Assembly (NCBI GenBank): GCA_040223695.1
Contig: JAVKFU010000009.1
Location: 124,001 to 188,000 of the forward strand
Length of the DNA: 64,000 nt
Direction: 5' to 3'
DNA from: Deltaproteobacteria bacterium
Lineage (GTDB): Bacteria; Desulfobacterota_D; UBA1144; Nemesobacterales; UBA2774
The translations under genes were made by a program, and so were the position numbers. Below, one piece after another: positions 1 to 64,000 of this stretch. The number at the start of each line of letters is the position of its first letter. Positions within the stretch are counted from its first letter, which is position 1. The notes beneath the pieces are model-generated. The model made no database searches. It saw only the letters and a program-made list of their open reading frames with translations, and was not told the DNA's origin.

Positions 1-53
1 ACATCGTTTATTTGTTTATTTCAGTCATTTTTAAAAAGTATGGTTGCATGAAC

Positions 54-81
54 TTGACAGATTTCCTCGGTATGATATACA
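54..81 (+). promoter_or_regulatory. Predicted sigma70 promoter of the act operon
   Basis: A consensus -35 box TTGACA (54-59) is followed after 16 bases by TATACA (76-81). It lies about 70 bases upstream of actA and is the only good sigma70-like pair in the first 150 bases, so it probably drives the whole ACIII operon. The operon may also receive transcription from outside the window. Confidence 0.55.
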
Positions 82-150
82 TACTAGGCGTTTTTGAGAA
101 CTAACTCTTAAATTTCCAAATGGACACACTCCAGAGCTAAGGTAGATAGG

Positions 151-720
151 ATGAGAAAACGGATAAAATTGCTTTCAGTACCGGTTCTTGCTCTAGTTTT
201 TTTTGCCGGCTTTTATTTTTTCGATAACGCTGAAAGCAGCAATAAGGGTCCCGCCCAGCCTGTAAGATTCAGCCACAAAATCCATGCCACCGATGACCAG
301 ATTCCATGTCAGTATTGTCACAGCTTTGTGGATGTGTCCCCTAATCCGGGAATACCCTCGGTTAAAAAATGCATGGGCTGCCATCAGCATATTGCGGGAC
401 GCGATGTGGAGTACGATTTCGACGGCACAACGATAAATATCATGCAGGAGATAGCCAAGGTGAGGCAGTATTGGGCGAAAAAAGAGCCCATTCCCTGGAT
501 AAAGGTTAATTCGATGCCCCAGTATGTGCATTTTACGCACAAAAGACATATTCAGCGCGGTTTCGAATGCGCTCAGTGCCATGGGGACGTTGCGAATATG
601 AATCAGGTTCACAAGGTCGAGAGGCTCAACATGGGTTTTTGCATCACGTGCCATACTGAAAACGCGAAGGATCACGAAGAGCTTACGCACCTTAAAGATT
701 GTCTGACTTGCCATTATTAA
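151..720 (+). CDS. actA: ActA, pentaheme cytochrome c subunit of alternative complex III
   Basis: This is the pentaheme c-type subunit of alternative complex III, which passes electrons from the iron-sulfur subunit ActB towards the terminal oxidase on the periplasmic side. The 189-residue product has an N-terminal hydrophobic anchor (about residues 7-24) and five CXXCH heme-binding motifs at residues 53-57, 74-78, 140-144, 164-168 and 184-188, the number expected for ActA. Many additional histidines (for example 42, 45, 127, 130, 133) can serve as distal ligands. It is first in an actABCDEF cluster and ends just before actB, whose strong ribosome site follows its stop. The family assignment rests on heme count, length and gene order and is secure. 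Confidence 0.93.
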   Translation: MRKRIKLLSVPVLALVFFAGFYFFDNAESSNKGPAQPVRFSHKIHATDDQIPCQYCHSFVDVSPNPGIPSVKKCMGCHQHIAGRDVEYDFDGTTINIMQEIAKVRQYWAKKEPIPWIKVNSMPQYVHFTHKRHIQRGFECAQCHGDVANMNQVHKVERLNMGFCITCHTENAKDHEELTHLKDCLTCHY

Positions 721-732
721 TTGGAGGAGGAG

Positions 733-3666
733 ATGTCTCAAGATAAGAAGGGTGGTTTAAAGAGAAGGGATTTCCTGAAAATTATAGGTGTCGCGGGAGG
801 CACGGCTGCCGTAACAGGAGCCTGTTCCGACCCTGTCGAGCAAATAATCCCTTACGTTATTCCGCCTGAAGGTATCATTCCGGGAATTCCCAACTTCTAC
901 GCAAGCACATGCAGAGAATGTCCCGCAGGGTGCGGAATCATAGTCAAAAACCGGGAAGGCAGGGCGATCAAAATCGAGGGAAACCCCGAGAACCCGATAA
1001 ACGCCGGGGCCACATGCGCGCGCGGGCAGTCGACGCTTCAGGGTCTGTACAACCCGGACCGTATAAGATCGCCGCTCCATAAAAACGACTCTGGCAGACT
1101 TCAGCCCGCGGGTTGGGAAAATGCGCAGAAACTGCTCGTTGAAAAAATCGAGGAGATAAGAAAAAGGGGCGACGGAGACAAAATCGTCTTTCTGTCCAAC
1201 CACGTTTCAGGCACGCTGGGAGAGCTGATAGGAGACTGGATTGAAGGGGTGGGAGGAAAGCACCTTTCCTATGAAACCTTCGCGCACGAGCCTTTAAAAG
1301 AGGCTAACCGTATAGTTTTCGGAATAGATAAAATACCGACATACAATATAGACAAAACCGAATACCTGCTTTCCTTCGGAGCGGACTTTCTCGAGACCTG
1401 GATTTCTCCCGTTTCTTACACCGGCCAGTTCAGCAAAATGCACGGCGTCAAGGATAAATCCGTGGGGAAATTCGTACATATAGAGCCGAGGGCCTCGCTC
1501 ACAGGCGCGAACGCAGACGAATGGGTCGCCGTAAAGCCGGGCACTGAGGCTATTCTGGCGCTGGGTATCGCGAACGTTATAGTGAATGAGGGTTTATCCA
1601 GGGGAGGCGGCGGTCTTGCCTCGGCCCTGGGGAGATACACCCCGGAAGAAGTGTCCGCGATGACCGATGTTCCCGCGGATACGATAAAACGGATAGCCAG
1701 GGAATTCTCGTCCATGCAGCCCAGTCTGGCTATAGGCGGAGGGGCTGCCACGACTTCCACAAACGCGACTGAAACCCTGGTCGCAATAAATATCCTCAAT
1801 TCTGTCGCCGGTAACGTGGGAGAAACAATCGATTTCGGAAACACCCTTACTCTGTCCGATGTTAGCTCCTTTGAAGACATATCCTCGCTTGTCGATTCCA
1901 TGAATAACGATGAGATTGAGCTTCTTTTTATATATAATGTAAATCCTGTTTTCACCCTTCCGAAGGCCATGGGTTTTAAAGACGCGCTCAAGAAGGTCCC
2001 CTTGGTAGTGAGCTTTTCGAGCTTTATGGATGAGACGACCGAGCTCGCTCAGCTGGTGCTTCCCGATAATACGACACTGGAGTCATGGGGAGATTACGTG
2101 CCCAGCCAAAGTGTCCACGGGTTGATACAGCCGATAATGACACCCATTTACAATACGAAGGGGACGGGCGACGTGCTCCTTTCCGTAGCGGGTGAGCTTG
2201 AAGGCATGAAGGATAAATTCAAACAGGCGACATATTACGATTATTTAAGGGATTCATGGAAAAAGGTCTGGGGTTCTGTTCCGGGCGGAGGGGATTTCGA
2301 GTCCTTCTGGAAAAGCGCCCTGGAAAAGGGCGGCATCTATAAAGATGTAAATCCCGCCGCGGTGTCACAGTCCGGAAATCTGTCCGGTGTCAGATTCTCT
2401 GAGCCCGAGTTCAAAGGCGACGGTGAGTATTACCTTATGGCTTATCCTTCTTACAGGTATTACGACGGAAGGGGGGCGAACAAACCCTGGCTTCAGGAGC
2501 TTCCCGATGCTCTCACTACCGGAGTCTGGGATTCGTGGGTTGAATTACATCCCGATACGGCCAAGAAACTCGGCGTAAAGCTGGGGGATTTCGTAAAGAT
2601 AGAGTCTCCCGAGGGAGCGATCGAAACCCAGGTCTATGTTTATGAGGGAATAAGGCCCGATACCCTTGCGGTGATGATCGGACAGGGGCACACGAGTTAC
2701 GGAAGATACGCTAAAGACAGAGGGGTTAACCCCATCGACCTGCTCCCTGTTGCGACCGACAGATTGTCCGGCGGATTTGCCTGGTTTTCGACAAGGGTAA
2801 GCGCGTCTGCGACCGGCAGACACGCTCAATTCGTTCAGACGCAGTACACGACGACGCAGCATGACAGAATGGTCGCGCAGGAGGTCACGCTCAGTGAGCT
2901 TGAGCACGGCATACATCACGAAGAGCATCCTGAAGGGGATTTTTATCCCCCCAGGAAATACAGCAGATACCGCTGGGGCATGGCAATCGACCTACAGAAA
3001 TGCGTAGGCTGCGGAGCCTGCGTTACCGCATGCTACGCTGAGAACAACGTACCGTTCGTCGGTAAGGACCTTGTCGCCAAGAGGCGCGACATGGCATGGA
3101 TCAGGATTGAAAGGTACTTTGAAAAATCGGACAACAGGGCGGGGTTCGAGACAAGATTCCTGCCCATGCTCTGCCAGCAGTGCGGAAACGCCCCGTGCGA
3201 GCCGGTCTGCCCTGTGTACGCGACCTACCACAATCCCGAGGGCCTGAACGGTATGGTTTACAACAGGTGCGTAGGGACGAGGTACTGCTCGAATAACTGC
3301 ACGTATAAAGTAAGGAAGTTCAACTGGTTCTCATATAAATTGCCGGAGCCCCTTAACTGGCAGCTTAACCCCGATGTGACTGTTAGAGACAAGGGTGTAA
3401 TGGAAAAATGCACGTTCTGTGTTCAGAGGATAAATTATGCGAAGGATCAGGCCAAGGACAAGGGCCGGGATGTGCTCGACGCGGAGATAAAAACCGCATG
3501 CGAGCAGGCCTGTCCGGCGGAGGCGATAGTGTTTGGAAATCTATTGGAGCCGGAAACCAGGGCTTCTAAGCTCTCGCATGACGACAGGGGCTATAAAGTG
3601 CTCGAGCCGATTAATACGCAGCCGGCGATTACGTATCTAAAAAAAGTAAAGTGGGATAAGTCATAA
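733..3666 (+). CDS. actB: ActB, molybdopterin-oxidoreductase-like iron-sulfur subunit of alternative complex III
   Basis: This is the large periplasmic electron-transfer subunit of ACIII. I place the start at the ATG at 733, directly after a GGAGGAGG ribosome site, and not at the in-frame TTG at 721 that overlaps it. The protein (977 residues) begins with a Tat signal (twin arginine at 11-12 in RRDFLK) and a lipobox-like VTGAC ending at Cys31. A long molybdopterin-oxidoreductase-like domain (about 45-710) is fused to a C-terminal ferredoxin-type domain (about 740-950) with cysteine groups starting at residues 757 (CVGCGAC), 814 (CQQC) and 893 (CTFC). Known ACIII ActB proteins carry three [4Fe-4S] and one [3Fe-4S] cluster in this C-terminal part and no molybdenum. 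Here the N-terminal domain also keeps a four-cysteine motif (60, 63, 67, 95). The stop overlaps the actC start (TAATG). Confidence 0.93.
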   Translation: MSQDKKGGLKRRDFLKIIGVAGGTAAVTGACSDPVEQIIPYVIPPEGIIPGIPNFYASTCRECPAGCGIIVKNREGRAIKIEGNPENPINAGATCARGQSTLQGLYNPDRIRSPLHKNDSGRLQPAGWENAQKLLVEKIEEIRKRGDGDKIVFLSNHVSGTLGELIGDWIEGVGGKHLSYETFAHEPLKEANRIVFGIDKIPTYNIDKTEYLLSFGADFLETWISPVSYTGQFSKMHGVKDKSVGKFVHIEPRASLTGANADEWVAVKPGTEAILALGIANVIVNEGLSRGGGGLASALGRYTPEEVSAMTDVPADTIKRIAREFSSMQPSLAIGGGAATTSTNATETLVAINILNSVAGNVGETIDFGNTLTLSDVSSFEDISSLVDSMNNDEIELLFIYNVNPVFTLPKAMGFKDALKKVPLVVSFSSFMDETTELAQLVLPDNTTLESWGDYVPSQSVHGLIQPIMTPIYNTKGTGDVLLSVAGELEGMKDKFKQATYYDYLRDSWKKVWGSVPGGGDFESFWKSALEKGGIYKDVNPAAVSQSGNLSGVRFSEPEFKGDGEYYLMAYPSYRYYDGRGANKPWLQELPDALTTGVWDSWVELHPDTAKKLGVKLGDFVKIESPEGAIETQVYVYEGIRPDTLAVMIGQGHTSYGRYAKDRGVNPIDLLPVATDRLSGGFAWFSTRVSASATGRHAQFVQTQYTTTQHDRMVAQEVTLSELEHGIHHEEHPEGDFYPPRKYSRYRWGMAIDLQKCVGCGACVTACYAENNVPFVGKDLVAKRRDMAWIRIERYFEKSDNRAGFETRFLPMLCQQCGNAPCEPVCPVYATYHNPEGLNGMVYNRCVGTRYCSNNCTYKVRKFNWFSYKLPEPLNWQLNPDVTVRDKGVMEKCTFCVQRINYAKDQAKDKGRDVLDAEIKTACEQACPAEAIVFGNLLEPETRASKLSHDDRGYKVLEPINTQPAITYLKKVKWDKS

Positions 3667-5003
3667 TGAGTGAGCAAACGTCATTAACCTACGCAAAGGT
3701 TAACGAAGATATAATACGCATGCTGGATAAGCCTACCGTAAAGTGGCTGGCCCTGTTCCTGCCCACGCTGGGGCTGGTCGGGTTCGGACTATTCTGTTTT
3801 CTCTATCAGGTATATACGGGTCTTGGAGTCGCGGGCTACAGGCACCCGGTGTTTTGGGGCGTTTACATCACCGACTTTGTTTTCTGGGTAGGTATTGCGC
3901 ACTCGGGCACATTGATTTCTGCAATACTTTTTCTTTTCAGGGCTAATTTCAGGTTGTCCATATATAGAATTGCCGAAGCTATGACCGTTTTTGCGGTACT
4001 GACAGCGGGACTGTTCCCGATTATTCACCTTGGAAGACCCTGGTTTTTCTACTGGCTCTTCCCCTATCCGAATCAGAGGGAGCTGTGGGTGAACTTCAAG
4101 TCGCCTCTCCTCTGGGACGTCTTCGCCGTGAGCACCTACCTTACGGTGAGCTCTGTGTTCTTCTTCGTGGGTATGATCCCCGATATAGCGGCCATAAGGG
4201 ACAGGGTTAAGGAGGTCCCCCGCAAGATAGCATACTCGATACTTTCTCTGGGCTGGAAGGGGTCCAACTGGGAATGGCTTCACTATACAAGGGCCTATCT
4301 TTTCTTCGCTGCATTCGCTACGCCTCTTGTGCTTTCGGTGCACAGCGTCGTTTCCTGGGACTTCGCAATGTCCAATCTACCCGGATGGCATACCACTATT
4401 TTCGCCCCCTATTTCGTGGCCGGGGCCATATTTTCGGGTCTCGCAATGGTTATTACGCTCACCGTGCCGATAAGAAAGATATTCAGGCTCGAGCAGTACA
4501 TAACTCTCGATAACTACGACGGAATGGCCAAGCTTATTATTCTGACTTCCCTCATAGTGGGCTACGCCTACGGCGTCGAGTTCTTCATGGCCTGGTACAG
4601 CGGAAGCCCTTACGAGTGGGGACAGTTTTACTACAGGGCTACCGGCGAATACGCTTTATTTTACTGGATAATGGTTGTATGCAACGTGATTGTGCCGATT
4701 CCTCTCTGGTTCAAGAGTGTGCGAAGGAATATCAAGATTCTCTTCATTATGTCCATTTTTATCAACATCGGTATGTGGTTCGAAAGGTTTAATATCATCG
4801 TTATTTCTCTTTCCCGCGGTTTCGACCCCGCGGCATGGGGTATTTACAAACCCTCATGGGTGGAGCTGGGTATAACGGTAGGAAGCTTTGCCTGGTTTTT
4901 TATGTTCTTCCTTATTTTTATTAAAACTCTTCCCGCGGTTTCGATCGCCGAGATAAAGGAAATTTTGCCGGTGCCAAGGAAGGAGGCAAAAGATAATGGA
5001 TAA
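3666..5003 (+). CDS. actC: ActC, NrfD-like quinol-binding membrane subunit of alternative complex III
   Basis: This is an integral membrane subunit of the NrfD/PsrC family that forms the quinol oxidation site of ACIII next to ActB. The 445-residue product has about ten hydrophobic segments and the family's conserved polar patches between helices, for example the HLGRPWFFYWLFP stretch near residues 119-131. It starts at an ATG sharing one base with the actB stop and ends 8 bases inside actD, so translation of actB-actC-actD is tightly coupled. A second NrfD paralogue, actF, follows three genes later, as is usual for ACIII. The order after actB identifies this copy as ActC. Confidence 0.92.
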   Translation: MSEQTSLTYAKVNEDIIRMLDKPTVKWLALFLPTLGLVGFGLFCFLYQVYTGLGVAGYRHPVFWGVYITDFVFWVGIAHSGTLISAILFLFRANFRLSIYRIAEAMTVFAVLTAGLFPIIHLGRPWFFYWLFPYPNQRELWVNFKSPLLWDVFAVSTYLTVSSVFFFVGMIPDIAAIRDRVKEVPRKIAYSILSLGWKGSNWEWLHYTRAYLFFAAFATPLVLSVHSVVSWDFAMSNLPGWHTTIFAPYFVAGAIFSGLAMVITLTVPIRKIFRLEQYITLDNYDGMAKLIILTSLIVGYAYGVEFFMAWYSGSPYEWGQFYYRATGEYALFYWIMVVCNVIVPIPLWFKSVRRNIKILFIMSIFINIGMWFERFNIIVISLSRGFDPAAWGIYKPSWVELGITVGSFAWFFMFFLIFIKTLPAVSIAEIKEILPVPRKEAKDNG

Positions 5004-5505
5004 TCAGGGAGTACTCGGGATATTTTCATACCTTGACGTTACGGTCAATGCCGTAAAGAAGCTAAAAAACGAAGGCTTCAAGAACCTGCGGGTTTTCTCA
5101 CCCATGCCTAATCATGAAATCGAGCATGTCATGGACGAGCCTGAGAGCATAGTCCGTTTCTTCACCCTTTTCGGCGCGATGCTGGGCGCGGCGTGCGGCG
5201 TGGGTTTTACAGTGCTTACCTCCACCGACTGGCCGATTTCCGTGAGCGCGAAGCCCATAGTTTCCATCCCGCCGTACATAGTAATTATCTTCGAGCTCAC
5301 TATTCTTATCGGAGCCCTTTCCACGCTGCTGGGTCTTCTGATAAACTCGCGCCTCAGACGGAATACGCCGAAGAGTATGTATGACCCGAGATTCTCGGAG
5401 GATAAGTTCGGAGTTATGGTTACATGCGCCAAGGATAAAGTGAAAAAGGTTGAGGAGATTTTCAATTCCGAGGGGGCTGAAGAAATCAAGGTAGACGGTG
5501 TCTGA
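4996..5505 (+). CDS. actD: ActD, DUF3341 membrane subunit of alternative complex III
   Basis: This is a small membrane subunit of ACIII (DUF3341). The 169-residue protein begins with a soluble region that opens with LGIFSYLDVTVNAVKKLK, typical of the family. It is followed by two transmembrane hairpin segments (about 53-75 and 90-115) and a C-terminal soluble part with a second ferredoxin-like half ending in EEIKVDGV. It overlaps actC by 8 bases. The role is structural as far as is known, and no cofactor motif is present. Confidence 0.9.
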   Translation: MDNQGVLGIFSYLDVTVNAVKKLKNEGFKNLRVFSPMPNHEIEHVMDEPESIVRFFTLFGAMLGAACGVGFTVLTSTDWPISVSAKPIVSIPPYIVIIFELTILIGALSTLLGLLINSRLRRNTPKSMYDPRFSEDKFGVMVTCAKDKVKKVEEIFNSEGAEEIKVDGV

Positions 5506-5539
5506 GCACCCACGCAGTCTCTCAGGAGGTAAAACAGGA

Positions 5540-6127
5540 TTGTTCGTTAAGAATATGAAATATTATCTGCTGGTAGTTTTGATGTTCACCTTCTTCGGTG
5601 TGTCCGAGGCGGGCGCGTTTCCATGGAACTTCGATATGTGGATACAGCCTTCGATAGTCCCATATGAAGAGCCCGTTATCTACCCGAAGCTCTCCGTATC
5701 CACTACGGGTTTTAGAATAGAACCCCTGCCCAGAGAAGACTTTGAGCTGATTACCCGAAATCCCGTTCCCGCGACACCGGAATCGGTTGAAAACGGGCAG
5801 GAAGCTTACAATACATACTGCATTGTCTGTCACGGACCGGAGGGGAAGGGAGACGGACCTGTAATCAAAAGGGGATTTTATCCGTTGAACCTGGCATCCC
5901 CCGGAGTCATAGGAAGAACGGACGGATACATATACGCATATATAAGATACGGCGGAAAGGTAATGATGCCGAGCTACCGGGAGAGCATAACGGCGGAAGA
6001 AGCATGGGACGTAGTCAACTATGTGAGGAAGCTTCAGGGAAACCCTGACCCCAAACCCGAACCGGACCAGGCCGAAGAGAAGGACACAGCAGAGGAGAGC
6101 GTTCAGGAAGATGGATCAACAAATTAG
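5540..6127 (+). CDS. actE: ActE, monoheme cytochrome c subunit of alternative complex III
   Basis: This is the monoheme c-type cytochrome subunit of ACIII, thought to relay electrons to the oxidase. The reading frame is open from a GTG at 5498, but an AGGAGG ribosome site at 5524-5529 points to the TTG at 5540, which opens a good Sec signal peptide (about residues 1-26 ending near EAGA). An ATG at 5555 is the other possible start. The mature part has one heme motif (CIVCH, about residues 94-98) and a candidate methionine ligand in a VMMPSY stretch. The acidic, low-complexity C-terminus resembles a flexible tail. The 3' end overlaps actF by 17 bases. Confidence 0.87.
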   Translation: MFVKNMKYYLLVVLMFTFFGVSEAGAFPWNFDMWIQPSIVPYEEPVIYPKLSVSTTGFRIEPLPREDFELITRNPVPATPESVENGQEAYNTYCIVCHGPEGKGDGPVIKRGFYPLNLASPGVIGRTDGYIYAYIRYGGKVMMPSYRESITAEEAWDVVNYVRKLQGNPDPKPEPDQAEEKDTAEESVQEDGSTN

Positions 6128-7385
6128 AGAAGAAATACTTGCCAAAAGATCCCGTATACCGGTTTTGGGTATATATATTTTTCTTGCGATAGCCGTTATA
6201 GGCTTCGGTACTTTCGTGCTCAAAATCCTGGGCTCTGACCCCGCGGGCGCGTGGCAGGCGTTTTTGATTAATTTTCTCTTCTGGACCGGAATAGCTCAAG
6301 CCGGAATAGTGTTTTCATGCATACTCCGGATAACCAACGCGAGGTGGGCCAGGCCGCTGCTGCGCGTAAGCGAAGGGCTCGGCTCTTTTATCCCCATATC
6401 CTTTATTCTTCTTTTAGTGGTATTCGCGGGAAGGGATTATATTCTGCCCTACGCGACGGAGCACTACCATCATCCCAAAGACGTATGGCTCAACATGCAG
6501 TTCGTGTTCGGGCGCAACGTTATCGGCTTCATTATTCTCATTATAGTCAGCATGTTCTATCTTTATTACTCCCTCAGGCAGGACCTCGGAGGCGTCGGCG
6601 ACAGGTTAACCGGTCTTGCCGGATGGATATCCTCGGGGTGGACTGGCGAGGAAGAGAGAAAGGATATCTGGCTCAAAATCGGCAAATTCGCGCCGGCGGT
6701 TATTTTACTGTACGCTGTGGTATTCAGCTTTTTCGCCTGGGATTTTATGATGTCGCTCGATCCCCACTGGTTCAGCACCCTGTTCGGACCCTACTATTTC
6801 ATGGCCAGCTTTGTAGCGGCCATAGGAACAACTATTATTCTTTCTATTATGCTGAGAAGAAGACTGGGTCTCGAAGAATACCTCGACGATAACAAATACC
6901 ACGACATGGGAAAACTCCTGCAGGGTTTTTCGTTGTTCTGGGTGTACCTGTTTTTCTCACAGCTGCTTCCGATATGGTACGCGAACATGCCGGAAGAGAC
7001 GGTTTTCGTCATAAAGAGGGTAAAGGACGAGCCGTTCAGGTCTCTTTCCTGGGCGGTTCTCACCTGCTGTTTTATATTCCCGTTCGTCTCGCTGATACCG
7101 AGGACGAACAAGATAATAAAACCGATAGTCGTGTTCATAGCTTCCGTGTCGCTCACGGGGTTTCTGCTTGAAAAGTACGTGCTCGTAGCCCCTTCCTATT
7201 CGAACACGATTGACATCGGTATAGTGCAGATACTCATTACGCTCGGATTCCTCGGCGCCTTTATAATGACATTCTTAATGTTTATGAGAGAGTTTCCTTC
7301 GATACCCGTGGGTGACCCCTTCTTCGGGGGGAAAGCCGAGGTTCATCATACGACCGGGGATCCTTTCTATGAAGAGCAAGATTAA
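6111..7385 (+). CDS. actF: ActF, second NrfD-like membrane subunit of alternative complex III
   Basis: This is a 424-residue polytopic membrane protein, paralogous to ActC, that completes the ACIII membrane core. About ten hydrophobic helices are visible, with conserved stretches such as WDFMMSLDPHWFSTLFGPY in the middle of the protein, typical of ActF. It overlaps the end of actE by 17 bases. ActF is generally taken to have a proton-translocation or structural role. It is followed closely by a tiny membrane-protein gene that appears to belong to the same operon. Confidence 0.91.
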   Translation: MDQQIREEILAKRSRIPVLGIYIFLAIAVIGFGTFVLKILGSDPAGAWQAFLINFLFWTGIAQAGIVFSCILRITNARWARPLLRVSEGLGSFIPISFILLLVVFAGRDYILPYATEHYHHPKDVWLNMQFVFGRNVIGFIILIIVSMFYLYYSLRQDLGGVGDRLTGLAGWISSGWTGEEERKDIWLKIGKFAPAVILLYAVVFSFFAWDFMMSLDPHWFSTLFGPYYFMASFVAAIGTTIILSIMLRRRLGLEEYLDDNKYHDMGKLLQGFSLFWVYLFFSQLLPIWYANMPEETVFVIKRVKDEPFRSLSWAVLTCCFIFPFVSLIPRTNKIIKPIVVFIASVSLTGFLLEKYVLVAPSYSNTIDIGIVQILITLGFLGAFIMTFLMFMREFPSIPVGDPFFGGKAEVHHTTGDPFYEEQD

Positions 7386-7405
7386 ACCAGGACGGGAGGA
7401 CGTTA

Positions 7406-7549
7406 ATGGACGAAAGACATCTTGATATGATCATACAGGGAGCGGTTATCGGGCTATGCCTAGGGGTGGCGGGGTTTATCGCCTTGATCGCCACAGTCGC
7501 TCTTTTCGGCCCTCACATAGCCCCTCTTATGAACAAGCTCCCCTGGTAA
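7406..7549 (+). CDS. 47-residue single-helix membrane protein at the end of the ACIII operon
   Basis: A short open frame starts at an ATG preceded by a GGGAGG ribosome site (7394-7399), 20 bases after actF, and ends at TAA 7547-7549. The product is 47 residues: a polar start (MDERHLDMIIQG), one transmembrane helix (about residues 13-35) and a short tail ending LMNKLPW. ACIII preparations from other bacteria include extra single-helix subunits (named ActG or ActH), so this may be the equivalent subunit. That link is inferred from position and topology only, since I recognise no sequence family. Confidence 0.65.
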   Translation: MDERHLDMIIQGAVIGLCLGVAGFIALIATVALFGPHIAPLMNKLPW

Positions 7550-7714
7550 TAATTTTTGCATAAATTTTATGCCCCGTACAGGCTTATTAGTTCACTCCCG
7601 CTAATTTTATCTTGACGTTAATATTTCCTTCCGGTTCCGGAACCTTTATTTGACATGTCCTCGATTGCAATGTGAAAATTGTGTTGGTCTATAATAATAC
7701 GAGGAGGAAGCATC

Positions 7715-8569
7715 ATGGCAAAAAAACAAACGGCAAATGTGAAAAAAACTGCGGGCGGGACCGGAACGGGAAGAAAGAAGCCCGGCCTTGAGCTCAAGAA
7801 CATTCTCTACGAGAAAAAGAGAAAGGTCGCCTATGTAACGATTAACCGCCCGGAGGTACGGAACGCCCTTAACACACAAACGAGGGAAGAGCTCGCTATG
7901 GCTATTGAGGACGCCTGGCTCGACGATAAAATAGGGGTCATTGTTCTCACCGGAGCGGGGGGCAAGGCTTTTTCGGCGGGAGGGGACCTGTCTTGGATAG
8001 GCGATCCCAAGAAGAAGGTGGACGCGAAGTTCATGCTCGTCCATTACAGGCTTGCTACGGCCATGCGGTGCTGCGGGAAGCCCATTATAGCGAGGGTGGA
8101 CGGATATTGCGTGGGGGGCGGAAACGAGCTCAATATGCTCTGCGACCTGACAATCGCCTCAGACACCTCCGTATTCGCCCAGGCGGGGCCTCTGGTCGGA
8201 AGCGCCCCCATATGGTACGGCCTGCAGCAGCTTCAGCATTCCGTGGGGGATAAAAAAGCGAGGGAGATTGTCTATCTCTGCGACCGTTACACCGCTCAGG
8301 AAGCGATGGATATGGGCTGGGTAAACAAGGTCGTGCCCAGGGAGGACCTCGATAGGGAAGTCGGCGCCTGGTGTCAGAGCCTCCTTCAGAAGAGCCGCCA
8401 GTCGCTGAGGATTGCCAAGTTTCAGATAAACTTCGCCTCCGACATGGCTCATCCGCAGATCACGCACGGCCTCGAGCTCGCAAGGTTCTTCATGAAGGCT
8501 CCCGAGATGGTCGAAGGGGCCAGGGCGTTCATGGAAAAACGCAAGCCCGACTTCTGGGGAGTCGACTAA
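7715..8569 (+). CDS. Crotonase-superfamily enzyme, MenB/BadI-like
   Basis: This is a 284-residue enoyl-CoA hydratase/isomerase-superfamily protein. The ATG at 7715 follows a GAGGAGGA ribosome site; the frame is open from a TTG at 7679, but that start has no ribosome site. A lysine-rich N-terminal extension of about 30 residues precedes the fold. The oxyanion-hole motifs AFSAGGDLSWIG and RVDGYCVGGGNEL are clear. The region GPLVGSAPIWYGLQ and the following KKAREIVYLCDRYTAQEAMDMGWVN match the naphthoyl-CoA synthase (MenB) and 2-ketocyclohexanecarboxyl-CoA hydrolase (BadI) branch better than plain enoyl-CoA hydratases. No menaquinone or benzoate genes lie nearby, so the substrate is open. Confidence 0.82.
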   Translation: MAKKQTANVKKTAGGTGTGRKKPGLELKNILYEKKRKVAYVTINRPEVRNALNTQTREELAMAIEDAWLDDKIGVIVLTGAGGKAFSAGGDLSWIGDPKKKVDAKFMLVHYRLATAMRCCGKPIIARVDGYCVGGGNELNMLCDLTIASDTSVFAQAGPLVGSAPIWYGLQQLQHSVGDKKAREIVYLCDRYTAQEAMDMGWVNKVVPREDLDREVGAWCQSLLQKSRQSLRIAKFQINFASDMAHPQITHGLELARFFMKAPEMVEGARAFMEKRKPDFWGVD

Positions 8570-8592
8570 ATAATAGTTATCCGGAGTGTTAA

Positions 8593-8937
8593 ATGTCTAA
8601 AGATGCCGAGATCAAATTTCTTATTAAGCTCGATGAAAACGACGTGCCTGACGAAATATACTGGAGCGCGACAGAGGCGGATTTCGAGGGTTTTATGCCC
8701 TGCGATTCCCTTATGATTTCGATGTGGGACAGGGGCGAGAAAAACACGATGAGCATCGATCTCTGGACGAACGAGATGGAAGTGGGAGAGATGAACGCGC
8801 ATTTCTATTTCACCCTGATGAAGATGGCGGATACCTACAAGAGGGCGACGAACAACCAGGAGCTCTCCGATATGATAAGCAGGTTTGCGAACGAGTTCGC
8901 GAGTAAAGTGGACGAGTTCGCGAAAAAGGAAGGATGA
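8593..8937 (+). CDS. gldC: GldC family protein
   Basis: This 114-residue soluble protein resembles GldC, a cytosolic protein known from gliding Bacteroidetes. Shared features are an IKLDENDVPDEIYW-type start, a central IDLWTNEMEVGEMN stretch and a DTYKRATNN region before a helical C-terminus. GldC stabilises the gliding/secretion lipoprotein system in Bacteroidetes, but related proteins occur in bacteria without gliding motors. None of gldB, gldD or other gld genes is in the window. The gene starts 23 bases after the crotonase stop and is probably cotranscribed with it. Its stop lies within the terminator hairpin shared with the convergent flavin oxidoreductase. Confidence 0.75.
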   Translation: MSKDAEIKFLIKLDENDVPDEIYWSATEADFEGFMPCDSLMISMWDRGEKNTMSIDLWTNEMEVGEMNAHFYFTLMKMADTYKRATNNQELSDMISRFANEFASKVDEFAKKEG

Positions 8938-8950
8938 CCTCCCTTTTTTT
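8924..8950. terminator. Bidirectional intrinsic terminator between gldC and the convergent oxidoreductase
   Basis: An A-run and AAGGAAGG (about 8926-8933) pair across a 4-base loop with CCTCCCTT (8938-8945), with one mismatch, and are followed by a T-run to 8950. The A-run upstream makes it work in both directions. The stop codons of both flanking genes fall inside or at the edge of it. Confidence 0.6.
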
Positions 8951-9878
8951 AAAAAGCGGACATTACCTCTTTCGCGAAGAATGTCAGGGTATCGTGGTTC
9001 ATGATGTCCGAGAAGAAGATAGTGTATTTTGTAATGCCCTTTTCCTCGTTCTCTTTTATTTTTTTTATGCATTGGTCCGGCGTTCCGACAATGCCTATTT
9101 TCTCAATATCCCCGAAGAACCCGTAGCGTCTCTGGGCTTTTGGGAGTTTTTCGCTCAGCTCGGCCTCGTCCCCGGCCAGCACGCATACGGTCTGCTGGGA
9201 TATTTTAATCTCGTCGGGATTCCTTCCGGCGGCTTCACAGTGGCTCTTCAGCACTTTAAGCTTTCTATCGTAAGCTCCCGCGTGGTTTGCCGGGCAGTTC
9301 CACTCGTCGGCGAGCTCCGCCACCACGCGGAGCAGGAGTTTTTCCCCGGCGCCCCCTATTGTAATTGGAGGGTGGGGTTTCTGCGCTGGCTTCGGGTTAC
9401 AGTACGCGTCTTCTATCCGGTAGTGGACGCCCTCGAAAGAGGGCTTCTCGTCGGTCCACATAGCCCTTATAATTTTTACGGACTCGGCGAGCTGCTCAAT
9501 TCTTGCTGCGTCATCGGGGAACTCGTAGCCGTATGCCCTGTACTCGGGTTCGAACCATCCCGCGCCGATTGCGAACTCCAGCCTCCCGCCCGAGATAACG
9601 TCGAGCGTGGAGGCCATTTTTGCCAGAAGCGCGGGCGGCCTGAATGAATTACACAGCACCATCGTGCCCAGTCTTGTGTTTGACGTAACCGTGGAAAGGG
9701 CTGACATCAACGTCCATGCCTCGTATATATCGAGCTCGATACCGCCCATGCCGAGTATGTGGTCGTAGAACCATATCGAGTCGTACCCGAGCTCGTCACA
9801 GAGCCCGGCGGTTTCGAGTATCTGTGAGAATTCGATCTTTTGCTGACGCATCATCACGCCGAATTCAATCCTGCTCAT
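8949..9878 (-). CDS. LLM-class (luciferase-like) flavin-dependent oxidoreductase
   Basis: This 309-residue TIM-barrel oxidoreductase is of the luciferase-like monooxygenase / F420-dependent class. The ATG at 9878 is preferred because an AAGGTGAG ribosome site precedes it; a GTG at 9887 in the same frame overlaps that site. Family features include the N-terminal barrel start with DSIWFYDHILG, the TRLGTMVLCNSFRPPALLAKMASTLDVISGGRLEFAIGAG region (split here across two barrel strands) and the GWFEPEYRAYG loop. The cofactor (FMN or F420) cannot be told from sequence alone and no F420 synthesis gene is present. The gene is convergent with gldC and appears to be transcribed alone. Confidence 0.85.
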   Translation of the reverse strand: MSRIEFGVMMRQQKIEFSQILETAGLCDELGYDSIWFYDHILGMGGIELDIYEAWTLMSALSTVTSNTRLGTMVLCNSFRPPALLAKMASTLDVISGGRLEFAIGAGWFEPEYRAYGYEFPDDAARIEQLAESVKIIRAMWTDEKPSFEGVHYRIEDAYCNPKPAQKPHPPITIGGAGEKLLLRVVAELADEWNCPANHAGAYDRKLKVLKSHCEAAGRNPDEIKISQQTVCVLAGDEAELSEKLPKAQRRYGFFGDIEKIGIVGTPDQCIKKIKENEEKGITKYTIFFSDIMNHDTLTFFAKEVMSAF

Positions 9879-10038
9879 TTGGCTCACCTTCGTCCGTCTC
9901 TTTAATCAGAGGAATCACTTTAACAGAGGACCCGGCATGATTCAAATCCGGTTTGTATGGATCGCGAATTCGTTTGACACCCGATATGTAATGCTTTAAC
10001 TTTAGGGGCCGAGAACAAGATCGAGGAGGAGCAAAATT

Positions 10039-10752
10039 ATGGGAGCCAGATTAAAATCCGATTCTTTGTCCAAGGGAGCAGAGGTTCTGAGTTACGCGAC
10101 AAGAATTTTCCTTATTACGTTTTTAATTCCGGCGATTATGGTCGCTATCGGCTGCAAACAAAACGAGACCGCAAACGTCCAGTCGGACGGCGCGGACACT
10201 AAACAGGAGCAATCAAAAGGCGAAAGCAACAAAAATAATACAAGCGAAGCAGAAGGAGGCAACCCTATGGTTATAATGTCGACATCCAAAGGGGATATAA
10301 AAATCGAGCTTTATAAGGATAAGGCCCCGATTACGGTCGAGAATTTCCTCGGTTATGTCAATGACGGGTTTTACGACGGGACTGTATTTCACCGTGTCAT
10401 ACCGAATTTCATGATACAGGGCGGAGGTTTTACGCCGGATTTAGATCAGAAATCCACTAAAGCGCCGATTAAAAACGAGGCGGAAAACGGGCTTAAAAAC
10501 GAACGGGGAACGCTTGCCATGGCGCGTACTCAGGTCGTGGACAGCGCCACTTCGCAGTTTTTTATAAATCTTGCGGACAACAGCTTTCTGGATAACGGTG
10601 TAAGGGATTACGGATACGCCGTATTCGCCAGGGTCGTGGACGGGATGGATGTAGTGGACGAGATTGCCGCTGTGGAAACGGGCAATAAGGGAATGATGGG
10701 AGATGTCCCTCAGGAAGATGTTGTCATTGAATCCGTAAAAGTAGCGGAGTGA
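10039..10752 (+). CDS. Cyclophilin-type peptidyl-prolyl isomerase, lipoprotein
   Basis: This is a peptidyl-prolyl cis-trans isomerase exported as a lipoprotein. A GAGGAGGA ribosome site precedes the ATG. The N-terminus has a signal segment (about residues 20-38) ending in a VAIGC lipobox, so the mature protein would be acylated on Cys39. A hydrophilic linker rich in Asn, Glu, Gln and Lys (about 40-75) leads to a full cyclophilin domain (about 77-237) with the [13 protein letters not shown] catalytic-arginine motif and a SQFFINL stretch. It would help periplasmic or outer-membrane protein folding. It stands alone and converges on rnhB. Confidence 0.9.
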
Positions 10753-10781
10753 TCAAAGCGCCCGGAGCTTTTAGCGGATAG

Positions 10782-11378
10782 TCAGAGTACGCCCCTGAAG
10801 GTTTTCCTGTGGATAGGGCAGGGGCCGTATTTTCTTATAGCCTCAAAGTGTTCCCTTGTCGGATAGCCTTTGTGGCTCCTGAAGTTATATTCGGGGTAAA
10901 GATTATCGTACTCCTCCATAATCGAGTCTCTCGTGACCTTGGCCAGTATGGACGCGGCCGCTATGGAGGAGCACCTTGAATCGCCCTTTATTATCGTCTC
11001 CTGCGGTATAAGAAGCGAAATCCTCTGGTTCCCGTCTATGAGCAGGAAGTCGGGTTTCGTTACGAGATTATTAACCGCGATTTCCATTGCTATAAGGGAG
11101 GCTCTCAGGATATTAATCTCGTCGATTTTCTCAGGCTCCACTATCCCTACGGCTACAGACACAGCCGTTTTGGTAATTTTCTCCAGAACGGCTTTTCTTC
11201 TCGGGTGAGATAGTTTTTTGGAATCGTCTATCCCTTCAATCGAGCAGCCCTCGGGCAAAATAACGGCGGCCGCTACAACAGGCCCCGCAAGAGGTCCCCT
11301 GCCTGCCTCATCCACTCCTGCAGGTATTTTTCTCTTAGCCCATAATTCTTTTTCTATCAACAGGTCCGGGGGACTCAT
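10782..11378 (-). CDS. rnhB: Ribonuclease HII
   Basis: This enzyme degrades the RNA strand of RNA-DNA hybrids and removes misincorporated ribonucleotides. The 198-residue protein has the RNase HII signature GVDEAGRGPLAGP near the N-terminus (acidic residues D and E of the active site), the FLLIDGN motif with the third carboxylate, and a SIAAASILAKVTRD stretch typical of the family. It lies downstream of dapA on the same strand, 80 bases apart, as the last gene of the minus-strand block. Confidence 0.95.
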   Translation of the reverse strand: MSPPDLLIEKELWAKRKIPAGVDEAGRGPLAGPVVAAAVILPEGCSIEGIDDSKKLSHPRRKAVLEKITKTAVSVAVGIVEPEKIDEINILRASLIAMEIAVNNLVTKPDFLLIDGNQRISLLIPQETIIKGDSRCSSIAAASILAKVTRDSIMEEYDNLYPEYNFRSHKGYPTREHFEAIRKYGPCPIHRKTFRGVL

Positions 11379-11458
11379 ATCAGCCGATTTATCTAAGTCG
11401 CGTTTACGCTGCCTAAAAAACTCAATGCACTATGTCTATTTTAATATACCGCTCAACT

Positions 11459-12337
11459 CTAGCCTAGCAGGCCGTAATTCTCAACGGCACTCCTGAGCAT
11501 CTCATAGTTCTCCTCGGACATCCTGCATAGCGGATACCTGTATTCGTAAGCGATTTTATCCATCATGCTAAGCGCGGCCTTAACCGGAATCGGATTGGTT
11601 TCCAGAAAGAGCGCCTCGTTCAGGGGAAGAAGTTTGTAGTGAAATTCTTTTGCCTTTTCGAATTCACCTTTTACGAAATGATTGTAGAGGTCGGCGACTT
11701 CACGGGGAGCGATGTTTGCTGTTACGGTGATAAAGCCTCTCGCGCCGATTGCGAGCAGGGGAAAGTTTATCGCGTCTTCGCCCGAGAGCAGGAGAAAGTC
11801 CGGTCCGCATAGATGAAGGATTTTGCTTGCCTGAGGGAGTGAGCCCGAGGCCTCTTTGACTCCTATTATATTCCTGCACTCGCCTGCCAGTCTCGCTATG
11901 GTCTCCGGGCTCATGTTTACCCCCGAGCGTCCGGGGATATTGTAGAGGATTATCGGAATACTCAGCTGTGAGGCGATTTGCTTGAAATGGAGATATAGCC
12001 CCTCCTGTGTGGGTTTGTTGTAGTACGGCACTACAAGAAGTGCGGCATCGGCTCCTATCTCTTCGGCAAACCTCGTGAGTCTGATGGCCTCTTTGGTGCT
12101 GTTAGAGCCGGTTCCCGCTATCACGGGCACCCTCTTGTTTACGGTCCTGACCGTGAGATCTATGACGTACTCGTGCTCTTCGTGGGACAGGGTAGGGGAT
12201 TCTCCGGTCGTGCCGCACGGCACTATGCCGTGCGTTCCGTTCTCGATTTGAAACTCGATAAGTTCCTTGAGCGCGTCCTCGTCGATTTTTCCATTTTTAA
12301 ACGGGGTAACTATTGCAACGAGAGAGCCGTGAATCAT
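11459..12337 (-). CDS. dapA: 4-hydroxy-tetrahydrodipicolinate synthase
   Basis: This enzyme condenses pyruvate with aspartate semialdehyde, the first committed step to lysine and diaminopimelate. The 292-residue protein has the full family layout: GTTGESPTL at 42-50 (Thr44, Thr45), the catalytic Tyr132 in ILYNIPGRSG and the Schiff-base Lys161 in IIGVKEASGS. A perfect AGGAGGT ribosome site precedes the ATG. It lies 113 bases downstream of a zinc-ribbon protein that directly follows asd, whose product supplies its substrate. Confidence 0.96.
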   Translation of the reverse strand: MIHGSLVAIVTPFKNGKIDEDALKELIEFQIENGTHGIVPCGTTGESPTLSHEEHEYVIDLTVRTVNKRVPVIAGTGSNSTKEAIRLTRFAEEIGADAALLVVPYYNKPTQEGLYLHFKQIASQLSIPIILYNIPGRSGVNMSPETIARLAGECRNIIGVKEASGSLPQASKILHLCGPDFLLLSGEDAINFPLLAIGARGFITVTANIAPREVADLYNHFVKGEFEKAKEFHYKLLPLNEALFLETNPIPVKAALSMMDKIAYEYRYPLCRMSEENYEMLRSAVENYGLLG

Positions 12338-12450
12338 TCAAAACCTCCTGAGCTTAATGCATTCTCATTATATTTGAGATGCGGCTTAAATCAAGGAGCA
12401 TATCCTGTGATTTTAACCGGCGGGGATTATCTGCGCCGGTGAGAGCAGTT

Positions 12451-12996
12451 TTAATCCGTTTTAAGCCTGGATCCGCACTCCGAGCAGAAATGCCCGGTTT
12501 TAAGCGTCCGGCTTCCGCACTTGGGACAGAATATGAAATCCCTGTCAGCCGGTTCCCTGTGGGAACTCTTGGCGTTTTCAATCGCGTCCCGGAGTGATTT
12601 CTCCAGTGTCGCGCAGTGTGGGGAAGCCTGCTTAGGAAACTCTATGACGTCCTCGTTCCCGGGCGAGCTAATCGTTATTTTCGGGTCCGTACTGTCAAGC
12701 TCGGAATAAATCTGCGTAATGGTATCAAGGGGGATGTCTCTGAACCGCTTAAACCCGGAGGAGTTTCTGGCGATTATAATTCTGTTGTTCGTGAGTATGA
12801 ACCAGGAGTTAAAGAAAGTGTTGCTTTCGAGAAATGTGGGGGCCTTGTATATGGCTCTGAAGTCAAGCAGAGTAAATAGGATTCTCTCCCCGTTATTTAA
12901 ATATTTCTCAAGACCCTTCTCTATACTCTGAGGCAGCTCCGTATAGTTCCTGGTCCCGAAAATACCGATGAAGTTCTTTAGCGCATTGACGATCAT
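12451..12996 (-). CDS. Uncharacterised protein with PH-like domain and C-terminal zinc ribbon
   Basis: This 181-residue protein is not one I can name. Residues about 30-135 look like a bacterial pleckstrin-homology-like fold (NRIIIARNSSGFKRFRDIPL, then alternating beta strands and an amphipathic helix). The C-terminus holds a double CxxC zinc ribbon (FCPKCGSRT then FCSECGSRL, about residues 154-176). The gene starts 2 bases after the asd stop and is probably cotranscribed with asd. No membrane segment is seen, so it is probably cytosolic and may bind lipids or proteins at the membrane. Its place between asd and dapA need not mean a role in lysine synthesis. Confidence 0.7.
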   Translation of the reverse strand: MIVNALKNFIGIFGTRNYTELPQSIEKGLEKYLNNGERILFTLLDFRAIYKAPTFLESNTFFNSWFILTNNRIIIARNSSGFKRFRDIPLDTITQIYSELDSTDPKITISSPGNEDVIEFPKQASPHCATLEKSLRDAIENAKSSHREPADRDFIFCPKCGSRTLKTGHFCSECGSRLKTD

Positions 12997-12998
12997 TT

Positions 12999-14021
12999 TT
13001 ATATATAGTCTCTGATTAGAAGCTCCGCAATCTGCACAGCGTTGAGTGCGGCGCCTTTTCTAAGCTGATCCCCTACGACCCAGAAACTAAGTCCCGACGG
13101 CACGGTGTAGTCTTCCCTTATCCTTCCGACGAGACACTCATCCTTGCCCGCGGCGTCAATCGGCATCGGATATTTCATGTTCTGCGGCTCGTCAATGACC
13201 CTAACTCCGGGAAAGTTGTTGAGGGCCTCTCTCGCGTCTTTTACGGTTATTTTATTTTCGGTCTCAATATTGACCGCGACTGAATGCGCCCTGAAAACCG
13301 GAACCCTTACGGTTGTCGCCGTCAAAGTTATCGACTCGTCCTCGAGTATCTTCCTTGTCTCGTGGTGGAGCTTCATCTCCTCTTTTGTGTATCCGTTTTC
13401 GAGAAAACTGTCAATGTGCGGGAGAAGGTTAAACGCTATCTGATGGGGAAAGGTGCTTGCGCGCATTTCTTCCGAATTAGCCCACGCGAGGGTCTGGCTC
13501 CTTAGCTCCTCGATTGCCTGGGCGCCCGCCCCCGAGACAGCCTGATAGCTCGATGCCACTACCCTTTTTATTTTCCCCAGATCATGAAGGGGCTTAAGGG
13601 CCATGACCGTCACAGCCGTCGTACAGTTGGGATTCGCTATTATGCCCCGTTTTTTATAACCTGCCGCCGCGTGCGGGTTTATCTCGGGGATTACCAGTGG
13701 TACGTCTTCTTCAAGCCTGAACGCGGAGCTGTTATCGATCACGACCGCCCCGGAGTCAACGGCGGCCGGTGCGAATTCCCTGCTTCTCGCCCCTCCCGCA
13801 GAGAGGAGGGCTATATCGATCCCCGAAAACGAATTCTCGTCGAGCTTCCTGATTTCAAGCTTACTGCCGTTGTATTCGACTTCTTTCCCGGCAGACCGCT
13901 CGGATGCAAGCAGCCTTAGCTCCTTTACGGGAAAATTCCTTTCCCTCAGTATCTGCATCATCTCCTGTCCGACTGCTCCGGTCGCGCCAGCTATGGCAAT
14001 GTTATAACCGTCACTTCTCAT
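12999..14021 (-). CDS. asd: Aspartate-semialdehyde dehydrogenase
   Basis: This enzyme reduces aspartyl phosphate to aspartate semialdehyde, the branch point to lysine, threonine and methionine. The 340-residue protein has an N-terminal NADP-binding AGATGAVGQ motif (11-19) and the catalytic cysteine Cys133 in NPNCTTAV. Its length and spacing match the Gram-positive/archaeal-like Asd class found in many bacteria. A GGAGAAAG ribosome site precedes the ATG. Its product feeds dapA in the same block and, through homoserine, metX and metY about 16 kb away. Confidence 0.95.
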   Translation of the reverse strand: MRSDGYNIAIAGATGAVGQEMMQILRERNFPVKELRLLASERSAGKEVEYNGSKLEIRKLDENSFSGIDIALLSAGGARSREFAPAAVDSGAVVIDNSSAFRLEEDVPLVIPEINPHAAAGYKKRGIIANPNCTTAVTVMALKPLHDLGKIKRVVASSYQAVSGAGAQAIEELRSQTLAWANSEEMRASTFPHQIAFNLLPHIDSFLENGYTKEEMKLHHETRKILEDESITLTATTVRVPVFRAHSVAVNIETENKITVKDAREALNNFPGVRVIDEPQNMKYPMPIDAAGKDECLVGRIREDYTVPSGLSFWVVGDQLRKGAALNAVQIAELLIRDYI

Positions 14022-14056
14022 TCTCTTTCTCCAATTTGTTCTAAAGGGTCAAGGTA

Positions 14057-14500
14057 TTATTTGAAGTATTTCTCTTCAATCCTGCTGACTTTATCGATGT
14101 TGGGCTTTTCTTCCTCTTCGGGCTCGGAGCCGAACCACGCGTCCAGTATTTCTTTTGCCACGATCTGGGAAGTCGCCCTTAGACTCATCGCAAGAACGTT
14201 GGCGTCGTTCCATTTCCTGGCCCCTTCGGCTGTTTTCGCGTCGGCGCACAGGGCCGCTCTTATCCCCGGCACCTTATTGGCCGCCATGCTTACCCCTGTA
14301 CCTGTCCAGCAAAATAGTATTCCTTGTTCACACGCCCCTTCCTTTACCCTTTCCGAGACCTCCTCGGCCACATCCGTCCACTGAAGACCCTCGCCCTTGA
14401 GGGGTCCGTGAAGCTCCACTTCGACTCCCCTCTCTCTGAGCTCTTCTATTACGAAGTCCGTAAGGTGTGTTCTTTCATCGCTTCCTACAGCAATCTTCAT
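14057..14500 (-). CDS. RpiB/LacA/LacB-family sugar-phosphate isomerase with altered active site
   Basis: This 147-residue protein has the RpiB/LacAB fold, members of which interconvert aldose and ketose phosphates such as ribose 5-phosphate. The base cysteine is kept (Cys64 in ILFCWTGTG, normally CGTG) and the AANKVPGIRAALC stretch is typical. Several residues conserved in E. coli RpiB are different: the N-terminal CDHVGF pattern is SDERTH, and the ring-opening histidine of the RxHNDxNVLA motif is Trp (RKWNDANVLAM). The substrate may therefore differ from ribose 5-phosphate. It lies 35 bases upstream of asd and has an AAGGA ribosome site, so it is probably part of the same transcript. Confidence 0.8.
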   Translation of the reverse strand: MKIAVGSDERTHLTDFVIEELRERGVEVELHGPLKGEGLQWTDVAEEVSERVKEGACEQGILFCWTGTGVSMAANKVPGIRAALCADAKTAEGARKWNDANVLAMSLRATSQIVAKEILDAWFGSEPEEEEKPNIDKVSRIEEKYFK

Positions 14501-14618
14501 TTAAGTTATCCTTAACCCTGTATACAACAAGTAGTTTAAATAAGTTATATATAGGCATCAAGCCGGGATTTGCAGCGCCGGTGAATATAGCCTTTATTTA
14601 AACGGTTTTGGGTCTTGA

Positions 14619-14948
14619 TTACTTTCTGTATTTTATTATTTTGACCTTCTCCATCGTAACAAAGCCGTCATCTATGCTCTCATCCAGGAAAGGCAGTATT
14701 TTTTTCAGGTTGCTCTCCGTGTCAATTATCTCGATGATAACCGGCATGTCTTCGGAGAGGCGGAGGATCTTGGCCGTATGAATTTCACTGTCGGCTCCGT
14801 ATCCCATAATCCCCCTTGTGACTGTTACACCCGCAAGGTGCAGCTCCCTAGCTTTGCGCACAATCTGCTCGTATAGCGCAAGCCCCTTGTAACGGTCGGT
14901 TTCCCCTATAAAGATTCTAAGAAGCATTCCTTCGTCAGTATTGTTCAT
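14619..14948 (-). CDS. DUF190 protein, CrcB-associated
   Basis: This is a small (109-residue) DUF190 protein of the PII-like ferredoxin fold, with the family's ETDRYKGLALYEQIVRKA start and a GxGYGA-type turn (MGYGADSEI). DUF190 genes occur next to crcB fluoride-channel genes in many bacteria, and this one is 9 bases downstream of crcB. A regulatory or sensing role in fluoride export is inferred from that association. An AGGAGA ribosome site precedes its ATG. Confidence 0.85.
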   Translation of the reverse strand: MNNTDEGMLLRIFIGETDRYKGLALYEQIVRKARELHLAGVTVTRGIMGYGADSEIHTAKILRLSEDMPVIIEIIDTESNLKKILPFLDESIDDGFVTMEKVKIIKYRK

Positions 14949-14957
14949 TTTTATCTC

Positions 14958-15344
14958 CTATCTCAAGACGCTGAACAGGTAGCGGGCCGCGATAAAGCCG
15001 GCGAATACCAGTCCCAGTCCCAGAATGTTGCTCGCGGCTATGTTGAGAAGCGCGTATTTTAACTCGCCTTCCCTGAATAGATTGTAGGTTTCGAGACCGT
15101 AGGTGGAGAATGTCGTGAATGCGCCCAGGATTCCGACGAATATAAACGCCCTCATGTTCGGTGAGGATGTCAGGAACTCAAACGCCTGCCAGAGAAAGCC
15201 GATCGCGAAACAGCCCGCGAGGTTAACGACGAGCGTGCCACAGGGCAGAAGTCCGCCCATATATTTATAAGAGGCTCCCGACACTGAATAGCGGAGCAGC
15301 GCTCCCGCCGCTCCGCCCAGGGCTATAAATAGAAATTTGTACAT
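14958..15344 (-). CDS. crcB: CrcB/Fluc fluoride channel
   Basis: This is a 128-residue membrane protein with four hydrophobic segments. It has the Fluc signatures GGAAGALLRY near the N-terminus and GILGAFTTFSTYGLE in the third helix, where the TFST element lines the fluoride path. It exports cytoplasmic fluoride as a dual-topology dimer. It is cotranscribed with a DUF190 gene. No fluoride riboswitch was recognised in the leader (15345-15470). A GGAGA ribosome site precedes the ATG. Confidence 0.93.
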   Translation of the reverse strand: MYKFLFIALGGAAGALLRYSVSGASYKYMGGLLPCGTLVVNLAGCFAIGFLWQAFEFLTSSPNMRAFIFVGILGAFTTFSTYGLETYNLFREGELKYALLNIAASNILGLGLVFAGFIAARYLFSVLR

Positions 15345-15496
15345 TTATTCTCCGGCTAATAATTATTCTTCTGTTATATATACAGCCCAAGACGGGCAAG
15401 AATGATAACATATTATTTTTTATTTGTATTTCGTGGAAGTTGCCGGGTAATTGAAGTATTTTTATTTTGAAAATTCTATCGGTAAATATAAATACC

Positions 15497-16270
15497 ATGT
15501 CCTGGGATCCTGAAATTTATCACAAGTTTCAAGAAGAGAGATTCGCTCCTTTCGAAGACCTCATGAAGTTGATCGAGGTTAAAGAGGGGCTTAAGGTAGT
15601 CGATTTGGGGTGCGGCACGGGCGAGCTCACGCTCAGGCTCGCGCAAATGCTCCCCGGGAGCGATATCGTGGGTATCGATTCCTCCCCGGAGATGCTTGCG
15701 GTGGCAAAAACTAGGGAGAGAAGCGGGGTCCGCTTTGAGCCTGGTTCAATTGAGGCTATCACAGGCAAGTGGGATCTCGTCTTTTCAAACGCGGCGATAC
15801 AGTGGGTGGATAACCATTCCCGGCTAATTCCGAAACTCTTTTCGATGTTAAATCCGGGCGGCCAGATAGCAGTGCAGCTTCCCTCGAACCATCGTCATCC
15901 GACCCAGTCGCTTATACGTGAAATCGCGCGGGAAGAACCGTTTCGTGAGGCGCTCGGCGGCTGGACAAGAGAGTCGCCGGTGCTCTCGATAACCCGCTAC
16001 GCGGAGCTTCTCCACAAAAGCGGCGGCACCGACATAAACGTTTTCGAGAAGGTATTCGCCCATGTTCTGCCCGATGCCGAAGCCGTAGCGGACTGGCTTT
16101 CAGGCACGGCGCTCCTGCCCTACTTCGACCGTTTGCCCGGGCGGCTTCACAGGCCTTTTCTGGATACGTACATTACAAGGCTCGGGGAATTGTATCCTTC
16201 TGACCCGGTGTTCTATCCGTTCAAGCGTATTTTTCTGTCGGCTGCAAGGGGCTGCAAAAAAAGATCATAG
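15497..16270 (+). CDS. Class I SAM methyltransferase, trans-aconitate 2-methyltransferase-like
   Basis: This 258-residue methyltransferase resembles Tam, which methylates trans-aconitate and relieves its block of the citric acid cycle. The start is taken as the ATG at 15497 (MSWDPEIYHKF, matching Tam's WNPSLYLHF opening); a TTG at 15467 is also in frame. SAM-binding motif I is VVDLGCGTGELT, followed by IVGIDSSPEML. The middle keeps NAAIQWVDNH and GGQIAVQLPSN, both close to Tam. The C-terminal half matches Tam in layout (VADWLSGTALLPYF). No strong ribosome site is visible. Related methyltransferases with other substrates are possible. Confidence 0.78.
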   Translation: MSWDPEIYHKFQEERFAPFEDLMKLIEVKEGLKVVDLGCGTGELTLRLAQMLPGSDIVGIDSSPEMLAVAKTRERSGVRFEPGSIEAITGKWDLVFSNAAIQWVDNHSRLIPKLFSMLNPGGQIAVQLPSNHRHPTQSLIREIAREEPFREALGGWTRESPVLSITRYAELLHKSGGTDINVFEKVFAHVLPDAEAVADWLSGTALLPYFDRLPGRLHRPFLDTYITRLGELYPSDPVFYPFKRIFLSAARGCKKRS

Positions 16271-16354
16271 CGGGTAAATTGTTCGAGGCGGTCTTTAGCA
16301 TTATACGGGATTAAACATTTGCCTTGCTGTTTCCCAGAGAGGTGAGGAGAGACA

Positions 16355-17023
16355 ATGAGTGTGAAAAGAGTTCCGGTTACAGATTCCATACGCTACGGCT
16401 GGGATACGATGAGGGCCAACCTCGGCTTTTTTATCGTATTGTTAATAGTAATTTTTACGGTGAACGCGTTTTTCAGCGTCTTTTCGGGGTTGTTCGAAAA
16501 CCGCCTCCCGATTTTCTCTCTTGTATTCAGCCTGGGTTCCCTCTTCGCCAGTCTGGTGATAAATCTAGTCGTAATTAAAATCGCATTGAAATTTTGCGAT
16601 AATGACAGGAGAGGCATTTCAGAGGTTATATCGTTCGACGCTTCGTTATTCTTTAAATTCGCGGCCGGTTATTTCCTGTACGTATTGATTGTTGCAGTCG
16701 GGTTTCTGTTATTAATTGTTCCGGGAATTATATGGATAATTAAGTATCAGTATGTCGTTTATCTGATTGTCGATAAGGGACTGGGCCCCGTAGAGTCACT
16801 TAAGAGGAGCTCGGAAATCACCCAGGGCATCAAGTGGGAGCTGTTCGGCTTTTTGTTGCTACTGGGCCTGATTAACATCGCGGGCGCGCTGGTTTTCGTA
16901 ATAGGGTTATTCGCCACCGTACCGACTACCATAGTCGCGATGGCATGGATGTACAGAAAATTATCGGCCCCTGAGGGCGAATTCGGTATAAACCCGTTTC
17001 AGTCCCCTGGAAGCGCAGGCTGA
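16355..17023 (+). CDS. Uncharacterised polytopic membrane protein
   Basis: This 222-residue membrane protein has about five hydrophobic segments (roughly 20-50, 58-80, 98-130, 165-190 and 190-205). A cytoplasmic amphipathic loop (LGPVESLKRSSEITQGIKWELFG) is reminiscent of YciC/DUF975-type and glycerophosphodiesterase-associated membrane domains, in which such a repeat is common. A GGTGAGGA ribosome site precedes the ATG. It is the first of three closely spaced plus-strand genes. I do not assign a function. Confidence 0.7.
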   Translation: MSVKRVPVTDSIRYGWDTMRANLGFFIVLLIVIFTVNAFFSVFSGLFENRLPIFSLVFSLGSLFASLVINLVVIKIALKFCDNDRRGISEVISFDASLFFKFAAGYFLYVLIVAVGFLLLIVPGIIWIIKYQYVVYLIVDKGLGPVESLKRSSEITQGIKWELFGFLLLLGLINIAGALVFVIGLFATVPTTIVAMAWMYRKLSAPEGEFGINPFQSPGSAG

Positions 17024-17054
17024 AAACATTTTTTTATGAAGGTGGTCTTTTAAA

Positions 17055-17495
17055 TTGTCTGCATATTATAAACACTCGCAAATAGGATATTTAATGTTAA
17101 TCGTGATAGGGCTCGGGATTTTTATAGTTGCCAACTTTTTATACATACACGGTCTAAACCCGTTTTTTCTCGTGGTTTTAATTCTACTAGTCGTTGGTTT
17201 TTTACTGTTTGCCGTTTTACAGGTTGAGGTGGACCGAAAGAATATATCTATCCGGTTCGGCGTCGGTCTCATTCGAAAGCAGTTTCCGATTGAGGAAATT
17301 GAGTCGTATGAAGTTGTACGCAACCCCTGGTACTACGGATGGGGGATCAGGAAGACCCCTCACGGCTGGCTCTATAACGTATCGGGCTTGAGCGCGGTCG
17401 AGATTCGGATGAAGGACGGCAGGAATTACAGGATCGGCACCAACGATCCCGGGGGTTTGAGCAGGGCTTTAAAGCAGGTCGTTCATGGCGGTTAG
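17055..17495 (+). CDS. Small membrane protein with PH-like C-terminal domain
   Basis: This 146-residue protein has two transmembrane helices (about 10-30 and 35-57). A soluble C-terminal beta-rich region follows, with IRFGVGLIRKQFPIEEIESY and VEIRMKDGRNYRIGTNDP, as in bacterial PH-like proteins where such loops follow a membrane hairpin. The start is taken as the TTG at 17055 because an AAGGTGG ribosome site lies 9 bases upstream; an ATG at 17094 is possible. It overlaps the next gene by 11 bases, which suggests coupling with the acetyltransferase. Confidence 0.68.
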   Translation: MSAYYKHSQIGYLMLIVIGLGIFIVANFLYIHGLNPFFLVVLILLVVGFLLFAVLQVEVDRKNISIRFGVGLIRKQFPIEEIESYEVVRNPWYYGWGIRKTPHGWLYNVSGLSAVEIRMKDGRNYRIGTNDPGGLSRALKQVVHGG

Positions 17496-18075
17496 GTCCG
17501 GGGTGAATATAGATATGAGCGGTCAGTTTATACTGAGGGTCGAAAATTATCTTGAGCTCGAGCTGTTAAACCCGAGCCACGCGGATGAACTCTTCGAATT
17601 GATAGAGGACAATAGGGAATATCTTCGTAAGTGGCTCCCGTGGCTCGACAGCAACAAGTACCTTCAGAACACGATCGATTTCATAAAGCACAGCGATATA
17701 CAGTTTAAACAGAATACGGGCCTGCAGCTCGTTATCCGGCACACGGGCAAGCTCGCGGGTGTAATCGGGCTTCACAAAGTAGACTGGCTGAATCATTCTA
17801 CATCTATAGGATACTGGCTTGCCGAGTCGTATCAGGGGAAGGGTATAATGACGAAATCCTGCAGGTCGTTAATTGACTATGCCTTCGGAAATCTGGGACT
17901 AAACCGTGTCGAGATCAGGTGCGCTGTGGAAAATTCAAGGAGCAGGGCGATTCCGGAGAATCTTGGATTCAGGAAAGAAGGCGTTATCAGAGATGCCGAG
18001 TGGCTCTATGACCATTACGTCGATCACCTGGTGTACGGCATGCTGAGTGGGGAATGGAACGGTAGAGCACGCTGA
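17485..18075 (+). CDS. GNAT-family N-acetyltransferase, RimJ/RimL-like
   Basis: This 196-residue acetyltransferase is of the RimJ/RimL type, which acetylates ribosomal-protein or other N-termini, or antibiotics and metabolites. The typical order is visible: an LELLNPSHADELFELIEDNREYLRKWLPW start, an IGYWLAESYQGKGIMTKSCR acetyl-CoA-binding segment, and a VEIRCAVENSRSRAIPENLGFRKEG end, where the usual Ile-Ala-Glu-Lys is Ile-Pro-Glu-Asn. It overlaps the preceding membrane gene. An ATG at 17515 with a GGGGTGAA site upstream is an alternative start. Confidence 0.82.
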   Translation: MAVRSGVNIDMSGQFILRVENYLELELLNPSHADELFELIEDNREYLRKWLPWLDSNKYLQNTIDFIKHSDIQFKQNTGLQLVIRHTGKLAGVIGLHKVDWLNHSTSIGYWLAESYQGKGIMTKSCRSLIDYAFGNLGLNRVEIRCAVENSRSRAIPENLGFRKEGVIRDAEWLYDHYVDHLVYGMLSGEWNGRAR

Positions 18076-18111
18076 ATGCGCCTCCGGGAAATAAGGATCA
18101 TTATTTGGGGC

Positions 18112-18154
18112 AAAAAAAACCCTCCTAAATCCCGTAGGGAAGTTAAGAGGGTTT
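18112..18154 (-). terminator. Intrinsic terminator for the 26-residue peptide gene
   Basis: Read on the minus strand, AAACCCTC (18147-18154) pairs over 8 bases with GAGGGTTT (18117-18124), and an inner CCC/GGG extends the stem. A run of eight T residues follows (the complement of the A-run 18112-18119). It lies about 30 bases downstream of the small minus-strand gene at 18185-18265 and supports that gene being transcribed. Confidence 0.7.
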
Positions 18155-18184
18155 AAGAGAAGCAAAAGGCAAGATGTAGTTAAG

Positions 18185-18265
18185 CTATGATAACAACGCT
18201 ACCAGTAGTCCCGCGAACAATGTTGAATATAGTGCCAAATCAGTGAAACCGTATGTCTTGTTCAT
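18185..18265 (-). CDS. 26-residue hydrophobic peptide
   Basis: A minus-strand ATG at 18265, preceded by an AGGGGGCG ribosome-binding region, opens a 26-codon frame ending at TAG. The product has a short polar head (MNKTYGFTD) and one hydrophobic helix rich in Leu, Ala and Val. A single-helix membrane peptide is the likely form. A promoter-like pair upstream and a strong terminator 30 bases downstream make a self-contained transcription unit. I recognise no family. Confidence 0.55.
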   Translation of the reverse strand: MNKTYGFTDLALYSTLFAGLLVALLS

Positions 18266-18284
18266 GTACCCGCCCCCTGCAATT

Positions 18285-18314
18285 ATGTTAGTCTATGTTT
18301 CCGTACTCTATCAA
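18285..18314 (-). promoter_or_regulatory. Candidate promoter of the 26-residue peptide gene
   Basis: On the minus strand a TTGATA box (18309-18314) is followed after 18 bases by TAACAT (18285-18290). Transcription would start about 13 bases before the peptide's ATG, leaving just enough leader for its ribosome site. The rest of the gap up to the SDR gene (18315-18562) shows only a duplicated AATACTAAAG (about 18360-18382) and no other coding signal. Confidence 0.35.
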
Positions 18315-18562
18315 GACTTAATTTCTTCCAATATAAAAGGTTTAATTGATATTACGTTATAATACTAAAGTATTAATACTAAAGCATGAAATCCGATTCA
18401 AATACCGAGCTAGGGGGATAAAAACTATGAATGGCTTTTTAGATACGAAAAGGTGATCGGCCGTCTTTCCCGGTAATCGGGTTCGGGCAGGTGTCCAAAT
18501 ACTCTCTTTACTCGGCTCCTGATTGGGCTTCCATATTTGAAGACTTTGATTTTAGTTCCAGA

Positions 18563-19330
18563 TTATTTCGCGCTCAGCCCCCCGTCTACGGAAAGCATCG
18601 CGCCCGTGATGAATTTAACCCTGTCGTCGCAGAGGTATAAAACGGCGTTTGCTATTTCCTCCGGCTGGGCAAGGCGGCCGATGGGGTGAACCGATATATA
18701 GCGTTTTTCGCCCGCCTCCCTGTCCTCCCATTCTTCGAATAGCTTATCTACCATAGGCGTATATATGGTTCCGGGGCAAATGGCGTTTACGCGGATTCCC
18801 CTGTCGGCGTACTCGAGCGCCATGCTCCGGGTGAGCTGATTTACCGCGCCCTTTGAGGCGCTGTAGGCCGCGAAACCCGCAGGCGACGCTTTCAGTCCCA
18901 GTATGGATGAGTTGTTTACAATACAGCCGGAACCCTCTTCAATCATACGGGGTATCGTGTATTTGGACATGAAATAAACGCCTTTTACGTTAACGTCGAA
19001 TGTCTCGTCCCAGAGCTCGTTTGTGGTTTCGTGAGTGTTGGCTCTGTAACACACGCCCGCGTTATTAAATAATATATCGATCCGCCCGAATTTATTTACC
19101 GTCTTATCGACGGCGCTCTTACAGTCTGCTTCCACCGAGACGTCGCTTACGAGATAGTCTATATACAGTCCGTCGCCGCTCATTTCCCGGACCGCATCAT
19201 CGAGTGTCTTTTCGGTGCGTCCGGTGATAACCACGTTCGCTCCCTCCTCTGCGAAGAGAAGCGCCGTGGCTTTTCCTATTCCCGTTCCGCCCCCGGTTAT
19301 TAGCGCGACTTTATTTTTCAGTTTTTTCAT
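18563..19330 (-). CDS. Short-chain dehydrogenase/reductase
   Basis: This 255-residue classical SDR oxidoreductase has the NAD(P)-binding TGGGTGIG motif (13-20), NNAG at 89-92, and the catalytic Ser142-Tyr156-Lys160 set with YSASKGA. A C-terminal region with GAMLSVDGGLSAK is typical of short-chain alcohol or 3-ketoacyl-type reductases. Substrate and cofactor preference cannot be told from sequence. It is a single gene, divergent from the alpha-2-macroglobulin gene. Confidence 0.88.
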   Translation of the reverse strand: MKKLKNKVALITGGGTGIGKATALLFAEEGANVVITGRTEKTLDDAVREMSGDGLYIDYLVSDVSVEADCKSAVDKTVNKFGRIDILFNNAGVCYRANTHETTNELWDETFDVNVKGVYFMSKYTIPRMIEEGSGCIVNNSSILGLKASPAGFAAYSASKGAVNQLTRSMALEYADRGIRVNAICPGTIYTPMVDKLFEEWEDREAGEKRYISVHPIGRLAQPEEIANAVLYLCDDRVKFITGAMLSVDGGLSAK

Positions 19331-19550
19331 AAGAGCGTTTAAAAAATTATTTGTCCTAATATTATGTAGCGGATATATCTTTAATCAATATAAAGGGGTT
19401 TGAGTTTTCAGAAGCGCTTTTTGATTTATGTCTTGCCCCGGTTAAACATTATTTAGTTTTCTCAACTATATTTTATAATCTAATATCGGCTTCATGCGTA
19501 CATGAGACCGCGGTTCGTAATTTATTCAGGCCAAAAGACAGGAGCGAGAA

Positions 19551-22500
19551 ATGGGCGATACATCCGATAAAAACAGAATGCGGGATATAAAAGATCCGAG
19601 AAACGCGGCTATTGTTCTACTTGTTGCGATTGCCCTCGTAATGGGATTCATGCTGGTAAAAAACAATTTTACCGGACCCGAATCTGAAAAACCCGCGCAA
19701 GCGCCTGAGGGCCGGGGGGTAAGGGTGGTCGAGGTCAAGCTCGACAAGGAGGACAACAGGTTTGTCGATTTCGTATTTAATAAGCCTGTTGGCGAGAATG
19801 AGAGCGGCGAGATTCTGGGCCGCGATCCCGGCACTATCAGCCCTCCCGTAAACGGCTCGTGGCTCTGGAAAAGCCCTAATGTTTTGAGATTTGAGGCGTC
19901 TTACGGATTCAACATGGCTACGGATTATACGATCTCTCTCATTGCCGGGAATTTCTTGAAGCGCGGGGAGAGGCTGGGGGGCAAAACCGAGTTCGAGATA
20001 AGGACGGATAAGTTCAAGCTGGTTCAGTCTACGGTTGAGGAAGAGCCCGTACCGGACAGGAAAAATACCGTAACACTTAACGGCAAACTGGATTTTAACT
20101 ATCCGGTTGATCCGAAAGTTCTGGCGAGAAAGATAAAGCTTATCGAGCCCGGGGGTGACGAAGACGACGGGGAAAAGGAGATTCCGGTCAAGCTCATAAC
20201 CGACTACTGGAATTCGTCCGTCAGGTGGAAGAGCGTCCCTGTCGAGAAAACGGCGGGTGAAAGGGAGCTCGAATTGATTATCGTCGGGGATCTCACTCCC
20301 GCAGAGGGTAATGTCGGGCTGGGAGAGGACTACATTCAAAAAATACCACTCGGCTCCAAAGACAAGCTTGCCGTAAGGAGCGTCACTCCGAAGGCGGAAT
20401 ATCCCAAATCTTCAATCGTTATCGGATTCTCCTCAGCGGTAAAGCCTGAAATTGCCGCTGACTACATATCGATAGAGCCCGAAGTTAAACATACGGTAAA
20501 GAGAGTTCAGAACAATCTGGCGCTGACCGGGGAATTCGTTCCGGGCAAAAAATACCGTCTTTCAATTTCCGGAGGGCTTCCGGCCTACGACGACGCGGTG
20601 CTCAGGCATGAATACAAAAAGGAGATTCAATTTTCAGACCTGAAACCCGGGATAGAATTCGAAAGCCCGGGCATGTTTCTCGATTCAAAGGGGTCTCACG
20701 CCGTGAAGCTCGACTCCATAAACGTTGAAAAAGTCGATATAACGGTGGACCGGGTGTATCTGAACAACCTCTTTTTTCTGTTTCAATCCTACGGTTATTC
20801 GGTCTGGAGGGACGAGTATTATCAGGGAGCCGTCGGGGATTATTTCGGCGACCGTATCGTTGATGAAAAGGGCTTTAAAATCGAGAAGAAGCTAAACCGG
20901 CAGGTTTCTACCGTGCTGAACCTTAAAAAGTACGTCCCGGAAAATGAACCCGGGCTGTATCAGGTGGGGATAGTGCCCGAGGGTAAATATGATGGGATTC
21001 AGAAATGGGTGCTTATCACCGATATAGGGATAGTGGCCAAAGAGGGCAAAGACGAGTTTTTAGTCTGGGCGACTTCTTTCTCGAGCCTCGATCCGGTGCC
21101 TGGAGCCGAGGTTTCGGTAATCAGTGTGCAAAACCAGGTCGTGGCTAAGGGGCTGACCGACGGGAAAGGCATATTCCGCGCGACAGGTATGGGGGAGAAG
21201 CTCAAGGAGAGTAAACCCTACATGGTCACGGTTGAGAAGGCCGGGGATTTCAGTTTCCTCCTTCTTGAAAATATGAAAATAGACACCTCCGGGCTCGACG
21301 TGGGCGGGGCGGTTCCCTCGGCCGGGGGATATACGGCCTACGTTTACGGGGAAAGGGATATCTACCGTCCCGGAGAAACTGTCGAGGGCATAGCGGTGGT
21401 GAGGGAGGCGAATTTAAATACGCCCCGGCCCATGCCTATTATACTCAAGCAGAAAGACGCGAAAGGCCGCCTTGTAAAGACCGTAAAAGAGACAACCGAT
21501 GAAGATGGAATTCTTTCTTTCGAGCTGCCTCTCCCCGATTTCGCTCCTACGGGGAATAACACGCTTGAGGTAATCGCGGGGGACGAGTTGATAGGTCAGT
21601 ACCTCTTTCAGGTCGAGGAGTTTATACCCGACCGAATCAAAGTAAGGATAGAGACCGCAGAGGATAATATCCCGCTCGAAGGGGAGCTCGATTACGAGGT
21701 AAGAAGCGCGTATCTCTTCGGACCTCCCGCTTCGGGCCTCGCGGTCGAGACCCGGATAGATCTGGTGGAGAATCCGTTTCTGCCCGAGGATTATAAGGGT
21801 TTTGTCTTTACGAATCCCGACAGGAAGTTCGATTCCAGGGAGATATTCAAAGAAGAAGGCGCGCTGAGTGAGGACGGTGTCAGGAATTTCTCCATCAAGC
21901 TGCCCGGGGGTCTCAGGCCCCCTTCATCCCTTCAGGCGCAGATCACGGCGCGTGTTCAGGAGACGGGCGGACGCGGAGTAAGCGCAATCAGGAAAGTAAA
22001 CGTTGATCCTTATCCCTACTATCTGGGCCTTAAGCGGAAAGCGCCTGACCGGTACGCGGAGCCGGGTAAGGAGGTTGAGTTCGAATACGTGGCGCTGGCC
22101 CGGAAGGATGACCGGACAGAAGAGGTAAAAACGGGCGAGTTAAAGGCCGAGCTTTACAAAGACGTATGGAATACTGCGCTCAGGAAAACCTCTTCCGGAA
22201 ACTATAAATACGAATCGAAGCGTGATTCCGTTCTGATAAATTCAATGCTGATAGACAGCGGGGCGCCTGAGGGTAGTTTCGTTTTCACGCCCCCCGAGTT
22301 CGGGAGCTACCGCGTCGTCCTCTCCGACCCCCGCGGCGGGTCGTCGACGCAGGTGCAGTTCTACGCGAGCGGATGGGGATTTTCCCCCTGGGCCGTGGAG
22401 AATCCCGCAAGGATTGAGCTTGACCTCGAGAAAAAAGAATACATGCCCGGCGAGACCGCTAATGTTCAGGTACGGGCACCTTTCTCCGGGAAACTAATGA

Positions 22501-25076
22501 TCACGGTAGAGCGGGATGATATTTACTACACGGAGATTCATAACCTCGACGGAAATACCGCTACGGTATCTGTTCCGGTAAGCGACAAATACCGCCCGAA
22601 CGCCTACATCACCGCTACTCTCGTGAGGTCGGTTAAAGACCTTGAGCCGGGCTCCGCGGGGAGGGCATTCGGCGCAGTGCCGATAAACGTTGACCGCAGC
22701 GAAAACAAAATCGGTATCGAGATAACCGCCCCCGAGGTAATAAGACCGCTCACACAGCTTGAGGTCGGCGTCAAAACCGAACCGGGCGCAGTGGTTACTG
22801 TAGCGGCTGTCGACGAAGGAATATTACAGCTTATAGATCAAAAGACAGCTGACCCCTTTATATACTTTTACAGAAAACTTGCGCTCGGAGTCAGTTCTTA
22901 CGATACGTACTCGCTCCTTCTGCCCGACGTCTCTCTCGGGCTTTCGCCTCCGGGCGGGGGGTTCGCCGCCCGGAAGGAAATGCAGTTCCTTAGCACGCAG
23001 GGCATCAGGAGGGTGAAGCCCGTAGCCTTCTGGTCCGGCATTATCGAGGCGGACGAGGAGGGGAATGCGGCGGTTTCATTCGATATCCCTCAGTTCCAGG
23101 GCGCGTTGCGCGTAATGGCTGTGGCCGTGAACGGGAAACGGTTCGGCTCAACGGAGGAGTTTACGAGGGTGAAGTCCCCTATTGTTCTCCTTCCGACCGT
23201 TCCCAGATTTTTCTCGCTTAAGGAGAGTGTCGTCATTCCTGTCTCCGTGAGGAACGACACCGGGCGGGACGGCGTCATAACGGTGAGCTTATCTCTCGAC
23301 GGTCCCGCGTCCGTAAGAGAGGCGGGGGGCGGCTCGGGCGATGAGGAACGGCAAAACAAAAAAGAGGCGGGCAGGGATGTCGATATACCGGCGGGCGGGG
23401 AGAAAACGGTTTATTTCACTATTGATACTGCGGACGATTCGGGCGCCCTCAGGCTCGGTGTAAGAGCGTCCGGAAACGGCGAGTCCACGGCCTCCGATAT
23501 CGAGGCGCCGGTGCTCCCCGACCTTCCTCAAAGAAGGGAAGAGAAAATCGGGAGGGTAAGCGGTCTCGAGACCGAATTGAGCATAGAAGGCGAGGATTCA
23601 TACCGCCGGGGCACCATTAGGCGCGAGCTTTACATAAGCAGGATTCTGCTCATACAATTCTCCGGCAAGCTCGAATATCTGCTTCAGTACCCTTACGGCT
23701 GTCTCGAGCAAATTACGTCCCGGGTATTCCCACTCCTGTATCTATCGGAGATAGCGAGCGAAATCGAGCCCGAGCTTTTTGAAAAGTCGGACCCGGCAGC
23801 CATGGTCCAGGAAGGCATAAGACGTATCGGGACAATGCAGCTGAACGGGGGCGGGTTCTCTCTGTGGCCGGGCGGGGCGACTGCGGAGCCCTGGGCGAGT
23901 ATTTACACTGCGCACTTTCTCGTCGAGGCCCGGAAGGCCGGATACCTCGTTCAGGACTCACTCTATTCGGGGGCTATAGGGTATGTGAAGAACGTAGCCA
24001 AAGCGAAGGGTGAATACAGCACGGGCGAGCTTGAGCGCGCCGTTTACGCGCTTTATGTCCTGAGCCGCGACGGACAGCCCGATAAGAGCACGATGGATTT
24101 TATCAGAGAGCGCCACAGGGACGAGCTCACCGTGGAATCGAGGGCGCTTCTCGGCGGGGCATACGCCGCATCAGGGGACGCGTCCGCGCTCGAGGAGCTG
24201 CTCGAGGGATTAAACGATGTTGAAGAGGTTCAAAGAGAGACCGGGGGCAACTTTAATTCGACCATCAGGAACAGGGCGATACTCCTCCTCGCCATACTGG
24301 ACGTGGATCCGGATGACCCGAGGGTGCCGGAGCTCGTCGAGCGCCTCTCCAGGGACGCGGAGCTCAATCCCTGGTGGACCACTCAGGAGAGCTCCTTCGC
24401 TCTCCTCGCCATAGGCCGGTTCGTCAGCCGGCAGATCGACTCCCCCCCGTATAAAGGCTCCGTTTATGCGGGTGACAGAGAGGTCGCCTCCTTCAGCAGT
24501 GACGAAACACTGACCCTGACTAATATCGAGGGGGATGAACCCGTAACCATAAAGATGGACGAGGGATTTCAGGACGGAAGCGCCTTTTATTCCCTGACAA
24601 CGAAAGGTATACCGACAAGGAAAGGGTTCAAGCCGCTTGAGCAGGGCCTCATCGTAGAAAGGGAGTTTCTCACCCGCGGCGGCGCTCCGGTCAGTCCCGG
24701 AAGCATCGAGCAGGGGGACCTCATCGTGGTGAGGACAAAGGTGAAGAGCGATGCGGGACGGCTTCAAAATGTGGTGATAGAGAATCTTTTGCCTTCGGGG
24801 TTCGAGGTCGAGAACCCGAGGCTCAAAACTACGGAGACGTTGAAATGGGCCACAGGAAAGGGCATCAAGCCCGAATATCTCGACATCAGGGACGACCGCA
24901 TTCTTATATTCACGAACCTGCCCGACGCGAAGTGGTATAACTATTACGCGTTGCTGCGTGCGGTGAATCCCGGAACCTTTACGGTGCTCCCAGTTCAGGC
25001 GGAAGCGATGTATTCGCCCAATATCAGGTTTACGGGAAAGCTTGAGGAGCCGTTTGTGGTCAAGCTCAGGGAATAA
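19551..25076 (+). CDS. Bacterial alpha-2-macroglobulin with intact thioester
   Basis: This 1841-residue bacterial alpha-2-macroglobulin (YfhM-like) traps proteases in the periplasm. An uncleaved signal anchor (about residues 18-40, AIVLLVAIALVMGFMLV) replaces the usual lipoprotein signal. A series of MG beta-sandwich domains follows, with the macroglobulin signature YVYGERDIYRPGETV near residue 600. The thioester motif CLEQ is intact at Cys1384 in YGCLEQ, followed by the alpha-helical thioester domain and a C-terminal receptor-like domain. The gene is followed after 33 bases by pbpC, the classic partner thought to repair peptidoglycan after breach. An AGGAGCGAG site precedes the ATG. Confidence 0.93.
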   Translation: MGDTSDKNRMRDIKDPRNAAIVLLVAIALVMGFMLVKNNFTGPESEKPAQAPEGRGVRVVEVKLDKEDNRFVDFVFNKPVGENESGEILGRDPGTISPPVNGSWLWKSPNVLRFEASYGFNMATDYTISLIAGNFLKRGERLGGKTEFEIRTDKFKLVQSTVEEEPVPDRKNTVTLNGKLDFNYPVDPKVLARKIKLIEPGGDEDDGEKEIPVKLITDYWNSSVRWKSVPVEKTAGERELELIIVGDLTPAEGNVGLGEDYIQKIPLGSKDKLAVRSVTPKAEYPKSSIVIGFSSAVKPEIAADYISIEPEVKHTVKRVQNNLALTGEFVPGKKYRLSISGGLPAYDDAVLRHEYKKEIQFSDLKPGIEFESPGMFLDSKGSHAVKLDSINVEKVDITVDRVYLNNLFFLFQSYGYSVWRDEYYQGAVGDYFGDRIVDEKGFKIEKKLNRQVSTVLNLKKYVPENEPGLYQVGIVPEGKYDGIQKWVLITDIGIVAKEGKDEFLVWATSFSSLDPVPGAEVSVISVQNQVVAKGLTDGKGIFRATGMGEKLKESKPYMVTVEKAGDFSFLLLENMKIDTSGLDVGGAVPSAGGYTAYVYGERDIYRPGETVEGIAVVREANLNTPRPMPIILKQKDAKGRLVKTVKETTDEDGILSFELPLPDFAPTGNNTLEVIAGDELIGQYLFQVEEFIPDRIKVRIETAEDNIPLEGELDYEVRSAYLFGPPASGLAVETRIDLVENPFLPEDYKGFVFTNPDRKFDSREIFKEEGALSEDGVRNFSIKLPGGLRPPSSLQAQITARVQETGGRGVSAIRKVNVDPYPYYLGLKRKAPDRYAEPGKEVEFEYVALARKDDRTEEVKTGELKAELYKDVWNTALRKTSSGNYKYESKRDSVLINSMLIDSGAPEGSFVFTPPEFGSYRVVLSDPRGGSSTQVQFYASGWGFSPWAVENPARIELDLEKKEYMPGETANVQVRAPFSGKLMITVERDDIYYTEIHNLDGNTATVSVPVSDKYRPNAYITATLVRSVKDLEPGSAGRAFGAVPINVDRSENKIGIEITAPEVIRPLTQLEVGVKTEPGAVVTVAAVDEGILQLIDQKTADPFIYFYRKLALGVSSYDTYSLLLPDVSLGLSPPGGGFAARKEMQFLSTQGIRRVKPVAFWSGIIEADEEGNAAVSFDIPQFQGALRVMAVAVNGKRFGSTEEFTRVKSPIVLLPTVPRFFSLKESVVIPVSVRNDTGRDGVITVSLSLDGPASVREAGGGSGDEERQNKKEAGRDVDIPAGGEKTVYFTIDTADDSGALRLGVRASGNGESTASDIEAPVLPDLPQRREEKIGRVSGLETELSIEGEDSYRRGTIRRELYISRILLIQFSGKLEYLLQYPYGCLEQITSRVFPLLYLSEIASEIEPELFEKSDPAAMVQEGIRRIGTMQLNGGGFSLWPGGATAEPWASIYTAHFLVEARKAGYLVQDSLYSGAIGYVKNVAKAKGEYSTGELERAVYALYVLSRDGQPDKSTMDFIRERHRDELTVESRALLGGAYAASGDASALEELLEGLNDVEEVQRETGGNFNSTIRNRAILLLAILDVDPDDPRVPELVERLSRDAELNPWWTTQESSFALLAIGRFVSRQIDSPPYKGSVYAGDREVASFSSDETLTLTNIEGDEPVTIKMDEGFQDGSAFYSLTTKGIPTRKGFKPLEQGLIVEREFLTRGGAPVSPGSIEQGDLIVVRTKVKSDAGRLQNVVIENLLPSGFEVENPRLKTTETLKWATGKGIKPEYLDIRDDRILIFTNLPDAKWYNYYALLRAVNPGTFTVLPVQAEAMYSPNIRFTGKLEEPFVVKLRE

Positions 25077-25109
25077 CCGTCTTATGCCTCGTATCGGAAT
25101 GGAAGAATT

Positions 25110-27503
25110 ATGAAAATTGCGGGATACGCATCAATAATTGCTTCATCGCGTAAGAGTCTGGCGGCGGCCCTGCTGACGGGCCTACTCTTAATTTTATCAA
25201 GCGCATTCCTCCTGTTTTTATTACTGGATTATTTGTTTCCGTTTCCAGTCGAATCTCTTCGAAGGGAATCTGCTGCCGTAATTACGGACAGAGAAGGAAA
25301 GCCTCTCCGTTTTTTTCTGCCCGCGGACAATCACTGGAGATTTCACGTCGAGCTCAATGACATTTCCCCAAGACTCGCCCGGGCGGTGATAGCTTCCGAG
25401 GACAGGTGGTTCTACCGCCACCCGGGCGTTAACCCGCTTTCATTTCTGAGGGCCGCGTACACGAATCTAAAGTCGGGAAAGGTGGTATCGGGCGCTTCGA
25501 CTATCCCGATGCAGATTGCCCGCATGGCCGAGCCCAAACCCAGGACCTTCTTTTCAAAAGCGGTGGAAGCCTTCCGCGCCCTCCAGTTAAAACGTTGCTT
25601 CGAGGACGAGGAGCTTCTTGAGATTTACCTCAATATAGCTCCCTACGGGGGCAATATTGAGGGCGTAGGCGCAGCCTCCTATTTTTACTTCGGAAAGGGC
25701 CCGCGCGCCCTCTCGCCCCACGAAATCGCCCTTCTTACGGTGCTCCCCCGCTCCCCCGTCGCGTATGATCCGACGCGGAATTCCGAGGTTTCGCTGAGAG
25801 AGAGGAACAGGGTCTTGAGGCGGCTCGCGCTCATAGGAGTGTTTACAAAGGAGGATGCGGCCAGGGGCATGAAAGAGCCCGTTCCGTACAAGAGGCGGCC
25901 CCAGCCGTTTCGAGCCCCGCACTTCGCGGAATACGTCTATTACGGAGTATCGAAAGGGAATAGCTTGAAAACCACTCTCGACAGCTCTATACAGAAAATG
26001 GCCGAAGAAGTGGCGAGAAGGCATACAGGCAGGTTAAGGAACGGGGGTATCGATAACCTGGCCATAGTCGTGATCGAGAACGAGAACAGGGATGTAAGGG
26101 CTATGGCGGGATCGAGCAATTACTTCGAAAAGGAACATTCGGGGCAGGTAAACCTGGCTCTCTCGAGGCGCTCTCCGGGCTCTGCGTTAAAGCCCTTTCT
26201 CTACGCCATGGCGCTCGATAAGGGAATAGTAATTCCCGACTCCTACGTGCTCGATATACCGACCGACTTTTCGGGGTACATAGCCGAGAATTATGACGAT
26301 AGATACAGGGGACGCGTCACGATGACGCATGCCCTTATACTCTCACTCAACGCCCCCGCGGTGAGGATTCTCTCAAGGGTAGGGCTGAAGGATTTTCACG
26401 GTCTCCTTTTAAATGGCGGGCTTTCAACGCTCGACAGGCCGTCGGAAAAATACGGTCTGCCGCTCGTACTGGGGGCGGGAGAGGTAACTCTTCTCGACCT
26501 TGCGAACCTCTACGCCACGCTGTCCCAGGCAGGGGTTTATCGCCCTTTTAAAGTGTCGCAGGAGGACGGAAGAGACTATCCGGAAACAAGATTATTTTCC
26601 CCCGAGGCTTCCTACCTGATTACGGAAATACTCACCGAGCTGAGACGCCCCGACATGCCTTCAAACACCTGGGCGCTCACCGAAGACGTGCCGGAAGTGG
26701 CCTGGAAGACAGGCACGTCCTACGGTCACAGGGACGCGTGGTCAATAGGGTATTCGAGCCGTTATACCGTAGGTGTGTGGGTGGGTAACCCGGACGGGAG
26801 GGGGCAGAAGGGCATCTCCGGCTCCGAGCACGCGGCTCCTATTCTGTTCGACATGTTCCGTTCCCTAGAGGGCGACGGAGCGTCCATTGAAATGCCGGAC
26901 GGGCTTAAACTCGGCTCGGCGGAGGTTTGCAGGGAGAGCCACTTGCTGCCGACCCCTTACTGCGGCGAGACCGACAGCGTTACCTACATTAAAGGGGTAT
27001 CCGCTATCAGGATGGATGATTATTCCCGCAGAATTTTCGTTGATTCCGAGACGGGAGAACTCCTTCTCGGGGACTGCATCGGCTCCCGCCCTCACGGGAC
27101 GCGGGTCATAACGACCTATCCGCCGGAGCTCGTCGCATGGTGGATGGCCGAGGGAAAGCCGGTTGAAACGATGCCCCCGCTAAGCCCCTATTGCAACGAC
27201 GTGCCTTCGGAGCGCGCGCCGAAGATCGTTTCTCCCGACAAGACCACACCTTACCGGGTGCTCAGGGGAATGCCCGCGGAGCATCAGAGGGTCGAGCTCG
27301 CCGCCCGGGTGAGCGAGGAGGTCGATACCCTCTACTGGTATCAGGATGGGAAGCTCGCGGCTTCGTCAGGACCTTACAAGAAAGTATTTATTCCTCTTGA
27401 GAAGGGAATACACAACCTGGTCGTCGTGGACTCTTCCGGGCGCTCGGACAGCATAACCTACAGGGTGGAAAGCCAAAATAACCACCGGGTGGTTGAAAAA
27501 TAA
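25110..27503 (+). CDS. pbpC: Penicillin-binding protein 1C
   Basis: This bifunctional class A penicillin-binding protein of the 1C type polymerises glycan and may cross-link peptides. The 797-residue protein has a membrane anchor (about 22-45), a glycosyltransferase domain with catalytic Glu97 in the SEDRWFYRHPG motif, and a transpeptidase domain with Ser358-x-x-Lys361 (GSALKPF), SLN and KTGTSYG (Lys533). A PBP1C-specific C-terminal beta domain (about 700-790) follows. It sits 33 bases after the alpha-2-macroglobulin gene, the usual arrangement. PBP1C members often bind few beta-lactams; its activity here is not shown. Confidence 0.95.
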   Translation: MKIAGYASIIASSRKSLAAALLTGLLLILSSAFLLFLLLDYLFPFPVESLRRESAAVITDREGKPLRFFLPADNHWRFHVELNDISPRLARAVIASEDRWFYRHPGVNPLSFLRAAYTNLKSGKVVSGASTIPMQIARMAEPKPRTFFSKAVEAFRALQLKRCFEDEELLEIYLNIAPYGGNIEGVGAASYFYFGKGPRALSPHEIALLTVLPRSPVAYDPTRNSEVSLRERNRVLRRLALIGVFTKEDAARGMKEPVPYKRRPQPFRAPHFAEYVYYGVSKGNSLKTTLDSSIQKMAEEVARRHTGRLRNGGIDNLAIVVIENENRDVRAMAGSSNYFEKEHSGQVNLALSRRSPGSALKPFLYAMALDKGIVIPDSYVLDIPTDFSGYIAENYDDRYRGRVTMTHALILSLNAPAVRILSRVGLKDFHGLLLNGGLSTLDRPSEKYGLPLVLGAGEVTLLDLANLYATLSQAGVYRPFKVSQEDGRDYPETRLFSPEASYLITEILTELRRPDMPSNTWALTEDVPEVAWKTGTSYGHRDAWSIGYSSRYTVGVWVGNPDGRGQKGISGSEHAAPILFDMFRSLEGDGASIEMPDGLKLGSAEVCRESHLLPTPYCGETDSVTYIKGVSAIRMDDYSRRIFVDSETGELLLGDCIGSRPHGTRVITTYPPELVAWWMAEGKPVETMPPLSPYCNDVPSERAPKIVSPDKTTPYRVLRGMPAEHQRVELAARVSEEVDTLYWYQDGKLAASSGPYKKVFIPLEKGIHNLVVVDSSGRSDSITYRVESQNNHRVVEK

Positions 27504-27525
27504 AAATACCGGAAGCTATGCGTTT

Positions 27526-27553
27526 GAAGATAAATAATTCACGGTTTATCTTC
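27526..27553. terminator. Inverted repeat between convergent pbpC and P450 genes
   Basis: GAAGATAAA (27526-27534) and TTTATCTTC (27545-27553) form a perfect 9-base inverted repeat with a 10-base loop, followed on the plus strand by a short T-stretch. It covers the P450 stop codon. The stem is AT-rich, so it is a weak but plausible shared terminator. Confidence 0.35.
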
Positions 27554-28913
27554 TTTCCATAATCATCTTTATACCGTATTTGGGACGTATCGTGATAAGG
27601 GGGTCGGGTTCGATACGCTGGTTGGGGACGAGGCGCATTCTCCATCCGGACGCTATAGTGGCGAGCAGTATCGCGCCCTCCATCCATGCGAATGGCTCTC
27701 CGATACAGCGCCTCGGCCCTCCGCCGAAGGGAAAGTAGGCGAACTTCGGGAGACCGGACTCGAACCCGGAATTCCACCTGTCGGGATCGTAATTCAGCGG
27801 GTTGGTATACAAGCGGGGGTCGCGGTGCACGACGAACTGGCTCATGAAAATATCCGCGCCCGCCGGGATTACGTATCCGTCAACCTCATAATCATTAATG
27901 GCGCGCCTTGCGACGGCCCATGCCGGGGGATACAGCCTCATCGCTTCCTTAAAAACCTTGTGAGTGTATGAAAGTTTCCCCAGGTCCTCCACGGAAGCTA
28001 AACGGTCTCCCAAAACAGCGCCTGTCTCCCCGTGCAGTTTTCGCTCGACTTCGGGGTGCTGGGAGATAAGGTAGAAAGTCCAGGTAAGGGAGTTGGCCAT
28101 TGTCTCCTGGCCTGCCAGGAAGAGCGTTATCGCTTCGTCCCTCACCTGACGGTCGCTCATTCCTTCCCCGTCCCCTTCCTCGTCCTGAGCTTCGAGAAGC
28201 ATGGTCAGGAGGTCTTCTTTCTCTCCCGGGTTTTTGCGCCGCTCTTCAATCAGCCCGAATATGATACTGTCCAGACGCTCAATAGCCTCGCGGCACCTGT
28301 TGTTGCCGGGCAGGGGCAGGCTGTCCAGAATTTCGGAGAAAGGAAAAACGAACCTCGGAAACAGGGTTACGATATCGGTCAGTGATTTTACAATCTCATC
28401 GGATTCGGATTCGACTTCGGCGTCAAACAGTGTTTTGCTCACGATTGCGAGCGTGAGGCGGGTCATTTCCCGGTGAATATCGAGAGCCTCACCCGTCCGC
28501 CAGTTTTCGCCTGTCAGACTGGCGTACTCTGCCATTACGTCGCCGTAGTTCTTTATTCTCCTGTGATGGAATATGGGCTGAATAATCCTTCTTTGCCTCA
28601 AATGAGACTCGCCTTCGTTTGTCAGGAGCCCTTCGCCCAGAACCACCTTGGCCCTTTCAAGGGCCCTGCTCTTGGTAAAGTTACGGTTATTAGTCACGAG
28701 TACGTCTTTTATATGCTCGGGATTGCTGAGCAGGTACACCTTGCGTGAGCCCGTCTTGTAGTAAACTATATCGCCGTACTCTGCCGCGATTCTTGTAAGA
28801 AAACCGAGAGGGTCTCTGAAATAACTCACAAGGGAACCCGCAAACGGCAGCCCCTGGGGACCGGGAGGCAGGAACGGCCTTTTAAATTTGTAACCCCTGT
28901 ATGCCGCTTCCAT
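27546..28913 (-). CDS. Cytochrome P450
   Basis: This 455-residue heme-thiolate monooxygenase has all P450 hallmarks: the oxygen-binding I-helix motif (LFLAGQETMANSLTW), the K-helix KEAMRLYPPAW with ExxR, and the heme-binding FGGGPRRCIGEPFAW with axial Cys403. The N-terminus (FLPPGPQGLPFAGSLVSYF) lacks a membrane anchor, so it is a soluble bacterial enzyme of the broad CYP4/CYP110-like group that often handles fatty acids or terpenes. No ferredoxin or reductase gene is adjacent. The start ATG lacks a ribosome site (see the promoter upstream). Confidence 0.93.
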   Translation of the reverse strand: MEAAYRGYKFKRPFLPPGPQGLPFAGSLVSYFRDPLGFLTRIAAEYGDIVYYKTGSRKVYLLSNPEHIKDVLVTNNRNFTKSRALERAKVVLGEGLLTNEGESHLRQRRIIQPIFHHRRIKNYGDVMAEYASLTGENWRTGEALDIHREMTRLTLAIVSKTLFDAEVESESDEIVKSLTDIVTLFPRFVFPFSEILDSLPLPGNNRCREAIERLDSIIFGLIEERRKNPGEKEDLLTMLLEAQDEEGDGEGMSDRQVRDEAITLFLAGQETMANSLTWTFYLISQHPEVERKLHGETGAVLGDRLASVEDLGKLSYTHKVFKEAMRLYPPAWAVARRAINDYEVDGYVIPAGADIFMSQFVVHRDPRLYTNPLNYDPDRWNSGFESGLPKFAYFPFGGGPRRCIGEPFAWMEGAILLATIASGWRMRLVPNQRIEPDPLITIRPKYGIKMIMERR

Positions 28914-28923
28914 ATATAATTCT

Positions 28924-28952
28924 AGAATATGGAATCGGTGTTAAGGTGTCAA
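28924..28952 (-). promoter_or_regulatory. Predicted promoter of the P450 gene, implying a near-leaderless transcript
   Basis: On the minus strand TTGACA (28947-28952) and TATTCT (28924-28929) are separated by 17 bases. The -10 box ends only 11 bases before the P450 ATG (28913), so the transcript would have a leader of a few bases, and no Shine-Dalgarno sequence is present there. Confidence 0.5.
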
Positions 28953-29116
28953 TCATTTCGTTCTATTATAGTCGAGATAGGTTTCGGTCCCGCATTAGCG
29001 GACGGTTCCGGAATAATTCTTGTCCGGGACGTCTTTCCAACCACTCCGGCGCGGGGACAGGCGGTTTGTAAGCGAGGGTAAAATTAGTGTAGTTTATCTA
29101 TTGACAGGAGCGGGTT

Positions 29117-29575
29117 ATGGAAGACATAAACACTCTAAGAAGAATATTGAGAGAAAACGATACTATCGCAGTAGTAGGCCTTTCCAATAATTGGCACAGA
29201 CCCAGTTACTTCGCCGCTAAATATCTCCAGGAGCACGGCTACAGAATCATTCCTGTCAATCCGGGGCAGAAGGAAATACTGGGGGAAAAATGCTACCCGA
29301 GTCTCCTCGAAATACCGGAGCCCGTGGATGTGGTGGATATATTCAGGCGTCCTCGGGATGTCCCGCCTATCGTGGAGCAGGCGATCGAGATAGGGGCAAA
29401 GGTCGTCTGGATGCAGCTCGGCGTGATTAACGGGGAGGCCGCCGGGAAAGCGAGGGAAGCGGGGCTCGAGGTCGTTATGAACAGGTGCATGAAGATAGAG
29501 CACGGGCGTCTTTTCGGCGGGATACATTTTATAGGTGTGAACAGGGGGTTCGTGTCTTCCAGAAGACCGAAGTAG
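29117..29575 (+). CDS. CoA-binding (YccU-like) protein
   Basis: This 152-residue single-domain CoA-binding Rossmann protein has the family's VVGLSNNWHRPSYFAAKYL start and VDVVDIFRRP region, followed by a conserved MNRCMKIEH end. Such proteins resemble the CoA-binding domain of succinyl-CoA synthetase but lack the catalytic part; their role is unknown. An AGGAG site precedes the ATG. It lies just upstream of metY and could share transcription, though metY has its own candidate promoter. Confidence 0.85.
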   Translation: MEDINTLRRILRENDTIAVVGLSNNWHRPSYFAAKYLQEHGYRIIPVNPGQKEILGEKCYPSLLEIPEPVDVVDIFRRPRDVPPIVEQAIEIGAKVVWMQLGVINGEAAGKAREAGLEVVMNRCMKIEHGRLFGGIHFIGVNRGFVSSRRPK

Positions 29576-29598
29576 CTTCCACGCTGGTAAGGCGGAAT

Positions 29599-29626
29599 TT
29601 ATGATAGGAGCGCGAATATATATAAT
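29599..29626 (+). promoter_or_regulatory. Candidate promoter of metY-metX
   Basis: A perfect TATAAT (29621-29626) lies 16 bases after TTATGA (29599-29604), about 47 bases upstream of metY. The -35 match is weak. I saw no SAM-I or SAM-II riboswitch signature in the leader. Confidence 0.35.
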
Positions 29627-29672
29627 CCGTTTTTCATTCACCGTATGAATATTGAGTCCCGGAGGAAGATAA

Positions 29673-32131
<2,459 letters not shown>

Positions 32132-32183
32132 CGAAATGAATTTTCTCAAGCCGGGTCGGGACGGATAGATAATTACGCATAAT

Positions 32184-33074
32184 ATGAAAAAGAAGATCGG
32201 GATTGCGCTTGGAGGGGGAGGGGCAAAGGGGTTCGCGCACATAGGCGTGCTGAGTGCGTTGACCTCAGCCGGTATCAATTTTGATCTGGTGGCGGGGACC
32301 AGCATAGGAGCGCTCGTAGGTGCTGCCTACGCGTCCGGCAGCCTCGATAGTCTTGAGAAGATTTCAAAGAAATTGGGCGTAACCGATATCCCCTTCCTTC
32401 TCGGTCCCACGTGGCCGTCGAAGGGTCTATTCAGCGGGAATTATATAGAGCGGCTTCTGAATGAGGTCATCCGCGTCGAGAATATAGAAGAGCTGGGAAA
32501 GCCTTTCGCCGCCGTCTGTGTGGATTTAAACAGGGCCGAAATCGTTACGTTTACAGAGGGCAGCCTCGTGAGAGCTGTTCGCGCTAGTATGTCGATACCG
32601 GGGCTGTTTACCCCTGTTATCCTGGGAGACAAGCTTCTCGTGGACGGCGGAGTGCTCGAGCCCGTGCCCGTAAAGGCGTTGCATGAGCTGGGCGCGGAGC
32701 TCGTAGTAGCGGTCGATCTGTTAAGCAACCTGTCTTCATCGGGCGTCCCCGGCGGGAAAGCAGGAGCTTCATTCGCGGATTATATCCGCTCTGTCGCGGA
32801 GAAGTTTTATATGGAGGATATGTTTTCCGCGCACGGCGGCGAAAGCAAAACCGGACTGTCGCTCATTGAGATTGTGCAGAAGAGCTCTGTTGCCGCTCAA
32901 AGGCGCCTGACCGAATATAACTTCAGGGAAAACCCTCCCGACCTGATAATCGACCCCCCGCTTTCGCACGTAAAGGTATTCGATTTTCATCGTGGCGAGT
33001 CTATTATGAAAACCGGCCGGGAGACTGCCGAAAAAGCCGTACCCGCCTTATTGGAGTTAATTGGCGATGGTTAA
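32184..33074 (+). CDS. Patatin-like phospholipase, RssA-like
   Basis: This 296-residue patatin-family hydrolase uses a Ser-Asp dyad: Ser40 in GTSIG and Asp154 in VDGGVLEP. A GGGGAKG oxyanion motif is near the N-terminus. It has no signal peptide, so it is probably cytosolic, like RssA/YlbK proteins whose substrates are phospholipids or acyl esters. It follows metX after 52 bases, and its end overlaps the convergent glycosyltransferase gene by 4 bases. Confidence 0.9.
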   Translation: MKKKIGIALGGGGAKGFAHIGVLSALTSAGINFDLVAGTSIGALVGAAYASGSLDSLEKISKKLGVTDIPFLLGPTWPSKGLFSGNYIERLLNEVIRVENIEELGKPFAAVCVDLNRAEIVTFTEGSLVRAVRASMSIPGLFTPVILGDKLLVDGGVLEPVPVKALHELGAELVVAVDLLSNLSSSGVPGGKAGASFADYIRSVAEKFYMEDMFSAHGGESKTGLSLIEIVQKSSVAAQRRLTEYNFRENPPDLIIDPPLSHVKVFDFHRGESIMKTGRETAEKAVPALLELIGDG

Positions 33075-34519
33075 GCTCGCTCGATGTATTTTTCCCCGTA
33101 TTTCCATTCTATAAATATCAAAATCCAGACGGGAACAAACTCGAACCAGACCACGACATTGTCGAATATGCCGGTGTAACCCCTCGGCTCCAGATAGTAT
33201 CTTAGATAGTAGAGGGGGAGCAGAAGCGTCGGGAGCAGCAGTGACAGCCTCGGTCTCAGAGTCAAAAAAGGAACTAGCCACGTGTAGTACCAGGGAAATT
33301 GAGCGGGGCTTACCAAGAATACGAATGCTACTATAAACAGGCTCTTCTCAAAGAGGTCTCTGCCGAGGGATTTCTTAAGCGTTACAACGCTTACCCACAG
33401 TATTATGAGAAAGGCCATAATCGCCCTTGCCAGTGCGTATTTGTGAAACGCGGCGTAGCCGAGGATTCCCAGAGCATGCTCCGATATGAATACGAGAGCC
33501 CTGAATGCGGAATCGTTATTCTGCCACCTCCGGCCGTACGCGATAAAGCCCGAGCTTTCATCAAGGCCGGAAATATAAACCGGAATCAGCAAAAAAATTA
33601 TCAGGGTGATAAATAAGAGAGCCGCCGGTATTAATTTCCGCGGATTAAAAATGAGGGGCTTGAAAATAACCGGCAGAAGGAACGCGGGCCACAGCTTTAC
33701 TCCTATCCCTAACGCAATGCTCACGGCAGAGCTTAAGTATCTGTTTCTCCCGGCCAGCATTATCGCGCCCAGCACAAATGGAAAGACGAGGACATCCAGA
33801 TGACCCGAGTTGAATATCTCCTTTACGAGAAGCGGGTTCCACCAATAGATTATCAGCATGGCGGACGGAAGTCCGATAATCCGCAGTGAATAGAAGAGCA
33901 GGCCCAGAGTAGCCAGATCGGATATCAATAAAATCAGTCTCCACGCCGTAAGGCTCCATGGTTTTATCAGGGATGAGGCCGCGAAGAACCCTTGTGCGAC
34001 AGGCGGGTATATGGAGCGTAAGTAGGGATGATTGACTCGGTTGATTATTTCACCCGATTCGCTCTTTAGACCGGTGAGTTCGGAAGGAATCCGGGGGTTT
34101 TCTATCACCTGCTCCGGGGAATATTGATAAGGGTTGAGCCCGTGCGAGGCCACCGAGCCGTCCCACAGGTATCTGTAGAAATCATCTTCCAGCATCGGGG
34201 TCGAGACGAGCATCAAAAACCTCAGCGCCAGTCCGACCAGCACGATCCAGATTAACTGTTTCCCCGTGAGCTCTGTTCTGGGCACGATGTAAACTGTAAT
34301 CAGATACAAAAGGCCCGAGAGAATGAGAACTGAGACGAGAGCGAGTACGGGCTTTTCCGGAGCGGGAATATCGTACTTAAACTCCTTTGATATATAGGCC
34401 AGTAGTGCGAAAAGTAGTATGAGGAGAATCCCCGGGAGTCCGATTGTCTTTACGGTATTTGTATTAGAAGAATGGGTGGAGGTTGGAGCTGTCTCCCCGG
34501 CTGTAGAGAATTTCTTCAT
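33071..34519 (-). CDS. GT-C-type membrane glycosyltransferase (DUF2029/mannosyltransferase-like)
   Basis: This 482-residue polytopic protein has about eleven to twelve hydrophobic segments. It has the GT-C layout: an early periplasmic loop with the acidic pair in MLEDDFYRYLWDGSVASHG, then NPYQYSPEQ and a following IYPPVAQGFFA loop. Such enzymes transfer a sugar from a polyprenyl-phosphate donor outside the membrane, often mannose, to glycans or lipids. Substrate and donor are not identifiable. It converges on the patatin gene (4-base overlap). Confidence 0.8.
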   Translation of the reverse strand: MKKFSTAGETAPTSTHSSNTNTVKTIGLPGILLILLFALLAYISKEFKYDIPAPEKPVLALVSVLILSGLLYLITVYIVPRTELTGKQLIWIVLVGLALRFLMLVSTPMLEDDFYRYLWDGSVASHGLNPYQYSPEQVIENPRIPSELTGLKSESGEIINRVNHPYLRSIYPPVAQGFFAASSLIKPWSLTAWRLILLISDLATLGLLFYSLRIIGLPSAMLIIYWWNPLLVKEIFNSGHLDVLVFPFVLGAIMLAGRNRYLSSAVSIALGIGVKLWPAFLLPVIFKPLIFNPRKLIPAALLFITLIIFLLIPVYISGLDESSGFIAYGRRWQNNDSAFRALVFISEHALGILGYAAFHKYALARAIMAFLIILWVSVVTLKKSLGRDLFEKSLFIVAFVFLVSPAQFPWYYTWLVPFLTLRPRLSLLLPTLLLPLYYLRYYLEPRGYTGIFDNVVVWFEFVPVWILIFIEWKYGEKYIERA

Positions 34520-34645
34520 TTCACCGCTAGAGGGTATGCCTCCTTATGATGAATGTCTTTACTCGGGAGGGCCGGGTCTGAATGCGTTCTTCCGGCCTAT
34601 GCCGACAGAGTGGCCGCAGTCCTGGACGGTAAGGGGAAACACCTC

Positions 34646-35599
34646 TTACCCGTGTTGCTCTTCGAGAAACCTCTCCGCGTCGATCGCCGCCATACAGCCT
34701 GAGCCCGCGGCCGTGATAGCCTGACGGTATTTATTGTCCTGGACGTCCCCCGCGGCAAACACGCCCGGTATGCTCGTTTCCGTCGAGCCGTTTTTGGTGA
34801 TCAAATAGCCGAGCTCATCCATTTCAAGCGTTCCTTTAAAGATTTCGGTGTTAGGATTGTGTCCGATCGCGATGAAGACGCCCTGAGCTTCTCTTTCTGA
34901 TGTCTCACCCGTTTTATTGTTTTTTAGAGCGACCCCGCTTACCCCTTTTTCCGTATCGCCGAGTATCTCCAGAACCTCGGTATCCCATATAAAATCAATT
35001 TTGGAATTCTTGAATGCCCTTTCCTGTAGTATTTTTGAGGCTCTCAACTCGTCTCTCCGGTGGACTATATTCACCTTTGACGCAAACTTTGTGAGAAATA
35101 TTGCTTCCTCGGCGGCGCTGTCCCCGCCTCCGACGACGATAAGCTCTTTATCCTTAAAAAAGAATCCGTCGCATGTGGCGCAGGTTGAAACTCCGTGTCC
35201 GAGGAGATACTTCTCCGATTCCAGACCCAGCATTTTAGCCGAAGCTCCGGACGCTATAATAAAGCTGTCGGCTTCGATAGTCGTATCGCCTACAACGACT
35301 TTGAAAGGCCTTTCTGAAAAGTCGACCGAGGTTATGGTTCTCATCACGAATTTCGCGCCGAACCTCTGCGCCTGTTTTCTCATCGCGTCAATCAGTTCGG
35401 GACCGAGGACTCCGTCGGGGAACCCCGGAAAGTTTTCCACGTCCGTTGTCAGGGTAAGCTGTCCTCCGGCTTCCATGCCCTCGAATACAACAGGCTCGAG
35501 GTTAGCCCTGGCCGTATACAGAGCGGCGGTCAGCCCCGCAGGGCCCGATCCCATAATTACTACACTCTGCCTTCCTTTTAATTCGGAAATATCCGTCAT
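34646..35599 (-). CDS. trxB: Thioredoxin reductase
   Basis: This FAD- and NADPH-dependent flavoenzyme reduces thioredoxin. The start is the ATG at 35599, since a GAGGAG ribosome site precedes it; an upstream GTG at 35605 overlaps that site. The 317-residue protein has an FAD-binding GSGPAGLTAALYTARA, the redox pair Cys140-Cys143 in TCATCDG, and an NADPH-binding VVGGGDSAAEEA. The C-terminal FAD motif is GVFAAGDVQD. No thioredoxin gene lies in the window. Confidence 0.96.
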   Translation of the reverse strand: MTDISELKGRQSVVIMGSGPAGLTAALYTARANLEPVVFEGMEAGGQLTLTTDVENFPGFPDGVLGPELIDAMRKQAQRFGAKFVMRTITSVDFSERPFKVVVGDTTIEADSFIIASGASAKMLGLESEKYLLGHGVSTCATCDGFFFKDKELIVVGGGDSAAEEAIFLTKFASKVNIVHRRDELRASKILQERAFKNSKIDFIWDTEVLEILGDTEKGVSGVALKNNKTGETSEREAQGVFIAIGHNPNTEIFKGTLEMDELGYLITKNGSTETSIPGVFAAGDVQDNKYRQAITAAGSGCMAAIDAERFLEEQHG

Positions 35600-35822
35600 C
35601 TTCACTCCTCTTCACATTACATCTTAAACAATTTCCGCTTTATACTACATTTCGTCTGCGGATTTTCAAGTGGCACACCCTCATCAAAAAGGGGTGATTC
35701 CCCGTTAGATAAAGAAAAACAGCGCCGGGATTCAAACAGCGCTTCGATTTATATGAATATTACTTGGGCAGAATCGCGCCCTATGGTTATACTTATGTGC
35801 TAGACAGGTAATCGTAAACGTT

Positions 35823-36929
35823 ATGAATAAACTGCACCTCCATCAGTTGCACGAGTCCCTCGGCGCAAGCTTCACCGAACAGGGTGGATGGCTTATACCG
35901 GGGAGCTACGCCAACAAATTAGGCGAGTACGAAGCCGTTAGAAAAAATGCGGGGATTACGGATCTCTCGCACAGGGGTAAATTGCGGCTTAGCGGGAAAG
36001 AGCATTTGAAGTTCCTTCAGGGCATGCTCACCAATGACGTGGTCAAGCTGCCTGTGGGAAGCGGCATGTACGCTACAATACTCACTGTGAAGGGAAGGGT
36101 GCTCTCCGATATGAATGTTTACCGCGGTGAGGATTATGTTTTTCTCGATATGGAGCCGGGACTTAATGAAAAGGTAGGGGATCTGTTGAAAAAATTCAGG
36201 TTGTCATATAAGGCCGACATAGAGGATATGACAAAGAGTCTCGGCCTGCTTTCCGTTCACGGGCCCAGAGCGCGGGGCTTGGTTCAGGAGCTTCTCGGAG
36301 GCGGAGTAGCGGAAATGTCCGAACGCTCCCATTTCAAAGCGGACGTAGAGGGGATGGAGGTTACGGCGGTAAGGATTAACAGAACCGGGGAAGAAGGCTA
36401 TGATCTCTACGCCGGCAGTGAGAGCCTGGGCAATCTGTGGGAGCTGCTCTCGGGCAGGGGGGCGGACTCGGGACTCGAGCCCGTCGGCTCCGATGCTCTT
36501 GAAATACTCAGGATAGAAGCCGGGATTCCGGTTTACGACAGGGATATGGACGAAAGCACCATTCCTATAGAGGCCGGGCTCTGGCATGCGCTCGACTTCG
36601 AGAAGGGCTGTTACGTAGGGCAGGAGGTCGTGGCTCGTATTAAATGGAGAGGCCATGTTAACCGTCATCTTACGGGATTTATTATAGACGGGGACGAATT
36701 GCCTCTGAGGGATGACGAAATTTATAACGGCGATAAAAAGGTCGGGCGTGTGACGAGCAGCGTGTTTTCCCCCGTCTTGGGCCGTCCGGTAGCCCTCGGA
36801 TACATAAGAAGGGAATTCAGGGAGCCGGGCACCAGGGTCTCGATTCATTCTGCCGGAGCGCAAACTCTCAATGCCGGGGTATCGGAGCTCCCCTTTTACA
36901 AGGGATCGTCCGGAGAGAAAAAACTTTAA
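35823..36929 (+). CDS. ygfZ: YgfZ/CAF17 folate-binding protein
   Basis: This 368-residue GcvT-fold protein of the YgfZ/CAF17/IBA57 family helps assemble or repair certain iron-sulfur enzymes using tetrahydrofolate. The diagnostic KGCYVGQE (Lys261-Glu268, with Cys263) is intact. The GcvT-like N-terminal (ITDLSHRGKLRLSG, then FLQGMLTNDV) matches the family. It is a stand-alone gene divergent from trxB, with about 170 bases to mreB. Tight homology to GcvT means a glycine-cleavage role could be guessed, but the motif argues for YgfZ. Confidence 0.9.
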   Translation: MNKLHLHQLHESLGASFTEQGGWLIPGSYANKLGEYEAVRKNAGITDLSHRGKLRLSGKEHLKFLQGMLTNDVVKLPVGSGMYATILTVKGRVLSDMNVYRGEDYVFLDMEPGLNEKVGDLLKKFRLSYKADIEDMTKSLGLLSVHGPRARGLVQELLGGGVAEMSERSHFKADVEGMEVTAVRINRTGEEGYDLYAGSESLGNLWELLSGRGADSGLEPVGSDALEILRIEAGIPVYDRDMDESTIPIEAGLWHALDFEKGCYVGQEVVARIKWRGHVNRHLTGFIIDGDELPLRDDEIYNGDKKVGRVTSSVFSPVLGRPVALGYIRREFREPGTRVSIHSAGAQTLNAGVSELPFYKGSSGEKKL

Positions 36930-37104
36930 ATCGGCTAAAATAAGCTCTTATATTCCTTGATTTTCTTCCGCTCTCTATTATAGTATCAGCTTACGCTTTT
37001 TTGTGTTAATATTAAGCTAAGGTTCCGGGTTGGGATTTCTATATAACTCATTAATAACATTTTATTAATTTCTGACTTATAATTTGGGTAGGAGGGTATT
37101 GGAA

Positions 37105-38148
37105 ATGATATTCGATACGATTTTAGGATGGTTTTCAAATGATCTCGCTGTCGATCTGGGGACCGCGAACACATTGGTATATGTAAGGGGGAAGGGAATA
37201 GTGGCTAACGAGCCCTCTGTAGTCGCGGTACAGGAGGACATGAGAGCGACAAAAAAAATACTCGCTGTGGGTAAAGAAGCGAAGGATATGGTCGGAAGGA
37301 CGCCCGGTTCGATTAAGGCGATAAGACCTCTCAAGGACGGCGTTATAGCCGATTTCGATGTAGCCCAGAAAATGCTTGAATACTTTATCCGCAAGACCCA
37401 CAACAACAGAAAAAGTTTTGTAAGGCCGCGTATTATCGTTTCCGTGCCTATAGGTATAACGGAGGTGGAGAAGAGGGCCGTCAGAGAATCGGCCGAGGCC
37501 GCGGGGGCGAGGGAAGTCTATTTGATCGAGGAAACGATGTCCGCAGCCATAGGGGCCGGAATGCCCGTCACGGAGCCTACCGGAAACATGGTCGTCGACA
37601 TAGGGGGTGGAACCACGAGTGTGGCGGTAATTTCGCTTGCCGGTATCGTCGTGAGCAAATCCATCAAAATCGGCGGGGACAAGCTCGACGAAGCTATACT
37701 TCAATACGTGAAAAGAAGTTACAACATGCTTATCGGTGAAAGAACGGCGGAAGACGTCAAGAAAAAACTCGGAAAGGTATTGGGCAACGGCGATATAGGT
37801 TCAATGAATGTAAAGGGCAGGGACCTGCGCGCCGGAATACCGCGTACTATTGAAATAACATCCGAAGAGGTAAGGGAAGCGCTTACGGAGCCCGTGAGCT
37901 TTATTATAGAGGGTATAAAACAGACCCTGGAAAGAACCCCTCCCGAGCTCGCAGCCGACATAGTCGACAGCGGTATCGTGCTTACAGGCGGGGGAGCGCT
38001 TCTGGGGAATCTGGATCAGCTGATCAAGGAAGAAACGGGGCTTCCGGTCTCGAGGGCCGATGACCCTCTGACGTGCGTAGTTTACGGTTCGGGAAAAGTG
38101 CTGGACGAGCTCGACCTCCTGAGAGAGGTGAGCATCGGATACTCGTAA
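37105..38148 (+). CDS. mreB: Rod shape-determining protein MreB
   Basis: This actin-like ATPase forms membrane filaments that guide lateral wall synthesis. The start is the ATG at 37105, 9 bases after an AGGAGG site; a TTG at 37084 is in frame but upstream of that site. The 347-residue protein has the actin phosphate-1 motif ([19 protein letters not shown]), the connector and phosphate-2 motif ([16 protein letters not shown]) and the adenosine motif ([11 protein letters not shown]). An N-terminal amphipathic helix ([12 protein letters not shown]) would bind the membrane. It leads an mreBCD-mrdA-rodA operon. Confidence 0.97.
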
Positions 38149-38200
38149 GAACCCTGCCAATGTCGGTGATTTATTGACTATAAGCTGTTATGATATGTAA

Positions 38201-39028
38201 ATGTTCTTCTTCAAGCGTCGCACATTTATAATAATTCTTATTCTCTTTTTTATTGCCATTCAGCTTTTCTCTCTCGATTTGAGAGAAAGAGAAAGTAATA
38301 ATCCCGTATCCAGATTCGTTCTTACTTTAACCTACTACCCCCAGAAATTTATTTCCGGTCTGACGAATAAGACAGTCGGCGTCTGGAAAAATTATATCGG
38401 TCTGATAAAAATCAGAGAAGAAAACATGAGGCTCAGGGAAGAGCTAAACAGGATTCGCCGTGAGAAATTCGAGCTCGCCGAAGCAGAGGTTCAGAACACG
38501 AGGTTGAAAAAACTTCTGGAGTTTAAAGAGGACATATCCTATCCCGTTGTCTCTGCCAACGTCATAGGCGCGAGTCCCTCGATACTGCGTTCTCAGGTTG
38601 TCATTGTGGGCAAGGGAACAATGGACGGTGTGTACGAAGGGATGCCCGTGGCGTCTTCTGACGGTATAGTCGGAAGGATACTGCTCGCAGGCGATAAAAG
38701 CTCCGAGGTGCTTCTGATTACGGACCCGGTAAGCGCGGTTGACGCCTACATTCACCGGACGCGCGCGAGGGGAATAGTAAAAGGGGCCGGGAACGGATGT
38801 CAGATGGAATATATAGAGAAAAAATCCGATGTGAGCACGGGGGACAAGGTTATATCTTCCGGTAAAGACGGATTCTTCCCGAAGGGAGTTATAATCGGCA
38901 CCGTTACCGCGGTCGATACTAAAGGCAGCTTTATCACTGCCTCGGTTTCTCCCCATGTCGATTTAAACTCACTGGAGGAGGTTGTTATCATCCTCAAATC
39001 GGTAAACAATGTGGTACTGAATGAATAG
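38201..39028 (+). CDS. mreC: Rod shape-determining protein MreC
   Basis: This is a periplasmic scaffold of the elongasome that activates PBP2. It is a 275-residue bitopic protein: a transmembrane helix (about residues 8-26), a coiled coil (about 65-110) and two beta-barrel domains containing VVSANVIGASPSILRSQ and GMPVASSDGIVGRIL. It starts 52 bases after mreB and its end overlaps mreD by 8 bases. Confidence 0.95.
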   Translation: MFFFKRRTFIIILILFFIAIQLFSLDLRERESNNPVSRFVLTLTYYPQKFISGLTNKTVGVWKNYIGLIKIREENMRLREELNRIRREKFELAEAEVQNTRLKKLLEFKEDISYPVVSANVIGASPSILRSQVVIVGKGTMDGVYEGMPVASSDGIVGRILLAGDKSSEVLLITDPVSAVDAYIHRTRARGIVKGAGNGCQMEYIEKKSDVSTGDKVISSGKDGFFPKGVIIGTVTAVDTKGSFITASVSPHVDLNSLEEVVIILKSVNNVVLNE

Positions 39029-39512
39029 AACAGTCACAATATTCTCGTTAGTAATAATTTCAATCCTGTTTATAACAATTCAAACGACCCTTCTGTCCCC
39101 TAGAACTGCGGGGTATCTGTTCCCGGATTTGAATCTGATCTTGATAGTTTTCCTTGCGGTGTACTCCGAGACCAGAGGAAGTTTTTTGCTCGCTGCCGGA
39201 AACGGTTACATGATGGATGTCCTTTCGGGCAATCTGCCCGGGACGTTCACCATCTCCCGCTTGAGCGCATATCTTCTTGTCAGGTCCAGCTCTAATCATG
39301 TTTATTTGAAAAAAATGATTGTTCAGGGACTGGTTATATTCGTCGCGACAATTTTTACGTGGACTTTTATATTGTCTGTAATTAAAATAAAGGGTGAGGG
39401 AGGATTTCATATTTCATTTAATGAGATAATGACCCAGGGGCTCATCAATACCGTTGTAGGGGTTCCACTCTTTTGGGCTGCGAGAAGGGTTCATGCAAGA
39501 TTTCAGAAGTAG
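39021..39512 (+). CDS. mreD: Rod shape-determining protein MreD
   Basis: This is a 163-residue integral membrane elongasome component with five or so hydrophobic segments. The family has little sequence signature; its position between mreC and mrdA (overlaps of 8 and 20 bases) and its DLNLILIVFLAVYSE and GYMMDVLSG stretches support the assignment. Confidence 0.9.
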   Translation: MNRTVTIFSLVIISILFITIQTTLLSPRTAGYLFPDLNLILIVFLAVYSETRGSFLLAAGNGYMMDVLSGNLPGTFTISRLSAYLLVRSSSNHVYLKKMIVQGLVIFVATIFTWTFILSVIKIKGEGGFHISFNEIMTQGLINTVVGVPLFWAARRVHARFQK

Positions 39513-41301
39513 GCTTGTAGTATCGACAATAATACTCGGCATTGCATTCCTCGTGCTTGCTTCAAGACTATGGTTCCTTCAGGTCCTGAAGGGAGACGAG
39601 TTCGAGTTATTTTCGCTGGAAAATAGAATACGGGTAGAGAGAATTCCCGCTCCAAGGGGAAGGGTGCTTGACAGGTACGGGAGGGAACTTGTAGTAAACA
39701 GGCCCTCTTTTGACATATATGTCCTCCCCAAAGATGTAGATGACGTGGTCAGCCTGAGTAAAAACCTGTCCATGATCCTGGAGCTGGATAATAAAGATAT
39801 TGCGGAAAAAGTTTCGCAGGCGTCCCGAAAAAACCGTTTTAAGACCATCCTTATAGCTCAAGACATTAACCGCGACCAGCTTGCTTTTATTGAGGCGAGA
39901 AGGAGCTCGCTTCCCGGGCTTATTATCGAGGTGAATAATTTAAGACAGTACCCGCACGGTACGCTCGGAGCCTCTTTCCTCGGCTATATAGGCAAAGTAA
40001 ATGAAAACGACCTTGAGGACAATCCAAAACTAAGCAACAACGCGCTGGTGGGTAAAACGGGGATCGAGAAGAGCTGGGAGTCCTCGCTCCACGGGGAGGA
40101 CGGATTCGTACAAAAGGTAACGGACGCGCTCGGACGCGAAGTGGATTCGAGTCCCTTTCAGAAGGATCTCAAGAGTAAGAACAGCGTTCCCGGCAAAGAT
40201 ATCTTTCTGGCAATAGACATAGATCTTCAAAAGGCGGCGGAAGAGGCGCTCGGCGAAGAATCCGGGGCAATCGTAGCCGTAAACGTTAAAAACGGCCAGG
40301 TGCTTGCCCTTGCGAGCAAGCCTTCTTTTGATCCCGCCGACTTTATAAAAGGCATTGATTCCAAAACGTGGACGAAGCTAATGAACGACAAGACCTTCCC
40401 GCTGGTCAACCGCGCGACTCAGGGCCTGTACGCGCCGGGCTCGGTCTTTAAAATGGTTGCGAGCGCGGCCGCAATGAAAGAGGGGATTGTCAACCCCGAT
40501 AATCGCTTTCACTGCCCCGGATATTACAGGCTGGGGACGCATACCTTCAGGTGCTGGAAGAGGGGAGGGCACGGATGGATGAATATGAGAAATGCTATTG
40601 TCCAGTCCTGTGACGTATATTTTTACAAAATCGCCGAGAGGCTCGGGATAGACACTTTCGCGAAATATATGAATAATTTCGGTTTCGGTTCCGTTACCGG
40701 AATCGGAATAGAGGAGAGGGCGGGTGTGGCGCCGAGCAGGGAATGGAAATTAAAGAGGTTCAAGAAGCCATGGTACAAGGGTGAGACAATTGTCTCTGCG
40801 ATCGGACAGGGATATGTGAGCACTACCCCTTTACAAATAGCCGTGATGACGGCGGCGATTGCAAACGGCGGAACCCTTCTCAAGCCAAATCTGGTTTTGA
40901 AGGAAGTGACTTTCAGCGGTGATGTAAACGAGATAAAACCGGAACGCGTGGCGCGTGTTCCCGTAGAGGACGAAATTATCTCGATAATCAGAGATGCGAT
41001 GACGGGAGTGGTGAACGACCCGCGCGGCACCGGACGCCGGGCGCGTCTCGAGAACGTCACGGTTGCCGGAAAGACCGGAACCGCCCAGGTTGTTTCGCTT
41101 GATGCGCAAACCGGCAATAAGTCCCACATGGACCACGCATGGTTTACGTCCTTTGCGCCCGCCGAGGCCCCTGAGATTGCGGTGACGGTGCTGGTAGAAC
41201 ACGGGGGCAAGGGCGGGGCTGTTGCGGCGCCGCTGGCCAAAAAAATAATGGAAATCTATTTCAAGCTGAAGGAAGAGAGAAAAGCAAATGATAATGTTTG
41301 A
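39493..41301 (+). CDS. mrdA: Penicillin-binding protein 2 (elongasome transpeptidase)
   Basis: This monofunctional transpeptidase cross-links lateral wall peptidoglycan. The 602-residue protein has one transmembrane helix (about 10-28), a pedestal domain starting with RIPAPRGRVLDRYGRELVVN, and a transpeptidase domain with Ser317-x-x-Lys320 (GSVFKM), SCD in QSCDVYFY and KTGTAQ (Lys527). It overlaps mreD by 20 bases and rodA by 14 bases, so all three are translationally coupled. Confidence 0.96.
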   Translation: MQDFRSRLVVSTIILGIAFLVLASRLWFLQVLKGDEFELFSLENRIRVERIPAPRGRVLDRYGRELVVNRPSFDIYVLPKDVDDVVSLSKNLSMILELDNKDIAEKVSQASRKNRFKTILIAQDINRDQLAFIEARRSSLPGLIIEVNNLRQYPHGTLGASFLGYIGKVNENDLEDNPKLSNNALVGKTGIEKSWESSLHGEDGFVQKVTDALGREVDSSPFQKDLKSKNSVPGKDIFLAIDIDLQKAAEEALGEESGAIVAVNVKNGQVLALASKPSFDPADFIKGIDSKTWTKLMNDKTFPLVNRATQGLYAPGSVFKMVASAAAMKEGIVNPDNRFHCPGYYRLGTHTFRCWKRGGHGWMNMRNAIVQSCDVYFYKIAERLGIDTFAKYMNNFGFGSVTGIGIEERAGVAPSREWKLKRFKKPWYKGETIVSAIGQGYVSTTPLQIAVMTAAIANGGTLLKPNLVLKEVTFSGDVNEIKPERVARVPVEDEIISIIRDAMTGVVNDPRGTGRRARLENVTVAGKTGTAQVVSLDAQTGNKSHMDHAWFTSFAPAEAPEIAVTVLVEHGGKGGAVAAPLAKKIMEIYFKLKEERKANDNV

Positions 41302-42412
41302 CAGGAGGCTCTTCTACAGCTTCGGCTGGTCTCTATTCTTGATGATACTGGCGTTTTCCGCTTTGTCTCTGCTGAATCTTTACAGCGCGTCCTATCAAAC
41401 GGGCCTGGTCTTTTTCAAGAAGCAGATATTATGGGTTGGGCTCGGAGTTCTATGCATGCTTGTAGTTTCTTTCATAAACTACAAGCTTTTAAAGCAGTAC
41501 TCTCTTTATCTGTATGTTCTTTCTATACTTCTTCTGCTCTTCGTTCTCTATTTCGGAAGGGAGGTTTCGGGCTCCAAAAGCTGGATCAGCATCGGGTCCT
41601 TTGCCACTATTCAACCCTCGGAGCTTGTAAAAATTCCCGTAATTCTGGCGCTGGCAAGATTTTACGACAATGACTATCAGGGATACTCCTACGGATTGCT
41701 CGATCTCATAAAACCGGCTTTGCTTGTCGCGTTTCCTCTGGTTCTCGTGATGCTTCAGCCTGATCTCGGGACCGCTCTCACCATCATATTGATTTCGGGA
41801 AGCATGATATTGTTTATCGGTGTGAGGAAGAGGTCTCTGGCCCTTTTACTCGCTCTGGTCCTGGGGTTTTCATATCCCGCGTGGCATTTCTTTCTCAAGC
41901 CTTATCAGAAAGAAAGGATTAAAACATTTGTTGACCCTTCAAGAGACCCGCTCGACTCCGGATATAACGCGATACAGTCCCGGATAGCCGTGGGTTCGGG
42001 CGGATTTACGGGCAAGGGTTTTATGGCGGGCTCACAGACGCAGTTGAGGTTTATCCCGGCCCAGCAAACGGATTTCGCCTTCTCCGTTCTCGCCGAGGAG
42101 TGGGGGTTTCTGGGCGGTGTTGCCGCGCTCCTGCTTTACTTCATGATTATTCTCTGGATTCTCGATACCGCGAGTCGATCGAAAGATAAATTTTCCGTCC
42201 TCGTATGTTTCGGGATCGCCGCGATGTTCTTCTGGCACATCGTTGTAAATGTCGGAATGGTTATCGGCCTTCTGCCGATAACCGGCGTACCCCTTTTGCT
42301 TTTGAGCTACGGAGGTTCTTCGACACTTACCGCGATGATAGGGGTGGGGATAGTGCTTGGAATAAGGATGAGGAAATTCCCCGTGCCCGCCACCGCTGTG
42401 GAGCTGAGGTGA
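41288..42412 (+). CDS. rodA: RodA SEDS glycosyltransferase
   Basis: This SEDS-family peptidoglycan polymerase works with PBP2. The 374-residue protein has about ten transmembrane helices and the family motif set: QPSELVKIP, a catalytic periplasmic stretch with QPDLGTALT, and the conserved QTDFAFSVLAEEWGF. It starts inside mrdA and ends the operon, 7 bases before the convergent P1 peptidase gene. Confidence 0.96.
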   Translation: MIMFDRRLFYSFGWSLFLMILAFSALSLLNLYSASYQTGLVFFKKQILWVGLGVLCMLVVSFINYKLLKQYSLYLYVLSILLLLFVLYFGREVSGSKSWISIGSFATIQPSELVKIPVILALARFYDNDYQGYSYGLLDLIKPALLVAFPLVLVMLQPDLGTALTIILISGSMILFIGVRKRSLALLLALVLGFSYPAWHFFLKPYQKERIKTFVDPSRDPLDSGYNAIQSRIAVGSGGFTGKGFMAGSQTQLRFIPAQQTDFAFSVLAEEWGFLGGVAALLLYFMIILWILDTASRSKDKFSVLVCFGIAAMFFWHIVVNVGMVIGLLPITGVPLLLLSYGGSSTLTAMIGVGIVLGIRMRKFPVPATAVELR

Positions 42413-42419
42413 TTTCCTC

Positions 42420-43382
42420 CTATTCGAGATCGCTCAGTCCCGGTATGCCGCCCAGGCTCGTGGAGCGTTCTACAGCCCTCAATATGGCCTTTTCCGCAAG
42501 CTCCGAGGCGATGATGCCGACAAGATTCGCTTCCTCCTCCATCCCTCCGCACGATGCGGCGATTACTACATCTCCGTCCGCGACAGTATGAACGGGGGAA
42601 ATAACCCTCGCAAGCCCCGTCTGAGCGATGCTGGCTATCCTGTAAAGCTCGGATTTGGAGAATTTAGCGTTTGTCGCGACGACGGCCAGGGTAGTATTTT
42701 GAGATTCCTCCGGTCTGAACTTTACTCCGTTTTTGAAGAGGTTTACGGTTCCCGCGAATTTTCCGCTATCGGGGGACTCCCTTACCCCCGCGATGATTTT
42801 CCCGCTCTCAGGAGAAACTATGTCTCCGAACGCGTTTACGACGGCCAGGACTCCGACAATCGTACCGTTGTCTAATTTGTAACTGGCAGTACCTATTCCG
42901 CCTTTGGTCGCGTGATTTAACCCCAGTAGCTTTCCGATAGTAGCCCCCGTTCCGGCTCCGACGCTGCCTTCTTTCACACCGTCCGCGGCAGCGTTCACGC
43001 ATGCCTCGTAGCCCATCTCGGCATCGGGCCTTATCTTTCCGTCTCCGATTCCGAGGTCGAATATCACTGCTGTCGGGACCGACGGCACGACCATTCCGTA
43101 TCCCACACCGAGACCTGTGCCCGATTCTTCGAGGTATCTCATTACCCCGCTTGAAGCGTCAAGGCCGTAAGCACTCCCTCCCGTAAGCAGGATTGCGTGA
43201 ATTTTGCCGAATGTATTATGTGAGAGCAGAGAGTCGATCTGTCTCGTGCTCGTTCCTCCTCCCCTCAAATCTATTGCGCCCGTCACCGGTTTCTCGAACA
43301 GGATAACCGTGCATCCCGTGACGGCCTCAAAATCAGAAGCGTGTCCTACCCTGATACCTTCAATATCCGTAATCGAACTCAT
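42420..43382 (-). CDS. P1-family (DmpA-like) self-processing peptidase
   Basis: This 320-residue Ntn-hydrolase of family P1/S58 (DmpA, BapA, ThnT relatives) autoprocesses and then uses the new N-terminal Thr or Ser to cleave beta-peptides or D-amino-acid N-termini. The start is taken as the ATG at 43382 (MSSITDIEGIRVGH), since the further open region upstream does not look like family sequence. The processing site is probably the Thr of QNTTLAVVATNA. A GGSAYGLDASSGVMRYLEE oxyanion stretch is typical. No ribosome site is clear. It is convergent with rodA and divergent from sco. Confidence 0.85.
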   Translation of the reverse strand: MSSITDIEGIRVGHASDFEAVTGCTVILFEKPVTGAIDLRGGGTSTRQIDSLLSHNTFGKIHAILLTGGSAYGLDASSGVMRYLEESGTGLGVGYGMVVPSVPTAVIFDLGIGDGKIRPDAEMGYEACVNAAADGVKEGSVGAGTGATIGKLLGLNHATKGGIGTASYKLDNGTIVGVLAVVNAFGDIVSPESGKIIAGVRESPDSGKFAGTVNLFKNGVKFRPEESQNTTLAVVATNAKFSKSELYRIASIAQTGLARVISPVHTVADGDVVIAASCGGMEEEANLVGIIASELAEKAILRAVERSTSLGGIPGLSDLE

Positions 43383-43449
43383 TACAGTTATTCTAAAATC
43401 AAATTCGATAATTCCAAATTTAAGCGCTTCGCGGGGTGCTTTAATCAAC

Positions 43450-43477
43450 TTGACAGGAAACTATAATCAGCTAAAAT
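43450..43477 (+). promoter_or_regulatory. Predicted sigma70 promoter of the sco-cta operon
   Basis: TTGACA (43450-43455) and TAAAAT (43472-43477) are spaced 16 bases apart, about 190 bases upstream of sco. No coding frame of note lies between it and sco, so the long leader may hold regulatory structure, though I recognise none. Confidence 0.5.
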
Positions 43478-43666
43478 CTACCTCGTTTTGAGGTTATAAG
43501 GGTCGAGCTTTTACAGTTAGGATAACCCTGCATAGTTTCATTAAAATATCCAATATTCACCCCATAATATGAGGAACATAGCAAATATTATCAGAGTAAC
43601 GAATAAGCGGTTCCGTGTGATTATTTAGGCCGCGGTATTCAAGGTGAAAAGGTCCGGCTTATAGAT

Positions 43667-44470
43667 ATGTCCAAAGTGAAAATTATATTAAGTATTCTGA
43701 TGCCCCTTCTGTTTTTTTCCATCAACTCCGCCCACGCCATAACGGACTCGAGGGATATAAAGGAAATAGGGATTGATGAAAAACTCGGGGACATTCTCCC
43801 GGATAATATAATTCTCAGTGATGAGAATAATTCGAAGGCGGAATTCGGTCAATTGTTAGCGAAAGACAAACCTACGGTTTTAAGTCTTGTTTACTATAGC
43901 TGTCCCAGACTCTGCAATTTTGCTTCAGACGGGCTTCTCCAGGTTATTAACGAAATGAACTCGCTCTCTCTGGGAGAGGATTTTAAAGTCCTGACAGTGA
44001 GTTTCGATCCTGAGGACAGCACCGACATAGCTAAATCCAAAGCTGTAAAATACCGGTCAAGCACGCAACGCGGGGAAGCATCGGAGGAAAACTGGGAATT
44101 CCTCACAGGGGATGCGGAAAATATAAAAAAACTTACCGAATCCGTCGGATTCAGATATAAGAAGGACGGAGAGGAATTCGCCCACGCTTCCGCGCTAATA
44201 ATTCTCACACCCGAGGGGAAGATTTCCAGATACCTCCACGGCATTCAGCATGAGCCCAGTGATTTCAGACTTTCACTGATCGAGGCATCCGAAGGGCGGG
44301 TAGGCTCTTCCAGGGTAATTAACAAGGTTCTGCTTTTTTGCTACGGGTTTGATCCGATCGGAAAAAGATACGCGCTTAAAGCGTTAAATATAGTTAAAGC
44401 TGCGGGGGTAGTTACGTTATTCACTCTGTGCGGAGTGCTTGCCTATTTTTGGAGAAAGGAGAGGAAGTAA
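43667..44470 (+). CDS. SCO1/SenC copper chaperone
   Basis: This thioredoxin-fold copper chaperone delivers copper to the CuA site of cytochrome oxidase. The 267-residue protein has a signal peptide (cleavage near SAHA, residue 24), the copper ligands Cys79 and Cys83 in a CPRLC motif, and His173 in the EEFAHASAL segment. A C-terminal hydrophobic helix (about 243-262, VVTLFTLCGVLAYFW) would anchor it. It precedes ctaC by 34 bases, consistent with a joint oxidase-assembly operon. Confidence 0.92.
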   Translation: MSKVKIILSILMPLLFFSINSAHAITDSRDIKEIGIDEKLGDILPDNIILSDENNSKAEFGQLLAKDKPTVLSLVYYSCPRLCNFASDGLLQVINEMNSLSLGEDFKVLTVSFDPEDSTDIAKSKAVKYRSSTQRGEASEENWEFLTGDAENIKKLTESVGFRYKKDGEEFAHASALIILTPEGKISRYLHGIQHEPSDFRLSLIEASEGRVGSSRVINKVLLFCYGFDPIGKRYALKALNIVKAAGVVTLFTLCGVLAYFWRKERK

Positions 44471-44504
44471 CCTGAATAGGAGAATGGAGGTTTAAAACAG
44501 ACAC

Positions 44505-45443
44505 ATGACTTGGATTCCCGAGGTAGCATCAAATCTGGCCACCAAAGTAGACGGGGTACTGTGGGTTATCACCCTTATGTCTCTGGTTTTCTTTGTGCTG
44601 ATAACCGTGCTTTTGGTTTATTTCGCGATTAAATACAGACGGAGAAGAGAAGACGAGGAGACGCCTTATATTACCGGAAACGAGCCTCTGGAAATAATAT
44701 GGACGGTTATTCCCTCGATCCTGCTGATACTCCTGTTTATATACGGCTTTGTCGTTTTCAAGGATATGAAAACACCTCCGGAAGATGCTCTCGAAGTGTC
44801 GGTTCTCGGAAAACAGTGGCTCTGGACTTTTGAATACTATAACGGCAAGAAAACGCTTAACGAGCTTTACGTGCAGCAAAACAGGCCTGTGAGGATGGTC
44901 ATGAGGGCTGATGACGTTCTGCACAGCTTCTTCGTGCCCGCTTTCCGCGTGAAGCAGGACTTGGTTCCGGGAAGATACACCCAGTTATGGTTTACTCCTA
45001 CTAAAATCGGCACTTTTGATATATTTTGCGCGGAGTACTGCGGTACCGGACACTCCGCTATGCTCGGGAAGGTAATAGTTCTCAGCCCCGAGGCCTACGG
45101 CATTTGGGAAAAGGGAATAGAGGTTGACGACGGAGGGGCAGTCGCTGGTCTGCCGCCCGCCGAGCTCGGAGAAAAAATTTATAAGGAGAAGGGATGCAAC
45201 GCCTGTCACAGCATTGACGGGACCACCCTTGTCGGGCCTACGTTTAAGGGGATTTGGGGCAGGGAGGAAGAGATGCAGGACGGCTCTACGGTAACGGTTG
45301 ACGAGAACTACATAAGAGAGTCGATTCTGGAGCCTCAAACGCAGGTTGTTAAGGGGTATCAGCCTGTTATGCCCTCTTTCAAGGGGATTTTAAGCGATGA
45401 TGACATTACCGCGCTAATTGCGTACATGAAGACATTGAATTAA
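44505..45443 (+). CDS. ctaC: Cytochrome c oxidase subunit II with fused cytochrome c (caa3 type)
   Basis: This is the CuA-containing subunit that receives electrons, here with a cytochrome c domain attached as in caa3 oxidases. The 312-residue protein has two transmembrane helices (about 17-40 and 60-85) and a cupredoxin domain with the CuA ligands Cys175 and Cys179 (CAEYCGTGHSAM), His183 and Met186, plus the earlier VLHSFFVPAF His. The C-terminal heme c motif is CNACH at 231-235 with a methionine ligand in the QPVMPSFKGI region. No N-terminal lipobox is visible. It leads the structural subunits of the cta operon. Confidence 0.96.
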   Translation: MTWIPEVASNLATKVDGVLWVITLMSLVFFVLITVLLVYFAIKYRRRREDEETPYITGNEPLEIIWTVIPSILLILLFIYGFVVFKDMKTPPEDALEVSVLGKQWLWTFEYYNGKKTLNELYVQQNRPVRMVMRADDVLHSFFVPAFRVKQDLVPGRYTQLWFTPTKIGTFDIFCAEYCGTGHSAMLGKVIVLSPEAYGIWEKGIEVDDGGAVAGLPPAELGEKIYKEKGCNACHSIDGTTLVGPTFKGIWGREEEMQDGSTVTVDENYIRESILEPQTQVVKGYQPVMPSFKGILSDDDITALIAYMKTLN

Positions 45444-45473
45444 AGTTTTTATTTTCCAAGGAGGCGTATTTTC

Positions 45474-47087
45474 ATGGCAAATCATTCGATTGCCCACAAT
45501 GTATATGTTCCGTATTTAGAGAAGAAGGGAATATTATCCTGGCTCCTCAGCACTGACCATAAACGAATAGGGATTATGTACCTTGTATCCATCTCGTTTT
45601 TCTTTCTGGTTGCCGGTGTGATTGCGCTCCTGATGAGATTGGAACTGCTGACTCCGGCCGCGGATTTCGTACAGCCTCATACCTACAACGTGCTTTTCAC
45701 CCTTCACGGCTCGCTTATGGTCTTCTTCTTCGTTGTGCCCGGGCTCGCGGCGAGCTTCGGGAACTTCCTGATACCTCTCATGATCGGGGCGCCGGACGTC
45801 GCGTTCCCCAAGCTGAACCTGGGCAGTTACTGGATATACCTGCTCGGCACGCTGATAGTGCTTCTGGCGCTTATGAAACCGGCTGATACGGGCTGGACAT
45901 ATTACACCCCCTACAGCGCTACGACCGATACGGATGTTGTATTAATAACTTTGGGTGTTTTCGTGCTCGGATTCTCTTCGATACTCACCGGGCTGAATTT
46001 TATTGTGACTATTCACAAGATGAGGGCCCCGGGCATGACCTGGCACCGGCTGCCGCTTTTCATATGGGCCTCGTACGCAACGGCTGTGCTTCAGCTCCTG
46101 GCGACCCCGGTTGTCGGTATTACGCTCCTTTTGCTGATAGCGGAAAGGACCTTGGGGGTAGGATTCTTTGACCCCGCCAAGGGCGGCGATCCCATTCTGT
46201 TCCAAAACTTCTTCTGGTTCTACTCTCACCCGGCGGTGTATATAATGATAATTCCCGCTATGGGCGTCATTTCGGAGATAATTCCCGTTTTCGCCAGAAA
46301 GCCGATTTTCGGCTACAAGGCCATTGCGTATTCGAGTCTCGGTATCGCGTTTATCAGCTTCCTCGTTTGGGCGCACCACATGTTCACAAGCGGTATTTCC
46401 TCTCTCGCGGCGACGATCTTTTCATTCCTTACATTCCTGGTTGCGATACCTACGGCGATAAAGGTGTTTAACTGGACCGCGACTCTGTACAAGGGCTCAA
46501 TCCATTTACATTCGTCCATGCTCTATGCACTGGGTTTTATTTTCCTTTTCACCATAGGGGGCCTGACCGGACTGTTCCTCGGCGCGCTCGCTGCCGATAT
46601 CCACCTTCACGACACATACTTTGTCGTTGCGCATATGCACTATGTCATGATAGGCGGAACGGTGATGGGATTTTTCGGCGCGCTTCATTTCTGGTATCCG
46701 AAATGGTTCGGGAAAATGTTCAATGAAATGGTGGCTAAAATCGCGTGGTTTCTCGTATTCGTCGGGTTCAACGTTACGTTCTTCCCTCAGTTCTTCCTCG
46801 GAGTTCAGGGAATGCCAAGGAGGTACGCGACCTATCCGGCGGAGTTCGAGTCCCTGATGTCGCTGTCAACCTACGGCTCCTGGATTTTGGGCCTGGGAGT
46901 GCTTATTATGACAGTCAATCTGATCGCGGGTCTCTTTAACGGAGAGAAGGCCCCGCAGAACCCCTATAATTCGCTCTCTCTCGAGTGGCAGGTGCCTTCG
47001 CCGCCGCCCCATGAAAACTTTGATGAAATACCCCATGTAACCGACTGGACTTACGGTTACGGAAAAAAGAAGGAACCGGAGGCTTAA
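45474..47087 (+). CDS. ctaD: Cytochrome c oxidase subunit I, A2 type
   Basis: This catalytic subunit carries heme a, heme a3 and CuB and reduces oxygen to water while pumping protons. The 537-residue protein has about twelve transmembrane helices. It keeps the heme and CuB histidines ([23 protein letters not shown]), and the CuB loop reads YSHPAVY (from Tyr250). Replacement of the usual GHPEVY glutamate by the Tyr-Ser pair is diagnostic of A2-type oxidases, as in the caa3 of Rhodothermus marinus. An AAGGAGG site precedes the ATG. Confidence 0.97.
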
Positions 47088-47090
47088 AAA

Positions 47091-47696
47091 ATGGAACGCC
47101 CCAGCGTTGAACATTCACACGTACATCATATGGACCCGGCAGTAGAGTACAGCTCTTCCAAGTTCGGCATGTGGCTCTTCCTGGGGACGGAAATATTGCT
47201 CTTCGGCGGACTATTCGCCGCTTACGCCATATTCCGCGCGAAGTATCCGGAGATGTTTTTCGAGCAGCACAAGGAGCTCAACAGGGAAATGGGAGCCGTC
47301 AATACCTGCATACTTATTTTCAGCAGTTTGACGATGGCTATGGGCGTGACAGCTATAAAACGGGGCAAGCAAAAGTTGACTGCCATTCTGCTGCTTGTCA
47401 CGATTATTTGCGGGCTCGGGTTCGGCGTTGTGAAATATTTTGAGTACGGAGCCAAGTTTGCCCACCACATTTACCCTGACACGAGTATATTTTTCTCTCT
47501 GTACTTTATGATGACCGGCCTTCACATGCTGCACGTTTTTATAGGGCTGGTGATTCTTGCGGTAATGCTTGTGCTTACGCTGAAGGGGAAGTTCACATCG
47601 AAGTACAATACCCCGATAGAGGTCGGGGGGCTTTACTGGCACCTGGTGGATTTAATCTGGATATATCTTTTCCCGTTATTATATTTAATCGGCTGA
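47091..47696 (+). CDS. ctaE: Cytochrome c oxidase subunit III
   Basis: This is a 201-residue membrane subunit with five hydrophobic helices and the family motifs FLGTEILLFGGLF, FMMTGLHMLHV and LYWHLVDLIWIYLFPLLY. It stabilises subunit I and its oxygen path. It starts 3 bases after ctaD and is followed by a small subunit IV gene, as in other caa3 operons. Confidence 0.95.
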   Translation: MERPSVEHSHVHHMDPAVEYSSSKFGMWLFLGTEILLFGGLFAAYAIFRAKYPEMFFEQHKELNREMGAVNTCILIFSSLTMAMGVTAIKRGKQKLTAILLLVTIICGLGFGVVKYFEYGAKFAHHIYPDTSIFFSLYFMMTGLHMLHVFIGLVILAVMLVLTLKGKFTSKYNTPIEVGGLYWHLVDLIWIYLFPLLYLIG

Positions 47697-47714
47697 CCGG
47701 AGGTTAATAAAAAA

Positions 47715-48020
47715 ATGGCGACAGATACTCATACTGAAGAACATATAACAGGCAACAGGACATACATTATCGTATGGATAGTTCTCATGATCCTTACGGC
47801 GATTACCGTCTATGTGTCGTACATACACTTCGGGATCTTCAATATCGTGGTTGCCATGGGGGTTGCGTCTATAAAGGCTTCCATAGTGGCTCTTTATTTC
47901 ATGCATTTAAAATTCGAAGATTCCATTACATGGGTATTTGCGCTCTTTCCTCTGAGCCTGCTCGGTCTTTTAATAGGAATGACAATTCTCGATACGTTTA
48001 CCAGGGTTGTGGTCCCGTAG
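47715..48020 (+). CDS. ctaF: caa3-type cytochrome oxidase subunit IV
   Basis: This is a 101-residue protein with three hydrophobic helices, the small prokaryotic subunit IV that supports the oxidase core. The YIIVWIVLMILTAITVYVSY start and the KASIVALYFMHLKFE element, with its conserved His and Lys, match the family. It follows ctaE by 18 bases. Confidence 0.9.
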   Translation: MATDTHTEEHITGNRTYIIVWIVLMILTAITVYVSYIHFGIFNIVVAMGVASIKASIVALYFMHLKFEDSITWVFALFPLSLLGLLIGMTILDTFTRVVVP

Positions 48021-48037
48021 TCTATAAGAAATAATCA

Positions 48038-48898
48038 ATGATCGGTAAAATCTCTCTCATTCTCCTGTTTCTGCTTTTAGTATGGGGAAATCTGGTTGCG
48101 GGTCTTAAAGCGGGACTCGCATGTCCGGATTGGCCTCTGTGTCACGGGTCGGTTCTTCCCCCCCTAAGATGGGATATCTATATGGAATTCATGCACCGTG
48201 TCATAGGGGGCGTAGCGTCGATCTTCCTGATTATTCTCTCCTATCAAAGGGTCAGGAGCTACCGGGGCGGCGCCAGAGCGGTTCCAATTCTTGTCGTGCT
48301 GCTCCTTCTGATCCAGATAGTCCTCGGGGGCGTTGTCGTCCTCATGGAGCTGCCCGTCGATCTCACCACCTATCATTTCGCCAACGCCATTGTGATATTC
48401 TCGCTGGTCCTGTACCTGGTATTTTTCGACGGAATTGAGAATAAGCCGGGGTTCAGTATTGAGGGTTACAAGGGGCTTTTTTTTCTTTTGGGTGTTTTGG
48501 TGTTTATTCAGGCCGTTATGGGGGCCTATGTGAGGCATTCCGACTCAGGGCTGGCCTGTCCCGATTTCCCGACGTGTCTCGGTTACTGGATACCTCCCGA
48601 ACTCTCCGGAATTATCCTCAATCATTTTGCGCACAGAATGATAGCCTATCTTATAACCTTAATCGTTATAGTGCTGCTTGTTTCGTCTTATATGTCTCGG
48701 GGCCTGAGGAGTTACAGGAGAGTGCTGTTTATTGCGCTTGGCCTTATAATCGTTCAGATACTTCTTGGTGTCGCGGTGGTTTATACCAGGCTTAACTTCG
48801 CGGCCGCGGCGCTTCACCTGCTGGTGGCGCTTTTAATACTATCTCTTGTGCTTTATACTTGGTTCCTGGGAATGACGGGAAGCTTTAAAAAAGTTTGA
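48038..48898 (+). CDS. ctaA: Heme A synthase
   Basis: This COX15/CtaA-family enzyme oxidises the heme O methyl group to make heme A. The 286-residue protein has eight transmembrane helices in two repeated halves, each with the family Cys-Pro-Asp-Trp/Phe loop (GLACPDWPLCHG, GLACPDFPTCLG) and a histidine heme ligand (EFMHRVIGG, NHFAHRMIAY). Together with the next gene, ctaB, it supplies the heme A needed by ctaD. Confidence 0.95.
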   Translation: MIGKISLILLFLLLVWGNLVAGLKAGLACPDWPLCHGSVLPPLRWDIYMEFMHRVIGGVASIFLIILSYQRVRSYRGGARAVPILVVLLLLIQIVLGGVVVLMELPVDLTTYHFANAIVIFSLVLYLVFFDGIENKPGFSIEGYKGLFFLLGVLVFIQAVMGAYVRHSDSGLACPDFPTCLGYWIPPELSGIILNHFAHRMIAYLITLIVIVLLVSSYMSRGLRSYRRVLFIALGLIIVQILLGVAVVYTRLNFAAAALHLLVALLILSLVLYTWFLGMTGSFKKV

Positions 48899-48921
48899 AT
48901 TCGGGAATAAGTTATCTGACT

Positions 48922-49836
48922 ATGAATACGATTGAACATGTAGACAGAGCGCCGTCCAGGATAGTTGTTTCAACGATCCTCCTTTCGAAACCGGGCATTA
49001 TTCTGAGCGTCGCGTTTACGGGATTTGCCGGAATGGTTCTGGCGGCGGGGACGGTACCGGCTTTAGGCCTGACTCTCCTGGCGGTGGTATCTCTTCTTCT
49101 GAGCGCTGCCGGCTCCGCCATTCTGAATAATGTGCTCGACAAACAGATCGACGTCCTTATGAGCAGGCTCAGCAAACGCGTGGACGCCCTCGAAGTGGTA
49201 GGAGAAAGGACAGCTGTAATAATATCCCTAATTTTCATAGCTATATCCCTTTTTATCTCTTTTTATTATCTGAATGTGGTGAATGCCGCCTTTATAATAG
49301 CGGCGATACTGAGTTATACCCTTCTCTATACGCTTTACCTGAAAAGAAGCTCTCCCTACGGGACTATACTCGGCGGTCTTCCGGGCGCGCTACCCGTCCT
49401 CATAGGGTACTCGGCTGTAAGACCTTCTATCGGCATTGATGGAATAATCCTGTTCGTCTTCATGATGCTCTGGCAGCCCCCTCATTTCTGGGCGCTTGCC
49501 CAGAAGTACAAGCTGGATTATAAAAAGGCCGGTGTGCCCGTGATGCCGGTCGCGATGGGAGCAAAATATACGAATATAATGATACTCCTGTATTCGGTAT
49601 CCCTCTTTCCCCTCTCCCTTTCGCTCTGGTTCCTGGGCTATGTCTCGGCGTATTACGCGATCTTTGCGGTTATTTCCGGCCTGTATTTCGAGTATATCAT
49701 TATCCGGAGCGCCGTCACGAATTCGGGTTACGGTAAGGCGTTTGGCGCCTCTATACTGTATATGCTTGTCATAATGGCGTCTTTGATACTGGATTTATCC
49801 TTCAATCCGGTTCATGCTTCCATTGCCGGTATGTAA
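48922..49836 (+). CDS. ctaB: Protoheme IX farnesyltransferase (heme O synthase)
   Basis: This COX10/CtaB prenyltransferase attaches a farnesyl group to protoheme, giving heme O for CtaA. The start is taken as the ATG at 48922; an in-frame TTG at 48895 would overlap the ctaA stop and neither has a good ribosome site. The protein (304 residues) has about nine helices and the conserved NNVLDKQIDVLMSR (a DxxxD-type prenyl-diphosphate motif) and FMMLWQPPHFWALAQKYKLDYKKAGVPVMP (split by helices). It ends the sco-cta operon and converges on pepF. Confidence 0.93.
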   Translation: MNTIEHVDRAPSRIVVSTILLSKPGIILSVAFTGFAGMVLAAGTVPALGLTLLAVVSLLLSAAGSAILNNVLDKQIDVLMSRLSKRVDALEVVGERTAVIISLIFIAISLFISFYYLNVVNAAFIIAAILSYTLLYTLYLKRSSPYGTILGGLPGALPVLIGYSAVRPSIGIDGIILFVFMMLWQPPHFWALAQKYKLDYKKAGVPVMPVAMGAKYTNIMILLYSVSLFPLSLSLWFLGYVSAYYAIFAVISGLYFEYIIIRSAVTNSGYGKAFGASILYMLVIMASLILDLSFNPVHASIAGM

Positions 49837-49909
49837 TTCTGCGGTAATTTTTTCAAGGTCTGAGCGTCACATTTTCCGTCAAACGTTTTTTACCCCGGCG
49901 TCCCGCCCG

Positions 49910-51715
49910 TCAAATCAATGCTTTTAGTCTCTCCAGGGGTTCTTTGAGCGTGTGGATCGACTCGGCCCAGAACTCGGGCGATTCAAGATCGCGGCCTATG
50001 CTCCTTTTTGCTACATTCTCCGCCGTATCGGAGCCTGTAAGGCGTAGAAACTCCTCGTACTTCGGTAAAAATTCCTTCCCTTCTCTTTTAAACATGGAGA
50101 ATAACCCACGGCTCAGCAGGTAGCCGAAGGTGTACGGGAAATTATAAAACGTAATCCCGGTAATGTAGAAATGAAGCTTGGACGCCCAGAAGTAGGGGTC
50201 TTCACCCCCTTCCTCGAGCACATCGCCGAATATTCGTCTCTGGGTTTCCGTCATCAGCCCCTTTAGTCTGCTTACGCTCACCTCTCCCTTCTGTCTCTCC
50301 TCGTAAAACGCTTTCTCGAACTCGAACCGTACCGGTATGTCCATCAAATATATAGCCCCGTGATTGATTTCCATATCCAGCATGAGGGCTTTCTCGGCGT
50401 CCGTTACCGATTGGTCCTCCATGATTCCTTCGGCGAGTATCATTTCTCCGAAAGTGGAGGCCGATTCGGCCAGTGTCATAGGATAGAAATGAGCGTAAGG
50501 GCGGATGTCTCTCATTACGTAGCTGTGAAATGCGTGGCCCGCCTCGTGGGCGAGGGTCAGAACGTCCCCGATTGTCTCATTAAAGGTCATGAAAATTCTT
50601 GACTCCTTTGTCAGAAGCGAGCCCGTACAGAAGCCCCCCGGACGCTTGCCCTCACGCGGCTCCCAGTCTATCCAGTTTTTTGAATATGCCTTCTCTATAA
50701 AGTTTCCGAGTTCAGGGTATGAGGCGGAGAATGAATTCCCGACAAGGTTCTTCGCTTCATCCCATGATAGTGTCTTTTCAGCGGGCAGTTCGAGCGGGGC
50801 GCCAAGATCGAACCAGGCGATGTTATCACGTTTCATTGTCTTTGCCTTGAGCCTGAGTATGCTGCGCGGCACTTCCAGCTCCGAGTATATTGCTTCGAAC
50901 ATAGCGTCCAGCGTCTTCTTGCTCACGGAGGACTGGAACAGGGCTACTTCGAGAAAGTGGTCGATGCCCCTGTATCTGTTCAGAGTAAGCCTCGTGCCTG
51001 ATATGGCGTTTAACGCAGCCGCGGCAGTGTCCTCAATGCCTCTCCAGGCCCTGTTGCCCCCCTCGAAAGCTGCTTTTCTCACTCGCCTGTCCGGTTTTTC
51101 CATCAGCGACCGCCTCTGAGAAATGGGCAGGGTCCGGGTCGTCCCGTCCGGGTATTCCATCTCGAACCTGAGCTTGCTGGAAACCGTATCGTAGAGTCTC
51201 CCCCATGCGTTTATACCGTCAACACCGAGGTCAGCCGCCAGAATTTCGTTCTCGGAGTCCATTCTTTTTTGCGATTCCTCGCGCAGCCTCCTCAGGTAAT
51301 AACCGCCGCTTGCCAGGCTCTCTCTTCCGGCGAACGAGTTAAACGCGGTCTCCGAAGCGTCTTTCACCGATCTCTGGAGTTCCACTTTGAGCTTCGATAA
51401 CTCCGCCCCGAGCATGGACATTTCGGCCTCTTCCCTCAAATAATCCTCGTTGTTGCCGTCAGCCGCGGAAAGGCAACCTATGTAGGAGCTGAGGTGGGAG
51501 TAGCGCGTAACTATATCCTCGTTTTTCAGGAAAACCTCTTCCCATCCGCTCTCGTTCTCCTCATTTAACGGGGTAAGCGAAGCCGCTCTTTCTCTGATCG
51601 ATTTAATGTCCTGTTTAAGCCGTTCCTTAAACTCTTTCATCCCGGGTCCGTTGAACTCGGGGAAGTAACTCGTCAGGTCCCAGTTCATTTTATCTGTCGA
51701 ATTATTCTCGGTCAT
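49910..51715 (-). CDS. pepF: M3-family oligoendopeptidase F
   Basis: This cytosolic zinc metallopeptidase hydrolyses short peptides. I take the start as the ATG at 51715, 4 bases after a perfect GGAGGA site; the frame is open upstream to 51928 but that extension does not look like family sequence. The 601-residue protein has the M3 HExxH motif in TLAHEAGHAFHSY and the downstream glutamate zone (TLAESASTFGEMI). The closest match in style is PepF/oligoendopeptidase of the F type. It lies between the cta operon and the DUF3179 gene. Confidence 0.93.
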   Translation of the reverse strand: MTENNSTDKMNWDLTSYFPEFNGPGMKEFKERLKQDIKSIRERAASLTPLNEENESGWEEVFLKNEDIVTRYSHLSSYIGCLSAADGNNEDYLREEAEMSMLGAELSKLKVELQRSVKDASETAFNSFAGRESLASGGYYLRRLREESQKRMDSENEILAADLGVDGINAWGRLYDTVSSKLRFEMEYPDGTTRTLPISQRRSLMEKPDRRVRKAAFEGGNRAWRGIEDTAAAALNAISGTRLTLNRYRGIDHFLEVALFQSSVSKKTLDAMFEAIYSELEVPRSILRLKAKTMKRDNIAWFDLGAPLELPAEKTLSWDEAKNLVGNSFSASYPELGNFIEKAYSKNWIDWEPREGKRPGGFCTGSLLTKESRIFMTFNETIGDVLTLAHEAGHAFHSYVMRDIRPYAHFYPMTLAESASTFGEMILAEGIMEDQSVTDAEKALMLDMEINHGAIYLMDIPVRFEFEKAFYEERQKGEVSVSRLKGLMTETQRRIFGDVLEEGGEDPYFWASKLHFYITGITFYNFPYTFGYLLSRGLFSMFKREGKEFLPKYEEFLRLTGSDTAENVAKRSIGRDLESPEFWAESIHTLKEPLERLKALI

Positions 51716-51881
51716 TTTTCCTCCGGTTAATTTAATAGATTCGTGCCGGCCTTGAAATTTTTCTATGAAATATATCATAACACTCCGGCATATGTCTGAG
51801 CCCGGCAATATCAGGATGTCGAGATGTTGATATTCGTTATCAGGGAGAAACTTTTTATTCGTTTTATCATCATAATATTTT

Positions 51882-52835
51882 ATGAGAACACTACTTGCGA
51901 CACTTATAATTTTCTTGACGGCAATCACTTTACTGGCCGAGGGCGGGCTCGCCGCGAATCAGTATAACGGTTTCGACGTATCGAACAGCTTGATACCGAA
52001 GGATGAGATATTTTCGGGCGGGCCTCCGAGGGACGGAATTCCCGCGATTCTCAATCCGAAGTTCGAGTCCGCCGAAAAGGCTTCCGGGTGGCTCAATGAC
52101 TCCGACCTTGTCGCGGGAATTGATGACGGCAGTGTTCAAAAGACTTATCCTCTCAGGATACTGGTATGGCACGAGGCCGTAAACGACACTGTGGGCGGTA
52201 GGCCCGTTTTAGTATCCTACTGTCCTCTATGCGGATCAACCCTCATTTTCAGCAGGGAGATAGACGGAAGAACGCTTTCTTTCGGCATTTCCGGCCTTCT
52301 TTATCAGTCGGACGTTCTGTTCTACGATCATCAGACCGAAAGCCTCTGGTCGCAGCTCGAGATGAAGGCTGTCAGCGGCAAAATGGCCGGCACGGAATTT
52401 GACATTTTACCCTCGACCCTGGCGACCTGGGGGGAATGGAAAGAGAAGCATCCCGGAACCCTGGTTCTTTCGAGGGATACCGGTTTCTCAAGAGACTACG
52501 GTAATCAGCCGTATTCGGGGTATGAAAGATCGGCGTCCGTTATGTTCCCCATCAAACACAAGAGCGACAGGTTTCATCCCAAGGAGAAGGTCCTCGTCGT
52601 TTTATCGGGCGGCGACGTGAAGGCATATCCCTTCTCCGAGCTTGAAAAAACGGCTACGCCCCTTAAAGACGAGCTCGGCGGGCGGAATATAGTAATAAAG
52701 TATGAAGACGGAAAGTACGTAGGGGCGTACGATGAAGCTGACAGGCCCGTTAAGTCCTTCGTTACTTACTGGTTCGCCTGGTACACCTTCAGGCCCGACA
52801 CGCCTGTTTTCTCTTCGGCTGAGGACGCCGGCTGA
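51882..52835 (+). CDS. DUF3179 domain-containing secreted protein
   Basis: This 317-residue protein of the DUF3179 family has a signal peptide (about residues 1-24, ending GLAA). Family features are the HEAVNDTVGGRPVLVSYCPLC stretch (ending at a CxxC pair), a region with LYQSDVLFYDHQT ESLWSQ, and a TWGEWKEKHPGTLVLS element. The Cys pair and the exported location suggest a redox- or metal-binding periplasmic protein, but the biochemical role is unknown. It is divergent from pepF. Confidence 0.85.
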   Translation: MRTLLATLIIFLTAITLLAEGGLAANQYNGFDVSNSLIPKDEIFSGGPPRDGIPAILNPKFESAEKASGWLNDSDLVAGIDDGSVQKTYPLRILVWHEAVNDTVGGRPVLVSYCPLCGSTLIFSREIDGRTLSFGISGLLYQSDVLFYDHQTESLWSQLEMKAVSGKMAGTEFDILPSTLATWGEWKEKHPGTLVLSRDTGFSRDYGNQPYSGYERSASVMFPIKHKSDRFHPKEKVLVVLSGGDVKAYPFSELEKTATPLKDELGGRNIVIKYEDGKYVGAYDEADRPVKSFVTYWFAWYTFRPDTPVFSSAEDAG

Positions 52836-52935
52836 GTCTATTTTCCGGTACGAACCCGCCTGCATAAATAGTAATTCTGAATTAAATTGACGATAATAAA
52901 CAGTGATTTATCAGACTGGCATGCAAGGGAATGAT

Positions 52936-53172
52936 ATGAACAGAGACCTCGGAATCTTTATGGAAAATTTTTTCAGAAGGGAGACGGTGCTAAGGGCGAT
53001 AAGAGTGGCTCTGGTAGTCGCCCCGGTTTTGATATTAATAAACCATTACGACGAAATTATGGTGTTCAGTTTTACGCCCAGATTTTATTTTCAGTGCTTT
53101 ATGACTTTTTTTGTCCCTTATATGGTATCGGCGTACTCGTCGGCAAAAACCCTGTCTTCTCACGAAGTATAG
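52936..53172 (+). CDS. NrtS-like small membrane protein
   Basis: This 78-residue protein has two hydrophobic segments (about 17-38 and 45-67). The AIRVALVVAPVLILINHYDEI stretch and the closing VPYMVSAYSSAKTL match the family named nitrate/nitrite transporter NrtS, small two-helix proteins found near diverse genes. The start is the ATG at 52936, 7 bases after AAGGGA. I cannot confirm transport activity. Confidence 0.65.
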   Translation: MNRDLGIFMENFFRRETVLRAIRVALVVAPVLILINHYDEIMVFSFTPRFYFQCFMTFFVPYMVSAYSSAKTLSSHEV

Positions 53173-53231
53173 TTTTAAGGCCGGATATACTACTATTTTT
53201 AATTCCTGTGGTGCTTCTTCCGGAATAGCCG

Positions 53232-54134
53232 TTACTTGTCATCTGTCTCTTGTTCATTCAGATGCCAGTCGTAATCGAGATGTCCGATCTTAAATTTATT
53301 TTTCCTGACGTACTCTTTGGAATCTTCGGACTGTAGATAAACGAGCGCGAAATTCAGTACTGCGTTCTCCTCTTCATCCCTTCCCTCGAATTCGTAACCG
53401 TCGCCGTAGTTTTGAATAAAATCCTCTCCGAACCAGTGAAATATTTTGGAGTATTTCACTTTTCTCTTTTTCGGGTCTATATAAAAACCCTTCTCAGGGT
53501 TATTTACAAAATTTATAGACGCGTCGGTCAGCTGCTCGTCAAGCCTGTCGGCTGTGTATGCCTCGCTCCTCAAGTCGGGACATCCTATCGAAGCGCAGTT
53601 GATCGCGGTGTGAATTCTGGGCTCGTTAAATTCCTTCCTCAGTATCTCATGCTCGATATCTCCAAGGGTCAGCTCCCGCCCGACCGCCCTGAACTCAAGC
53701 TTGTCCCATACCCCCTTTATTTGCAGTATGCTGTTTGAGGGAACGAAGAGTCCTATGAAGCTGAAGCTTCTCGTTATGGGATAGTGATCGATAATGGCCT
53801 TGATGGTGAACGCGTTGTAGGCGTTTATCCAGTACGCGAGCTTTTCCTTGTGGCTCCACTCCTCGTATTCGCTTTGCTTTACATCCCCAAGCGATTGTAA
53901 AAATAATTCGAACTCGTTCCTGGAAGCCAGAAAACCGCCGTAATCGACCTTCGCGTCTTTCACGTATTTATTCAAGAGGGCGTTGTAGGACGAATACGAG
54001 TGGTCGAATGCGCCCTGAGCGCGGTTTTCAGATGCCTGTGAGCTGTGTGAATAATCAATCGGGGTCGTCAGGAGCGATATCAACACCAGTATCGGAACCA
54101 TTAGCTTTTCCGCTCTTAAAGTAGCGATTCTCAT
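53232..54134 (-). CDS. DUF547 domain-containing secreted protein
   Basis: This 300-residue exported protein has a hydrophobic signal segment (about 11-28) and a DUF547 domain. The domain has the characteristic LAYWINAYNAFTIKAI and RIHTAINCASIGCPDLR segments, the latter holding the Cys-His-type conserved positions. DUF547 members are secreted or lipid-anchored proteins of unknown function, perhaps hydrolases or cofactor binding. A GGTGAG site precedes the ATG. Confidence 0.85.
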   Translation of the reverse strand: MRIATLRAEKLMVPILVLISLLTTPIDYSHSSQASENRAQGAFDHSYSSYNALLNKYVKDAKVDYGGFLASRNEFELFLQSLGDVKQSEYEEWSHKEKLAYWINAYNAFTIKAIIDHYPITRSFSFIGLFVPSNSILQIKGVWDKLEFRAVGRELTLGDIEHEILRKEFNEPRIHTAINCASIGCPDLRSEAYTADRLDEQLTDASINFVNNPEKGFYIDPKKRKVKYSKIFHWFGEDFIQNYGDGYEFEGRDEEENAVLNFALVYLQSEDSKEYVRKNKFKIGHLDYDWHLNEQETDDK

Positions 54135-54263
54135 TGCTCACCGGGGCCGGCTGTGCCTGACATAACCAACCGCCTTAGTGTTTATATTATAAATTATGCA
54201 ATTTTTGATGAAGATTATATATAAAAGATTCATGGCTTTATAGTTATGTGTGGAGCTTAAGGA

Positions 54264-55067
54264 TTATGAAAATGCCTTATCCAGGCGGAGAATCTGCTCC
54301 TCCGACAAACGCCAGCCCGAGGCTCCGCAGTTCTCTTCGGTTCTATGAACGCTGTCCGACTTGGGAATAGCCGCCACGCTCTCCCGGGACGTGCACCAGT
54401 TAAGGGCGACTTGAGCGGCTGTCCTGCCCGTTTCTTCCGATATCTCCTCCAGGACTTTCATCCTGTTTGAATTTAAGAAGCGGGGTTTTCCGGCCAGGCT
54501 CCCGTCGTCGAGCGGCGTGTAGGCCAGAATCGTTATCCCGTTCCTTTCGCAATAGGGCAGGAGGTCTTTCTCTATCCCCCTGCTGTTTAGATTGTACAGG
54601 ACCTGATTCGAGACTATAGGGTGATTATTCAGATAGGACTGGGCCTCTTCCATCTCGTCTACATCGAAGTTGCTTACGCCTATAAATCTGATAAGCCCCC
54701 TGTCCGCAAGCTTTCCCATCGCCTCCATAGTTCCGCCTATGGGAAAGGACGAGTTCGGCCAGTGCACCTGATAGAGGTCTATATAGTCGGTGCCCAGTTT
54801 GTAGAGGCTTTCCTCGCACGAGCGGAGCACGTCGTCATATCCTAGGTGCCTGCCCGAGACCTTCGTTGCGATGAAGACCTCGTCCCTGATTCCCCTTACC
54901 GCTTCGCCTACCGTATCCTCCGTGTAGTAACCCTCCGCCGTGTCGATCAAGAAAGCCCCGAGCTCGATGCCTTTTTTAAGAGGCTCGACCCCGCCCCTGT
55001 ATCTCCAGGTGCCAAGTCCTATCTCGGGGATCATCACCCCTGTCCTCCCGAGCTCCTTTAATTCCAT
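54264..55067 (-). CDS. Aldo/keto reductase
   Basis: This NADPH-dependent TIM-barrel reductase of 267 residues has the AKR catalytic tetrad: Asp42, Tyr47 (DTAEGYY), Lys69 (IATKV) and His102 (QVHWPN). The start is the ATG at 55067; the TTG at 55076 overlaps the AGGAG site. Substrate is unknown; related proteins reduce aldehydes or 2,5-diketogluconate. It stands alone. Confidence 0.9.
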   Translation of the reverse strand: MELKELGRTGVMIPEIGLGTWRYRGGVEPLKKGIELGAFLIDTAEGYYTEDTVGEAVRGIRDEVFIATKVSGRHLGYDDVLRSCEESLYKLGTDYIDLYQVHWPNSSFPIGGTMEAMGKLADRGLIRFIGVSNFDVDEMEEAQSYLNNHPIVSNQVLYNLNSRGIEKDLLPYCERNGITILAYTPLDDGSLAGKPRFLNSNRMKVLEEISEETGRTAAQVALNWCTSRESVAAIPKSDSVHRTEENCGASGWRLSEEQILRLDKAFS

Positions 55068-55267
55068 AAATCTCAACTCCTGTTTCTCTTGTCTTTAAAA
55101 TTAAGATACCTAATTTCCCCTTCGAAAATAATCAGCGCATTTCTGCCCGGTGTCTCGGCAGAACGTTCCGGGAGGAAAGAATTCGGCCTATCGGTGTTAA
55201 AATCCCCTTCGTATTTCTTATATTAGGGGTTATTATAGAAATCAATGATATTTATCCGGAGGATGAA

Positions 55268-56248
55268 ATGAACAAGATATTCCATCCAGTATTTGCTCAA
55301 ATTTTTATATGCTTTCTCCTTATTCCATTTGCGGGCGCATCGGCGGGGGACGTGGAAGGAAGTAAAGACCATCCTGTTGTGTCTAGATATCAGGGCTCGG
55401 AAATCAAGGATTACGATTTCCGCGAATTCGATGAATACACGCTTCTCCTGGGCAAGGTTGTCCGCGCTCCGGGCGAACCCGATAACCGCAAGGCAGAAGG
55501 GAGTGAAAAGCTGGAGGGAAAAGTAACTAAAATATCCTATTATCTCCCGGAGGACAGGTCCACCCTGGAGGTCTTCAAAAACTATGAGGACGCGCTCGGA
55601 GAGGCCGGGTTTGAAATCCTCTATACTTGCGGCAATAAAGAATGCGGCGGGAGGGATTTCAATCACGAAGTGGTCGAGTACAACTCGATGTTCGGGGACA
55701 ACTATTACGATCAGAGGTACCTCGCGGCAAGGCTCGCCCGCCCGGAAGGGGACGTGTATGTTTCGCTCTATACGGTGAAAAATACCACAGGGGGCGGAAA
55801 GGACAGGAACCATATCTATACACAGGTGGACGTTATAGAGGTCGCCCCGATGCAGGAAGACATGGTCACGGTTGACGCGGGCGCTATGGCGGAGGAAATT
55901 TTCAAGACCGGCAGCGTATCCATATACGGAATCTATTTTGATTTCGACAAGGCCGACATAAAGCCCGAGTCAGAAGCCACGATCGCTGAAATAGCCACGC
56001 TTCTCAAAAACAATCCCGGCCTCAATATTTTCATAGTGGGGCATACGGATAATAAGGGAAGCCTCGACTATAACACCGACCTCTCTCAGCGCAGGGCGGA
56101 TGCGGTGGCCGCTGTCCTCGCCCTGGAGCACGGGATCGAGGCCTCAAGGGTCACGCCAAAAGGTCTCGGATTTCTGGCCCCTGTCGCTTCCAACAAAACC
56201 GAAGAGGGTCGGGCGAAAAACCGAAGAGTAGAGCTTGTGGAGAGGTAA
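55268..56248 (+). CDS. DUF4892/OmpA-family outer-membrane-associated protein
   Basis: This 326-residue exported protein has a signal peptide (cleavage near ASAG, residue 26), a DUF4892-type N-terminal domain (about 30-200) and a C-terminal OmpA peptidoglycan-binding domain (about 212-326, with FIVGHTDNKGS and NTDLSQRRADAV). Such proteins link the outer membrane to the wall and are often found in stress-regulated clusters. The CGNKEC pair at about 117-122 could form a disulfide. A GGAGGA site precedes the ATG. No partner gene is apparent nearby. Confidence 0.88.
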   Translation: MNKIFHPVFAQIFICFLLIPFAGASAGDVEGSKDHPVVSRYQGSEIKDYDFREFDEYTLLLGKVVRAPGEPDNRKAEGSEKLEGKVTKISYYLPEDRSTLEVFKNYEDALGEAGFEILYTCGNKECGGRDFNHEVVEYNSMFGDNYYDQRYLAARLARPEGDVYVSLYTVKNTTGGGKDRNHIYTQVDVIEVAPMQEDMVTVDAGAMAEEIFKTGSVSIYGIYFDFDKADIKPESEATIAEIATLLKNNPGLNIFIVGHTDNKGSLDYNTDLSQRRADAVAAVLALEHGIEASRVTPKGLGFLAPVASNKTEEGRAKNRRVELVER

Positions 56249-56544
56249 GTTCTTCGAATTACTGCATTGCTACATTGGTTAAATCATTTTCATGAGGGGG
56301 GATCAATATAAGAGTAGAATCTATCCTGCGACCAATTGACCTTCTCCCGGAGAACTTAACTGGCTTCCGGGAACCTGATTTGAATTCACTCCTTTAATAA
56401 ATCTCCAATTTAAACTCCGATAATGTTCATATATGTGCAGTCCTGGCTGTAGTATATCTTGCGTCTAATAAATATCGTAATTTTAGAAGTACGTCTCGAA
56501 CTGCTAAGTCCCTGTGATGTATGCAAAATTCAAATTCCGGAATA

Positions 56545-56578
56545 TTGGCATATAAGTTGCAAATATTCTAATTAGAAT
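56545..56578 (+). promoter_or_regulatory. Candidate promoter with overlapping 14-base palindrome
   Basis: TTGGCA (56545-56550) and TCTAAT (56567-56572) are 16 bases apart. A perfect 14-base palindrome, ATTCTAATTAGAAT, covers 56565-56578 and so overlaps the -10 box, as a repressor operator would. The small-protein gene at 56601 follows directly. The rest of the gap from 56249 to 56544 shows no coding signal I can support. Confidence 0.45.
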
Positions 56579-56600
56579 TTAAAGAGGAGGAGAGTATCCG

Positions 56601-56714
56601 ATTAATAAGAAAAATGAAATGAATGAAGATGATTGGTCGGTAGTCAAATTTTTTGTCATTCTCCCAATACTGCTTTTGGCCCTCAGTATATTTGCCGCTA
56701 ATATGGATATATAA
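56601..56714 (+). CDS. Small single-helix membrane protein, possible ATT start
   Basis: An AGGAGGAG ribosome site (56586-56593) lies 7 bases upstream of an ATT codon that opens a 37-residue frame; an ATG in the same frame at 56619 would give 31 residues but is 25 bases from that site. The protein has a charged head (NKKNEMNEDDW) and one transmembrane helix (about 14-33). ATT starts are rare but known, for example infC. I recognise no family. The promoter and palindrome upstream support expression. After it, 56715-56846 has a possible weak CGCG hairpin before the hydrolase gene. Confidence 0.5.
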   Translation: MNKKNEMNEDDWSVVKFFVILPILLLALSIFAANMDI

Positions 56715-56846
56715 AAGTGGGACCGGGCTTCAGCGGTTCGGGACAAAATAAATAGTCGGATTTGTGAAGCGCGGGTTAGACGCGAGTATTATTTTTAAAC
56801 GAAGTCTTTGGATTTAAGATGACTTTTCAAAAGGGAGAGAACTCGC

Positions 56847-57671
56847 ATGGATGAACGTCAGCAAAAAACCGTACTTATTGACGATCATAAAATCGCTTAT
56901 CGCGAACAGGGTGAAGGTAATCCGCTTATTTTGATACACGGTATCCCTACCTCAAGTCTCTTGTGGCGCAAGGTCATGCCGGCGTTATCAAACAATTACC
57001 GTGTCATAGCGCCCGATATGCTCAATTACGGGAAATCCGATAAACCGTCCGATGCCAACGTATCCATAGAGGCTCAAAGCCGGTATATTCTGAAATTTAT
57101 GGATCAGCTGAATATTGACAGGGCCGATATAGCGGCGCACGATATCGGCGGAGGGGTCGCTCAGATCATGGCTGTCAATTATCCCCGAAGGGTGAATAAG
57201 CTGGTCCTCATGGATTCCGTATGCTTTGATTCCTGGCCGATACCGGAATTCGAGCCCCTTCAGGAGGAGGGCGCGGAGGATAAGATGAGCCTTGACGAGT
57301 TCCTGAAAATGATGAGAGGCTTCATGCCCCGGGGAGTTTATAACGAAGAGGTGATGACGGAAGATGTAATTAATATGTATCTCGAGCCCTGGTCAACTGA
57401 AGAAGGTAAAAAATCGTTATTCAGGAATTTTCGCCGCCTGAACCCGGAATACACTCAGGCTATCGCGGGAGAGCTGAAGCATTTGCCTCATGAGACGCTT
57501 ATTTTGTGGGCGGAGGAAGACGAGTTTCAAAAACCCGAGTATGCTGAGAAGCTGAAAGATACCATCCCCGATGCCGAGCTGATTTTTATAAAGGAGGCCG
57601 GGCATTGGCTGTTGGAAGAAAAGCCCGAAGAAATCTATAAGCATATAATAGATTTTCTTGGCCGGGCTTAG
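56847..57671 (+). CDS. Alpha/beta hydrolase with Asp nucleophile (haloalkane dehalogenase-like)
   Basis: This 274-residue alpha/beta hydrolase has as its nucleophile elbow HDIGGG (His98, Asp99), in which Asp replaces the usual Ser, as in haloalkane dehalogenases, fluoroacetate dehalogenases and epoxide hydrolases. The oxyanion motif is HGIPTSSLLW near residue 31. The acid is probably in WAEEDEFQKPEYA and the base His in EAGHWLLEEKPEE. A GGGAGAG site precedes the ATG. Activity as a dehalogenase or epoxide hydrolase is an inference from the Asp nucleophile only. Confidence 0.8.
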   Translation: MDERQQKTVLIDDHKIAYREQGEGNPLILIHGIPTSSLLWRKVMPALSNNYRVIAPDMLNYGKSDKPSDANVSIEAQSRYILKFMDQLNIDRADIAAHDIGGGVAQIMAVNYPRRVNKLVLMDSVCFDSWPIPEFEPLQEEGAEDKMSLDEFLKMMRGFMPRGVYNEEVMTEDVINMYLEPWSTEEGKKSLFRNFRRLNPEYTQAIAGELKHLPHETLILWAEEDEFQKPEYAEKLKDTIPDAELIFIKEAGHWLLEEKPEEIYKHIIDFLGRA

Positions 57672-57799
57672 TATTCAATCAAATTTCAGTTTTCGAGCTT
57701 TGTATATGTCCTATTTACTAAGCTTGACTATAGGTGAGAAGCACGCCGGCTAAAGATCCTACCGAAAGCCAACTATTAACCCCATAACCTTATCGTTTA

Positions 57800-60118
57800 T
57801 TACTGGCTGCCCGGTATGCTCCACTGTTTCAAACTGCTCCACATAGAATCTGATATACTCTCCGGATAAAAGCCCAGGCATTTTTTGTATAACGATGGGG
57901 TATCAAAAAGAGAATATGTATTCTTGGCGCACGTCAGGCCATAAAAACCGTCGGGCTTTTGGTTATAAAGCGCTGTCCCGATTAATTTGCGGTTCTTGTT
58001 TGTGCTTGCGTTATATCCGCTGGTAATGGCTGAGAGGCTTGCGTTGAAGTAATCGAGCTGTGTTGTGCTGTTCGGGTTATTATAGCGCTGGCATTGGGAT
58101 AAATAATAATCGAGCGGATTTTTCCCGTTCGGCGGGGCGGCAAGAAACTGGTTCAGGATGTTTACAGGCAGACTGCTCATGCTGCACCCGACCGGTGTTT
58201 CGCTTAGCATCGGGTCAATGCCATTCGGGAAATTAGTATTATAGACATTCAAGTGTTCCCATAGAGTAGTTGTGGCTGCCGCGGGCGTGACGAATAAAAC
58301 GGGTATATCCTTCCCAAAACCTCCGAAATAGGCTTCAACCGCATTGTTTGAGGTGTGTTGTTGATATGTGCTGACAGACAACGGCTCATACGGGGCCGAG
58401 GGATTCAATCCGTAATCGTATAAGGCAACTAATGCGATAATATTATTGTATTGGGTGCTGATCGGAGCAAGCTGCTGGAGTTTCGGATCAAAAATTGCGA
58501 TATATTTACCTTCGGCCGATAGTTGCTTGGCAAGCTCTCCGATGAATACCGTTGTTGCGTTCTCCGACAGGGTCGGGCTTTCCAGATCAAATGCAACGCC
58601 GTCCGCGTTCGGATCATTGTTGATGGTGTCTGCGATATCGTCGGCCAGCTTGATTAATGTACCCATACTCGCGTTATTAATTTCATCTGCGCTTCCGTTT
58701 ATCATTGGCAACACAATTCTATTCTCACCGTCTTTAGATTGGTTCTTATAAATGTTTGTAACCGTTGCTCCCGGTAAACAGGTACCAAGCTCGGGGAGAC
58801 TCAGCACAGACTCTTTAATTAGAGGCAGGGATAAGTAATTAAGCACAGAATTGCCCGGGTCAGAGGGGCAAGCTGTGTCGGCGGTCATCAAGCTGCCGTT
58901 AGGCAGATTATTTATGCTGGCGAAATCCGCCAGGATATAGAAATTCTGCCCGCTTGCATCATAGCTTGTTTCCAGCGTCTGCAGTAGTGTTGAGGTGCAG
59001 GAGCCTCCGCTGTCGCAGGTGATATCCTGCGCGACGTCATCGACAATAACACCGTTGCCGGTCGGTATTGAATTCGTCACATTCGCGCCTACAAATGAGA
59101 TTACGTCCTCCGCGCTCACATCGAGGGTCCCGGCGTCATGCTCCCCGCCTTCGGTGATAGATACTTCGTGCGGCACGCCCGCGCTGTTCAGAGCATTGTC
59201 CATATCGAGCGTCTGCTGCCAGGGCACGGTGCAATCGGCAGTCCCGCTTGCGAGAAACATGGGAGGGTCCGTAAAATCCACATGTGTCGCGGGGCTCGCT
59301 TCGGAGAGGTCCGTCTGGTCGCATCCGCTTAACGGGTCGAAAGGATCATCGGGAAGCGGACAGTCGAGTAAGAACCATACAGGAATTGGGTTAAGCTCAA
59401 TGCCGCAGCCTGCCGTGGTGAGCGCTTCGATTCCTTGCGCTACTATTGTGTTCAGCTCGTATGGGCCGTAAAACAATACGGCTCCCGCCACATCGCTTGA
59501 GACTCCGGGATTAACCGGCCCTTCAAGCCCGGCCATCCCGCTCGATGATGCAATCATCGCTGCAAGGTGCGCCCCCGCCGACTCCCCGGCGACAATTATC
59601 AGATTGGGGTCTATTCCCAGCCCGTCGGCATTTAATTTTAGCCACCTTATCGCCGATTTAACTTCATGAATTATTCCCGGCCACGGTTCGGCGTCCGCAC
59701 CCGCAAGCCTGTATCCAACCGACACAAGGTGAAAGCCCGCCCCCTCTGCTATATCAAAAGCTATCTGAGGTATGTCTTCTTTCTCTCCCGTTACCCACCC
59801 CCCGCCGTGAAACCACACCAGCGCGGGTCTGGGAGAAGAACCCCCATCTGTAGATACACGTGACGCGCTTTGGGATGCGGGCTCCTCAATTCTATAGAAA
59901 TCGAGCATCTGCCGCTCCGTCCCGCCGGCAACGTATGAAAATGTCTCGGGCGCGCTCGCGAGCATCCCGCCCGCCTCCACGATACTCCCGCTCGTAGTAT
60001 CATCGCTCGAATTCTCGCTGTCACAGCCTGTCGTGCCCGCCGCCATACATAAACCTAATACCAGCATAATAAATAAAGCGGTATCTCTGGTCATCCATCT
60101 CGTTGTTCTGTCCTTCAT
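57800..60118 (-). CDS. Lipoprotein with esterase domain fused to GH18-like barrel
   Basis: This 772-residue exported protein has two parts. After a signal segment ending in TTGC (possible lipidated Cys32) comes a carboxylesterase of the BD-FAE type (about 55-340): oxyanion motif HGGGW at 104-108, nucleophile Ser180 in GESAGAH, and a later EGGEHDAGT with the base His. From about 345 a TIM-barrel-like domain follows with a GH18 chitinase-like strand DGVAFDLE (506-513), in which the catalytic Glu513 is kept but the middle Asp is Ala. A later strand reads LYDYG (Tyr567, Asp568), as in GH18. It may remove ester groups from, and cleave or bind, a GlcNAc-containing or similar polymer. The combination is unusual and its substrate is unknown. 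Confidence 0.72.
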   Translation of the reverse strand: MKDRTTRWMTRDTALFIMLVLGLCMAAGTTGCDSENSSDDTTSGSIVEAGGMLASAPETFSYVAGGTERQMLDFYRIEEPASQSASRVSTDGGSSPRPALVWFHGGGWVTGEKEDIPQIAFDIAEGAGFHLVSVGYRLAGADAEPWPGIIHEVKSAIRWLKLNADGLGIDPNLIIVAGESAGAHLAAMIASSSGMAGLEGPVNPGVSSDVAGAVLFYGPYELNTIVAQGIEALTTAGCGIELNPIPVWFLLDCPLPDDPFDPLSGCDQTDLSEASPATHVDFTDPPMFLASGTADCTVPWQQTLDMDNALNSAGVPHEVSITEGGEHDAGTLDVSAEDVISFVGANVTNSIPTGNGVIVDDVAQDITCDSGGSCTSTLLQTLETSYDASGQNFYILADFASINNLPNGSLMTADTACPSDPGNSVLNYLSLPLIKESVLSLPELGTCLPGATVTNIYKNQSKDGENRIVLPMINGSADEINNASMGTLIKLADDIADTINNDPNADGVAFDLESPTLSENATTVFIGELAKQLSAEGKYIAIFDPKLQQLAPISTQYNNIIALVALYDYGLNPSAPYEPLSVSTYQQHTSNNAVEAYFGGFGKDIPVLFVTPAAATTTLWEHLNVYNTNFPNGIDPMLSETPVGCSMSSLPVNILNQFLAAPPNGKNPLDYYLSQCQRYNNPNSTTQLDYFNASLSAITSGYNASTNKNRKLIGTALYNQKPDGFYGLTCAKNTYSLFDTPSLYKKCLGFYPESISDSMWSSLKQWSIPGSQ

Positions 60119-60119
60119 C

Positions 60120-60347
60120 CGGTTCTCCCTGCGCAGTTATTATAAAGACGATAAACCCATTATACTGCAAGCTCTGGAAATAGGTAAACAGGCGAGATGG
60201 GAGCTTCCCGGCAAAATAACGTACTCACGCGGTGCGGAATAAGAAGCCGCGCTTCGACGAATCGCCGATAATTGCGGTATTAAAGTAAGCGGAGAGGATG
60301 CGGATGAGTACTACAGTAATCATGCTTCGCATTTAAACGCGTCTTGA
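60120..60347 (+). pseudogene. Decayed coding fragment with in-frame stop
   Basis: One plus-strand frame reads as plausible protein from 60120 (SYYKDDKPIILQALEIGKQA, ending ITYSRGAE) to a TAA at 60240. It then continues in the same frame as EAALRRIADNCGIKVSGEDA (followed by DEYYSNHASHLNAS) to TGA at 60345. Residue pattern and codon usage look coding on both sides of the stop. It looks like the 3' end of a lost gene, truncated at its 5' end by the esterase gene and disabled by one nonsense change. I cannot name the family. The remainder up to 60498 shows nothing I can support. Confidence 0.4.
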
Positions 60348-60498
60348 CATAAAGGGGAGCAGCACAAATCCATAATATCGGAATCCTGCTTCTCCTGTGC
60401 CAGTATCTCAAAAAGTCTCCTATACGGGATAAAATTCGATATAGTATTTAACATAGAGATTAAATCTTGTTGCGCATATACTTAGAGAGGACAATATT

Positions 60499-61230
60499 AT
60501 GACGAGTACTAAATCTAAACTGGGAGAAGTTGGGCAGGGAATAAAAGCGGACAACGCAAGGTGGTCGTTTAGCGGAAAAACTGCGCAGAATTTTAGTGAT
60601 CATGTGAGAAAGTCCGTTCCACTTTATGAAATAGGTCATGATCTTGTATGTAAGCTCAGCGACTTTTTCGTGAGGGACGATTCAGTCTGTTATGAGCTCG
60701 GCGTATCTGTTGGTGATCTAATAGCAAAATTAGCTCGGCATAACCATAAAAATAAAGCAAAATGGGTCGGCGTCGATTGTGAAAAAAATATGATAAGGGA
60801 GGCAGGCAAAAACACCTCCGGGCTCGAAAATGTAATGCTGGACTGCGCAGACATCAATTTATATGAATTCGAAAAATCCGATTTTATCGTATCGTATTAT
60901 ACAATTCAATTTGTACCCCCAAAATTAAGACAAGACCTGCTGAATAAAATATATGAGAGTCTCAATTGGGGAGGAGCGTTCGTCTGGTTTGAAAAGATTC
61001 GCGGTAGTGATGCGAGATTTCAGGATATTATGACTACGCTTTACAACGATTACAAACTTGAAAATAATTTCAGCACCGAAGAAATAATATCTAAAACCAG
61101 AAGTTTGAAAGGTGTGTTAGAGCCATTTTCGACTCAGGGAAATATCGACCTGCTGAAGAGAGCGGGATTTGTCGATATTCAGACCGTAATGACTTATATG
61201 TGCTTCCAGGGGTTTCTCGCGATAAAATAA
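60499..61230 (+). CDS. CmoA-like class I methyltransferase-fold protein
   Basis: This 243-residue protein resembles CmoA, which converts SAM and prephenate into carboxy-SAM for tRNA modification. Alignable pieces are SVPLYEIGHDLV near residue 38, VCYELGVSVGDLIAKL, QFVPPKLRQDLLNKIYESLNWGG, and the KTRSLKGVLEPFS stretch, whose Arg corresponds to the carboxylate-binding arginine of CmoA. CmoB, its partner, is not in the window. Since the next gene is an FkbM methyltransferase and the DNA is AT-rich, it may have been recruited to another pathway. The ATG follows AGAGAGGA. Confidence 0.72.
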   Translation: MTSTKSKLGEVGQGIKADNARWSFSGKTAQNFSDHVRKSVPLYEIGHDLVCKLSDFFVRDDSVCYELGVSVGDLIAKLARHNHKNKAKWVGVDCEKNMIREAGKNTSGLENVMLDCADINLYEFEKSDFIVSYYTIQFVPPKLRQDLLNKIYESLNWGGAFVWFEKIRGSDARFQDIMTTLYNDYKLENNFSTEEIISKTRSLKGVLEPFSTQGNIDLLKRAGFVDIQTVMTYMCFQGFLAIK

Positions 61231-61254
61231 TCCGGTTTTTATATCTCTCTAACT

Positions 61255-62166
61255 ATGCCGCTTGACATTTTAACCAATATTAAACGATCAGCTGCAGTAT
61301 CAATCCTTGGGATTAGTAAATTAGTAAGAGAAAACCGTTTAATCAATGAAATACTTCAGATTACAGGCACTCGTTCGTTGTTAATCGGTTTAAGAGAAAG
61401 ACTGATAGATAACATTAATGATATCTACTATGAGACCGATATCTATCAGACTCGCGTCAAAATGATCGACGGGACTGATGGAAACTTTTATTACAGAATA
61501 GCTATGAATGGGGATATAAGCGAACCCCCTGTCGTTAGGATGATTAATTCTTTATTAAACGAGTTTGATTCGCCTACCTTTGTTGATATTGGAGCACATA
61601 TTGGTTACTACACAATATATGTGGGCAATCTGGTGGGCGGTCGTGGCTCGGTAGTTGCGATCGAACCTAACAAAAGATATTTCGCCACTTTAAAAAAGAA
61701 TATCGAAATTAACGGTATTGAGGGAAGAACAAAAGCTTATAATATGGCGCTTTCCGACAAAATAGGAAAAGCAAACATGGGAGGTGAGGGGGGTAGATAT
61801 TTCACTCAATCGGACACAGGTAACGTAGAAGTCATATCATTTGATGAATTATGCGAAAACGAGAACATCAAACCCGATATAGTTAAAATCGATGTATATG
61901 GCGCGGAGGTCAATGTTCTTTTAGGTATGACCAAAACACTCAGCCGCTATGTAAAACACATGTTTCTTGAGACCCACCGAACCGATTTAATGCACGGGTT
62001 CGATATTTATGACGTACTTAAAATCCTGAAAGACTACAACCTGGAAGTTTTCGAAATAACCGACTTTCGTGAAGAGCATGGCGGGAAATTAGTTCCCGTG
62101 AGTAATGATACTTTCAGAGATTTTAAAGAGTATTATGACCGAATGTTGTATATCAGGCGCGCATGA
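61255..62166 (+). CDS. FkbM-family methyltransferase
   Basis: This 303-residue SAM-dependent O-methyltransferase of the FkbM type often acts on sugars, polyketides or glycans. The SAM-binding region starts FVDIGAHIGYYTIYVG and continues with SVVAIEPNKRYFATLKKN; the family's VEVISFDELCEN and KPDIVKIDVYGAEVNVLLGM blocks follow. It lies 24 bases after the CmoA-like gene and is probably cotranscribed with it. No ribosome site is clear at the ATG. Between its stop and 62323 I see only short open frames that I do not support. Confidence 0.85.
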   Translation: MPLDILTNIKRSAAVSILGISKLVRENRLINEILQITGTRSLLIGLRERLIDNINDIYYETDIYQTRVKMIDGTDGNFYYRIAMNGDISEPPVVRMINSLLNEFDSPTFVDIGAHIGYYTIYVGNLVGGRGSVVAIEPNKRYFATLKKNIEINGIEGRTKAYNMALSDKIGKANMGGEGGRYFTQSDTGNVEVISFDELCENENIKPDIVKIDVYGAEVNVLLGMTKTLSRYVKHMFLETHRTDLMHGFDIYDVLKILKDYNLEVFEITDFREEHGGKLVPVSNDTFRDFKEYYDRMLYIRRA

Positions 62167-62323
62167 AAATCCTATAATCGGCTCACTCACCTTTGAATTA
62201 AAAAACATAGGGCGGCTCCATATGAGAAATTCGTCTGACTCTGTAAGTTTCTTAAACCTAGCTTTAGAAAAGGGGGAGCAATACAAGAGAGAATGGTTTA
62301 TACTTTATAAAGAGGTATGAATA

Positions 62324-62470
62324 ATGTCTGCAAAAAAAGCTTTTCTCACATACCTGGGCAATAGAAAATGGAGAAAGGTTAGAAGTTCAAAGGCTCCTGC
62401 GGGAAGAAAATACCTGAAATATGTCGGGAAAAGGAAATGGAAAAAAGTTAGCGCTGCTGTTGGAAAATAG
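62324..62470 (+). CDS. 48-residue very basic protein with two tandem repeats
   Basis: An ATG preceded by GAGGT opens a 48-codon frame. The protein is very basic: 17 Lys/Arg and no Asp or Glu. It has two copies of an FLxYLGxRKWRKV-type unit, at residues 7-19 and 30-42, 23 residues apart, joined by SSKAPAG. Repeated Tyr-Trp-Lys/Arg blocks suggest nucleic-acid or membrane binding. It overlaps by 23 bases the end of the convergent truncated gene. I recognise no family. Confidence 0.6.
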   Translation: MSAKKAFLTYLGNRKWRKVRSSKAPAGRKYLKYVGKRKWKKVSAAVGK

Positions 62471-62651
62471 CGGTTTTATCTGCTGTCAACGATAAATTTG
62501 TCTTTCTTTGATATAAGCTTAATACTTTCTTGTGAATACAGACGTGCGTTGTATTCCACTCGCATATAACCTCTCTGACGAACTTACGCTCATTATCTAT
62601 ATCTGAAGGGGATGCAATCATAATTTTTATTAAAGTTGCCTGGATTGCCAT
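62448..62651 (-). pseudogene. Truncated DUF4062-type gene start
   Basis: A perfect GGAGGT site and ATG at 62651 begin a 67-codon frame. Its first 36 residues match the start of DUF4062 proteins (IKIMIASPSDIDNERKFVRE, then VICEWN). After EWNTTH the family's continuing sequence is absent, and the frame runs through unrelated residues to a stop 204 bases from the start. DUF4062 domains normally continue for well over 50 more residues and join to larger proteins. This looks like a 5' remnant left by a deletion. Confidence 0.55.
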
Positions 62652-62729
62652 AATACCTCCTTCCGCATACAAAGCCTCAAGCTGATACACCTTGCATCGG
62701 TATAAAAATATAGTAGATTTAATACTCTT

Positions 62730-62807
62730 CGGGGTGTAGCTCAGATTGGCTAGAGCGTTGCGTTCGGGACGCAGAGGCCGCCGGTTCAAGTCCGGCCACC
62801 CCGACCA
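62730..62807 (+). tRNA. tRNA-Pro (anticodon CGG), CCA encoded
   Basis: The sequence folds as a complete tRNA: acceptor CGGGGTG pairing with CACCCCG, D-arm GCTC/GAGC, anticodon stem TTGCG/CGCAG with loop TTCGGGA (anticodon CGG, G37 as usual for proline), T-stem GCCGG/CCGGC with TTCAAGT loop, discriminator A and encoded CCA (62805-62807). It reads proline codon CCG. Confidence 0.95.
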
Positions 62808-62976
62808 CTTATATCTTTATGCCGTATTCAAACCGAAGGAGAACTACTATATTCTGTAAGGAACTCTATTTTCAGTTCGAACATTTGCTCCGGCCAAGTA
62901 TTGTAATCGGAAGTTTTTAACTCTTTCGGATTTTCGAGTTATGAATTAAATCTTAATCAGTTATTTGAGTTGAGAT

Positions 62977-64000
62977 TCATAATTTAAACAGTAATTTGAA
63001 TTTAGTGCCCTTTTTGGTTTTTACAGTTTGAATCGACCCGCCTATCTGCTTAGTAAATATTTCTACAAGATCTAAACCTATACTCGCCGTCTGTTTATTA
63101 TCTTTTTTATCTATGATACCTATTCCGTTATCATATATTGTGATGTATGCGTACTCTTCGTCTTTTTTCTTCATTGTCAGCTTGATTATTTCCTTGTCTT
63201 GTTTCGGGAAAGCATGGCGAAAAGCGTTAGTTAATAGTTCAGTTATGATTAAACCTAAGTATTGGGCTTTTTCGGCGCTAACTTCTAATTTGTCCAGATT
63301 AAATATAATATCTATTCTATTATCTTCACCTACAAAACTTTCTGATAGGTTAAGTCCTAAATTCTTGATGTAATCGGAGAGATTAACCTTTTCCTGATTT
63401 TCCTGTTGATATAAATTTCGATGTAATTGAGCTATGCTAAATATGCGGTCTTGGCTGTTTTTTAAAATATCCAATGCCGATTCATCGGATATCTCATGCA
63501 TTTCGTGCTCTATTAAATCGGAAACCATTTGGAGACTGTTTTTAACTCGATGGTGAATTTCCCTAATATAAGATTTATTATCTTCAGCTGAGTCTTTTAA
63601 TACTTTTTCAGATTTCTTTCGGTCGGAAATATCTGCAGAAATTCCAAATATGCCAATTACTTCGCCATCTTTATCGTATAACGGTCCCTTCGTGGTAGTG
63701 AAAGAGTGTTTTTTGCCGTTGATTTTTAAAATCTTTTCTGTTTCTGTTGTTCGGTTAGTATCCATCACTTGCTCATCAGCTTTTTTAATCTCTTTACACT
63801 CTTTTTTGGTAAAGTGTTCTTCACACGTAGTGTTCAAAATCTGACTTACTCTTTTCTCTAAAAGTGCGGCTCCAGCTTTGTTGATAAAAACATACTCACC
63901 CTTTAAATTCTTTACATAAACTGCTTCTTCCATTCCCTCGATAATATTGTTTGTAAAGTTATTATTTCCATGCCGGCTCGATTGAATATTACTTTTGTCT
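62977..64000 (-). CDS. PAS-containing sensor histidine kinase (HisKA_2 type), 5' end outside window
   Basis: This is the C-terminal part of a sensor histidine kinase. A PAS domain (around VYVKNLKGEYVFINKAGAAL) leads to a HisKA_2 dimerisation domain with the phosphorylated His in EIHHRVKNSLQM, and an ATPase domain with N-box ELLTNAFRHAF and a DNGIGI motif. The frame stays open with sensible residues upstream of the first ATG (63933) all the way to the window end, and that ATG has no proper ribosome site, so the gene continues beyond base 64000. No response regulator is visible. Confidence 0.85.
   Translation of the reverse strand, partial: DKSNIQSSRHGNNNFTNNIIEGMEEAVYVKNLKGEYVFINKAGAALLEKRVSQILNTTCEEHFTKKECKEIKKADEQVMDTNRTTETEKILKINGKKHSFTTTKGPLYDKDGEVIGIFGISADISDRKKSEKVLKDSAEDNKSYIREIHHRVKNSLQMVSDLIEHEMHEISDESALDILKNSQDRIFSIAQLHRNLYQQENQEKVNLSDYIKNLGLNLSESFVGEDNRIDIIFNLDKLEVSAEKAQYLGLIITELLTNAFRHAFPKQDKEIIKLTMKKKDEEYAYITIYDNGIGIIDKKDNKQTASIGLDLVEIFTKQIGGSIQTVKTKKGTKFKLLFKL

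What the first reader, a model, noticed from the sequence alone, without database searches (positions are those of the whole stretch)
57800..60118. Esterase fused to a GH18-like barrel on one lipoprotein
The N-terminal half has a complete carboxylesterase set (HGGGW, GESAG, late His). The C-terminal half has a strand DGVAFDLE that matches the GH18 chitinase motif DGxDxDxE except for one Asp to Ala change, and a later LYDYG strand like the GH18 Tyr-Asp element. The signal segment ends in a possible lipobox. An enzyme that both de-esterifies and binds or cleaves a polymer on the cell surface would be a new domain combination.
Basis: partly seen in the sequence, partly recalled or inferred. Interest (0 to 1): 0.7.

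Follow-up and report, generated by a model that had tools for sequence, protein, structure and literature searches.

The report
Esterase lipoprotein with chitinase-like second half
An uncultured bacterium makes an exported, probably membrane-anchored protein whose first half is a standard sugar-ester-cutting enzyme and whose second half is an almost unique module that weakly resembles a chitinase barrel; the fusion is real, but what the second half does is unproven.

Summary
One 772-codon frame on the minus strand (57800-60118) encodes a signal segment with a possible lipobox, an alpha/beta-hydrolase esterase and a 426-residue C-terminal half. The fusion is no assembly artefact, since a MAG of another genus carries it. 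The two fused esterases group within a family of stand-alone esterases that end just after the catalytic His, so the C-terminal half was gained in this lineage. That half is nearly an orphan: two carriers among 58 genomes of its phylum, none elsewhere that I could search. Its GH18 identity is only suggestive. The best of 24,736 Pfam models is the EndoS GH18-type barrel (E 0.01, below cut-off). DGVAFDLE and three other GH18 landmarks fall in order, at or just outside GH18 spacing; but the profile match is local, one catalytic-loop Asp is Ala, SxGG is INGS, and strand-8 Trp is Tyr. AlphaFold2 failed on both halves, even the certain esterase, so the fold is untested. Best reading: a carbohydrate-esterase lipoprotein with a divergent, possibly non-catalytic, GH18-like partner. 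Cell-surface location is not shown.

The parts
57800..60118 (-). Whole gene, 772 codons plus stop
   Evidence: ortholog of the same architecture in L007
60159..60188 (-). Promoter-like site TTTACC-18-TATAAT upstream of the ATG; weak, the number of such sites in the region is as expected by chance
60023..60118 (-). Signal segment ending in TTG-Cys32, possible lipobox; Asp33 follows
   Evidence: sequence; ortholog ends in AVGC-D; own-genome paralog in VSGC
59114..59839 (-). Esterase domain, residues 94-335 (BD-FAE / Abhydrolase_3)
   Evidence: E 5.5e-34 and 2.3e-21, above curated cut-offs
59795..59809 (-). Oxyanion-hole motif HGGGW, residues 104-108
59573..59587 (-). Nucleophile elbow GESAG, Ser180
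59234..59236 (-).
   Evidence: conserved in ortholog; Asp-His spacing 32, as in BD-FAE Asp237-His269 (PMC8165983)
59138..59140 (-). His327 in GGEHDAG, triad base
   Evidence: conserved in ortholog
57803..59080 (-). C-terminal half, residues 347-772, candidate GH18-like barrel
   Evidence: PF23916, E 0.01-0.03, below cut-off; purifying selection
58691..58711 (-). LPMINGS, residues 470-476, candidate strand 3 (GH18 SxGG position), 36 residues before the motif
   Evidence: aligns with LPLINGS of GH18 chain 4wiw at E 0.09-0.12
58580..58603 (-). DGVAFDLE, residues 506-513, candidate strand 4 catalytic loop; Ala509 replaces the Asp four before the Glu, Asp511 and Glu513 kept
58409..58423 (-). LYDYG, residues 566-570, candidate strand 6 Tyr-Asp element, Tyr567 at +54 from Glu513
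   Evidence: 23 GH18 domains: +58 to +86
57959..57979 (-). GTALYNQ, residues 714-720, candidate strand 8; Tyr718 at +205 where most of the GH18 domains compared have Trp at +190 to +240

Best explanation
This is an exported, probably lipid-anchored carbohydrate esterase of the BD-FAE type (Ser180-Asp295-His327). In one lineage it acquired, by a single C-terminal fusion, a divergent GH18-like (beta/alpha)8 module. I propose that the barrel half grips, or slowly cleaves, an ester-decorated, probably amino-sugar-containing glycan while the esterase half removes ester groups from the same chain. Shown: the fusion, the esterase family and triad, purifying selection on both halves, and descent from stand-alone esterases. 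Inferred: lipidation, the barrel fold, GH18 kinship and the glycan substrate. Open: whether the barrel is catalytic. The Glu, the Asp two before it and the Tyr-Asp pair are kept, but the Asp four before the Glu is Ala, so I lean (about 60:40) to a binding or weakly active module.
For: Esterase; Asp-to-His spacing of 32 equals that of BD-FAE. Fusion real: the same architecture in L007, 81% identity in the esterase (residues 41-346) and 85% in the C-terminal half. NG86 dN 0.10 / dS 0.54 for the esterase and 0.09 / 0.88 for the C-terminal half. Gain by fusion: 17 esterase hits in 10 of 16 family genomes; the stand-alone ones end 20-39 residues after the catalytic His, where measured. The two fused ones group at 94/96 support, just short of the program's strict mark, within a stand-alone clade. 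GH18-like: the only Pfam match of the C-terminal half among 24,736 models is the EndoS TIM barrel at E 0.01, and its match puts DGVAFDLE near profile position 104, where four real members have their motif at 98-106 by linear interpolation. A GH18 HMM built here ranks the ortholog and the window protein first and second of 2003 (the rest being 2000 shuffles and the reversed sequence), motif on motif. Strands 3, 4, 6 and 8 fall in order at -36, 0, +54 and +205 against -35 to -51, 0, +58 to +86 and about +190 to +240 in GH18 domains.
Against: No GH18 model reaches a curated cut-off: PF00704 does not match this genome at all, and PF23916 scores 16 bits against a cut-off of 27. The profile match is local, strand 4 to helix 4. 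With chitinase-A-like and spore-type GH18 subsets the query does not stand out from shuffles. phmmer against solved structures ranks a phosphorylase and a light-harvesting protein above the GH18 chain. AlphaFold2 was uninformative, and the Foldseek list from that model is a mixture with no significant match. The SxGG and strand-8 Trp elements are altered.
Confidence: 0.5

Rival explanations
1. The C-terminal half is an active GH18-type glycosidase: Glu513 protonates, Asp511 steadies the substrate acetamido group, Tyr567 assists, and the Asp lost at position 509 is not needed, as in GH18 proteins with Asn there. The protein is then a true bifunctional esterase-glycosidase.
For: Asp511, Glu513, Tyr567 and Asp568 are kept in both orthologs. 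GH18-family proteins with a non-Asp residue at this position exist: DGVNIDFE in L057 and L029.
Against: Ala is a bigger change than Asn. The equivalent Asp of Bacillus circulans ChiA1 (Asp200, four before Glu204) is called essential in the title of the 1993 paper cited in PMC11190707 (position mapping mine). Strand-8 Trp is absent.
Confidence: 0.2
2. The C-terminal half is another kind of TIM barrel or a different alpha/beta fold, and the GH18 motif is convergent. It is a lineage-specific accessory module of unknown substrate.
For: No statistically firm match to any GH18 model. Foldseek hits from the poor model are a mixture.
Against: The best of 24,736 Pfam models is a GH18-type barrel, motif on motif; order and approximate spacing of four landmarks match.
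Confidence: 0.27
3. The fusion is an assembly error or a degenerate read-through of two genes.
For: The module is very rare.
Against: The same fusion without stops occurs in an independent MAG of another genus with different neighbours; both halves are under purifying selection.
Confidence: 0.02

Closest known systems
BD-FAE (PF20434; feruloyl/acetyl xylan esterase, PMC8165983) and its relative the GH43-CE protein 6mly
   Same: Esterase half: family match over residues 94-310, Ser-Asp-His triad with Asp-to-His spacing 32; 6mly shows that such an esterase can be fused to a glycosidase.
   Different: The partner here is not GH43 and matches no named family above cut-off. The gene stands alone, in no visible polysaccharide-utilization locus. 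Paralogs outside the fused clade are single-domain.
GH18 endo-beta-N-acetylglucosaminidase barrels of the EndoS type (PF23916)
   Same: Local profile match over strand 4 to about strand 6, with the DGxxxDxE motif in register.
   Different: 16 bits against a cut-off of 27; the Asp four before the Glu is Ala; the rest of the model is not matched.
GH18 protein, PDB 4wiw
   Same: LPLINGS...NADGVVIDFETP aligned with LPMINGS...NADGVAFDLESP, two successive strands.
   Different: E 0.09-0.12, not significant; only 53 residues.
Chitinase-like lectins with altered catalytic motifs (e.g. YKL-40, PMC11190707)
   Same: Model for a GH18 barrel that binds but does not cleave after motif changes.
   Different: YKL-40 lost the catalytic Glu and the Asp two before it; here both are kept and a different Asp is lost.

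Membership tests
BD-FAE-type alpha/beta-hydrolase esterase (PF20434) | Profile match above curated cut-off | tested here: met
   118 bits against 26.8, E 5.5e-34
BD-FAE-type alpha/beta-hydrolase esterase (PF20434) | Ser-Asp-His triad and HGG(G) oxyanion motif | tested here: met
   HGGGW 104, Ser180, Asp295, His327; conserved in ortholog; comparison with BD-FAE Ser128/Asp237/His269
BD-FAE-type alpha/beta-hydrolase esterase (PF20434) | Activity on acetylated or feruloylated carbohydrate | not testable with these tools
   needs enzyme assay
Glycoside hydrolase family 18 | Match to PF00704 or PF23916 above curated cut-off | tested here: not met
   no PF00704 match in the genome; PF23916 16 bits against 27
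Glycoside hydrolase family 18 | DxxDxDxE catalytic motif on strand 4 | tested here: inconclusive
   DGVAFDLE: Glu, the Asp two before it and the leading Asp kept; the Asp four before the Glu is Ala
Glycoside hydrolase family 18 | SxGG on strand 3 | tested here: not met
   LPMINGS at the right spacing but without GG
Glycoside hydrolase family 18 | Tyr-Asp element on strand 6 | tested here: met
   LYDYG present at +54; spacing slightly shorter than the GH18 set, +58 to +86
Glycoside hydrolase family 18 | Trp at end of strand 8 | tested here: not met
   candidate strand GTALYNQ has Tyr718; strand assignment is inferred
Glycoside hydrolase family 18 | (beta/alpha)8 fold | tested here: inconclusive
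   AlphaFold2 pLDDT 35 and 31, failing equally on the known esterase half
Bacterial lipoprotein | Signal segment with lipobox and Cys | tested here: inconclusive
   positive N-terminus, hydrophobic stretch, TTG-Cys32; fits a loose lipobox; ortholog AVG-Cys; no signal-peptide predictor available

The most novel reading that the evidence does not exclude
The C-terminal half founds a new GH18-related family, with Ala in the catalytic loop, known only from this lineage, and the protein is a working two-enzyme lipoprotein that de-esterifies and cleaves one glycan.
Probability: 0.15. Interest if true: 0.55.

Novelty: new variant of a known kind. Interest (0 to 1): 0.38.

Why it matters
Fusions of carbohydrate esterases with glycosidases are known, but I found no described pairing of a BD-FAE-type esterase with a GH18-like barrel. 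If the barrel is real, it would be an orphan GH18 branch gained by an uncultured bacterial group in a genome with no recognizable GH18, and a handle on which ester-decorated glycan these bacteria use.

Tried and rejected
AlphaFold2 of the C-terminal half and of the whole protein with two-row alignments: too poor to use. The esterase half, whose fold is not in doubt, did just as badly, so this is no evidence against a barrel. Foldseek on that model: mixed, no significant match; GH18 chain 4rl3 at rank 10 is not counted as evidence. Searches for more relatives of the C-terminal half: 387 genomes across the domain (only the two known carriers, plus one stop-containing noise match), 58 of its phylum, 17 and 16 of two other groups, plasmids, phages and IMG/VR: nothing. 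A scan of 84,980 species genomes with short peptide patterns, which reaches close relatives only, found just L007. One search aimed at Gammaproteobacteria but reached a small class instead, so large proteobacterial groups were poorly sampled. The phage hit was a DNA polymerase by chance. Viral contigs with AxGVAFDxE were unrelated proteins. A paper found with 'OFTM' was an unrelated string match. Placement of the organism in Dadabacteria was considered from genome sizes in the phylum but not tested.

Full report
The reading frame. Window 57800-60118 on the minus strand holds one open frame of 772 codons. It is a single gene: the gene above it (60499) is divergent and the one below (56847-57671, an alpha/beta hydrolase) is convergent. 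The start of the protein has basic residues, a hydrophobic stretch and ...AAGTTG-Cys32. That fits a loose lipobox; the ortholog has ...AVG-Cys and the own-genome paralog ...VSG-Cys. Asp33 follows the Cys in both fused proteins, which by the E. coli rule (own knowledge) argues against outer-surface sorting, so 'cell surface' is not established.

The esterase half. Residues 94-310 match BD-FAE at E 5.5e-34 and 100-328 match Abhydrolase_3 at 2.3e-21. Against solved structures, 264 distinct sequences match the whole protein at E up to 1, and all of the best 60 lie in the esterase half. The Asp-to-His distance, 32, equals that of BD-FAE (Asp237, His269; PMC8165983).

The fusion. L007, from a MAG labelled Deltaproteobacteria bacterium OFTM235, has the same architecture in one frame. 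Identity is 81% in the esterase (residues 41-346) and 85% in the C-terminal half, with dN 0.10 and 0.09 and dS 0.54 and 0.88, so both halves are under purifying selection. Neighbours differ between the two genomes. Seventeen related esterase hits occur in 10 of 16 genomes of the bacterial family. Apart from the two fused ones, they stop shortly after the end of the esterase domain, and the fused pair groups at 94/96 support with stand-alone members as neighbours (in two genomes with paired genes the script picked one gene twice, giving 15 distinct rows). No stand-alone copy of the C-terminal half was found in the phylum. The simplest history is one gain of the C-terminal half by an existing esterase.

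What the C-terminal half is. The only Pfam match at E up to 10 is PF23916, the EndoS-type GH18 TIM barrel, at E 0.01 in a 24,736-model library, 16 bits against a cut-off of 27. Real PF23916 members from other genomes have their catalytic motif at about profile position 98-106; the match puts DGVAFDLE at about 104 by linear interpolation. A GH18 profile built here from 26 domains ranks ortholog and query first and second among 2003 sequences, the other 2001 being shuffles and the reversed query, with the motif aligned (E 0.018 and 0.056). Other subsets do less well: ranks two and three with the 'mid' and 'endo' sets, no better than shuffles with the chitinase-A-like set, and six and twenty-eight with the spore-type set. 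hhalign gives a local match to GH18, score 28 against at most 21 for six shuffles and a reversed control. These tests share one short stretch and are not independent.

Landmarks. Here LPMINGS lies 36 before, Tyr567 54 after and Tyr718 205 after. Order is right and spacing is close, but three of the classic residues are changed: the Asp four before the Glu is Ala509, SxGG is INGS, and Trp is Tyr. Asp511 and Glu513 stay. GH18 proteins with Asn in place of that Asp exist (L057, L029), whereas the equivalent Asp of Bacillus circulans ChiA1 is called essential in the title of a paper cited in PMC11190707 (the position mapping is mine).

Structure. AlphaFold2 had only two near-identical sequences. 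Mean pLDDT was 34.8 for the C-terminal half and 31.1 for the whole protein, the esterase half being no better. The second run serves as a positive control that failed, so the predictions neither support nor refute a barrel.

Verdict. The combination is real and I found no precedent for it in the literature searches made, but these are limited. The esterase identity is firm; the GH18 identity of the other half is a lead at roughly 60-70%, and catalysis in that half is less likely than not.

Noticed in passing
G000 contig 15, 680489-681418 (L002): A stand-alone lipoprotein esterase paralog (45% identical) in the same genome, without the C-terminal half.
   Followed up: yes
L019 (G005 contig 40, 1633-2541): The second carrier genome also holds a stand-alone esterase 69% identical to the window's, so fused and unfused copies coexist.
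   Followed up: partly
window 57803-59080: The C-terminal half has eight Cys residues, all kept in the ortholog, which suggests disulfides and an exported protein.
   Followed up: no
window 55268-56248: DUF4892 fused to an OmpA domain, a further envelope protein close by.
   Followed up: no
window 60499-62166: Two consecutive methyltransferase genes, the second of FkbM type, divergent from the finding.
   Followed up: no
G001 contig 34, G011 contig 1, G004 contig 186, G009 contig 152: Stand-alone esterase paralogs occur as neighbouring pairs, about 0.2-1.1 kb apart, pointing to tandem duplication in this family.
   Followed up: no

Follow-up and report, generated by a model that had tools for sequence, protein, structure and literature searches.

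The open reading frame at 62324-62470 (+) of the window, the whole 64,000-nucleotide stretch of DNA that was analysed, is a genuine small-protein gene, because its homologues share its frame, its length and a repeat period of 23 residues. These homologues were found in 12 other genomes (11 complete, one at a contig end). The explanation that we tentatively prefer, at close to but somewhat under an even chance, is that the gene is a non-essential single-gene accessory unit making a small, folded, basic, double-hairpin protein that binds nucleic acid.

The protein has 48 residues, 12 of them Lys and 5 Arg, and contains neither Asp nor Glu. The 17 basic and zero acidic residues agree with the preliminary description of the frame, which had also seen two 13-residue copies of a pattern with a 23-residue period, and a ribosome site ahead of the frame. 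The copies lie at residues 7-19 (FLTYLGNRKWRKV, 62342-62380, +) and 30-42 (YLKYVGKRKWKKV, 62411-62449, +); they are identical at 8 of 13 positions and the period is exactly 23 residues. When the same residues were shuffled 20,000 times, 12 of the shuffles contained a repeat pair of equal quality. The ribosome-binding site, AGAGG (62311-62315, +), stands 8 nt before the ATG and is largely retained in relatives. No usual start lies ahead of this ATG, because the in-frame codons directly 5′ of it are the stop TGA and ATA. In the homologue of genome G007 (L015/L057) no ATG fits the start, and either ATA at the aligned start or GTG three codons earlier would be needed.

Alignment with the g3 and g2 homologues showed a conserved upstream block, GAGAATGGTTTATACTTTATAAAGAG, at 62289-62314 (+), containing a −10-like TATACT (62299-62304). 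The −10-like block and the ribosome site are retained in most members of family f1, the block being poorly retained in G028. A consensus promoter scan did not flag the block as a promoter. It is present as a single copy in the genome, allowing up to three mismatches, and the idea of a regulon shared through it was rejected on that ground.

When genome contigs were scanned with the window protein, four loci emerged, three in records titled Candidatus Dadabacteria and one in a record titled Thermodesulfobacteriota bacterium DHS20C13; as the scan was keyed on exact 8-residue peptides, distant relatives in other phyla could escape it. In a whole-genome profile search of 57 genomes from the phylum, 13 gave strong matches at E 1e-12 or better; one of the 13 is the genome of the window. 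Twelve of these members are complete and one (G042) is cut by a contig end; four weak partial matches (E 0.01-0.1) were excluded from the count. All 13 genomes belong to one order, in which the distribution is patchy (8 of 16 in family f1, 4 of 7 in f2, 1 of 2 in f4 and 0 of 32 in the others). A search of 386 genomes, of which 329 or more lie outside the 57, added no homologue, and phages and plasmids gave no match at E up to 1. Viral contigs held no confirmed relative, the seven stretches with the peptide pattern being non-relatives. On these searches the family appears to occur only in a single order of uncultured bacteria related to Dadabacteria, and the titles of the metagenome-assembled genomes suggest that all its hosts are uncultivated. 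The gene would be dispensable for the host, because it was not found in G031, G036 and G038, relatives whose genomes are 96-97% complete.

The preliminary description expected a real gene to have homologues with the reading frame kept and the repeats conserved in several genomes, and this was observed: the 12 other genomes carry the same frame, and the period of 23 is kept in all 12 complete members. The complete members range from 42 to 52 residues, each with 14-17 Lys/Arg and no more than two Asp/Glu, and are 38-83% identical to the window protein (the G042 fragment, 90%). Both copies of the motif [FY]-L-x-[YH]-x-G-x-R-x-W, and their period, hold down to 38% identity. All 13 alignment rows share L31, Y33, G35, R37 and W39, and the 12 complete rows also share L8, G12, N13, R14 and W16. 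Between distant pairs, non-synonymous change per site is below synonymous change (e.g. 0.30 vs 0.85 for G004-G003). Among the closest genomes, however, the changes are not protein-like: G032 and G037 differ by six non-synonymous and no synonymous changes, and this counts against the explanation that we prefer.

The small gene also changes unexpectedly slowly at synonymous sites, its divergence being far below that of mreB, rpsL and mutL in nearly all pairs from the same genomes. As it has only about 26-34 synonymous sites, single values are rough; the rates do not include G042, whose copy is cut, and the mreB comparisons lack G032, in which no mreB match was obtained. Between the window and G035 the divergence is 0.16, compared with 0.85 for mreB and 0.72 for rpsL. 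Over the ten pairs of the window with other genomes it spans 0.16-0.72 (mreB, 0.72-0.90), and in eight of them the small gene lies below every 42-codon stretch of mreB. Compared with rpsL, the small gene diverges less in 34 of the 36 genome pairs, the exceptions being G032-G035 (equal) and G028-G030 (higher); its divergence exceeds that of mreB in G028-G030, G006-G009 and G004-G009 and equals it in G004-G003. In the syntenic trio beside mutL, G032 and G037 show no synonymous change in 34 sites of the small gene, with 0.44 per site for mutL and an intermediate 0.19 for a small ORF that precedes mutL. That ORF (MLSEF...LFS, L003:960-1121, +, just upstream of mutL) would encode 53 membrane-like residues; it is also seen in L002, L053 and L120-L123, seven g3 genomes in all, has an internal stop in G032 and no visible ATG in G034, and matched nothing in NCBIfam.

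The low divergence cannot be put down to plain codon bias, because equivalent residues of repeats 1 and 2 are encoded differently: Gly12 is mostly GGC and Gly35 GGG or GGA, Leu8 mostly CTC and Leu31 mostly CTG, Tyr10 mostly TAC and Tyr33 mostly TAT, and each choice is kept across most genomes. The low divergence points to lateral spread or to constraint at the nucleotide level. The latter would mean that the stretch is conserved as a structured RNA or regulatory element, alongside or instead of the protein. The repeat-specific codons and the unchanged synonymous sites of G032-G037 fit this, but the RNA folding does not stand out from that of shuffles (z −0.90, 36 of 200 being equally good), the covariation term is unfavourable (+1.37), no Rfam family other than tRNA was found and the distant genome pairs evolve like protein. 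We regard constraint of this kind as distinctly unlikely. Lateral spread would be simpler, and it agrees both with the third-position GC of the small gene, which hardly varies (0.36-0.40; rpsL, 0.24-0.62), and with its shifting neighbours.

The small gene stands alone, and its neighbours vary even inside one genus. The neighbour is mutL in G032, G037 and G035, a LigD 3′-phosphoesterase in G030, a universal stress protein in G028, an MreB paralogue in G004 and G006, an IS110 transposase, also in G006, a carboxylesterase in G009 and an alpha/beta hydrolase in G007; in G034 the gene is flanked by a propeller gene and a transporter. Within genus g3 it precedes mutL in three genomes, lies elsewhere in a fourth (G034) and was not found in three, and the mutL loci of G033, G034, G036 and G038 gave no match to it. 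The gene has thus changed place inside g3, as it is absent from the mutL locus of G034 and yet present elsewhere in that genome.

In the window the neighbouring FkbM methyltransferase gene is present in two of eight genomes examined, the window's included. Beside it, at 60499-61230 (+), lies a CmoA-like methyltransferase gene (TIGR00740, E 5.5e-41, below the cut-off of that model). The truncated gene and the tRNA that had been reported beside the frame are, respectively, an N-terminal remnant of a DUF4062 protein (62448-62651, −), which overlaps the 3′ end of the small ORF, and tRNA-Pro(CGG) (62730-62807, +). The first 43 residues of the remnant match annotated DUF4062 proteins on plasmids (E 9e-6); searched alone against Pfam and NCBIfam the remnant gave no match. 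Its position adjoining the tRNA suggests an eroded accessory insertion, and a search of the window for a tRNA attachment-site repeat returned only the tRNA itself. The earlier view of the region as an accessory locus is supported by the remnant, the tRNA, the occurrence of FkbM in two of eight genomes and the patchy presence of the small gene in 13 of 57.

DNA-acting neighbours of the small gene recur (L052, L053/L061, L057, L058, L059). They are MutL, the LigD 3′-phosphoesterase, a uracil-DNA-glycosylase-like protein, SRAP in two genomes and a DinG-like helicase. This recurrence is only a lead, noticed post hoc and without a control.

These data bear on the possibility that a cassette of promoter plus ORF, about 220 bp long, spreads laterally between the genera of the order, the role of the protein being secondary. 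Such spread is compatible with the explanation that we prefer, and both can hold together. It is consistent with the low synonymous divergence, the steady GC and the change of position within g3, and also with the sister genomes G028 and G030, whose rpsL proteins are identical but which differ at 25% of the non-synonymous sites of the small gene. Their synonymous divergence, however, being above that of rpsL, is contrary to a simple recent spread. The gene tree rejects neither G028+G030 (p-AU 0.166) nor family f1 (0.312) as clades; with these tests not significant, tree discordance was set aside as a proof of transfer. Neither a recombinase nor a terminal repeat was found, the IS110 transposase is the only one among the scanned neighbours, and the searched phages and plasmids lack the gene. 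No empty site could be demonstrated for the G030 locus, the LigD_N neighbour being absent from the five relatives tried. On balance, we consider the cassette possible but doubtful. A bolder version, in which a transposase-less unit of about 220 bp moves among genera into varied insertion places and the hairpin protein perhaps aids its own maintenance or transfer, appears improbable.

AlphaFold predicted two beta-hairpins for the window protein, one per repeat (strands 7-12 and 15-19 in the first, 29-35 and 38-43 in the second), with modest confidence, the mean pLDDT being 71, rising to about 80 in residue blocks 11-20 and 31-40, and the pTM 0.44. The same strands were obtained in two runs headed by 46%-identical sequences. 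The protein probably folds as two stacked beta-hairpins. Comparison of the model with known folds gave nothing significant, either with Foldseek (best E 3.2 in the PDB and 1.3 in BFVD) or with VIA (best Z 2.6, gelsolin-like domains).

Searches of Pfam, NCBIfam, PADLOC and PHROGs with the window protein or all 13 members revealed no fitting family, and PADLOC defence models matched none of the 13 at E up to 1. Isolated Pfam matches, each in one or two members, were taken as noise, the best being EcoO109I at E 0.0079 in 1 of 13; so were stray matches to PHROGs. The profile phrog_2273 matched 14 residues of the window protein weakly (E 0.045) and 12 of the 13 members (best E 0.0082); it was rejected as a specific family, since at E up to 10 it was also matched in 6 of 14 control genomes. 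A sequence search of the PDB gave nothing fitting (best E 0.23, nitrogenase beta chain).

Two known kinds of small protein invite comparison. The archaeal chromatin proteins Sso7d and Cren7 are likewise small, Lys-rich and built of beta strands, and like them the window protein is proposed to bind nucleic acid by charge. It has no sequence match to them, however, and its model lacks a C-terminal helix and has two equal repeats; at E up to 1, none of the 13 members matched a Pfam family of this kind. As to the SH3-like barrel fold of these proteins, Foldseek with the window model (pLDDT 71) gave Sso7d (1bnz) E 9.0 and TM 0.30. WW domains have about 40 residues, beta strands and two Trp some 20 residues apart. 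The window protein resembles them in size, strands and Trp pair, but its Trp spacing is 23, it would form two hairpins rather than one three-stranded sheet, and it is without the Pro-binding signature; no member matched the WW profile at E up to 1.

In the mechanism that we propose, the gene would be a non-essential unit that carries its own promoter and is limited to one order, and its product a small basic protein of two near-identical hairpins. The conserved Leu/Tyr and Arg/Trp positions (i and i+2 in each strand) would line one face, which would pack the two hairpins together, and the variable Lys/Arg side would bind DNA or RNA by charge. Nucleic-acid binding is suggested as the most likely role by charge, size and predicted fold; it is charge and size that carry the assignment, because no relative of known function was found by sequence or fold. 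Small ribosomal proteins resemble the window protein in size, charge and Lys/Arg/aromatic make-up, and the product might instead be an extra small ribosomal protein or a hibernation factor. This is unlikely, as no family matched and the gene was not found in near-complete relatives (it is present in 8 of the 16 f1 genomes); a ribosome-bound role is less likely than nucleic-acid binding because the gene appears dispensable. The antimicrobial-like peptide of the preliminary description, or a toxin-like one, would suit short, cationic hairpins containing Trp and Arg. The protein, however, has no Cys and no visible hydrophobic leader, no export, maturation or immunity gene is retained among the scanned neighbours and PADLOC was negative, and we consider this role very improbable indeed.

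A literature search found no paper describing the family. The FESNov catalogue (PMC10849945) collects lineage-specific unknown gene families of uncultivated taxa; its criteria are at least three complete genes, at least two uncultivated species, a conserved region of more than 20 aa and no reference family. The present family has 12 complete members from several species of uncultured lineages, a conserved stretch of more than 20 residues and no Pfam, NCBIfam or PADLOC family. The likeness is one of criteria, and the coverage differs, being patchy for the small gene but near-universal in a clade for the FESNov families.

A 48-residue ORF that is easily taken for noise is shown here to be a conserved gene family, one that is absent from Pfam, NCBIfam and PADLOC and from the searched set of PDB chain sequences. 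A protein this small with tandem hairpins is tractable for structural and binding work, and the slow synonymous change of its gene relative to the rest of the genome presents a concrete evolutionary puzzle.
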